Shown here piece after piece: positions 1-37,602 of a stretch of 37,602 nucleotides of DNA. The notes below the pieces were generated by a model. That model was given only the letters and a program-made list of their open reading frames with translations, searched no databases and was not told where the DNA came from. The DNA is from a bacterium (lineage in GTDB: Bacteria; Campylobacterota; Campylobacteria; Campylobacterales; Sulfurimonadaceae). Within the stretch, counting starts at the first letter, position 1. Each line of letters opens with the position of its first letter. The position numbers and the translations under genes are program-made. Location of the stretch: positions 1 to 37,602 of the forward strand of contig JAHJEG010000031.1 of NCBI GenBank assembly GCA_018825665.1. Direction: 5' to 3'.

Positions 1-39
1 CAATTTATATATACTAAATAATTACTAAAGGGCAATCCG

Positions 40-543
40 ATGAATAAATGGCTGGAAATATTAAAGAACAATGATTATTTGAATGCAAAAAAATATATAA
101 AAGAGGGCGGGGACGTAAACGATGCCAATGAGAACGGGGAGTCTGTCCTGGCATGTGGAATCAGAAGCAGATGTGACATGGACCTCCTCCTTTTGCTTAT
201 ACAAAACGGTGCGGATATATATGATTTTGACGAAGAGGGAGTCAGTATTTTTGATATGGCTGTAACATATGATAATATTGATATAGTCATGTTGCTTATC
301 GAAAAAGGGATTGATATCAATAAAACTAACAGAAAAAGCGGTTTTACATCTTTGATGGCAGCGGCATGTTATGGAAGAGTTGAGATAGCAAAAATTCTCA
401 TAGCAGAAGGGGTAAACCAAAATGCAGTGGATTCAAAAGGATTTTCAGCCATAGACTTTGCCAGAAAGATGAATAAAAAAAGCGTTTTGGAACTGCTGCA
501 TTATGATAAGAACAAGCCTAAAAACAAGGCCTATGCAAGATAG
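40..543 (+). CDS. Ankyrin-repeat protein
   Basis: A 167-aa soluble protein made almost entirely of ankyrin repeats. Helix-turn-helix units with the typical G-A-D-I / G-I-D-I-N loops are visible around residues 20-35, 52-66, 85-97 and 118-130 (for example LLLLLIQNGADI and IVMLLIEKGIDIN). There is no signal peptide, so it is probably a cytoplasmic protein-binding adaptor; the partner cannot be deduced. The start follows an AAAGGG ribosome site at about 27-32. It converges with the 63-aa gene that ends 3 nt further on. One GGCATGTGGAA repeat sits in the coding sequence (150-160), read as Ala-Cys-Gly. Confidence 0.85.
   Translation: MNKWLEILKNNDYLNAKKYIKEGGDVNDANENGESVLACGIRSRCDMDLLLLLIQNGADIYDFDEEGVSIFDMAVTYDNIDIVMLLIEKGIDINKTNRKSGFTSLMAAACYGRVEIAKILIAEGVNQNAVDSKGFSAIDFARKMNKKSVLELLHYDKNKPKNKAYAR
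150..160 (+). repeat. GGCATGTGGAA copy 1
   Basis: Exact 11-mer in the ankyrin gene, read as Ala-Cys-Gly. Confidence 0.85.
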
Positions 544-546
544 AAT

Positions 547-738
547 CTAATCGAAAAATTTGCCCTGTTTTTCGTTGTCTAAGGGTTTTCTTTTTTCTTT
601 GGCAAGCCACTCCTGCAAAAGAGATTCAATGACCTTGCTAAGGCTCATTTTGTACCGATTTCTTGAATAGAGCATGGATTCATCCCAGGTTTTTCTATCT
701 ATCAACAGACTTCTTGTTATTTCATCTTTTGGTTGCAT
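547..738 (-). CDS. Small ribbon-helix-helix-like protein
   Basis: A 63-aa protein whose residues 8-45 fit the ribbon-helix-helix pattern: a short strand (RSLLIDRKTWDE), helix 1 (MLYSRNRY) and helix 2 (SLSKVIESLLQEWL), followed by a charged tail. RHH proteins bind DNA as dimers and often repress their own promoter. A ribosome site (AAGGTG) lies 6 nt before the ATG, and an 11-bp inverted repeat lies just upstream (748-773), which would suit an autoregulatory operator. It is the last gene of a minus-strand set behind the DUF6166-HTH gene. Family assignment is by eye and a specific target is not known. Confidence 0.6.
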   Translation of the reverse strand: MQPKDEITRSLLIDRKTWDESMLYSRNRYKMSLSKVIESLLQEWLAKEKRKPLDNEKQGKFFD

Positions 739-747
739 AAGACACCT

Positions 748-773
748 TTACTATATAATTTGTTATATAGTAA
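748..773. promoter_or_regulatory. Inverted repeat, candidate operator
   Basis: Perfect 11-bp inverted repeat TTACTATATAA / TTATATAGTAA with a 4-nt spacer, 10 nt upstream of the 63-aa RHH-like gene. A copy with 24 of 26 identical positions occurs at 21708-21733, near the start of mrdA. Its role as an operator is inferred from position and symmetry. Confidence 0.5.
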
Positions 774-807
774 TGTGTTTAGGCTTTTTATATACTTAAG
801 GTCTTAT

Positions 808-1434
808 TTAAGAAACATTGAGCAATTGAACAAAGTTTTTGTAACTGTCGACTATCTCTTGATTTTTTTTATTAAGCATATAAAATTCTATAGCTTTTTT
901 TCCAAGTCTCGGTATTTCGTTTTTTACGGCCCAGCTGCTGATCGTGCCCTCGGGAACTTCCAAAACTTCCGCAAGGTTTTTTTGCGTAATATTCAGCTCT
1001 TTGCATATATCTTTGACTATATTTGACTTTTGCTTTTTTGCTTTTTGTGTGTCTGTCTTGTATTCCCGTGTATTGGCCATGTTCTTTGGACTCTGCTGAT
1101 TGTTTTTTGTCAGCGTTTTATCGCGGTTTTCATCTATCCATTTGAAGACATCGAAGGAGTGCAGTATCCAGTCTCTGCTGTTTAAAGTCTTTATGACTTC
1201 ATTGCTGAATTTGGTGGCATTATTCTTTGCAAAATCCTCATCGCTCAATTGATAAAGTATAGAAAAAGCCAGTTGAATGGTTGCTGATCCGCTGTAGCCC
1301 CAGTCAAAACCGTTTTTTGACTGGGGAAAAATATCATATCTAAGAGGAAGCTCAATTTCACCATAAGTGACATATTTGGCTCCAAGCAATGTACGGTGTC
1401 CTTTGAATGCATGATTGTTTCTGTTTGGTATCAT
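808..1434 (-). CDS. DUF6166 domain protein with C-terminal helix-turn-helix
   Basis: A 208-aa protein with two parts. Residues 10-75 carry the DUF6166 signature (YDIFPQSKNGFDWGYSGSAT, then QLAFSILYQL), a domain of unknown function often seen on mobile elements. After a Lys/Gln-rich linker (about 105-135), residues 135-185 look like an XRE-type helix-turn-helix (ICKELNITQKNLAEVLEVPE, then GTISSWAVKNEIP). The start ATG follows AAGAGA, which overlaps the stop of the 41-aa gene 9 nt upstream, so the two are probably co-transcribed. A DNA-binding role is likely from the HTH; the purpose of the DUF6166 part is unknown. Confidence 0.7.
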   Translation of the reverse strand: MIPNRNNHAFKGHRTLLGAKYVTYGEIELPLRYDIFPQSKNGFDWGYSGSATIQLAFSILYQLSDEDFAKNNATKFSNEVIKTLNSRDWILHSFDVFKWIDENRDKTLTKNNQQSPKNMANTREYKTDTQKAKKQKSNIVKDICKELNITQKNLAEVLEVPEGTISSWAVKNEIPRLGKKAIEFYMLNKKNQEIVDSYKNFVQLLNVS

Positions 1435-1443
1435 TGTAATCTC

Positions 1444-1569
1444 TTATATTTTAAAGGTAAAATGCTGTTGGGACTCTTCCGTCTCTTTTTTTCCATGAAT
1501 GAAAAAGAATTTGTAAACAACATATATAGCAACGATAAGCAATAAAAGTACCAATAACCAAACTAACAT
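1444..1569 (-). CDS. Small single-span membrane protein (41 aa)
   Basis: A 41-aa frame that starts ATG at 1569 and stops TAA at 1444. Residues 2-24 form one strongly hydrophobic helix (LVWLLVLLLLIVAIYVVY and onward), followed by a charged, Glu/Gln/Lys-containing tail of about 16 residues. An AAGGAA ribosome site lies about 8-10 nt upstream of the ATG. The stop lies 9 nt before the DUF6166-HTH gene, suggesting translational linkage. I do not recognise a family. Protein-like composition, RBS and tight spacing support a real gene. Confidence 0.6.
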   Translation of the reverse strand: MLVWLLVLLLLIVAIYVVYKFFFIHGKKETEESQQHFTFKI

Positions 1570-1587
1570 AATTAAATTCCTTGACTT

Positions 1588-1605
1588 TCGATATTAATAT
1601 ATCGA
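1588..1605. promoter_or_regulatory. Inverted repeat upstream of the 41-aa gene
   Basis: TCGATAT, 4-nt spacer, ATATCGA. It lies about 20 nt upstream of the 41-aa gene and just before the stop of the CinA-like gene, so it could be an operator for the minus-strand set. Short and AT-rich, hence weak. Confidence 0.3.
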
Positions 1606-1617
1606 CATAAATAATTA

Positions 1618-2349
1618 TTATATTAGAACGTATTGTATATTTGAGTTATCAAGTGCTTCAATAAAAAGATTAAAACATCCTCTTACTTCTTCATCATTTT
1701 TTCCGCTTAGGGATAATTCGACAGAAGGAATATTGTCTTTAAAGATAGGCAAAGAGGACAGTTCGATGCTTGAGGGGATTTTATTCATAACAGAGATAAG
1801 GGTGTTCTCGCTGGTTTGTGCAAGAAGGGTGTATCTGAATTTTTTTACAGATTTTGAAAAATAATTTTGTATCGCGTCACTTATCATCGGATGTGCCATC
1901 TGCGGGAAGCCTGGCACAAAAAAATATCTGTTCTGCAGACTAAAGCCCGACATATTGTTGATCGGATTAAAAAGAAGATCTGAGCCCTGCGGCAAATCTG
2001 ACATATGAATTCTATGCGGATAAGCCTCTTTTTTAAATTTATCTAAAATATCCTGTTCAAACTTTGAGTGTCTACACAGTGGTTTTGACGTGAAAACGTC
2101 CGCTGCTATTTTTCTTGTCAGATCATCCGGAGTGGAGCCTATGCCTCCAAAGGAAAACAAAACAGATCTTTCATCACTCTTGACAAGTTCATAGCTTTTT
2201 GTGATAAGTTCCCTGTCATCTTTGATGATAAAGGATGCAAAAAGTTCATGCCCGTATTTTTTTAGTTCTGCTTGAAGAAATGTAAAGTGCTTATCCTCTC
2301 TCCTGCCGTTTAAAATCTCCGTTCCAATGATTATCGCGTAAAAATTCAT
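1618..2349 (-). CDS. CinA-like molybdopterin-binding domain protein
   Basis: A 243-aa protein of the MoaB/Mog-type molybdopterin-binding fold, as found in the N-terminal half of CinA. Visible motifs are GTEILNGRREDKH near residue 9, GGIGSTPDD near residue 68 and VPGFPQM near residue 145. The C-terminal nicotinamide-nucleotide amidase domain of full-length CinA (about 400 aa) is absent; a short alpha/beta tail takes its place. The family is linked to ADP-ribose/NMN salvage or cofactor chemistry in the cytoplasm, and the substrate here cannot be told. It is divergent from the coiled-coil gene at 2409. Confidence 0.75.
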   Translation of the reverse strand: MNFYAIIIGTEILNGRREDKHFTFLQAELKKYGHELFASFIIKDDRELITKSYELVKSDERSVLFSFGGIGSTPDDLTRKIAADVFTSKPLCRHSKFEQDILDKFKKEAYPHRIHMSDLPQGSDLLFNPINNMSGFSLQNRYFFVPGFPQMAHPMISDAIQNYFSKSVKKFRYTLLAQTSENTLISVMNKIPSSIELSSLPIFKDNIPSVELSLSGKNDEEVRGCFNLFIEALDNSNIQYVLI

Positions 2350-2408
2350 ATCCCAACTTTTTTATAAATTATAGTATTATTTCATAAATGAAACTAAAAA
2401 GGTATGTT

Positions 2409-2699
2409 ATGTCGTATATGGAAAAATTAGAGGAATTGATAACAAAGAGCGTCATTCCTGATATTGATGAAAGATTGGACGAGATTTTTGAAGAGATTGC
2501 CGACAACAAGGAAGCAAGCGAGGATGCAAAAGAAGAGATCGAAGAGCTTCGTGAGTTCAAAGCTGACTTGCAGGATGTTCTAGAAGACATCAAGAGCGGG
2601 GATATAGAAGAGGATGAATGCAAAGAGCTCATCGATGATATCTTGGAAGCTCAAAAAGGTGACGAAGAGGATGATTTTGGTTTTACTGAAGAGGATTAA
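2409..2699 (+). CDS. Small acidic coiled-coil protein
   Basis: A 96-aa, very acidic, heptad-rich helical protein (Glu/Asp/Lys runs over nearly the whole length) with a Glu/Asp tail. An in-frame ATG at 2388 gives 103 aa, but I choose 2409 because AAAAAGG lies 6 nt upstream of it. No signal peptide or membrane segment. It may be a cytoplasmic adaptor or chaperone-like factor; I do not recognise the family. It stands alone between divergent and downstream signalling genes. Confidence 0.7.
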   Translation: MSYMEKLEELITKSVIPDIDERLDEIFEEIADNKEASEDAKEEIEELREFKADLQDVLEDIKSGDIEEDECKELIDDILEAQKGDEEDDFGFTEED

Positions 2700-2788
2700 A
2701 CCAAACTTATTTCAACATATTTTGCTTTAACTCGTGCTTTTCTTTTGCTCTTAAGGTGTATTTAATAATATTGATATTAGCATAGAAC

Positions 2789-5263
2789 ATGAAAAGTAAA
2801 TCACATATTTTTACCGGTATTGAAAATTTGGACTTGTTCTTAAGAGAGAGTCTGATTACAGATAATTCCAGATTATTGATACAGATTTTTACTGCCTTGA
2901 CATTCAAAGATGATATAGCATCACTGATGAGGATATTTGCAGAAAAATTCCCCGATGCCTCTTTGATCGGTGCCACGCATGATGGTGCCATTATGGAGGG
3001 TAAACTTACAGATGAAGATCAGACTGTTGTTTCTTTCACACAGTTCCTTGATACGGATTTAAAAACGTATATCACTTCAACACCCTCAAACAAATCCTAC
3101 GAAACGGGATCTAAAATTGCAAAAAGGCTAAACGCCGGCGATATAAAAGCAATTATAACTTTCTCTGACGGTATTTTGACAAACGGAGAGGAATATATCA
3201 AGGGTTTAAGCTCCGTTAATTCCCAGGTGACTATTGCAGGAGGGATGGCAGGCGATCACGGTCTGCTCAGAGAAACCTATATCTTTACCAAAAACAGGAT
3301 TTACAGTCATGGCGCAGTAGCCGTAGGGCTCTACGGCAAAAGTCTGCAGGTCACAAGTGATTATAGTTTCAACTGGATTCCGATTGGCAAAAAAATGCTT
3401 GTTACCAAAGCAAAGGGCAATCATCTTTATGAGCTTGACGGTCAGTCTGCCATTAGTATTTATGAAAAATATATGAGCAAAGAGCTGGCACTGAGACTTC
3501 CGCAAATCGGAATAGAGTTTCCTCTTATCCTTGAACGGGAGGGGATAGTGATTGGAAGGGCTGTTTTAGATAAAGAAGAGGACGGTTCTCTGATATTTGC
3601 GGGCAATATTTACGAGGGGGAATATGTTCGTTTTGGAATCGGTAATATTGAGCAGATTCTGCGAGACAGCGAGTATCATGCAAAACAGCTCTCCCAGAGT
3701 CCGGCAGAATCCATATTTATCTATTCATGTATGGCACGCAGACGCTTTATGGGTTCCTATATAGAAACAGAACTGGAGCCTCTCAACAAAATAGCAACAA
3801 CGGCAGGATTTTTTACTTATGGAGAGTTTTTTTACGCTCGGGGAAAATCCCAGCTTTTAAATGAGACGATGACTGTTTTAGCTTTGAGCGAGAGTCCACA
3901 ATCCGCACATATCGGATGCAGTGGCAATATTGTTAAAAACTTCAGTTTTAGGATAAATCCATTACATGTACTTTCCCATTTGGCAAATACGGTCTCCAAG
4001 GAGCTTGAACAGCTCAATGAAACTTTGGAAAAACGTGTAAAAGACAGTACCAGCTATATTCTGAAACAGGTATACAAAGACAGACTGACAGATCTTCCAA
4101 ACAGATTGCGTTTGCTGAATGATTTGGGGCGCTTTAAAAATAGCTATCTCATCCTCATTAACATAAATGACTTTACCTCGATAAATGATTTTTACGGACA
4201 TAAGGCGGGAGATGAAGTATTAAGAAGACTGGGGGAAGAGATTTTATTGTGCGACAAGGGTTGTGTAAGCAATGTTTACAGGCTTGGCTCCGATGAATTT
4301 GCGATTATAAGTACGGATGAAAACATATCGGGCACGCTGCAAAAGCTTTATAAAAGATTTAATAATTTTGTTTTGGACTATGAGCATGATTTGATACATA
4401 TAACAATGACATCCGCAGCATCCAGGGTTAATGAAGCAGGTACGGTCTTGGCCAATGCAGATATGGCACTTAAAAGAGCCAGAAGAGAAAACAAGCCATA
4501 TCTTGTCTTTAATGAGGATATGCTCCTCTATGAAAAAAATAAAGAAAACATAGAGATTGCCAAGAGCATACGCATAGCTCTTGGCAATGAAAATATAATT
4601 CTTTATTATCAGCCTATAGTAAATATGAAAAGTAAAAAAATAGAAAAATACGAATCTCTGGTTCGTTTGGTAAAAGAAAATAAAGAGATCCTTATGCCTC
4701 TCAAGTTTTTGGATATATCACAAAAAATTCGCTTGTATCCGGAGATTACAAAAAGTGTAATACTGAATTCTTGTAAAAAGTTTCAAAATAATGACTTTGA
4801 ATTCAGCATCAATTTTTCAATAAGTGATATATTAAACACAAGAACGCAGAAATATTTATTTGAGAGTGTGGAGCAGTACGGAGTCGGCGGCAGGCTTATC
4901 ATAGAGATTCTGGAGACTCAGAGTCTCGAAGATGATATTGTCGTGAACTCCTTTATCAAAAAAGCACAATCGTACGGAATACGCATTGCCATAGATGATT
5001 TTGGCAGCGGATTTGCAAATTTTCAGCATATCACACGTATAAATGCGGATATCTTAAAAATTGACGGATCTTTGATAAAGATTATCGATAAAGATGAAAA
5101 TGCACGTCTGGTTGTAGAGACTTTGGTTATCTTCGCAAAGAAATTAAAAATGAAAACTGTCGCCGAGTTTGTACACTCCAAAGAGATATACGACATAATC
5201 AAAGAGTTGGAGATTGATTATGCGCAAGGATACTATATAGGAAAACCGAGCCCGTATATATAA
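2789..5263 (+). CDS. FIST sensor with GGDEF and EAL domains
   Basis: An 824-aa signalling protein. Residues 10-380 are FIST_N plus FIST_C, cytoplasmic sensor domains thought to bind small ligands such as amino acids. A short coiled coil (about 395-425) leads to a GGDEF domain (about 430-575) whose active motif is GSDEF at 500-504, so cyclase activity is uncertain. The EAL domain (590-824) has ESL at 622, INFS, LETQ, DDFGSG (736-741), KIDG, VAEF and QGYYIGKP; the metal- and c-di-GMP-binding acidic residues seem kept, so phosphodiesterase activity is plausible. No transmembrane segments. It is a single-gene unit preceded by 89 nt of AT-rich promoter-like DNA. Confidence 0.9.
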   Translation: MKSKSHIFTGIENLDLFLRESLITDNSRLLIQIFTALTFKDDIASLMRIFAEKFPDASLIGATHDGAIMEGKLTDEDQTVVSFTQFLDTDLKTYITSTPSNKSYETGSKIAKRLNAGDIKAIITFSDGILTNGEEYIKGLSSVNSQVTIAGGMAGDHGLLRETYIFTKNRIYSHGAVAVGLYGKSLQVTSDYSFNWIPIGKKMLVTKAKGNHLYELDGQSAISIYEKYMSKELALRLPQIGIEFPLILEREGIVIGRAVLDKEEDGSLIFAGNIYEGEYVRFGIGNIEQILRDSEYHAKQLSQSPAESIFIYSCMARRRFMGSYIETELEPLNKIATTAGFFTYGEFFYARGKSQLLNETMTVLALSESPQSAHIGCSGNIVKNFSFRINPLHVLSHLANTVSKELEQLNETLEKRVKDSTSYILKQVYKDRLTDLPNRLRLLNDLGRFKNSYLILININDFTSINDFYGHKAGDEVLRRLGEEILLCDKGCVSNVYRLGSDEFAIISTDENISGTLQKLYKRFNNFVLDYEHDLIHITMTSAASRVNEAGTVLANADMALKRARRENKPYLVFNEDMLLYEKNKENIEIAKSIRIALGNENIILYYQPIVNMKSKKIEKYESLVRLVKENKEILMPLKFLDISQKIRLYPEITKSVILNSCKKFQNNDFEFSINFSISDILNTRTQKYLFESVEQYGVGGRLIIEILETQSLEDDIVVNSFIKKAQSYGIRIAIDDFGSGFANFQHITRINADILKIDGSLIKIIDKDENARLVVETLVIFAKKLKMKTVAEFVHSKEIYDIIKELEIDYAQGYYIGKPSPYI

Positions 5264-5268
5264 AAAGT

Positions 5269-5279
5269 TTCCACATGCC
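5269..5279 (-). repeat. GGCATGTGGAA copy 2
   Basis: Exact 11-mer, intergenic, 5 nt after the FIST-GGDEF-EAL stop codon. Confidence 0.85.
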
Positions 5280-5322
5280 ATCCATTCTACCCCGATTCTT
5301 CCGTTTGCTTTTATATTTATAG

Positions 5323-6043
<721 letters not shown>

Positions 6044-6053
<10 letters not shown>

Positions 6054-6613
6054 GCTTTAATAAAACTTCCCATCTCGGCAACTATCTCCTCGATAGTTCC
6101 TTCACCGGAAATCACTTTTAAAATATTTTTGGCATTATAAAAAGCCTGGATATCTGCAAGTGGCTCTGTGTATACCTTCATGCGGTTGTCAAAGACTTCC
6201 GTGTTGTCATCAGCGCCGCGGGCACGACCCAGAACTCTGTCTCTTGCCGTCTCTTGGCTCACTTCAACTTCTATAACACTGCAAAGTTCCAAAGATGCGT
6301 CTGAGCTTAGATATGTATCCAAAGCGTTTAACTGTTCCATACTTCTAGGGTAACCGTCAATAATGATGATATCCGTAGGAGCATTTTTGATAGCATTTAC
6401 GATAGTCTCTATTGCTATCTTGATAGGAACGATGAGGCCTTTTGAGATGTAGCTGTTTATCTCAAGACCAAGTTCACTGCCGCTTGCAACTTCTGCGCGC
6501 AGCATATCGCCGGTAGAATAGTGTGTTATCGCATCATTTTGCTGAGCGATCAATTCCGCATCTGTCGTCTTACCGGAACCAGGGGCTCCGATAATTAAAA
6601 ATAGTTTTTTCAC
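6044..6613 (-). CDS. Adenylate kinase, short-LID type
   Basis: A 189-aa NMP kinase with P-loop GAPGSGKTT (9-17), [28 protein letters not shown] and a short LID ([17 protein letters not shown]). The length and motifs resemble the adenylate kinase of Campylobacter and Helicobacter rather than the 215-aa form next door. It starts with GTG, overlapping the aspS stop by 1 nt (TAGTG), so it is translated with aspS. Whether it prefers AMP or another nucleotide cannot be judged. Two adenylate kinases side by side are unusual. Confidence 0.85.
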
Positions 6614-8367
6614 TATTTTGCTTGTTCGCGTAATCTGATGTGGAGGTCGCGAAGTTGAGTATTGTCAACAGCGCTTGGAGCTTTTGTAAGGATGCAGGAA
6701 GCTTTTTGCGTTTTAGGGAAGGCGATAACATCACGGATGCTTGATTTTTTGGTGATAAGCATCATCAATCTGTCAAAACCTATAGCAAATCCCCCATGCG
6801 GAGGTGCTCCAAACTTAAGAGCGTCAAGAAGGAAGCCGAATTTTTCCTGTGCTTCTTCTTCCTCGATACCAAGAAGTTTAAATACCTCTTCTTGTACTTC
6901 TTCTTTGTGTATACGGATACTTCCGCCGCCAAGTTCAACACCGTTTAAAACAATATCGTAGGCAATAGATTCTATCTCTTCTACGTTGTCCTTATCTGTG
7001 TCTTTAGGCATAGTAAATGGATGGTGAAGCGCTTTTACTCTTCCGTCTTCCACTTCAAACATCGGGAAATCGACAACCCATACAAATTCAAATCTGTCTT
7101 TATCGATAAGGTTCATTTTTTCATGTTCGGCTATAAAGATTCTAAAGCGTCCCATATAATCCATGACTGTTTTTTTATCGCCTGCACCGAAGAAGACTAC
7201 ATCGCCCACCTCAAGTTCAGTTCTTTCAATGATAAGAGCGATATCTTCTTCAGAAAAGAATTTGATAAGGGGACCTTTAAGTCCGTCTTCTTTCATTTGA
7301 AAGTACCCAAGACCGTGTGCGCCAAATTTACGCACGAAATCCTCAAAGCTTTTCATTTCACGTTTGGAGAAAATCAGATCGGCTCCCGGAACTTTGAGAG
7401 CCTTGATTCTATTTACGTGAGGATGTTTAGCGATATTTGTAAAAATTTCGTTATCGCATCTCTCAAAAATATCAATAACGTCAACCATTTTAAGGTCGTA
7501 TCTCAAATCCGGTTTGTCAGATCCGTACCACTCCATGGCATTTTGATATGTTATACGGTTAAAAGGGGGTTTTATTTCAGTTCCACATGCCAGGAACATA
7601 GCGGCAAGTAAATCCTCCGCTACTTTGATTACATCTTCTTGGTTACAAAAACTCATCTCAACATCTATCTGAGTGAATTCAGGCTGTCTGTCGGCTCTTA
7701 GGTCTTCATCGCGAAAACATTTTGCTATCTGAAAATATCTGTCAAATCCGCCAACCATTAAAAGCTGTTTGAATAACTGAGGAGACTGAGGAAGAGCATA
7801 GAACTCTCCGCTGTGAACACGTGAGGGTACCAAATAATCTCTTGCGCCCTCAGGGGTCGATTTGGTAAGAATTGGAGTCTCAACTTCCAAGAAACCGTTT
7901 TCATCGAGGATGTTTCTTGCTGCAATTGCCGCTTTTGAACGAAGACGAAACGCTTCATACAAATCAGGGTCTCTTAGTTCAAGATAGCGGTATTTCAATC
8001 TTGTTTCTTCACCGACATTCTTATCTCCGATTACAAACGGAACCGGAGCGCTTTTGTTCTCTATCGTAAGTTCTTCAACTATGATCTCAATAGCGCCTGT
8101 TTTAAGACGAGGGTTTGTCAGTCCTTCACCGCGACGGCGGACTTTTCCCTTTACTATCAAAACAAATTCATCTCTGACGCTGTTAGCAACTTTATGTGCT
8201 TTTGCGCTGTCTTCTGGGTCACAGGTGAGTTGAATCAAACCTGTTTTATCTCTTAAATCAATAAAAATAATCCCGCCGTGGTCACGATAATTATTCGCCC
8301 AACCAGTTAAAACAACATCTTGTCCAACATTTTCTTCGCTTAAATCTGTACAGTAATGACTTCTCAA
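6613..8367 (-). CDS. aspS: Aspartyl-tRNA synthetase
   Basis: A 584-aa class II synthetase of bacterial type. It has an N-terminal OB-fold anticodon-binding domain (about 1-105), motif 2 ([18 protein letters not shown], near 215), the bacterial GAD insertion (about 285-410) and motif 3 ([13 protein letters not shown], near 525). It charges tRNA-Asp, and in many Campylobacterota it is non-discriminating and also charges tRNA-Asn for GatCAB; that is family knowledge. The start is TTG with AGGA upstream. One GGCATGTGGAA repeat lies in its coding strand (7581-7591), read as Ala-Cys-Gly-Thr. Confidence 0.95.
7581..7591 (-). repeat. GGCATGTGGAA copy 3
   Basis: Exact 11-mer in the coding strand of aspS, read as Ala-Cys-Gly-Thr. 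Confidence 0.85.
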
Positions 8368-8539
8368 AATAATAGAGTCCTATAAAAAATTTTTGCAGAT
8401 TATATCTAAAATCTACTTAGAACCAGTATAAGAGAAGATTTATTTATCCGAACAAGCTTCTGCTTCCCGAATATATATAAGTAATTATGATGAAAACTTA
8501 ATCATAATTGTAACTACAATGTAATCCTTGAGCTGTAAA

Positions 8540-9037
8540 ATGCAAGGTATGAAAAAGTTATTCTCTCTTTTGTTTTTAGTATTGTTGCTGCCCTTGGTGC
8601 TTCTGTCTCAACCTGTAAATAAAAAACAGCTTCTGTCTCCGCAAGACACACTGAAGGTGATGGAGTCGATTCAAAAATATGCCATAACATTTGGTGAGGG
8701 AAAAAATGAAATACACACTTTTGTAGACCCTTATTGTGAACTCTCTCAAAGATATATGGCCTTTATCTTCAATAAAAAAGAGCGTATGTTTTCCAAGTAC
8801 ACCTTCCACTTTTATCTTTTGGAGCTTCGGGGAAAAGACTCTTCTGATATTATTACGACTATTCTTTCTTCAGAATTTAAGGAGATATCCTTAAAGAGCG
8901 TTATGATTAATCATGAAGACCTGGAGGATGAGGAGAGCATGGAATCTCAAGAAGCTGTTGAGAGCATTAAAAAGGCTGCCCAAAAGATAGGCGTCTTTAA
9001 ACGACCTTATATACTTATAAACGGAAAGGTGAAGTAA
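8540..9037 (+). CDS. Secreted thioredoxin-fold-like protein
   Basis: About 165 aa with an N-terminal signal peptide (KKLFSLLFLVLLLPLVLLS). After it, HTFVDPYCELSQRY resembles the DsbC/DsbG active-site strand (F-x-D-P-x-C-x-x-C), but the second cysteine is Ser, giving C-E-L-S. PYILINGKV near the end fits the cis-Pro strand of thioredoxin folds. A periplasmic location is likely. The single Cys suggests a binding or reductase-like role rather than a disulfide isomerase. The frame opens at TTG 8528; ATG 8540 (GAG upstream) and ATG 8549 are alternatives. Its stop overlaps the exporter start by 1 nt. Confidence 0.65.
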   Translation: MQGMKKLFSLLFLVLLLPLVLLSQPVNKKQLLSPQDTLKVMESIQKYAITFGEGKNEIHTFVDPYCELSQRYMAFIFNKKERMFSKYTFHFYLLELRGKDSSDIITTILSSEFKEISLKSVMINHEDLEDEESMESQEAVESIKKAAQKIGVFKRPYILINGKVK

Positions 9038-11133
9038 TGAAACTAAATACACTGCCATACTACCGATACATAGATCTTTTAAAGCGCTATAGGATTTTTT
9101 TGCTTTTTATAATACTTGTTGTTGTTGCTATTTGTGCTGTTTATGTAAAAAACGGATTTGTCTACAGTGATAAATCATTGTGGCTAAAGGGCAGCAAGGA
9201 GTATTCCAAACTGCTTGCACTGAAGCATCCTTCGTATAATGTGGAAAAAGTTGTTATAGATATATCAAAAGACGGCTGGAGTGAAAAAGCTGTATCAAAA
9301 CTCAAGGTTTTACAGCAGCAGCTTATGCTCAAGGATGACGTAGTCTCACTCAATACGCTTTTTAAACAGACAAGCATCTTCAAGAATGCACTGAGCGAAG
9401 ATCAGTCTATGATAGAGATAACTTCGCTTTTCGATGCCGATGACAGCGTAACATACACTTCAGTGCTTAAAAATCCGCAAAACTTCAAAAACTTTGTAGA
9501 TGGCAATCAGATAACATTCTATATCGTTTCTGATGGCGATATTTCTCTGAGTGAATTTAACTGCTCCTACCCCTATGAGCGCTCCAAAGTGCAGGGAAGC
9601 ACGCATACAAAAGATCTCTTACTGTTTTTGGTCCTTTTTATTATTCTGGCAAGTTCGTTTACTATCGCATTCAAGAGTGTGCTCCCGACACTTCTGGGTG
9701 TGTTGTTTATAGCTACGACCACACTTTTAACCGTGGCCTTGTTTCAGCTGATATCGCCCGTGGGTGTCACGCATGTTTCCATAGTTCTGCTGGCTGTTAC
9801 GGTTTCCGTCATGGACTTTGTATACATATACTACAAGTGGCATGTCCTTCAAAGGAGCGTAAGCCAAAAGATTATTCTCTACAGGGTCTTTGTAAAAACC
9901 GTCACTCCTATATTTTGGACGACCTTTGTCTCTGTTGTGGGAATCGGTTCGCTTGTATTTGTAGACTCGCATATACTGCAGTCTATCGGTCTAAATGTTC
10001 TTCTTTCCTCTTTGGTCGGTTTTGTGCTTAGTTTTACATTTCTTTTTGTGATGCTTTCTTTCTTTCGGCAAAAGAACCCCCAGATAATCACAAAAGACAG
10101 CTCCAAGTACTTTGCCGATAAGGAAGCACACTACAAGAAACAGTGGCTGAACCTGTTTTTGGCTTTTAGCGCCCTTGTTTTTGTCTATGGAATATTTATG
10201 TATTTTTACAAGCCGATGAATGTTGTCACTGACACTTCGGCGACGAAAATACAAATAGCACTGACGCAAAAGGGGATGAATAACGATACGCTTTTGGAAC
10301 TGCAAAACATACAAAATCTTATTCAAAGCAAATTTGAAAACGTAGATTCTTTTGAATCCGCCTATACCGAGATTGAAAAACTGTACAAACAGGAGCATCC
10401 GGATAAAAAGTTCAACCTTGCCGATGTTGATGCCGATGCGTATTCTTTTATGTTTGACCTTTACGACATAACAAAAGATCTTATGACTCGCGATCATCTT
10501 ACTTTAAGCATTTATCTCAAAGATACAGACAGGAAAACGGAGATTCTAAAATACCTCAGAGATGAAGAGATCTTAATCCAGGACAACCAAAGTTTGCTTC
10601 AAATAGCAAAGGCAGACAGTATCAATACACTCTTTGTTGTCGTATTTTTTGTCCTGTTTTTAATTATGGCGATTATATATTATATGACCAGAACAGTTCA
10701 GTTTATGTGGATAGCCCTGATTGTAAATGCGATTCCTTTATCATGGTTTTTTGCCGCTATTATGATGCTTGATATTCCCTTGTCTACAGAGATGCTCGTC
10801 GCCATGATTATTACAGGAGCGCTCTCAAGCGATGCGACCATGCATTTTATCTACTACTATTACAGAAACAGGCTTAAACCAAGAAGCTCTGAAAAAGTGC
10901 TGGAGAACTCATTTTTATATATAGGAACGCCTCTTGGCATGGGCAATATAATGCTTATTCTGACCTTTATTTCACTTATCTTTGTTCCGGATACAACCGT
11001 GTCAAATATCGGTATATACAGCTCCATGCTGACAATCCTTTCACTGTTTATGGATTTGTTCGTTCTTCCTGTCCTCTTTTTAAATCAGATAAAAAGCAAT
11101 GTGTCTATAAAGGGTTATTATCACGGAAAATAA
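9037..11133 (+). CDS. MMPL/RND-family exporter
   Basis: A 698-aa inner-membrane protein with the RND two-fold layout: TM1 (about 19-38), a periplasmic loop to about 190, TM2-6 (about 194-342), TM7 (about 371-392), a second loop to about 525, then TM8-12. Asp260 in TM4 (VMDFVYIYY) and Asp599 in TM10 (SSDATMHFIYYY) are the expected proton-relay positions. It is smaller than tripartite RND pumps (about 1000 aa) and closer to MMPL/hopanoid-type lipid exporters. The substrate is unknown. It is translationally coupled to the thioredoxin-fold gene and its end overlaps the next gene's reading frame. Confidence 0.85.
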   Translation: MKLNTLPYYRYIDLLKRYRIFLLFIILVVVAICAVYVKNGFVYSDKSLWLKGSKEYSKLLALKHPSYNVEKVVIDISKDGWSEKAVSKLKVLQQQLMLKDDVVSLNTLFKQTSIFKNALSEDQSMIEITSLFDADDSVTYTSVLKNPQNFKNFVDGNQITFYIVSDGDISLSEFNCSYPYERSKVQGSTHTKDLLLFLVLFIILASSFTIAFKSVLPTLLGVLFIATTTLLTVALFQLISPVGVTHVSIVLLAVTVSVMDFVYIYYKWHVLQRSVSQKIILYRVFVKTVTPIFWTTFVSVVGIGSLVFVDSHILQSIGLNVLLSSLVGFVLSFTFLFVMLSFFRQKNPQIITKDSSKYFADKEAHYKKQWLNLFLAFSALVFVYGIFMYFYKPMNVVTDTSATKIQIALTQKGMNNDTLLELQNIQNLIQSKFENVDSFESAYTEIEKLYKQEHPDKKFNLADVDADAYSFMFDLYDITKDLMTRDHLTLSIYLKDTDRKTEILKYLRDEEILIQDNQSLLQIAKADSINTLFVVVFFVLFLIMAIIYYMTRTVQFMWIALIVNAIPLSWFFAAIMMLDIPLSTEMLVAMIITGALSSDATMHFIYYYYRNRLKPRSSEKVLENSFLYIGTPLGMGNIMLILTFISLIFVPDTTVSNIGIYSSMLTILSLFMDLFVLPVLFLNQIKSNVSIKGYYHGK

Positions 11134-12661
11134 AAAAGTCGCTGTTTTTGGAGCGACGGGATATGTTGGTCTGATACTCGTGAATCGTTTTATACGGCTT
11201 GATACCCCTTTACGGCTGTTTGTCCGCAACAAGCAGCGCGTGAAGCATTTAAAAAATGTTCAAAACCTGAGATATTGCGACACTGAACTCAAGACAGAAA
11301 ATACACAAAAGATAGTCGACGAACTTGAAGGTGTGGATACGGTTTACTATCTTATACACTCTATGGACACAAAGAATGGCGAAGACTTTACAAAGGCTGA
11401 TTTGGAGATTGCCGATGTCGTAGCAAAAGCCGCATTTAAAGCCAAGGTTGGGGAGATTATCTATTTGGGCGGCCTGGGGATTCATACCTCGACGCACCCT
11501 TTGTCCCCCCATCTGCAAAGCAGACATGAGGTAGGTAATATTCTTAGGCGCAGCGGAGTGAGCGTTACCGAGATAAGAGCAGGTGTCATCATTGGAGCCG
11601 GCTCTGCAAGTTTTGAAATCATACGGGCTTTAGGGGTAAAGCTCCCCTTTATTCCCAAGCTTTTATACCATCAGGGAGCCTGCAATCCCATAGATATTGA
11701 TGATGTCATCGCTTATCTGCTTAAGGCCAGAAATAACGCCTCGTATGCCGGCAGAATTATTGAGATCGGGATGCCCGTGGCCTACAGATACGATGAACTT
11801 ATCTCTTTGTTTTCCAAGGTGATCTTAAATAAAAACCTAAAAATATACGATTCGCATATGTTGGGCTTGATTCTCAATAAGAATATCGTCTCAAGAATCG
11901 TGTCCTATTTTTCTGCAATTCCTTACGCCCTTTCAAGACCTCTTATCGAGGGGTTTGAATCCATGGCCGTAAAGGGCAGGTATGATGTTTTACACATTGA
12001 TACCGAGATAAGACCACTGGACCTGATAGCATCCGTAAAAAAGGCTTCTGAATCGGAAAAAAGCGGTATGGTTGAGAGTTTTTGGTCTATACCTATGTCT
12101 GAACAGGTCTTGTCCAAGGACAAGGAATCATTTATCTATGTGAGCTCCAAGGCAAAAGAATCTGATATTGTCAAGGAATACAAAAAACACGGTCTGCTAT
12201 TTGAACTGCGTGAAAGAAATGTGCAGGATGAAGATGTAGATGCTATATTTCAGGAGATCAAAAAAATCGGCGGCAGCCACGGGTACTGGTCTCCCCATTT
12301 TTTATGGAAAATTCGTGCATTTGTTGACAAGCTGATCGGCGGACCAGGGTTTGAAGTCGGACGAAAGACGGCAAGCCATGAGATAAGAATCGGGGAAAGA
12401 CTTGATTTTTGGATTGTGTCTGCGTATTTGAACAAACCCGAACAAAAAGTTCTGACATTAAAAGGAAGAATAAAAAGTCCGGGAGATTCATGGCTGCAGT
12501 TTGCGCTGATACAGGAGGATGAGGGGTGGAGATTTACGATAAGAGCGTTTTTCAGTCCGTCGGGAATTCTTGGGTATATCTACTGGTATTCTTTGTTCTT
12601 TGTTCACAAATACATATTTGACGTGATGATCGACACCATCATAAAAGAGTCAAAAAAATGA
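11120..12661 (+). CDS. SDR/NAD(P)-binding protein with DUF2867
   Basis: An N-terminal Rossmann domain (atypical SDR, NmrA-like) of about 300 aa is followed by a DUF2867 domain (about the last 170 aa, from SFWSIPMSEQ to the end). It probably acts on a lipid or quinone-like substrate at the membrane, by analogy with the family. Start problem: the first ATG/GTG/TTG is GTG 11180, but the frame encodes KKVAVFGATGYVGLILV, the dinucleotide-binding glycine motif, from 11132 on. The open frame reaches back only to a stop at 11108-11110. The best option is ATC at 11120, 5 nt after AAAGGG; ATT 11117 is another. The coordinates are therefore tentative. Confidence 0.75.
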   Translation: MTENKKVAVFGATGYVGLILVNRFIRLDTPLRLFVRNKQRVKHLKNVQNLRYCDTELKTENTQKIVDELEGVDTVYYLIHSMDTKNGEDFTKADLEIADVVAKAAFKAKVGEIIYLGGLGIHTSTHPLSPHLQSRHEVGNILRRSGVSVTEIRAGVIIGAGSASFEIIRALGVKLPFIPKLLYHQGACNPIDIDDVIAYLLKARNNASYAGRIIEIGMPVAYRYDELISLFSKVILNKNLKIYDSHMLGLILNKNIVSRIVSYFSAIPYALSRPLIEGFESMAVKGRYDVLHIDTEIRPLDLIASVKKASESEKSGMVESFWSIPMSEQVLSKDKESFIYVSSKAKESDIVKEYKKHGLLFELRERNVQDEDVDAIFQEIKKIGGSHGYWSPHFLWKIRAFVDKLIGGPGFEVGRKTASHEIRIGERLDFWIVSAYLNKPEQKVLTLKGRIKSPGDSWLQFALIQEDEGWRFTIRAFFSPSGILGYIYWYSLFFVHKYIFDVMIDTIIKESKK

Positions 12662-12720
12662 TATCCAAAACATTCTACATGACATTTTGCAATATTTTTA
12701 TTTTTTAAATGCAAAAATTG

Positions 12721-12726
12721 TATAAT
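12721..12726 (+). promoter_or_regulatory. -10 box for nadK
   Basis: TATAAT, 27 nt before the nadK TTG start, preceded by long T/A-rich stretches as in Campylobacterota sigma-70 promoters. It would start the nadK-recN-tatD transcript. Confidence 0.55.
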
Positions 12727-12753
12727 CGTTAAAATATTTAAAAAAGAGCAGTT

Positions 12754-13608
12754 TTGAAAAACAAGAGCATAAAAAAAATCGGTGTTGTTTTAAGACCATC
12801 GACCCCTGAGCTTAGAGATAGCTTTTTCAAACTTGAAAAAATCTTTCAAAAGCACAAAATAGAGGTCTCTATAGACAGTATCAGCGGTGGCATGATTGAT
12901 GTGATGGGGATGGACTTCGACCTTTTATGCAAGCAGTCGGACATCCTTGTTACGCTTGGCGGAGACGGGACCCTTATATCGGTCGTCAGAAGGTCTTTTG
13001 AGTATCAGATACCGGTTCTTGGTATATACGCGGGAAACCTGGGCTTTTTAGCCGATGTGAGTATGGATGAGCTTGATGCCTTTGCACAGAATCTGGCATG
13101 TGGAAAGTTCCGTATTGACGAGAGAGCCGTTTTGGAAGCCAAAATCTTAAAAGACTCGGAATATTTGACACTATATGCTTTTAACGATATTGTTCTTACG
13201 CGACCCTCGATATCCAATATGATAAGCATAGAGACTCTGGTGGACGCAAAGGCTTTTAACACCTACAACGGTGATGGAGTCATCGTTTCCACACCTACAG
13301 GTTCTACCGCATACAACCTCTCGGCCGGCGGACCCGTGTTATTTCCCTTGACAAAAGTTTTTGCGCTCACACCTATCTGTCCGCACTCTTTGACACAGCG
13401 ACCGGTGATTCTTCCGGGTGAATATTCCATAGAGATGAGAACGCCAAAAAACAGAGCGCTGATGATAATCGACGGACAGGATAAGCATGAGCTGGAGCAG
13501 GGAGAGAGTGTCTATATACGGCTTGCTCTTAAATCCGCAAAACTGATACACAGAGAAGAATTTAACTATTTTGACGTGCTGAAAAAGAAATTAAGCTGGG
13601 GAGAGTAG
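12754..13608 (+). CDS. nadK: NAD kinase
   Basis: Phosphorylates NAD to NADP in the cytoplasm. The 284-aa protein has the GGDGT motif (69-73) and the second family motif NGDGVIVSTPTGSTAYNLSA (about 171-190), both needed for catalysis and substrate binding. The start is TTG, with AAAAAGAG upstream. It is followed 2 nt later by recN, an arrangement common in this phylum. A GGCATGTGGAA repeat (13095-13105) encodes Ala-Cys-Gly-Lys. Confidence 0.95.
   Translation: MKNKSIKKIGVVLRPSTPELRDSFFKLEKIFQKHKIEVSIDSISGGMIDVMGMDFDLLCKQSDILVTLGGDGTLISVVRRSFEYQIPVLGIYAGNLGFLADVSMDELDAFAQNLACGKFRIDERAVLEAKILKDSEYLTLYAFNDIVLTRPSISNMISIETLVDAKAFNTYNGDGVIVSTPTGSTAYNLSAGGPVLFPLTKVFALTPICPHSLTQRPVILPGEYSIEMRTPKNRALMIIDGQDKHELEQGESVYIRLALKSAKLIHREEFNYFDVLKKKLSWGE
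13095..13105 (+). repeat. GGCATGTGGAA copy 4
   Basis: Exact 11-mer in nadK, read as Ala-Cys-Gly-Lys. Confidence 0.85.
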
Positions 13609-13610
13609 AG

Positions 13611-15155
13611 TTGATTGAAAGATTTTACTTAAAAGAGTATCTTAGTTTTAAAGAAGTGGAGCTGCATCCGGCATGTGGACTTGTGGTTTTTACCGGACCA
13701 AGCGGAAGCGGAAAATCAATCCTGATGAATTCCATACTCTCATCGGTTGGAGCGGGCAGCTGTGAAGCATCTTTATGTGAATCGCAGGTATCCTGGGAGC
13801 TTAACGCAGAGGAAACAGGGATAGAAAATGACGATCCCAATGTTTTTAGGCATATTAAAAAAGAAAAATCACGGTATTTTATCAACAATCAAAGCGTCTC
13901 TAAAAAAGTCATCAACCGGTTAAGCGGTGACTACCTGAGACATTTAAGCCTAAAAGACTTCAGCGATTTTGAAAACGACAACCTTCTCTCCATCCTCGAT
14001 AGCAGGATTCAAAATAAAACAGGACTTATATCGGACCTGAAAAATGAATACAAATCTGTTTTTTTTGAACACAAACAGGTGAAATCGGAACTTACAAAAC
14101 TTCAGGAAGAGGAAAAAAGGATAGTGGAACTCAAAGAGTTTGCAACCTTTGAGATCACGAAGATAGAAGAGGTCAACCCCCTGAAATCAGAAGATGAAGA
14201 ACTTTTGGAAATAAAAAAAGAACTTTCAAAAAAAGAGAAGGTATTGGAAAAAATCTCGGCAGCAGAGGGGATTTTTGCCTATGAGTACGGCGTTTCTGCC
14301 GCGTTGGACTCTTTGGACATAGAGAGCTCCTTCTTTGATGATGCGATGAATGAGCTCAGAGCGGTTTTGGATAATGCGCAAGAGCGTTTTAATGCACTCG
14401 ATGACGTAGATATAGAAGAGGTTCTTAACAGGATTGAAGAGCTTAGCAATCTCAAAAGAAGATACGGAAGCATTGAAGAGGCGCTTGAATATAAAGAAAA
14501 AAAGAAAAAAGAGTTGGCGGAATATGAAAACATAGAGATAGTCAAAGGCGACCTGGAAAAAAGACACCATGCTTTGAGAAAACAAATAAAATCACTCTCA
14601 GAGAAACTCAGCGAACTCCGGCATGTGGAAACACAATCATTCAAAGAAGATTTGAACAGATATCTCAGAGACCTTTATCTAAGAGATGCGGATGTGATGA
14701 TTCAAGAGGGTGAATACGGACATTTGGGAAAAGATGAGATTTTCCTCAAGCTCAACAATACAGAGCTGCAAAAGGTAAGTACGGGTGAATTTAACAGGCT
14801 CAGACTGGCCGTTTTAGCCCTAAAATCCGAATTTATGAATAAAAACGGCGGTGTTTTGATGCTTGATGAGATAGATGCAAATCTAAGCGGGGAAGAGTCT
14901 ATGAGTGTTGCCAAGGTCTTAAGACATCTCTCAAGGCATTTTCAGATATTTGTCATCTCACATCAGCCGCAACTGACATCGATGGGTGATCAGCATTTTT
15001 TAATCTATAAAAAGGGCGATGAGTCTTTTGCAAAAGAGCTTGATTTTGATGCAAAAATAGATGAAATAGCAAGAATCATAAGTGGAGAAAGTATCACCAA
15101 TGAAGCCAAAAAATTTGCAAAAGAGCTGCTGGAGGCTAACAAGTGTGTTTTATAG
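13611..15155 (+). CDS. recN: DNA repair ATPase RecN (short form)
   Basis: An SMC-like ATPase in double-strand break repair. The 514 aa are close to the short RecN of Campylobacter (about 510) and smaller than in E. coli. Walker A GPSGSGKS is at 29-36, a coiled coil covers about 145-345, the signature is STGEFNRLRLA (near 390) and Walker B LDEIDANLSGEE near 420. It starts TTG, 2 nt after nadK. It contains two copies of the 10-mer repeat, at 13670 (Ala-Cys-Gly, next to the P-loop) and 14620 (His-Val-Glu). Confidence 0.93.
   Translation: MIERFYLKEYLSFKEVELHPACGLVVFTGPSGSGKSILMNSILSSVGAGSCEASLCESQVSWELNAEETGIENDDPNVFRHIKKEKSRYFINNQSVSKKVINRLSGDYLRHLSLKDFSDFENDNLLSILDSRIQNKTGLISDLKNEYKSVFFEHKQVKSELTKLQEEEKRIVELKEFATFEITKIEEVNPLKSEDEELLEIKKELSKKEKVLEKISAAEGIFAYEYGVSAALDSLDIESSFFDDAMNELRAVLDNAQERFNALDDVDIEEVLNRIEELSNLKRRYGSIEEALEYKEKKKKELAEYENIEIVKGDLEKRHHALRKQIKSLSEKLSELRHVETQSFKEDLNRYLRDLYLRDADVMIQEGEYGHLGKDEIFLKLNNTELQKVSTGEFNRLRLAVLALKSEFMNKNGGVLMLDEIDANLSGEESMSVAKVLRHLSRHFQIFVISHQPQLTSMGDQHFLIYKKGDESFAKELDFDAKIDEIARIISGESITNEAKKFAKELLEANKCVL
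13670..13679 (+). repeat. GGCATGTGGA copy 5
   Basis: 10-mer followed by C, in recN before the P-loop, read as Ala-Cys-Gly. Confidence 0.85.
14620..14630 (+). repeat. GGCATGTGGAA copy 6
   Basis: Exact 11-mer in the coiled-coil part of recN, read as His-Val-Glu, a different frame from copy 5. Confidence 0.85.
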
Positions 15156-15322
15156 TCTCTATCGTTCTTTTTGTTCTTAGCTATAATTTTTTTATCTCCC
15201 AAAACATACTTTTGGCTTTAGCATCCTTTTTAGCTGCTCTGTTTTTTGTACGTTTAATGATAAAAAATATACTATTCGTAAGAAACTTAAAGAACAAAAA
15301 GAGAGAAGACAGTGATAATTGA
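15143..15322 (+). CDS. Small membrane protein between recN and tatD (59 aa)
   Basis: An uninterrupted frame from GTG 15143 to TGA 15322. GGAGG lies at 15131-15135, 7 nt before the GTG, which is an almost ideal ribosome site. Residues 2-41 are hydrophobic and probably make two membrane helices (CFIVSIVLFVLSYNFF and NILLALASFLAALFFV). The last 18 residues are basic and charged. It overlaps the end of recN by 13 nt and the start of tatD by 11 nt, so translation is coupled. I do not recognise a family. Confidence 0.75.
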   Translation: MCFIVSIVLFVLSYNFFISQNILLALASFLAALFFVRLMIKNILFVRNLKNKKREDSDN

Positions 15323-16088
15323 TACACATATACACCTCGATGATGCGCGATATGACGATGACCTGGATGAAGTCCTGAACCGTGCAAGAGAAAATGGGGT
15401 CCAAAGGTTTATCATCCCCGGTGCCGATCCAAAGACGCTTGACAAGGCCATTACTATTGCCCAAAACAATGATGACGTGTATTTTGCCGTAGGGATACAC
15501 CCTTATGATATGGATTCTTTTGAAGAGTTTAATTTTGAGGATTATGTCAAGCATGAAAAATGTGTTGCAATAGGGGAATGCGGTCTTGATTATTACAGGC
15601 TTGAGGGAACAGAAGAGGAAAAAGAGCTGGAGAAAAACAGGCAAAAAGATGTTTTTATAGCCCAAATCGAACTGGCAAAAAAATATGCAAAACCGCTTAT
15701 CGTGCATATCAGAGATGCTTCTAGAGACTCCAAAAAGCTGCTGCAGGAGTATGATGCCAAAAAAGTCGGCGGAGTATTGCACTGCTACAATGCGGATGAA
15801 GAACTTTTAAGTCTTGCCGATGAAGGTTTTTATTTCGGTATCGGAGGAGTGTTGACGTTTAAAAACGCAAGAAAACTTCTCAATGTTTTACCAAAGATTC
15901 CACATGCCAGACTTCTCATAGAAACAGATGGGCCGTATCTCACGCCAATGCCTTACAGAGGGCAGAGAAATGAGCCTCTCTACACAACTCTTGTTGCAAA
16001 AAAGATGTCTGAACTTTTAGATATAAGCGAAGAAGAGATTGCAAATATAACAACGGACAATGCCCTGAAGCTCTTTCATATTTTATAA
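15312..16088 (+). CDS. tatD: TatD-family metal-dependent hydrolase
   Basis: A 258-aa TIM-barrel nuclease of the TatD/YcfH family. Metal-binding motifs are visible: THIHLDD (5-11), GIHPYD, GECGLDYY (about 91-98), HIRDA, LHCYN and ETDGPYLTP (about 206). The family has 3'-5' DNase activity. The start is GTG with AGAGAGA upstream, inside the end of the 59-aa gene. A TTCCACATGCC repeat (15898-15908) is read as Ile-Pro-His-Ala. Confidence 0.93.
   Translation: MIIDTHIHLDDARYDDDLDEVLNRARENGVQRFIIPGADPKTLDKAITIAQNNDDVYFAVGIHPYDMDSFEEFNFEDYVKHEKCVAIGECGLDYYRLEGTEEEKELEKNRQKDVFIAQIELAKKYAKPLIVHIRDASRDSKKLLQEYDAKKVGGVLHCYNADEELLSLADEGFYFGIGGVLTFKNARKLLNVLPKIPHARLLIETDGPYLTPMPYRGQRNEPLYTTLVAKKMSELLDISEEEIANITTDNALKLFHIL
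15898..15908 (-). repeat. GGCATGTGGAA copy 7
   Basis: Exact 11-mer, opposite to tatD, read in the gene as Pro-His-Ala. Confidence 0.85.
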
Positions 16089-16184
16089 TATGATATTCTG
16101 CAAAGAGCATAAATACGGTTTTACATTTAAATTAATAGAATTTTAGATAAAATTAATCTTCAAATTCAACATAAAAAGTAGTGA

Positions 16185-17414
16185 ATGTATAAATATATTT
16201 TAATTTTAATTTTTCCTATTCTTCTGAGTGCAAACCTAACGCTTATCTCCAATCACAATAAGGAGATATCGCTTCTGGAATCTTTCGATATTGAGGCTTC
16301 TTTTCTTTATGATCCCGTTATGAACAAGATGCGAAGCAAAGACAGTTCAATTTATAAAAATAAACATTTTTTTAAAACCATGAACAGCGCTTACCTGTTT
16401 ATTCCTGCCATAAAGAATATCCTGGCAGAGTATGGAGTTCCTCAGGAATTTTTATATCTGGCAATGGCAGAATCCAATTTTTCCAACAAGGCCTACTCCA
16501 AAAAAAAAGCCTCCGGACTTTGGCAGTTTATGCCTGAGACCGGAAAGCTCTACGGCTTGAACATTGATGAATATGTGGACGAGAGAAGAGATTTGGTAAA
16601 GTCAACCAGAGCTGCCGCCAAATATCTTTCCTCTTTGCATAAGAGATTCGGTAAATGGTATTTGGCCGCAATTGCCTATAACTGCGGCGGCGGCAGACTC
16701 AACAGTGCCATCAGAAAAGCAAACAGTGACGAACTTTCTGTTTTGCTTGACGAAAATAAAAAATATATCCCAAGAGAGAGCAGATTCTATATTAGAAAAA
16801 TCGTAGCTCTTGCCTTGGTGGGACATGATGAAGAATTTTTACTTCAAAGTGAATACGAACACCTTTTAAACAGAGCAAATGCCTATTCAATCTCCACGGT
16901 AGAAGTTTCCGGCGGCGCCTCACTCAAAAGAGTTTCCAAGCTTGTGGGGATTCCTCTTAAAGAGCTGCAAAAACTCAACAGACACCTGAAATATGATTTT
17001 GTACCGCCGTATCCCGACGGATACAATATCTATATCCCGTATATCAAGCTCTCTGAGTTTAAACAAAAATATTATGAAGACGAAATAAAAAATATTTATA
17101 AGATCCATGTTGTCTCAAGCGGTGACAATCTCTACTATCTCGGAAAAAAATACGGAGTTTCGTATAAAGTCATTAAAGATTTTAATAATTTAAAAAGTTC
17201 AAATCTAAAACTTAAACAAAAACTGATTATTCCCATAGAAGATAAATCGGGCACTAAAAAAATACATAGCAAGTTTTACTATATGGTTAAAAAAGGGGAT
17301 ACTTTGGAGTCTATTTCAAAAGCCTATAAAATAAGCATACAAAATATAAAACTTCAAAACAGCCTCACCGGCAGTCTTATTAAAATTGGGGACAGGTTGA
17401 AACTGTATGAATAA
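16185..17414 (+). CDS. mltD: MltD-like lytic transglycosylase with LysM domains
   Basis: A 409-aa exported murein hydrolase. A signal peptide (YILILIFPILLSANL) is followed by a GH23 SLT domain with catalytic Glu96 (AMAESNFS) and GLWQFMPETG (111-120). Three LysM-like units follow: a degenerate one (about 230-285) and two good ones, near 305-352 (VSSGDNLYYLGKKYGVSYKV) and 364-409 (VKKGDTLESISKAYKISIQN). It cuts peptidoglycan glycan strands in the periplasm. rlpA overlaps its end by 8 nt, and RlpA is also a glycan-strand hydrolase in some bacteria, so the two probably work together. Confidence 0.9.
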   Translation: MYKYILILIFPILLSANLTLISNHNKEISLLESFDIEASFLYDPVMNKMRSKDSSIYKNKHFFKTMNSAYLFIPAIKNILAEYGVPQEFLYLAMAESNFSNKAYSKKKASGLWQFMPETGKLYGLNIDEYVDERRDLVKSTRAAAKYLSSLHKRFGKWYLAAIAYNCGGGRLNSAIRKANSDELSVLLDENKKYIPRESRFYIRKIVALALVGHDEEFLLQSEYEHLLNRANAYSISTVEVSGGASLKRVSKLVGIPLKELQKLNRHLKYDFVPPYPDGYNIYIPYIKLSEFKQKYYEDEIKNIYKIHVVSSGDNLYYLGKKYGVSYKVIKDFNNLKSSNLKLKQKLIIPIEDKSGTKKIHSKFYYMVKKGDTLESISKAYKISIQNIKLQNSLTGSLIKIGDRLKLYE

Positions 17415-18225
17415 GTTTGTTTTTGCATTTATTTTTATTTTTGCACTTGTCTTTAGCGGCTGTAGTACCCGGGGAAAAGGCACCTATACAAAATACAACC
17501 ACCCTGCACCTAAAACCTATTCCTCAAGTGCCGGCGATCACAGCAGCACTTTGGAGACAAAAAGATATACGCATCCCACTATGAGACCTTATGTGGTGAG
17601 AGGAATACGCTATCGCCCTACGGTCGTTAGTGTGGGTGACAGATTTAAAGGAAACGCAAGCTGGTACGGTCCCGATTTTCACGGTAAATTAACCTCAAAC
17701 GGTGAGACATACGATATGCATGATATGACGGCCGCCCATAAAACACTGCCGATGAACACAATCGTAAAGGTAAGAAATAATGAAAATGGACGCAGTACCG
17801 TAGTCAGAATTAATGACAGAGGTCCTTTTGTCGCTACAAGGATTATTGACTTGTCAAAGTCTGCCGCCAAAGAGATCAAAATGATAGGTAACGGCACGGC
17901 TTCTGTGACCATTGAGATTTTAGGTTTTCAAACAAAGGGCAAAAAAACAATTCCCAACAATCAGGAGTTGAAACAAAGTCCTCAAGAGCAGTCGGACGCA
18001 GTCTTTGCCTTGCAGATAGCATCTTTTTCAAATATAGACGGAGCGATAAAAACGCAGGAAAAGTATGATAATACGGACGGATACAGAACAATAATAAAAG
18101 ATACGACAAATGATAACGGAAGAATTTTTAAGGTTTGTCTCAAGGGCTTTAAGAGTGAAGAAGAAGCAAGAGACTACAAAGAACAGAGTAGTTTTGAAAA
18201 CGCATTTATAGTTATGGAGGATTAG
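17407..18225 (+). CDS. rlpA: RlpA-like septal lipoprotein
   Basis: A 272-aa lipoprotein: signal peptide with lipobox LVFSGC (Cys19), a double-psi beta-barrel domain (about 78-178; GNASWYGPDFHGK, TAAHKTLP, VRINDRGPF) and a C-terminal SPOR domain (about 198-272) that binds denuded glycan strands at the septum. Family members are lytic transglycosylases acting on stripped glycans. It overlaps mltD and ends 1 nt before hisB. Confidence 0.92.
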   Translation: MNKFVFAFIFIFALVFSGCSTRGKGTYTKYNHPAPKTYSSSAGDHSSTLETKRYTHPTMRPYVVRGIRYRPTVVSVGDRFKGNASWYGPDFHGKLTSNGETYDMHDMTAAHKTLPMNTIVKVRNNENGRSTVVRINDRGPFVATRIIDLSKSAAKEIKMIGNGTASVTIEILGFQTKGKKTIPNNQELKQSPQEQSDAVFALQIASFSNIDGAIKTQEKYDNTDGYRTIIKDTTNDNGRIFKVCLKGFKSEEEARDYKEQSSFENAFIVMED

Positions 18226-18226
18226 G

Positions 18227-18799
18227 ATGATTAGCAAAAGCAGAAAAACAAAAGAAACAGATATTACAATCTCGATAGATTTACACGGAACGGGAAAAAG
18301 CAGCATCAACACGGGTGTAGGCTTTTTAGACCACATGCTTGAGAGCTTTTCCAAGCATTCTCTGATTGATATGAATATAGAGTGCACGGGCGATACACAC
18401 ATAGATGACCATCACAGCGTTGAAGATGTCGGAATTGTGCTTGGCGCATTGGTCGCAGAAGCTATTTACCCTGTTAAAAATATGGAAAGATTCGGAAGTG
18501 CTAACATTGTCATGGATGAAGCCTGTGTGTCTTGTGATTTGGACCTGAGCAACAGACCTTATTTGGTATATGAAGTTGAACTTGAGGGCAAAGTGGGCTC
18601 ATTTGATACGGAGCTTGTAGAAGAATTTTTCAGAGCATTTGTACTCAATGCAAAGATAAGTGCGCATATTGTCGCACTTAGAGGAAGAAACAAGCATCAT
18701 ATTATCGAGGCATCTTTTAAATCTCTTGCCGTTGCCATACGTCGCGCCACTGCAGAAAATAAAAGAGTTGGGATTCCCAGCACGAAAGACGTTTTATGA
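18227..18799 (+). CDS. hisB: Imidazoleglycerol-phosphate dehydratase
   Basis: The sixth step of histidine biosynthesis. At 190 aa it is the monofunctional form, without the phosphatase domain fused in E. coli. Metal-binding motifs GFLDHMLESFSKHS (about 27-40), DDHHSVEDVGI (about 63) and KHHIIEASFK (about 160) are present. It starts ATG right after rlpA and overlaps kdsC by 4 nt (ATGA). The other his genes are not in the window. Confidence 0.95.
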   Translation: MISKSRKTKETDITISIDLHGTGKSSINTGVGFLDHMLESFSKHSLIDMNIECTGDTHIDDHHSVEDVGIVLGALVAEAIYPVKNMERFGSANIVMDEACVSCDLDLSNRPYLVYEVELEGKVGSFDTELVEEFFRAFVLNAKISAHIVALRGRNKHHIIEASFKSLAVAIRRATAENKRVGIPSTKDVL

Positions 18800-19290
18800 T
18801 TAAACTGATTATTCTGGATGTAGACGGCTGTATGAGTGATGGAAAAATCATTTATACCCAGGACGGGGTCGAGATAAAAAGCTTTAATGTCAAAGACGGT
18901 TTTGCGATTGTAAATTGGATAAGACTCGGAAACAAAGTGGCTATTATTACGGGAAGAAATTCGAAAATAGTCAAAAACAGAGCGGATGAGCTTGGTATAG
19001 AGTATCTGTTTCAGGGTGTAAAAGATAAGGAAAAGGTTTTAAGAGACCTTGTGGATTCTTTGGGTCTCGGGTTTCATGAAGTTGCAGGAATAGGCGATGA
19101 CCTAAATGATTACAATATGCTGAGTCTCGTCGGTGAGAGCTTTACTCCAAAAGACGGAGTGCAGGAGATCAAAGATATGGTTGGGACGGTTCTGTCCAGA
19201 AATGGCGGGGATGCGGTTGTCAGAGAGATGATAGACATCTTGGTTGATAAAAACAATCAAAGAAAAGAACTCATGGCCTTTTGGATATGA
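18796..19290 (+). CDS. kdsC: KDO-8-phosphate phosphatase (KdsC)
   Basis: A 164-aa HAD-superfamily, cap-less phosphatase that releases KDO for lipopolysaccharide. It has the DxD motif (LDVDGCMSDG, Asp8 and Asp10), TGRNS (motif II) and GDDLNDY (motif IV). It lies directly before lptC and lptA, so LPS precursor and transport genes are co-transcribed, as in the kdsC-lptCA cluster of other Gram-negatives. Confidence 0.93.
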   Translation: MIKLIILDVDGCMSDGKIIYTQDGVEIKSFNVKDGFAIVNWIRLGNKVAIITGRNSKIVKNRADELGIEYLFQGVKDKEKVLRDLVDSLGLGFHEVAGIGDDLNDYNMLSLVGESFTPKDGVQEIKDMVGTVLSRNGGDAVVREMIDILVDKNNQRKELMAFWI

Positions 19291-19805
19291 ATATAAATAT
19301 TTTTTTTGTGATTATAGCCTCCGGATTATTGATGATATTTTTTCTCTTTAAACCCCTGGATATCAAGCAGCAAAAATTTATAGACGTACCTCTTTTTCAA
19401 CTGGATTCTTTTAATCTGCATGAGTTGAATCAAAAGGGTCTCTCCACGCTTATGAGCGGCACAAATGCGACTAGGTACAGCGATAGGTATACGGTAAAAG
19501 ATATAGACTATACCGATAACTCAAGAACCTATATAGCCAATATGAAGGCGAGTGACGGTATCTACAAGAACGAGATAGTAGAAATAAGCGGCAATGTAGT
19601 CTATACGCGAGAAGACGGACTGACATTTCAAACACAAAGTGCGGTGTATAATAAAAAAACAAAGATAGCATATACGGATAAGGACTATGTTTCTTACAGA
19701 AATGATGACAGAGTGGAGGGAACTTCACTTAAATATAACAATCTCTTAGGTAAAGCCTATTCGACAAATGTTGTCGCTGTATATCAATTGCAAGAGGATG
19801 AATAA
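19287..19805 (+). CDS. lptC: LPS export protein LptC
   Basis: 172 aa from ATG 19287, which overlaps the kdsC stop as ATGA; an upstream TTG (19281) is less likely. One N-terminal membrane helix (INIFFVIIASGLLMIFFLF) anchors a periplasmic beta-jellyroll (about 60-165, with VEISGNVVYTREDGLTFQTQ). It bridges the LptBFG transporter and LptA. Assignment rests on fold-like pattern, size and position before lptA. Confidence 0.85.
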   Translation: MNINIFFVIIASGLLMIFFLFKPLDIKQQKFIDVPLFQLDSFNLHELNQKGLSTLMSGTNATRYSDRYTVKDIDYTDNSRTYIANMKASDGIYKNEIVEISGNVVYTREDGLTFQTQSAVYNKKTKIAYTDKDYVSYRNDDRVEGTSLKYNNLLGKAYSTNVVAVYQLQEDE

Positions 19806-20272
19806 TGAAATTTTTAATATTTTTAACATGTATTGTAACTTCAAGCCTGCTTTCTCAAGAGCTGAAAATAAAGGCAAACCTATTTAATACGGACGAAAAA
19901 GCGGGTATTTCCGTCTTTGAAGGGGACGTGAATATTATCAAGGGTGCGGATGAGCTTAATGCTACGAAAGTCACCATCTATACAGACGATAAACATCAGC
20001 CAACCAAGTTTACGGCTAGCGGTGATGTTTCTTTTTTTATACAAACACAAAAAGGCGCTACCTATAAAGGCAAGGCACAAAAAGTAATTTATATTCCACA
20101 GGCAAAAGAGTATCATTTTTTTAAAAATGTGCATCTGGAGCAGGTTAACGATAAAAAAGAGATTATAGGCGAGGAAGTGGTTTTAAAAACCATCGAAGGA
20201 AAGGCATATGCAAAAGGCGCTAAAAAAGACCCTGTGATTATGATCTTCAAAATGAAAGAGAAAGAGGAATAG
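19805..20272 (+). CDS. lptA: LPS transport periplasmic protein LptA
   Basis: 155 aa with a signal peptide (KFLIFLTCIVTSSLLS) and an OstA/LptA beta-jellyroll (VFEGDVNIIKGADELNATKV near 40-60, FTASGDVSFF near 72). It forms the periplasmic bridge carrying LPS to LptD. Start and lptC stop overlap by 1 nt (TAATG), and its stop overlaps the next gene. Confidence 0.88.
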   Translation: MKFLIFLTCIVTSSLLSQELKIKANLFNTDEKAGISVFEGDVNIIKGADELNATKVTIYTDDKHQPTKFTASGDVSFFIQTQKGATYKGKAQKVIYIPQAKEYHFFKNVHLEQVNDKKEIIGEEVVLKTIEGKAYAKGAKKDPVIMIFKMKEKEE

Positions 20273-20274
20273 TG

Positions 20275-20892
20275 ATGGTAGAAATAGTTGATGCCAAGTT
20301 TGTAACATCTGCTCCGAATATTGCGATGGCTCCGGATTCGGAAGAACAAAATGAAGTTGTTTTTATGGCAAGGTCCAATGTTGGAAAAAGCTCACTTTTA
20401 AATGCGCTGACAAATCATAAAGGTCTTGCAAAAGTTTCCTCAACACCGGGGAAAACAAGACTTATAAACTATTTTGACGTTACTTTTATCGATAGGGACA
20501 GCGCACTCAAAAGCTATGCCAAGTTTGTCGATCTGCCTGGTTTTGGTTACGCAAAAGTCGCAAAGTCGATCAAGTACGACTGGGAGAAGAATTTAACAGA
20601 CTATATATCTCAAAGAGAGCAGATAAAGCTTTTTATTCATCTCGTAGACTGTCGACATCCTGATTTGGAAATAGACAAATCCGTGAGTGATTTTTTGGTT
20701 GGCAACAGCAGGGAAAATCAGTATATCTTGCAAATATTCACCAAGATAGACAAACTGAACCAAAAAGAGCAAAATGCTCTTAGAAAAGAGTTTCCACATG
20801 CCATAATGGTCTCAAGTTCCAAGAAGAAGGGGCTGGCAAAAGCAATAAAAATTATTTACGATATTTTACATGAGAACACAAATGAAGATTAG
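20275..20892 (+). CDS. engB: Ribosome biogenesis GTPase EngB/YsxC
   Basis: About 205 aa with G1 ARSNVGKSS, G3 DLPGFG and G4 TKIDKLN. It assists assembly of the 50S subunit in the cytoplasm. The frame could start at GTG 20272, but ATG 20275 is better spaced behind AGAGGA (20262-20267). A TTCCACATGCC repeat (20792-20802) is read as Phe-Pro-His-Ala. It is followed by the acetyltransferase with a small overlap. Confidence 0.93.
   Translation: MVEIVDAKFVTSAPNIAMAPDSEEQNEVVFMARSNVGKSSLLNALTNHKGLAKVSSTPGKTRLINYFDVTFIDRDSALKSYAKFVDLPGFGYAKVAKSIKYDWEKNLTDYISQREQIKLFIHLVDCRHPDLEIDKSVSDFLVGNSRENQYILQIFTKIDKLNQKEQNALRKEFPHAIMVSSSKKKGLAKAIKIIYDILHENTNED
20792..20802 (-). repeat. GGCATGTGGAA copy 8
   Basis: Exact 11-mer, opposite to engB, read as Pro-His-Ala. 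Confidence 0.85.
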
Positions 20893-21343
20893 ATACGAAA
20901 AAGCAAAACTCTCAGATATACAAAACATGCAAAAACTTGTAATGCCTGAAGTTGAATCCGGAATTATTCTCGCAAGAAGCAGTGATGAAATTGCTACAAA
21001 TATCAGGTCCTACACTTTAGCTTTTAAGGATGACGAACTGGTTGGTTTTTGTGCCCTGCACATTCATACCGCATATCTTGCAGAGATTAGATCCCTGATT
21101 GTAAAAGATGGTTTTAGAGGAAATAAAATAGGAGAGAATCTTGTGATGAACTCCCTTGATGAGGCCCGTAATCTTGGACTTCAAAGAGTTCTTTGTCTAA
21201 CCTACAGACAATCTTTTTTTGAAAGACTGGGATTTGTTGAAATTCCAAAAGAGTCTTTGCCGGAGCACAAAATCTGGGCTGACTGTATCAAATGTAAACA
21301 CTTTCCTGTATGCAACGAAGTATCACTCATAAAAAATCTTTAG
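20882..21343 (+). CDS. ArgO-type N-acetylglutamate synthase (GNAT)
   Basis: A 153-aa single-domain GNAT acetyltransferase: EIRSLIVKDGFRGNKIGENL (acetyl-CoA motif) and FFERLGFVEIP. Short stand-alone synthases for the first arginine step are known from Campylobacter (ArgO), and this resembles them, including a C-terminal Cys cluster CIKCKHFPVC. The activity is inferred from this similarity, which I recall rather than searched. The frame opens at ATG 20870; I prefer 20882 (GAGAA upstream), inside the engB end. The downstream membrane gene overlaps its end by 34 nt. Confidence 0.75.
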   Translation: MKIRYEKAKLSDIQNMQKLVMPEVESGIILARSSDEIATNIRSYTLAFKDDELVGFCALHIHTAYLAEIRSLIVKDGFRGNKIGENLVMNSLDEARNLGLQRVLCLTYRQSFFERLGFVEIPKESLPEHKIWADCIKCKHFPVCNEVSLIKNL

Positions 21344-21762
21344 CTCCACTTTTATATATTGCACTCTTTGCAATATATGAGAGTCTAAGCAGTATCTATC
21401 TTTTTTTACCGCCCCTGCTTGGTGTTTTGTTTGTTTTGTTTTCCCAATCTTTAAAAAAAGAAGACTCGCTGGCGGTTTTCTCACTCGTATTTTGTCTTAT
21501 TCTATTTGAGGCTGAAAAAGGATATCTTCTCTTTAGTTCTGTCATTTACTTTGCACTTATCTATAGGTTTGTCATACCCAAACTATTTAAAAACTTCAGT
21601 TGCCTCTCCTGTATAAAATTTGTTAAGATTCTCCTGGTGTATCTTGGTTTTTTTATCTTTTCATTGCTGCTTTCAAATATCTTTTTGCTGCCTGTGCCAA
21701 GCATAAGTTACTATATAATTTACTATATAGTAATTGAATTTTTTATAGTGAGCATTTTATGA
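21310..21762 (+). CDS. Integral membrane protein, MreD-like by position
   Basis: A 150-aa hydrophobic protein with about five membrane helices, rich in Phe, Leu and Ile. It lies directly before mrdA (ATGA overlap), where rod-shape operons carry MreD. Sequence alone does not prove MreD, as the family is poorly conserved. Its C-terminal codons (Tyr-Tyr-Ile-Ile-Tyr-Tyr) contain a palindrome nearly identical to that at 748. Confidence 0.6.
   Translation: MQRSITHKKSLAPLLYIALFAIYESLSSIYLFLPPLLGVLFVLFSQSLKKEDSLAVFSLVFCLILFEAEKGYLLFSSVIYFALIYRFVIPKLFKNFSCLSCIKFVKILLVYLGFFIFSLLLSNIFLLPVPSISYYIIYYIVIEFFIVSIL
21708..21733. promoter_or_regulatory. Second copy of the TTACTATATAA palindrome
   Basis: 24 of 26 positions match 748-773; left arm TTACTATATAA, right arm TATATAGTAA. 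It lies inside the mreD-like coding sequence, 25 nt before the mrdA start. It could be an operator or a by-product of the Tyr/Ile codons. Confidence 0.3.
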
Positions 21763-23543
21763 AGATTAAATTCATTTTGGCTGTTTTCATCTCCATATGG
21801 CTGGCGCTTATCGTAAGGGTTTTTTTTCTTGCGGTTGAATCCAACACCTACTATGAAAGACTCTCATTGAACAATACGATCAAGACTGAAAAAATAGCTC
21901 CAGTCAGAGGGGAGATTGTAGATAGAAACAACAAGCCGATAGCGATTAACAAGCTTGGGTTTAAAATACAGTTAAGACCGCATTTGAGATCCAAACAAAA
22001 AATTGATACTTTTAATGAAGAGATACAGATACTTACAAAACTTTTGCCAAATCTCGATAGCGACAAACTGATTAAGAACTACATCAAGAAGGATTCATAT
22101 TACAATCATGATTATATAGATATAGTCCATTTTATCTCTTACGAAGAGATCATTCCGGTTTATTCCATCTTGAATTTAAGAGAGAATATAAATATTGTCT
22201 CCGCACCCAGAAGATACTATCCGTACGAAGAGATTGGAGCACACATTATAGGGTATGTGTCTCGTGCAAATAAAAAAGATATCAAGGATAATGATCTTCT
22301 TGAGCTGATCGGATACACGGGAAAAACTGGAGTTGAAAAGTATTATAACACCTATCTGCAGGGCGAAGCAGGTTCCAGAGAGATTAAGGTTAATGCTAAC
22401 AATCAGGAAATAGAGGAGCTTTCATACAAAAGTTCAAAAGAAGACTCCAAGCTGACATTGAGCATTGATATTGAACTCCAAGCATATATAGCTTCACTTT
22501 TTAAGAAAAAAGCAGGTGCCGTAATTGTTATGGACATAAACGGTTCCATTCTGGCGGCGAGCAGTTTTCCGGAGTATGACTTAAATACTTTTGTCTCAGG
22601 GATATCCCATGATGAGTGGAATGTGCTCTCGGAGAGTTTGGATAAGCCTTTTACGAATAAACTTGTAAATGGGCTGTATCCGCCGGGGTCTACCATAAAA
22701 ACAGGCTTGGGTCTTGTGTATATCACTACAGATATTGATACGAACTGGCATGTGGAATGTACAGCATCAATGCCTCTTGGAAAGAGGATATTCCGATGCT
22801 GGAAAAAAACAGGACATGGAAAAACCGAGATAACAAAAGCCATCAGAGAGAGCTGCGATGACTATTTTTACAAAGGCAGCCTTATTGTGGGTATTAAAAA
22901 GATGAGTGATGGTCTATTGCGATACGGACTTGGCAAAAAAACAGGAGTTGACCTGCCAAACGAATTTGTGGGAACGGTTCCCTCGCGTGAATGGAAGAGA
23001 AAAAAATATAATAGTCCATGGTACATGGGAGAGACTGTCAACACCTCTATAGGGCAGGGTGATTTTTTGGTAACACCAATGCAAATGGCACAGTTTACAG
23101 CACTGATGGCTACAGGAAAACTCCCCACTCCCCATTTTGCAAAAATGATTGGAGATGAACCGGTTGAGCCCGAGATAACGGAAGTTTTAAACAAAGATGA
23201 GATCAAAAAACTTCCAATCATACAAAAAGCGATGTATCAGGTTTGCAACTATCCAAAGGGAACTGCTACAAACTATATAAGCTCAAAAGTTGAGATAGCG
23301 GGTAAAACAGGTACTGCCCAGGTTATCGCCATTATGCAGGATATCGAGGACAGGGTTCTTGAACATGAGATGTCCTATTATACGCGCTCTCATGCGTGGT
23401 TTACCACATACGGACCCTATAAAAATCCCCAATATATAGTTTTGGCGATGGTTGAACACGGAGGACACGGCGGGACCGCAGCCGGAAAGATGGTTTCAGA
23501 TATTTACGACAAACTCCTGGAGCTGGAGTATATCAAAAAATAG
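21759..23543 (+). CDS. mrdA: Penicillin-binding protein 2
   Basis: A 594-aa class B PBP, the peptidoglycan transpeptidase of the elongasome. N-terminal anchor helix (about 4-26), dimerisation domain (45-230), transpeptidase domain with catalytic Ser311 (STIK 311-314), SCD (365-367) and KTG (516-518). RodA, its usual partner, is not in the window. It ends the 15-kb run of plus-strand genes. One GGCATGTGGAA repeat (22747-22757) reads Trp-His-Val-Glu. Confidence 0.94.
   Translation: MKIKFILAVFISIWLALIVRVFFLAVESNTYYERLSLNNTIKTEKIAPVRGEIVDRNNKPIAINKLGFKIQLRPHLRSKQKIDTFNEEIQILTKLLPNLDSDKLIKNYIKKDSYYNHDYIDIVHFISYEEIIPVYSILNLRENINIVSAPRRYYPYEEIGAHIIGYVSRANKKDIKDNDLLELIGYTGKTGVEKYYNTYLQGEAGSREIKVNANNQEIEELSYKSSKEDSKLTLSIDIELQAYIASLFKKKAGAVIVMDINGSILAASSFPEYDLNTFVSGISHDEWNVLSESLDKPFTNKLVNGLYPPGSTIKTGLGLVYITTDIDTNWHVECTASMPLGKRIFRCWKKTGHGKTEITKAIRESCDDYFYKGSLIVGIKKMSDGLLRYGLGKKTGVDLPNEFVGTVPSREWKRKKYNSPWYMGETVNTSIGQGDFLVTPMQMAQFTALMATGKLPTPHFAKMIGDEPVEPEITEVLNKDEIKKLPIIQKAMYQVCNYPKGTATNYISSKVEIAGKTGTAQVIAIMQDIEDRVLEHEMSYYTRSHAWFTTYGPYKNPQYIVLAMVEHGGHGGTAAGKMVSDIYDKLLELEYIKK
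22747..22757 (+). repeat. GGCATGTGGAA copy 9
   Basis: Exact 11-mer in mrdA, read as His-Val-Glu. Confidence 0.85.
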
Positions 23544-23547
23544 ATTG

Positions 23548-23558
23548 GGCATGTGGAA
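23548..23558 (+). repeat. GGCATGTGGAA copy 10
   Basis: Exact 11-mer, intergenic, 4 nt after the mrdA stop and just before the terminator. Confidence 0.85.
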
Positions 23559-23571
23559 ATGCAAAAAAAAC

Positions 23572-23592
23572 AAGCTATGCTTTTGCATAGCA
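23572..23592 (-). terminator. Terminator between mrdA and the exchanger gene
   Basis: A 7-bp perfect stem GCTATGC / GCATAGC (23574-23580, 23585-23591) with a TTTT loop. A run of eight A upstream becomes a U tract on the minus strand, so it suits the exchanger gene; a weaker T-rich run follows on the plus side. Confidence 0.7.
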
Positions 23593-23600
23593 ATTGTTTC

Positions 23601-24530
23601 TTAAAGCAGAGAGTTTTGGATAAATAGAGCCAGAATGATAAGTAAAAATATGCTTCCGGCCTTATTGTAAAGTTTGTTGGCCAAGATAAATACAAGGGTT
23701 ATCGAAGCGGCTACCATAATGAACATATCAAATTTTGTAGCAAGCAAATCAATCGCAAGAGGGCTTATAAGTGAAGCTGAGCCTAAAACCATAGAAAAAT
23801 TGGCAACATTGGAGCCGATTATATTTCCTATACTCATCTCTGCATTTCCTTTTTTGATAGCGACAAGAGAGACAACAAGTTCGGGCAGGGATGTCCCGAG
23901 TGCAATAAGAAAGATCCCTATAAGCCATTCACTTACGCCAAAAGTTCTTGCGATGCTGGTTCCGCTTTCTACAACAAAATGTGCTCCGCCTATGGTCAAG
24001 ACAAATCCGACAGATAGGAGCAGAACTGTTTTACCCCACCTGAATCTTTCTTTTATAAGCTCCTCGTCAATGTCGCCTTCAAGGTCTTCTCTGGAATTTT
24101 GAAACAAAAAGATAAGGTATGAAACCATTAAAAGCAGGTATAAAGTTCCGTCAAATCTTCCGATCTCGCCATCTTGAACCATAATAAAAAATAAAACAAG
24201 AGGGATGACGACCCATCCGCTGTCTAATGAAAAAAGTTCTCTGTTTGGAACCATTTTTTTTGAAATAAAAAATACAACTCCAAGAACAAGGGTGATATTA
24301 AAAATAACACTTCCCACAACATTCGCTACAGCCATATCGCTCTTGTCCTGTGCGGAGGCCATCATGGATGCAGCCATTTCCGGAAGGGATGTCCCAAAGG
24401 CTACCAAAGTGGCACCGATTACAAAGTGTGAGATATTAAAGTGCAGGGCTATCCTCTCTGATTCTTTTATAATAAAATCAGCGCCGTAAATTAAAGCTGC
24501 CATCGCAACTACGAAAATTCCAAAATCCAT
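23601..24530 (-). CDS. Calcium/sodium antiporter (YrbG-like, CaCA)
   Basis: A 309-aa inner-membrane antiporter with about ten helices in two inverted halves. Both alpha-repeats are clear: GATLVAFGTSLPEMAAS with NVVGSVIFNITLVLG, and GIFLIALGTSLPELVVS with NIIGSNVANFSMVLG. The Glu residues of the GTSLPE motifs are the ion-binding positions. It probably expels calcium in exchange for sodium. It follows ybeY by 2 nt, with AAGGAT before its ATG. Confidence 0.92.
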   Translation of the reverse strand: MDFGIFVVAMAALIYGADFIIKESERIALHFNISHFVIGATLVAFGTSLPEMAASMMASAQDKSDMAVANVVGSVIFNITLVLGVVFFISKKMVPNRELFSLDSGWVVIPLVLFFIMVQDGEIGRFDGTLYLLLMVSYLIFLFQNSREDLEGDIDEELIKERFRWGKTVLLLSVGFVLTIGGAHFVVESGTSIARTFGVSEWLIGIFLIALGTSLPELVVSLVAIKKGNAEMSIGNIIGSNVANFSMVLGSASLISPLAIDLLATKFDMFIMVAASITLVFILANKLYNKAGSIFLLIILALFIQNSLL

Positions 24531-24532
24531 AC

Positions 24533-24952
24533 TTATCCTTGTGTTCTTATTATTAAACTGCTTGGTAGATTAAACTCTTCGATAAGCCTGGCTTCTTCTT
24601 CTCTCATCTCACCCTTATCCACTTCGTGATCGAAACCGACAAGATGCAGCAGGCCGTGAATAAAAAGCAGAGCCAGCTCATCCTTGTCTGTATGGCCAAG
24701 TTCTTTTGCCTTGTTTTGCACATGCCATGATGATATAACAATACTTCCAAGAGGGCTCATAGGCATATCTTCAAAGGGGAAGCTTAAAACATCCGTGTCC
24801 TTATCCATGCCTCTATACTCTTTGTTTATCTCTTGTATCTCTTCATTGCTTGTAATAATAAGCTCTATCTCTTTGTCTGAAAAAGTTTTGGCAATACTAT
24901 TTAAGAAGGTTTCATCGACTTCCAAAGAAGTTCTGTTATCTAGTTCAATCAT
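24533..24952 (-). CDS. ybeY: rRNA maturation endoribonuclease YbeY
   Basis: A 139-aa zinc-dependent RNase for 16S rRNA maturation and ribosome quality control. The HGLLHLVGFDHE motif holds the three zinc histidines and DTDVLSFPFE precedes it. It has a near copy of the 10-mer repeat (24716-24726, one mismatch; Trp-His-Val-Gln). It heads a two-gene unit with the antiporter. Confidence 0.93.
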   Translation of the reverse strand: MIELDNRTSLEVDETFLNSIAKTFSDKEIELIITSNEEIQEINKEYRGMDKDTDVLSFPFEDMPMSPLGSIVISSWHVQNKAKELGHTDKDELALLFIHGLLHLVGFDHEVDKGEMREEEARLIEEFNLPSSLIIRTQG

Positions 24953-24989
24953 AGGTGGAATTATATCTAACGAGGCTTATAGTTTGTAA

Positions 24990-25014
24990 ATACATACGCA
25001 TGACGCATATGTAT
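24990..25014 (-). terminator. Weak hairpin after the 57-aa gene
   Basis: A 10-bp stem ATACATACGC / GCATATGTAT (24990-24999, 25005-25014) with one G-U-type mismatch on the minus strand. No strong U tract follows, so termination is uncertain. Confidence 0.35.
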
Positions 25015-25035
25015 TTTATAGTAATAAGAAAATAT

Positions 25036-25209
25036 TTAACTCATCAAGTCTAAATTTTTTCCCATACCGGTCTTTTGCGCAGTATTTATCTGTTTAGACT
25101 GTTCCTCAGCACTCTCAAGAACTTTCATAACAGCCTGCTCCTGAACCTGTGTCGCTTTTTTCATAACTTCGATTGGAATCGACGAGTTACTTGAAGATGT
25201 TACATCCAT
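25036..25209 (-). CDS. Small YjfB-like putative motility protein (57 aa)
   Basis: A 57-aa frame (ATG 25209, TAA 25036) with a near-ideal AAGGAGA ribosome site 6 nt before the ATG. It begins MDVTSSSNSSIPIEVMKKA and continues with Gln/Glu-rich helix (VQEQAVMKVLES) and a short polar end. Its size, the MDV start and the helical pattern resemble the YjfB family of putative motility proteins, but this is by eye. Cytoplasmic, no signal. It fills most of the 350-nt gap between ybeY and queC. Confidence 0.7.
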   Translation of the reverse strand: MDVTSSSNSSIPIEVMKKATQVQEQAVMKVLESAEEQSKQINTAQKTGMGKNLDLMS

Positions 25210-25239
25210 AAATATCTCCTTTTTTATATAAATTACTTC

Positions 25240-25247
25240 ATTATAAT
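25240..25247. promoter_or_regulatory. Palindromic -10 box between the 57-aa gene and queC
   Basis: ATTATAAT reads the same on both strands, 31 nt before the 57-aa start and 57 nt before queC. It could serve as the -10 for either divergent gene. Confidence 0.4.
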
Positions 25248-25303
25248 CACTGTTAATTGTTAAAGAGATTAAAAAAAATAGTTAAATATGTTAGAATTGC
25301 CCT

Positions 25304-25999
25304 ATGAAGAATAATACTGAAAATAAAAAAGCCGTATGCGTTATGAGCGGCGGCATGGACTCGACTCTGAGTGCATATATGATGAAAAAAGAGGGTTATG
25401 AGCTCATCGGGGTTCATTTTAACTATGACCAAAGAACCATGAAAAAAGAACTTGAGTGTTTCCATAAGATATGTAAAGATTTGGGAGTTCTAAACAAATA
25501 TGTACTGGATCTTGATTTTTTTAAACAGCTGGGAGCTTCAGCTTTAACCGATAAAAGCATAGAAGTGCCTACAAAGGGTATAGAAGAGGGTGTACCCGTA
25601 ACCTATGTCCCTTTTAGAAACGGCATATTTTTAAGTATGGTGGCGGCCATAGCCGAAAAAGAGGGCGCACAACGCATATGCATAGGTGTAGTTGAAGAAG
25701 ACAGCAGCGGTTATCCCGATTGCAGGGAAGCCTATATAAAAAGCATGCAAGAATCCATAAATTTGGGCACCAAAGATGAAACATGCATAGAGATTACAAT
25801 GCCTCTGGTACATCTTAAAAAATCCCAGATTGTTCAAAAAGCTCTTGAGCTGAATGTTCCGCTGGAGCTTACATGGAGTTGTTACAAAAACGAAGATTCG
25901 GCATGTGGAGTTTGCGATAGCTGCAGACTCAGACTTAATGGTTTTAAATTAGCCGGAGTACAAGACCCTATAAAATATGAACAGCAACATAGTATTTAA
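25304..25999 (+). CDS. queC: 7-cyano-7-deazaguanine synthase
   Basis: Makes preQ0 for queuosine or other 7-deazaguanines. 231 aa with the PP-loop SGGMDS (15-20) for ATP and the zinc site Cys193, Cys201, Cys204 and Cys207. Other queuosine genes are not in the window. The end overlaps the next gene by 23 nt. A 10-mer repeat (25900-25909) encodes Ala-Cys-Gly and supplies one zinc cysteine. Confidence 0.93.
   Translation: MKNNTENKKAVCVMSGGMDSTLSAYMMKKEGYELIGVHFNYDQRTMKKELECFHKICKDLGVLNKYVLDLDFFKQLGASALTDKSIEVPTKGIEEGVPVTYVPFRNGIFLSMVAAIAEKEGAQRICIGVVEEDSSGYPDCREAYIKSMQESINLGTKDETCIEITMPLVHLKKSQIVQKALELNVPLELTWSCYKNEDSACGVCDSCRLRLNGFKLAGVQDPIKYEQQHSI
25900..25909 (+). repeat. GGCATGTGGA copy 11
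   Basis: 10-mer followed by G, in queC; encodes a zinc cysteine within Ala-Cys-Gly. Confidence 0.85.
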
Positions 26000-26657
26000 T
26001 GGCTTAACGATAGAGCATATAGTAAAAAAAGGGATTAAAAACAGTTATATAAGCGTTAAACCGATTCTCAATGAAGAGCTGAATCATTCCAAAATAATAT
26101 TAAAAACTCCGCTCGTTTCACAATCTTTTATACAAAACCTCCTTCAGGAAAAGGAATCATGGATACGCAAGCAGCTTTTAAAGGTGCAGAAAAATCCACC
26201 AAAAAAGATAAATCTTGAAGATGAAGTGGAGCTGTTTGGCGAAATATACAGCATCGATACCGACGAAGCATTCTTGCTAAGAGAGAGATTGGAAAAAATT
26301 AAAACCACAAACGAAACAAAGATTTTAAGATGCTACGATGAATTTTACAAACAGTACGCAAAAAATTACTTGGAGCCAAGACTCGAATACTTTTCAAATA
26401 TAATGTGTCTTCCATACAATGAAGTGAAATTTAAAAAAATGAGAAGCAGATGGGGAAGCTGCAGCTCTTTAAGAGTGATTACGCTCAATACAGAGCTGAT
26501 AAAAGTCAAAAAAGAGTTTATAGACTATGTCTTGGTCCATGAACTGGCCCACCTGGTCCATATGAACCATTCAAAATCATTTCACGACTTGGTTGACAAA
26601 TACATAAAAAATTCAAAACTAATCAGAAAAGAGATTAAAAATACCCGTGTTTTTTAA
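25977..26657 (+). CDS. YgjP-like zinc metallopeptidase (DUF45)
   Basis: A 226-aa protein with the HELAHLVHMNHSKSFH zinc site near residue 188, the core RSRWGSCSS and a Lys-rich C-terminus. The family is called YgjP/WLM-like (DUF45), with unknown substrates. It starts within queC, with no clear ribosome site, so coupling to queC is likely. It converges with and overlaps the next gene by 4 nt. Confidence 0.85.
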   Translation: MNSNIVFNGLTIEHIVKKGIKNSYISVKPILNEELNHSKIILKTPLVSQSFIQNLLQEKESWIRKQLLKVQKNPPKKINLEDEVELFGEIYSIDTDEAFLLRERLEKIKTTNETKILRCYDEFYKQYAKNYLEPRLEYFSNIMCLPYNEVKFKKMRSRWGSCSSLRVITLNTELIKVKKEFIDYVLVHELAHLVHMNHSKSFHDLVDKYIKNSKLIRKEIKNTRVF

Positions 26658-27877
26658 TCTTCAAAATAACTTTTGTGGTATCGGCTTGAGGGTGACCACA
26701 TCATCCACCCGCTGGTATTTATATCTTGGGTTGCTCTAATTTGCTCTTGAACCTCAAATTTTTTATATTCTCTTCTTTTGTGTGCATAATCTCTAAAATA
26801 CTGTAGCCAGGGTCTGATTCTTTTTGGATCAATTTGGTCTTGGATATTTTTTATGCTTCTGTATATTACGGCATGTGGATGTTCCGAGGGATGCTTAAAA
26901 TAAAAAGATCCGCTTGCAAAACCTGATGGGTAAAGCATAGGGGCCAGATAATCGGCGTGTTGCGCCAAAGATTCGACGCTCTGGCCTATGTTGTTGTCCG
27001 AATCAACACTCCAGCATATGTTCCCATAGGTATCGACAGATATAAAAACACCATATTTTCGGAGTCTCATCTGTGCCAAATCCAAAAAATCCCCTATAGC
27101 TTTTATTCTGTTTTCCTGAGTGTTTTCCTTTGAATATACAAGTCCGGACTTTGCAGGAAAACGAATATAGTCGAAGTTTATCTCGTCAAATCCTACTTTT
27201 GCAGCTTCTTCCGCCATAGAAATAGCATATTCATGCGCTCTTGTATCAAAGGGGTCGACCCAGGCCATGTTATCTGCATTTCTCCAAACTTTGCCGTTTT
27301 CTTTTTTGATGGCATAGTCATGATTGTTCAAGGCCTGTATCTCATCCTTGAATGTAACGATTCTGGCTATCGTGTAAACATTTTTTGATTTCATTAAGTC
27401 CATAAATTTTTGTATGTCCCTGTTGGTCCTTTTTTTATGGGCACCGTAGCTGTTTGCCTGCTTGAACGAGGTGTAATACAGAGTGGACCCGTATTCATTT
27501 TTTATATCGACAACGACGGCATTAATATTTGTCGTGTCTATTATTTCTATTATATTTTTGACTCTGTCGGATGTTGTGTTAGCCGCCCAGAAGGTAAGAT
27601 AAAGCGCTTTTACCGTAATGGGCTCTACTTGAATTACACGGCTGGAATTGTCTGTGCTAAAAGACAAGGGTCTGTATCCATAGGCTTTGACATGATAAAT
27701 ATTTTCATCGCTGTTGATGCTAAAAGAACCGTTTTCATCGCTCTTTATACTGTGAACTGAATCGCTGACAATAGCATTGTTTATGGGTAAAGATGTTTTT
27801 TGGTCAATGATAACACCGCTGAATGAAGCAAAAAGCAGTGTTTGGAGAAAGAGTATGGAAAAGATTATTTGTATCAA
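26654..27877 (-). CDS. Putative exported glycoside hydrolase (DUF4015)
   Basis: A 407-aa protein. A signal peptide (IIFSILFLQTLLFASFSG) and a carboxypeptidase-regulatory-like beta domain (about 18-80) precede a TIM-barrel-type DUF4015 domain (LTFWAANTTSDRV, VVVDIKNEYG, FDEINFDYIRFP, MLYPSGF). DUF4015 is a GH-like family of unknown specificity, probably on cell-surface glycans. The start is TTG without a clear Shine-Dalgarno. A 10-mer repeat (26870-26879) falls in the noncoding orientation, read as Pro-His-Ala. Confidence 0.8.
   Translation of the reverse strand: MIQIIFSILFLQTLLFASFSGVIIDQKTSLPINNAIVSDSVHSIKSDENGSFSINSDENIYHVKAYGYRPLSFSTDNSSRVIQVEPITVKALYLTFWAANTTSDRVKNIIEIIDTTNINAVVVDIKNEYGSTLYYTSFKQANSYGAHKKRTNRDIQKFMDLMKSKNVYTIARIVTFKDEIQALNNHDYAIKKENGKVWRNADNMAWVDPFDTRAHEYAISMAEEAAKVGFDEINFDYIRFPAKSGLVYSKENTQENRIKAIGDFLDLAQMRLRKYGVFISVDTYGNICWSVDSDNNIGQSVESLAQHADYLAPMLYPSGFASGSFYFKHPSEHPHAVIYRSIKNIQDQIDPKRIRPWLQYFRDYAHKRREYKKFEVQEQIRATQDINTSGWMMWSPSSRYHKSYFED
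26870..26879 (+). repeat. GGCATGTGGA copy 12
   Basis: 10-mer followed by T, opposite to the DUF4015 gene, read as Pro-His-Ala. Confidence 0.85.
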
Positions 27878-27926
27878 GGAGATTCTTTTTTTTAATTTAG
27901 GAGAGGGATTATACTGGATTTATCTG

Positions 27927-29060
27927 TTACCTCTCGTTTAAAAAGTACCTTAAGCTTGTGTCGCTCCATTCTTTTGAGAGTTTTAGATGGTTTTCTATAG
28001 AACCGTATACCTTTTTAAAATCATCATTTTTTATACTCAGCTCTTCTATCACTTCGCTCAAAGCTTTTTTCCCTGCGCTTATAACATCTTTTGGATACTG
28101 AAGCAATGTAACATTCAGCTCTTTTAACGTCTGAAGCGCCTGGATATTCTGGGCATGGAATTCGTAGGTCATATTTGAGTTCATCTCGCTTGAAGCTACA
28201 TCTATCATTGCCTGATGCTCAAATGCCAGCTTGTCAAAGGACTGCTTGTTAAAAGTTAATTCCAAAATAGAACCCGGCTCATGCCATCCTGAATAATAGT
28301 AAGGTGCTACCTTGTAAAAGCCCATCTTTATATCAAGTGCCGGTCCAACCCACTCCGTAGCATCAATAACACCACGCTCCAGAGAAGTGTAGATCTCTCC
28401 GGCAGCAAGAAGAATAGGGTTGACGCCCATTTTTGCAAAAACTTCACCGCCAAGCCCGGGTATACGCATCTTAAGCCCCTGCATATCTGCCAGAGAGGCG
28501 ATAGGTTTTCTAAACCATCCGCCCATTTGAATATTCGTATTTCCGCCCATAAAGGGATGAAGATTGTATTTTGCGTACTGTTCGCGCCAAAGTTCCAATC
28601 CACCCCCAAAAAGCATCCATGAATTTATCTCTTCAGCAGTAAACCCAAAAGGGATACCGCTGTAAAGTGAAAAAGCGGAGTTTTTACCCTTCCAATAGTA
28701 TGGGCCTGAGTGAAAAGCATCTATCTGACCGCTGGAGCATGCATCAAAAACAGCCAGCGCAGGTACGAGTACGTTCTTGGGGTAAAGCTTGATCTCTAAA
28801 GAACCTCCGCTGATATCCTGTACTCTTTGTGCGAATTTTTCAACACCCGTACCCATAATAGGAAAATGTGCAGGCCAGCTTGTTGCCAATTTAATGATTG
28901 TTTTTTTATTTCTGTTTATATTCACATGCTTTTTTGCATCCGCTTTGGCATCCGGATGTTTTGAATAGTCTATGGCTTGGCGGTTGTTTTCATTACATCC
29001 GCCTAGTGCCAATGCAGCAGAAGCTGTTGTGGCAGTTGTTAAAAAGTCTCTTCTGTTCAT
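27927..29060 (-). CDS. TRAP-type substrate-binding lipoprotein, Tat exported
   Basis: A 377-aa DctP-family solute-binding protein. The N-terminus NRRDFLTT is a twin-arginine signal, followed by a lipobox (LALGGC, Cys22). The binding domain has the family patterns (ATSWPAHFPIMG, YPKNVLVPALAVFDACSSGQ, GLKMRIPGLGGEVFAKMG). It may bind an oxo or carboxylic acid. No DctQ or DctM gene is in the window, so this is an orphan binding protein or it serves a transporter elsewhere. Confidence 0.85.
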   Translation of the reverse strand: MNRRDFLTTATTASAALALGGCNENNRQAIDYSKHPDAKADAKKHVNINRNKKTIIKLATSWPAHFPIMGTGVEKFAQRVQDISGGSLEIKLYPKNVLVPALAVFDACSSGQIDAFHSGPYYWKGKNSAFSLYSGIPFGFTAEEINSWMLFGGGLELWREQYAKYNLHPFMGGNTNIQMGGWFRKPIASLADMQGLKMRIPGLGGEVFAKMGVNPILLAAGEIYTSLERGVIDATEWVGPALDIKMGFYKVAPYYYSGWHEPGSILELTFNKQSFDKLAFEHQAMIDVASSEMNSNMTYEFHAQNIQALQTLKELNVTLLQYPKDVISAGKKALSEVIEELSIKNDDFKKVYGSIENHLKLSKEWSDTSLRYFLNER

Positions 29061-29069
29061 AAAAATATC

Positions 29070-30062
29070 CTAAAATAAAGTCAGTTGAGTTTGGTTTACC
29101 AGTGGCTTGGAGAGAATAGACTTATCTACCCCTACGACAAGTGCGAAGTGAAAGATATTGTTCTTGAGTATATCGATTATCTCATTTTTATTTTTGTATC
29201 TGAATACGTTTTTACTGTCTTCACACTCTGTTGTATACGGGACTATATATATAGTTTTTGCCCAGCTGGCCTGTTTTTGCAAAAATTTTATTTCATTTTT
29301 TATCAATTGGGTATTTAGCTCAAAGATCAATACCTTGTCGCTTGTTCCAAACTCTTTTATCTCAAACTTTTTATTTGTAAATACCGCTTCAAAATGATCT
29401 ATAGGTGTAAATTTTCTCAGTCTGAAGTTGATTTTTATGCTTTTAAAAAGATGGAGCAACTCTTCTAAAAATGGAATAAAAAACGGAGAGATAAGCTGTC
29501 TTTCATAAAAGGTATTATCATAGATGAAAGAGGTCTCAAACAGTGTCTGTTCCATTATTGTTATAGGTTCAATGGCCGTTTTTGGAAATTTTTTGATATT
29601 GGTAAACAAATCTTTGTCGCAAAGAGTAGGGCAAAAAAGTACAAAAGAGTTGTTTTGTGCGTGCCAAAGCGTCTTCGAAATAGATTTAATATCTCCGCTA
29701 AGAGCAATAAAACTAGGTTCGGTGATAACTTGCAAAGCCAGTTTCAAAGTTATTTCATTACATTCGTAAGCTATTATCTCTTTTTCTATAAGTCTGAAAC
29801 GGAGCAGTCTTTTGAGAGCATCCTCTGTATCTTGAACTTTTATCCATGCGATCTCATTATCACTTATCTGTGTCGGCTTATCAAAAACAACAGCATACGC
29901 GCCGTTTAAAATAGCCGTTTGTATCGCTTTTTCCTCAAAAGCTATAAAAAGATCGCCTCTTTTTACTTTACTCGCCTCAAAAACAATATTTTCAAAACTT
30001 TTTACAAATGGCTCATTTATAAGTTTTCCATGAGTAAGTGCAAGGATATTTTCAAGTCTCAT
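29070..30062 (-). CDS. Mur-ligase-like protein without P-loop
   Basis: A 330-aa protein whose N-terminus matches MurF/MurE domain 1 (ASKVKRGDLFIAFE, then AILNGAYAVVFDKP; about 30-62). The ATP-binding GTNGKT expected after this is replaced by ALSGDIKSISKTL, so ligase activity is unlikely. The rest has no motif I can name. Its ATG overlaps the metG stop by 4 nt, so the two are co-translated. It could be a degenerate ligase or a regulator. Confidence 0.55.
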   Translation of the reverse strand: MRLENILALTHGKLINEPFVKSFENIVFEASKVKRGDLFIAFEEKAIQTAILNGAYAVVFDKPTQISDNEIAWIKVQDTEDALKRLLRFRLIEKEIIAYECNEITLKLALQVITEPSFIALSGDIKSISKTLWHAQNNSFVLFCPTLCDKDLFTNIKKFPKTAIEPITIMEQTLFETSFIYDNTFYERQLISPFFIPFLEELLHLFKSIKINFRLRKFTPIDHFEAVFTNKKFEIKEFGTSDKVLIFELNTQLIKNEIKFLQKQASWAKTIYIVPYTTECEDSKNVFRYKNKNEIIDILKNNIFHFALVVGVDKSILSKPLVNQTQLTLF

Positions 30063-31999
30063 CCAATAGGTGTGCCCGCTTTTTTAGGTTTTTCAGGTCT
30101 GATCAAACATAGACCTTCTTCATCCTTTGCAGCAAGAAGCATACCCTCAGACATCATACCCATAAGTTTTGCAGGTTTTAGGTTTGCTACGACACAGACT
30201 TGTGTGTTTAAAAGTGATTCAGCAGAATAAAACTCTTTGATCCCTGCAACAACCTGTCTGTTTTTGCCTTCACCCAAATCAACCTGAAGCTTCAAGAGTT
30301 TTTTGCTTTTTGGAACCTCTTGCGCTTCTACAATAACGCCCACTTTTAATGAAGTCTCAAAAAACTGACCTATCTCTATAAGATTGTCTTTCTCTTTGGC
30401 TGTTACTGCTTCCTTGCTCTGTTTTGGAGCTTCTTTGGGCGCATTTGGCTGAGATGCAGGCGCTTCAGGCATCAAAGGCTCTTCAACACGCGGAAATAAA
30501 GGGGGAACAACTTTGATATTAAATAATTTTAGAAGTTTTTTATCAAGCACAAGCTCTCTGTAGCTCCCGTTGTTTATCTCAAAATTTAGAGCGTCAGCGA
30601 CAATATTTGTGGTGCGAGGCATAACGGGATGAAGCATAATGGAAGCTTTGGCCAAGATATTTGCAACAAGCGCGACAGTAGCAAGAGCCTCCTCTTTTTT
30701 ATCCTCTTTCATCTTAACCCAAGGAGCATGCTCTTCAATAGCCTTGTTTCCAATGGCAAAAAGCTTCCAAAGTTCTTCGAGATATCTGTGTGTCTGCAGG
30801 TTTTCCATCAAGGAGTCCAGTGAATCCAAAACATCATTCATAGCATCAAGCTCTTTTTTATGGTATTTTTCCACATCCGCACTGCTTATCTCATAATCGG
30901 AATATTTCCCGCTCATACCGATGATACGGTTTAAAAGATTACCCAAATCATTGCTCAGTTCAGAGTTTATTCTATCGATAAAAGCTCTTTGTGAAAAATC
31001 TCCGTCTTGTCCGAAAGGAACTTCTCTAAGCATAAAATATCTCAGGTTTTCAACACCATAAGCATCGGCAACTTCTTTTGGAGAGATGACATTTCCCTTG
31101 GATTTAGACATTTTTTCACCATCTCTCGTCCACCATCCGTGCGCACCTATTGTTTTTGGAAGAGGAAGATCCAGGCTCATTAAAAATGCAGGCCAGTAAA
31201 TCGCATGAAACCTTAAGATATCTTTGCCCACAAACTGCGCTGATGCCGGCCAATAGTGCATATTTGCATCGTCTTTACCGTATCCAAGAGCCGTGATATA
31301 GTTCATAAGCGCATCGAGCCAAACATACATCACATGCTTGTCATCGTTCATGGATTCAGGCATTTTTACGCCCCAGCTAAACGATGTCCTTGTTACAGAC
31401 AGGTCTCTCAAGCCACCTTTTACAAAGTTGATGACTTCATTTGCACGAGAACGCGGAAGAATAAAATCAGGGTTTTGCTCGTAATGTTTGAGTAGAGCAT
31501 CCTCATATTTCGAAAGCTTGAAAAAATAGCTTTCTTCTTTAACTATACTCGTACTCCTGCCGCAGTCCGGGCAAAACTCACCGTCAATCAACTGAGTCTC
31601 CGGGAAAAAAGTCTCACAGCTTACGCAGTAGTGACCCTCATAAAAATCTTTGTAAATATCACCTTTGGAATACATCACTTCAAAGGCCTTTTGCACACCT
31701 TTTTTATGTTCTTCATCCGTTGTTCTGATAAATCTATCGTAACTTATCTCAAACTCATCCCATAAATTTTTAAATGAAGCACTTATCTCATCAGCAAATT
31801 CCTGAGTAGGTTTGCCGTTTTTTGCAGCTGATTCTTCTATCTTTTGTCCATGTTCATCTGTTCCGGTTAAAAAGTATGTATCCTCACCCTTTAGCTTTTC
31901 ATATCTAGTCATTGTATCTGCTATAAAGGTAGTATACGCATGCCCGATATGAGCTTCGCCGTTCACATAGTATATAGGTGTTGTAATATATTTACTCAA
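30059..31999 (-). CDS. metG: Methionyl-tRNA synthetase
   Basis: A 646-aa class I synthetase. HIGH-type motif HIGHAYTT (near 18-25), a four-Cys zinc knuckle (CVSCETFF with CPDCG), KMSKS (near 294) and a C-terminal tRNA-binding (EMAP-like) domain (about 540-646). A Pro/Ala-rich linker lies before that domain. The start is TTG with AGGA upstream. The first gene of a minus-strand unit with the Mur-like gene. Confidence 0.95.
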   Translation of the reverse strand: MSKYITTPIYYVNGEAHIGHAYTTFIADTMTRYEKLKGEDTYFLTGTDEHGQKIEESAAKNGKPTQEFADEISASFKNLWDEFEISYDRFIRTTDEEHKKGVQKAFEVMYSKGDIYKDFYEGHYCVSCETFFPETQLIDGEFCPDCGRSTSIVKEESYFFKLSKYEDALLKHYEQNPDFILPRSRANEVINFVKGGLRDLSVTRTSFSWGVKMPESMNDDKHVMYVWLDALMNYITALGYGKDDANMHYWPASAQFVGKDILRFHAIYWPAFLMSLDLPLPKTIGAHGWWTRDGEKMSKSKGNVISPKEVADAYGVENLRYFMLREVPFGQDGDFSQRAFIDRINSELSNDLGNLLNRIIGMSGKYSDYEISSADVEKYHKKELDAMNDVLDSLDSLMENLQTHRYLEELWKLFAIGNKAIEEHAPWVKMKEDKKEEALATVALVANILAKASIMLHPVMPRTTNIVADALNFEINNGSYRELVLDKKLLKLFNIKVVPPLFPRVEEPLMPEAPASQPNAPKEAPKQSKEAVTAKEKDNLIEIGQFFETSLKVGVIVEAQEVPKSKKLLKLQVDLGEGKNRQVVAGIKEFYSAESLLNTQVCVVANLKPAKLMGMMSEGMLLAAKDEEGLCLIRPEKPKKAGTPIG

Positions 32000-32055
32000 T
32001 TTTTTATCCTCAGAATATTTGATGTTATTTTACCTAAATTGTCTTAATTAAAAGT

Positions 32056-32066
32056 TTCCACATGCC
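32056..32066 (-). repeat. GGCATGTGGAA copy 13
   Basis: Exact 11-mer in the divergent gap between metG and the hydrolase. The gap (32000-32156) otherwise holds only AT-rich promoter-like DNA. Confidence 0.85.
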
Positions 32067-32156
32067 AAGAAGTTTTTGCTATTGCTGCAATACTTCTGAA
32101 TGTTTTACACTAATTTTATACTTCTGTTGTAGACTTTGTAAAAAGAGGAGTGTTTC

Positions 32157-32894
32157 ATGAAAAAACTTATACTATTGCTTGGTTCTGTGCTTACTTTGTC
32201 TGCCGCGGAGCTTACAATTACGTCTGAGGACGGATTCAAACTTTACGGATGGCTAGATAAACCGGTTCAGACCAAGAAGAAAACTCCTGTCGTACTTTTT
32301 GCTCATCAATTTGGTTCAGACCATACCATTTGGAACGACTTGAGCAAAAAATTTAATGACAAAGGATTTGCCACCCTGAATATAGACCTTCGCGGTCACG
32401 GTAAATCTACTATGCAAAACGGCAAAACAAATAAAGTGATAACGAATACAAGACTTGATCACATAAAAGAAGCCCTTGTGCAAAGTGACAAAATTATAGG
32501 TTTTGAAAATATCCCCTCAGATTTGAGCGCATGGATTGAGCTGATAAGTGAAGATGATACAATCGATGCCGGCAAACTTTATTTGTTTGGTTCCTCTTTG
32601 GGAGGGGGAAGCATACTTGTGCTTCTAAACGATTATGATGTCAAAGCTCTTGTGGCATTATCTGCCGGTGAGCCAAAAACTTTGAGAGCGGATATCGACA
32701 TGGCTCTTGGTACCTCTATGACAAAAACTCTTTTTATAGCTTCGAAGAATGATCCTCTTGGTGCAACGGGCAGAACAATTGAATACGGTAAAAAAGCGAT
32801 CGCGGGTACTGTTATCATCGTGTCCGGAGACGGTCACGGCACAGTTATTTTACCTCAGGTGGAAGATTATATATTTTCATTTTTAGGGATTTGA
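32157..32894 (+). CDS. Exported alpha/beta hydrolase
   Basis: A 245-aa hydrolase with a signal peptide (KKLILLLGSVLTLSA). Nucleophile motif GSSLGGG with Ser147, an HQFGSDH oxyanion region, NIDLRGHGKS, an Asp in ASKNDPLG and His in GDGHGT complete the catalytic triad. It is probably a periplasmic esterase or dienelactone-hydrolase-like enzyme; substrate unknown. It stands alone, behind a 157-nt divergent gap with metG. Confidence 0.85.
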   Translation: MKKLILLLGSVLTLSAAELTITSEDGFKLYGWLDKPVQTKKKTPVVLFAHQFGSDHTIWNDLSKKFNDKGFATLNIDLRGHGKSTMQNGKTNKVITNTRLDHIKEALVQSDKIIGFENIPSDLSAWIELISEDDTIDAGKLYLFGSSLGGGSILVLLNDYDVKALVALSAGEPKTLRADIDMALGTSMTKTLFIASKNDPLGATGRTIEYGKKAIAGTVIIVSGDGHGTVILPQVEDYIFSFLGI

Positions 32895-32913
32895 GCTCTT
32901 AAAACTCAAATCC
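32887..32913. terminator. Hairpin over convergent stop codons
   Basis: A 9-bp perfect stem GGATTTGAG / CTCAAATCC with a 9-nt loop. It holds the hydrolase stop (left arm) and the small Cys-protein stop (loop). No U tract on either side, so it may act by stalling or by protecting the 3' ends. Confidence 0.45.
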
Positions 32914-33090
32914 GCCTGTCTCGCCCTTAGACATGCTGTTGTACACAGATTTAACATAGTCTGTTCTTAGCTCGCAGGAGAGGTAGTGCTCGCAGTCACT
33001 GCAGCTTTTTAAGTTTTTATCTTCTTGACACTGCTGTATCTTGATAATCATCTCATCAAGATGCAGTTCGAATTTATCCTTGTCTAGCAT
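32899..33090 (-). CDS. Small cysteine-cluster protein
   Basis: A 63-aa protein with C-x2-C-x5-C ([10 protein letters not shown]) and an acidic helix before it. The Cys pattern could bind zinc or an Fe-S centre. Its start overlaps the fbp end by 17 nt, so they are probably translated together. No function is known to me. The same Cys pattern ends the ArgO-like protein. Confidence 0.7.
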
Positions 33091-33922
33091 ACACTTCTTT
33101 TACTCTTGCAATCTCGTATTTTGAACCAAAAAAACACGGAGATGTTCCGTGTATATGGTCATGCGTAAGACTCATAAGATCATCATGAATGCCATCAATC
33201 GCGTCACCGCCAGCCATTTTAAAGATAAATGCAAAAGGGTAGACCTCAAACAGCTTACGCAATTTTCCCTCCGGTTTGTCGGATGTAGCCGGATAACTGA
33301 ACAATCCGCCTCCCTTAAGCAGTATCTGATGCAAGTCAGGAACCATACCGCCCGAATATCTCAGACGGTAGCCTTCGGCAAAGAAACTATCTACAAGTTC
33401 TTTATGGTAAGGTTTCCAGTTTTGCTGTGTACCGCCCGGTGCATTAAGCTTGCCTTTTTCATTTAAACGAATCTCTTTGACATACTCAAACTGCCCGCCT
33501 TGAAGTAAAAAAAGTTTCACTTTTGTTTGAGCGAATATCATCTCAACCCTTGGCCCATAGACCACATAACACGAAGCAACCATGTTTTTTGCACCCCAGC
33601 CATCTTTGTAGATACCAAAGATTGAACCGACACTCAGGTTTACATCCACCAAAGATGAGCCGTCAAGCGGATCATAGGCTATAAAATACTTGCCGTTTTC
33701 GTTGATAAGCATCTCGTGTTCTTTTTCTTCACTTGCAATAGTATGAACAGAAGGAATTTTAGACAATTCCTCTTCAATAATCAAATCACACTGAATATCA
33801 AGCTGAAGCTGAGTCTCTCCGGAACTGTTTTCCTGTTGCGAATAACCTATGTCTTTAACATCAATTGCATCTTGAATCCTAATGGCAATCGTTTGAATCG
33901 TATCTAAAAATATCTCTTTCAT
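33074..33922 (-). CDS. fbp: Fructose-1,6-bisphosphatase, class I
   Basis: Dephosphorylates fructose-1,6-bisphosphate in gluconeogenesis, needed by autotrophs. 282 aa from ATG 33922, chosen because AAGGAAG lies 8 nt upstream; an upstream ATG at 33955 would lie inside mobB. Metal and substrate motifs: [36 protein letters not shown]. It begins 2 nt after the mobB stop. Confidence 0.93.
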
Positions 33923-33924
33923 CT

Positions 33925-34428
33925 TTACACTTCCTTTGCATTTTTTAATATCCATGATATCACTTCATCCGGATCGTTTAAATCTAAAATATCAACACCC
34001 TCGGGCATATTATAATCACTAACACTTATACTTTCATCAATTGCCAAGGCATCCATATAGGGAAAATAGTCACTATCGAGTAAATTTCTAAATATGCTGA
34101 TGCGAGGCAGGGGGAGATTTTTTAAACCCTCTACGAGCAAAATGTCAAACTTGTCAAAAAGTCTTACCATTTCATCCAGATCTTTGTTCTTTTGGGAAAA
34201 ATACGTTGTTCGGCTCGGAGAGGTTACAATGACTTCTGCGCCGGTATCTGCAAATTTGTAACTGTCTTTGCCTTCAACATCAAAACGAGCCTTGTCTTTT
34301 GGGTCGTGCTTGATGATAGCGACTTCTTTTCCATGTTCATGGATAAGCTTTCTGGCTACTTTGAGGATAAGTGTAGTTTTACCGCTGTTTGATGGCCCTG
34401 TAAATGCGACCGCTAGTCTTTTATTCAA
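33925..34428 (-). CDS. mobB: MobB, molybdopterin-guanine dinucleotide assembly
   Basis: A 167-aa GTP-binding protein that helps MobA attach GMP to molybdenum cofactor. P-loop GPSNSGKTT (near 11-19), [20 protein letters not shown] and [12 protein letters not shown]. Start TTG with AAAGATG upstream. It is the first gene of the unit with fbp, an odd functional pairing. Confidence 0.9.
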
Positions 34429-34501
34429 AATGCATCTTTATTTTAAAATTTGAGTGATTATACAAAATACTCATTAAAATTCCGTTTAATGCTTTTAAAG
34501 T

Positions 34502-34507
34502 TATAAT
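34502..34507 (+). promoter_or_regulatory. -10 box for the lipoprotein gene
   Basis: TATAAT 25 nt before the ATG at 34533, in AT-rich DNA; AGGGA ribosome site follows. Confidence 0.5.
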
Positions 34508-34532
34508 CTCCCACTTACTTTTAGGGAAAATA

Positions 34533-35024
34533 ATGAAATATTTTTTTACGTCTTTGGTTTTAATACTTTTTTTTAGCGGGTGCTCCCATCAAAATGCTTT
34601 TAGCAAATTCAAAATGGACGAAAAGCAGGAATTAAGTGCTTCAAGTCTGCAAAGCAGCAAAATAAAATCAGGTGAAGATATAAGAGGTATTTTCTCGGCT
34701 ATTTATTTAAATGAGGTATATCCGGAGTCCTTTAATCAAAAAGAGTATTTTTTCGTTTATTTGTACTTAAAAGAAAAAAAGATTATGCATAATCCAAATG
34801 CTTTGAATGACGCAGAACTGACGCTAAAGCTAAACGGCAGACCCCCAATAAAAATAAAACAACTTCCACATGCCAACAGATTTTCTCATTTGGCTTTTAC
34901 GCAAAGTGAATGGAACAGTTACTATCTTGTAGCTTTTGAGGAAGAGGGCAAAGAACTAAGTCTTGTCTTGGAAAGTGGAGATTCTCTTTCCGATGCGCTG
35001 TTATATAAAAAAGATGAGCAGTAA
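34533..35024 (+). CDS. Hypothetical lipoprotein
   Basis: A 163-aa lipoprotein with lipobox LFFSGC (Cys17). The mature part (mostly beta by pattern) has no motif I can name. It stands alone, convergent with yggT 21 nt on. A TTCCACATGCC repeat (34864-34874) reads Leu-Pro-His-Ala. Confidence 0.75.
   Translation: MKYFFTSLVLILFFSGCSHQNAFSKFKMDEKQELSASSLQSSKIKSGEDIRGIFSAIYLNEVYPESFNQKEYFFVYLYLKEKKIMHNPNALNDAELTLKLNGRPPIKIKQLPHANRFSHLAFTQSEWNSYYLVAFEEEGKELSLVLESGDSLSDALLYKKDEQ
34864..34874 (-). repeat. GGCATGTGGAA copy 14
   Basis: Exact 11-mer, opposite to the lipoprotein gene, read as Pro-His-Ala. Confidence 0.85.
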
Positions 35025-35045
35025 AAGCCCATCTTGTATCCGTGT

Positions 35046-35333
35046 TTAGTGTAGTGAGTTTAGAAGAACACTAATCAATACTATAACGATCTGAAGCGCT
35101 ACCACGATAACAAGCGGCGCGAGATCTATTCCATTAAAGTTTGTTGGAATAAATCTTCTCACCAATGAATAGGCGGGATGTGTTACACGATTCAAAAACT
35201 GTACAATCGGATTGTATGGATCCGGATTCACAAAACTAAGAAGGGCACTTATGATTATCACCCATACATACACATTAACCAATGTAAGAAAAATACTTCC
35301 TACTCCCTGAACAATCTCAATTACTGCACTCAT
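35046..35333 (-). CDS. YggT family membrane protein
   Basis: A 95-aa protein with two hydrophobic helices ([20 protein letters not shown] and [20 protein letters not shown]) around the conserved [20 protein letters not shown] segment of the YggT family, linked to cell division or osmotic response. It overlaps gltX by 4 nt. Confidence 0.88.
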
Positions 35334-36628
35334 TTTACAATCTCACCAATATAGTTTTTTAAATATTTATAGATCTCAGCGACATCAGGACCATGTTCTG
35401 CTCCTGTTAATAAAAGACGAAGAGGTTTAAAGAAATTTTTACCTTTTAGTCCAGATTCTTTCATAATATGATTTTTGAAATCTTCATACTCCTCAAAATA
35501 GGGTGCATTCTTGATAGTTTCAGCCATTATTTTTGCCTGCTCTTCAAATTCAGAGGGAATAATCTTGTCTGCAAAAATAGGTGCTATCTTGGATTTCAAT
35601 TCTTTTGTTGTCCCGGCTTCTTCCAAATAAACTTTTGCAAGTTTACCTATCTCCGTATCGGCAAAACCAACATATCTTGAAAGTTCTTTTGGATCCAGAT
35701 TTTTAAGATGCTCACGATTGATAAACTTCAGCTTATCTATATCAAAGCGAGCAGGGGATTTGGAAATGTTATCCAAGTTGAACCATTCTATAGCGTCTTT
35801 CATCTCAAAAATTTCGCAAGGAGGCTTGTTTCCTATTAATATTAAATAATTTGATATAGCTGAGGGCAGGTAACCCTCTTCTAAAAGCCATTTAACGCTA
35901 GAAGCATCATCTCTTTTACTCATCTTTTTACCATGGTCATTTAAGATAATAGGCAAATGTGCATATTCTATCTTCTTATCATAGCCAAGTGATGTTCTGA
36001 TTAGGTCTTGTTTAGGTGTGTTGCTCATATGATCTTCACCGCGAATAATCAGCGTTACGTCACTAAGCATGTCATCAACTGCACAGGCAAAATTATACGT
36101 GGGAGTCTTATCTTGTCTTAATATTATAAAGCTGTCTATTTCATTCGGATCAAAACTGATTTCACCCTTGATGTGATCTTTTACTATTATGGCATCATGC
36201 GGTTTTCTGATTCTAACTGTAAAAGGATTCATATTGTCTATAACAAGTTCGGCAGGCAAATCCGCACAGGCATCATCATATCTGTACGCTTCTTTATTCT
36301 CTTTTGCTTCAGCTCTTTTTTTATCCAGCCACTCAGTAGAACAAAAACAGTTGAATGCTTTTATCTCATGTAAGAGTTGTAGAGCCATAGCCGTATGGAA
36401 ACGAACATTTTGACTTTGATAAATAACCTGCGTATATTCGATACCAAAAAGAGCAAGTATGTCCAAAATCTCCTGGTCTTTTCCCTCTATGTTTCTTTCT
36501 TTGTCCGTATCTTCTATTCTTACAATTAAATCTTCATTTCTTTGCTTTGATACGATGTAGTTAAACAGGGCAACTCTAAGGTTCCCAATATGCATATCAC
36601 CGGTTGGACTAGGTGCAAATCTTAACAT
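35330..36628 (-). CDS. gltX: Glutamyl-tRNA synthetase
   Basis: A 432-aa class I synthetase with [12 protein letters not shown] (4-15) and KKMSKRDD (near 236). Many Campylobacterota have two such enzymes, one of which charges tRNA-Gln with Glu for GatCAB; which this is cannot be judged. It lies directly downstream of tRNA-Glu, on the same strand. Confidence 0.93.
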
Positions 36629-36713
36629 TAAAAATCCTAAATATTATTTTTGGGAATTTTAACAGATGTTTGCTAATAAAGTTCTTTTTTGATTTTTTAT
36701 TTTTGAAGGTAAG

Positions 36714-36788
36714 TGGTGACCCCAAGGAGACTTGAACTCCTGTAACATGGATGAAAACCATGGATCCTAACCGCTAGACGATGGGGCC
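36714..36788 (-). tRNA. tRNA-Glu (UUC)
   Basis: A 75-nt cloverleaf with the 3' CCA encoded. The acceptor stem pairs GGCCCCA with TGGGGTC, with one G-U; the anticodon TTC sits in the loop between paired arms, and the T arm contains GGAGTTCAAGTCTCC. It lies 85 nt upstream of gltX. Confidence 0.95.
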
Positions 36789-36839
36789 ACATTCAGTACT
36801 TTAGTAGATGAAAATCTTATTTAAAAGACCTCTTTATTT

Positions 36840-36900
36840 CCTGAGCTGAAATTATATAGATTTAATTCTTAAAAAATGATTAAATCAAAAGCAACTCAGG
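36840..36900. other. Nested inverted repeats between the response regulator and tRNA-Glu
   Basis: Outer arms CCTGAG (36840-36845) and CTCAGG (36895-36900) enclose GATTTAAT (36859-36866) and ATTAAATC (36879-36886). It could form a terminator-like fold for the response regulator gene. On the minus strand TATAAT at 36851-36856 inside it could be the tRNA -10 box, 63 nt before the tRNA. Confidence 0.4.
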
Positions 36901-36912
36901 TAAATTTTTTAT

Positions 36913-37458
36913 TTATTCGTAAAAGCTGCGAAGAGCTCTAATAATCACGGCATTCTTTGAAATACTTTCAGCTTTAGCATTATCATTTACTACTTCATAC
37001 AGGTCTAAAGGAAGAGAAATTGAAAAAGTTTTTGTTTCAATTTTTTTCTTTTTTGTCACCATAGCAACAACGCTTGTAAGCAATTCTATAATTTTTTTGG
37101 TATCTATCGGTTTTTGAATAAAACTGTTTACACCAACTTCAATAGATTCTGAGATCTTTTCAATATCATTACTTGCAGAAATAACAATAATGATTTGAGT
37201 AGGGCTTATTTCACGAATTTTACGCGAAAGCTCAATACCGTCCATGCCAGCCATTATAATATCAACAAAAACGACATCCGGCTGATATTTATTATATGTA
37301 GCTAATGCTTCTTCTCCATTAAAGCATGAGTGAACATCTGAAAAAAAGTTTTTAAAAGTTGAACTTAAAAGCTCATTCGTTACTTTTTCATCCTCAACTA
37401 TCATTGCTGTTAGTTTCTTAGTCTGTGTGGTTAATTGAACTAGATCTAAATTTGACAT
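36913..37458 (-). CDS. Response regulator with RHH output domain
   Basis: A 181-aa protein. Residues 16-130 form a CheY-like receiver: acidic pair Glu22/Asp23, phospho-acceptor Asp66, Ser94 and Lys116. Residues 143-181 (TFSISLPLDLYEVVNDNAKA and onward) match a ribbon-helix-helix DNA-binding domain of CopG/Arc type. A receiver joined to an RHH is unusual. No sensor kinase lies in the window. AGGAA precedes the ATG, and TATACT (37490-37495) is a -10 candidate. Confidence 0.85.
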   Translation of the reverse strand: MSNLDLVQLTTQTKKLTAMIVEDEKVTNELLSSTFKNFFSDVHSCFNGEEALATYNKYQPDVVFVDIIMAGMDGIELSRKIREISPTQIIIVISASNDIEKISESIEVGVNSFIQKPIDTKKIIELLTSVVAMVTKKKKIETKTFSISLPLDLYEVVNDNAKAESISKNAVIIRALRSFYE

Positions 37459-37489
37459 AATATGTTCCTATTCTATTTGGATTTTCAAA

Positions 37490-37495
37490 AGTATA
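37490..37495 (-). promoter_or_regulatory. -10 box for the response regulator
   Basis: TATACT on the minus strand, 31 nt before the ATG. The rest of 37496-37602 holds no gene; TATAAT at the last bases may belong to a plus-strand gene outside. Confidence 0.4.
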
Positions 37496-37602
37496 CACTT
37501 TTTTTGGCAACTTGCATAACATTAATAAACAAAAATAAAAAATTACACTCCTAAACTCCCTTTTTATGGGGTGTTTGAAAAAATATTTTTAAAGTTATAA
37601 TA

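Follow-up and report, generated by a model that had tools for sequence, protein, structure and literature searches.

A receiver–ribbon-helix-helix response regulator with candidate operator repeats at its own promoter in Sulfurimonas-like Campylobacterales

The window analysed here, i.e. the whole stretch of 37,602 nucleotides from a member of the Sulfurimonadaceae, contains near its end a gene for a response regulator with a receiver (REC) domain and a C-terminal ribbon-helix-helix (RHH) domain. Upstream of this gene the contig continues for 144 bp and then ends. The relevant features are as follows:

36913..37458, minus strand: REC-RHH response regulator gene, 181 aa (open reading frame with ATG start; orthologues)
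37078..37404, minus strand: receiver domain, residues 19-127 (Pfam Response_reg, E 8.2e-25; (beta-alpha)5 model)
37261-37263, minus strand: codon of the phospho-acceptor Asp66, within the receiver domain
36916..37038, minus strand: RHH domain, residues 141-181, with ribbon about 142-149, helix A 151-164 and helix B 168-180 (RHH_1; model; Foldseek and VIA-align)
37490..37495, minus strand: candidate -10 element TATACT, the closest match to TATAAT ahead of the start codon
37506..37530, minus strand: candidate operator GTT-N7-GTT-N6-GTT, direct repeats with steps of 10 and 9 bp (repeat analyses)
36714..36788, minus strand: tRNA-Glu(ttc), in the downstream slot that a kinase occupies in some relatives
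35330..36628, minus strand: gltX-type glutamyl-tRNA synthetase gene, the next protein gene downstream (context)
2789-5263, plus strand: FIST-FIST_C-GGDEF-EAL protein, 824 aa, with the sole FIST domain found in its own genome

The Pfam scan places Response_reg (PF00072) at residues 19-127 with 87.6 bits against a curated cut-off of 30.2 (E 8.2e-25), and the receiver profile is matched by all 24 orthologues tested. The acid pocket, phospho-acceptor aspartate, switch serine and lysine are complete in the query sequence (E22, D23, D66, S94 and K116), just as the earlier note had listed them. To follow these residues we used an alignment of 99 sequences. It combines the query with 98 loci from the set L050-L149, two of the 100 having been dropped for lack of a readable ATG start; some entries are the same contig from two collections, and the L110 entry is interrupted by a stop. 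All 99 sequences have E22, S94 and K116, and 98 have D23 and D66, the exception being L069. In the L069 orthologue (7909-8457) Asp66 is replaced by Glu and Asp23 by Ser while the RHH is intact, which suggests a natural pseudo-receiver or phosphomimic. The L110 gene copy (7001-7543) has an internal stop that may be an assembly fault; its contig contains N.

The tail of the protein matches RHH_1 at residues 145-181. For the whole protein this match has E 0.021 and 15.2 bits, below the curated cut-off of 20.5 bits, which is a score threshold and no structural trait. Searching residues ~135-181 against RHH_1 was a check proposed in the earlier note, and the last 46 residues alone give E 0.0015 and 18.8 bits, still below that cut-off. 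RHH_1 is matched at E <= 1 by 23 of the 24 orthologues (best 6.3e-5); there are also weak matches to HicB, a family with an RHH, in six orthologues and to RHH_5 in two. A tail profile match to a non-RHH fold, the outcome named beforehand as contrary, did not occur. We rejected a helix-turn-helix (HTH) or winged-helix output, for which there is no Pfam row in the query or the 24 orthologues. The best 25 of 102 NCBIfam rows are receiver-bearing proteins, some reaching residue 170 and all far below their cut-offs, and PADLOC matches (E 2e-4 to 3e-3) were discarded as weak and driven by the receiver. Against the PDB, phmmer gave no match to the tail at E <= 10, while a tail profile gave AvtR (E 0.5) and a CopG-family chain (E 1.0), both in register, together with two unrelated chains (E 0.7 and 2).

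Structure prediction agrees with this assignment. The AlphaFold2 model of the full protein (46 alignment rows, mean pLDDT 74) contains the receiver, a long helix at 120-136 and two helices at 151-164 and 168-180, while stretch 138-149 has pLDDT under 50 (mean 44 for residues 141-150). Modelled alone, residues 135-181 (the last 47) reach pLDDT 90.7. Both helices recur there, no strand is assigned, and the strand in this monomer model is an extended stretch only. The ribbon limits given above were taken from the RHH_1 match and the alignment, since the models show the ribbon extended or disordered. A disordered ribbon beside two formed helices would fit a fold that is completed by a partner. Foldseek ranks CopG first among PDB matches to the tail (TM 0.73, probability 0.99, E 0.08), followed by AmrZ, Arc, CdbA and PutA, with antitoxins also present among the best 50 of the 110 matches at E <= 10; none of the 110 reaches E 0.001. 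VIA-align gives Z 6.1 for PutA, 6.0 for Arc and 5.9 for CopG over 41 residues at 1.3-1.7 A, again with antitoxins among the matches; Z values of this size can reflect merely a common arrangement, and here profile, fold and rank order agree. The predicted strand-helix-helix fold of the tail thus matches RHH structures. The 50 PDB matches listed for the full-length model are, by title, receiver-bearing or CheY-like proteins.

Conservation of the tail is also strong. Mean column identity is 0.93 in the RHH vs 0.87 in the receiver (alignment A3), or 0.875 vs 0.814 (alignment A1). T142, T144 and S146 are present in all 99 sequences and S148 in 95, with Thr in the other four; ribbon positions of this type presumably face the DNA in CopG-like proteins. 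A chance or mis-called tail is ruled out by conservation in four families together with the agreeing fold, and the RHH assignment is more than chance. The union of a receiver with a C-terminal RHH is confirmed, and profile matches, conservation across the family and comparison of structures all uphold the CopG/Arc-type RHH proposed in the earlier note.

The gene is widespread in its own family. A match at E <= 1e-25 occurs in 124 of 151 genomes (own included), most of them 73-91% identical, and some genomes of the window's genus have no match (e.g. G019 and G031). Four of the 124 show a second match: one is a split gene and three are weak matches of ~40% in longer open reading frames. Across the order, 34 of 199 genomes have a match at E <= 1e-28, as have 18 of 200 in a phylum sample, in families f1, f4 and f23; the f4 proteins are 59-63% identical to the query. 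The RHH profile alone matches 48 of 298 genomes and adds one f6 genome, G507, with a REC-RHH protein, while a match in G215 (E 9e-4) was read as false, there being by eye no receiver in that open reading frame in L218. Orthologues thus occur in the window's Sulfurimonas-like family and in three others, and a search for the same architecture in other Campylobacterota, suggested at the outset, has found it in f1, f4, f23 and G507 of f6. The best 80 of 211 relatives are labelled Sulfurimonas, Sulfuricurvum, Sulfurimonadaceae, Helicobacteraceae or Campylobacterales, with two Arcobacter and one 'bacterium'. Relatives of the RHH are absent from the rest of the own genome (no second copy at E <= 1) and were not found in viral contigs; in plasmids there is one weak place (E 0.5). 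Searched with the full-length protein, plasmids yielded 2149 records; none reaches 60% identity, and the 12 listed are mostly ordinary response regulators at about 30% identity.

We also analysed the promoter of the gene. In the window the GTT repeats at 37506-37530 lie directly upstream of the TATACT box, and their GTT-N7-GTT-N6-GTT spacing has a chance of 0.0008 in shuffles of this stretch, as computed after the pattern was seen. Among 84 de-duplicated promoters we find 48 GTT pairs at 10 bp vs 4.2 expected from shuffles, with spacings of 6, 9, 15 and 16 bp likewise raised; these counts overstate the signal because the promoters share ancestry. The rate of 10-bp pairs is 0.50 per promoter in 74 gene promoters vs 0.047 in 321 control promoters from the same loci, which have lesser peaks of their own (9 bp, 0.121; 21 bp, 0.118 per promoter). 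On both strands of loci L070-L149, GTT-N7-GTT-N3-GTT occurs 13 times in gene promoters vs 3 times in the rest of the loci (685-fold), and GTT-N7-GTT-N6-GTT 8 vs 6 times.

The array varies in form among groups. All seven readable f4 promoters (four by script, three by eye; L222 ends too soon) contain GTT-N13-GTT-N7-GTT, with the last GTT abutting a -10-like box; the -10 boxes were picked by script, and their conservation at that position is partly by construction. Outside f4 and f23 the exact N7 pair is present in the last 110 bp of 44 of 92 promoters and absent in 48. GTT-N7-GTT is absent from the three f23 promoters, and G507 (f6) has, by eye, one ATGTTAC and no array. The steps differ between species (10+9, 10+6 and 16+10), and the upstream stretches of the neighbouring kinases described below contain GTT-N7-GTT in just 1 of 19 cases. 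In the f23 loci (L061-L063), where the repeats are missing, the regulator gene follows an lpxD-like gene (by eye) and a 72-aa gene, and the three are apparently in one operon. A protein of about 70-76 aa is encoded directly upstream of the regulator in 5 of 20 loci (L050, 7348-7560; L051; L054; L055; L068); its Pfam match to DUF3860 is sub-threshold (E 0.015).

An RHH functions as a dimer and is one of the smallest DNA-binding domains, and autoregulation through repeated sites is common among RHH regulators. On the evidence above, we think it probable that the protein is an RHH regulator under the control of phosphorylation, which binds the promoter of its own gene and probably represses it. 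We infer phosphorylation, dimerisation, DNA binding and the direction of control from the sequence, in the following steps: (i) a histidine kinase, whose gene is an adjacent convergent neighbour in some relatives and is elsewhere in the genome or unplaced here, would phosphorylate Asp66; (ii) helix 5 (residues 120-136) and then a short basic linker would relay the change in the receiver to the RHH; (iii) the RHH would act as a dimer, its DNA-binding state being favoured by phosphorylation of Asp66; and (iv) RHH dimers would bind GTT half-sites about one helical turn apart in the promoter of the regulator gene, immediately upstream of its -10 box. With the sites placed over the core promoter, autorepression (or tuning) of the regulator's own transcription would be the likely outcome.

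Phosphorylation may control dimerisation directly, as the earlier note proposed, but the step from receiver to dimer can be read in another way. Arc and CopG form folded RHH dimers without any receiver, and the tail could likewise be a constitutive DNA-bound dimer, with the receiver controlling contacts between dimers on the array or with RNA polymerase. Repeat steps near 10 bp would place dimers on one face of the DNA, as such contacts would have it, and the RHH of L069 is intact although Asp66 is replaced by Glu; the ribbon disorder in the monomer model is compatible with both readings. We regard a constitutive dimer as a serious possibility with somewhat less than an even chance. Quite unlikely, by comparison, is that the RHH serves dimerisation or protein-protein contacts and binds no DNA, with the promoter repeats serving another transcription factor. 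RHH folds are found in antitoxins too, several of which are among the structural matches and which also bind proteins, and the repeats, absent from the f23 loci and variable elsewhere, could belong to a different regulator. Against this, the putative DNA-facing ribbon residues (T142, T144, S146 and S148) are nearly invariant, and the repeats are far commoner at the regulator promoter than at controls.

The regulator likely has further target genes. It would be unusual for a transcription factor to control nothing but its own gene, and this counts against the main reading. A promoter profile was searched in 26 genomes, ten from other families, with 150 candidates scored per genome. It matched at least 30 loci, three of them before the regulator gene: the own genome (E 7e-5, the next match there being 0.04), G081 (1.8e-9) and G445 (1.6e-8, about 230 bp before the gene). 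The other 27 matches (20 inside open reading frames, seven intergenic without a common gene) reveal no second target, a result that cannot exclude further targets because the profile describes a single promoter class. Genome-wide, exact TGTTA pairs show no enrichment over a reversed control (9 vs 34 in the own genome, 40 vs 54 in G089, 28 vs 43 in G053), and the 30 of 77 TGTTA-pair matches inspected include five intergenic ones without a common gene.

We then focused on kinases that could act on the regulator. Among 106 loci of relatives, the regulator was recognised by its pattern in 104, the others being L107 (a variant residue) and L110 (the broken gene); L068 and L116 are the same contig. 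At least 600 bp are available downstream in 99 of these loci. A histidine kinase gene lies within 300 bp downstream in 19 of the 99, always convergent, and none in 80. That no kinase is adjacent, as had been stated earlier, thus holds for the visible side of the window genome and not for the lineage. All seven f4 loci in the set have a convergent kinase gene, the ends of the two reading frames overlapping in six. The one f4 kinase scanned with Pfam has FIST and HATPase above cut-off and FIST_C and HisKA below, and the f4 kinases adjacent to the regulator are about 60-79% identical to one another over their length among the pairs listed. Two f1 kinases scanned whole contain PAS and HATPase, with HisKA below cut-off; two further f1 kinases, scanned over 300 residues, contain PAS, and the opening stretch of these f1 kinases resembles, by eye, the FIST kinases.

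None of the flanking kinases has a clear orthologue in the window genome: 12 kinases are 34-40% identical to one of them, and the best own-genome matches of the remaining ones are 34-43% over the core. FIST kinases are seen only beside f4 orthologues, and the single FIST domain found in the window genome is in the protein at 2789-5263, whose FIST-GGDEF-EAL architecture rules it out as the partner kinase; the protein is possibly a NO- or heme-linked c-di-GMP enzyme. The Sulfurimonas regulator could, from this, be an orphan without a dedicated kinase pathway, i.e. a phosphorylation-independent or acetyl-phosphate-driven autorepressor. The 80 loci without an adjacent kinase, the low identities in the own genome and the loss of Asp66 and Asp23 in L069 all point that way, but 98 of 99 sequences retain the complete acid pocket, an argument for a continuing role of phosphorylation, and we consider an orphan unlikely.

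The gltX-type neighbour varies too. In the five examined loci where a gene read by eye as glutaminyl-tRNA synthetase (GlnRS) lies beside the regulator (L050, L051, L053, L054 and L055), it lacks KMSKR in all five, and its HIGH motif is also altered in four. The gltX-type genes of L052 and L068 are likewise without KMSKR, while those of the window, L056, L057 and L059, where there is no GlnRS gene, keep both motifs. From its sequence, the gltX-type gene beside GlnRS looks like a tRNA-Gln-charging GluRS decaying after the gain of GlnRS.

The protein can be compared with several known systems. Response regulators usually have winged-helix, HTH, Fis, LytTR or enzyme outputs, and an RHH is an unusual one. 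Like the OmpR/PhoB, NarL/LuxR, NtrC and LytTR types, the regulator has an N-terminal receiver with a full acid pocket, a linker and a C-terminal DNA-binding domain, but its output is an RHH of 40 residues. The CopG/Arc/MetJ regulators (CopG, AmrZ, PutA, NikR and CdbA) have ribbon, helix A and helix B in register with the tail, whereas here the RHH is C-terminal, behind a receiver. In known sensory RHH proteins the fusion partner is a metal-binding, enzyme or ligand domain. Searches of open-licence literature turned up no account of a bacterial receiver whose output is an RHH, which is not proof of absence. The nearest architecture found there is that of lokiarchaeal Arc-type proteins, which share an RHH and a receiver in one protein but in the order RHH, HisKA, REC (PMC5847659).

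The f4 kinases recall a further system. According to PMC12570481, FIST domains of NosP bind heme and sense NO, NosP being a separate FIST protein in a NosP/NosK/NosR system whose NosR output is a degenerate HD-GYP. The f4 kinase beside the regulator likewise carries FIST and FIST_C matches, but there FIST forms part of the kinase itself, and an RHH serves as output; by analogy, this suggests a NO or heme input for the f4 kinases only. A broader reading, which we put forward tentatively and hold to be on the improbable side, is a lineage-wide system in which FIST- or PAS-type kinases act on REC-RHH regulators, with phosphorylation directing how RHH dimers assemble step by step along a GTT array whose phase is about one DNA turn. 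If true, it would be an assembly-controlled genetic switch, unlike HTH-type response regulators.

In brief, REC-RHH proteins are widespread in Sulfurimonas-like Campylobacterales. There is now a candidate operator for them, and some relatives also offer a candidate partner kinase. They are a compact part for synthetic two-component circuits. As a conserved natural fusion, they also allow one to probe whether dimerisation of a receiver drives assembly of a DNA-binding domain.
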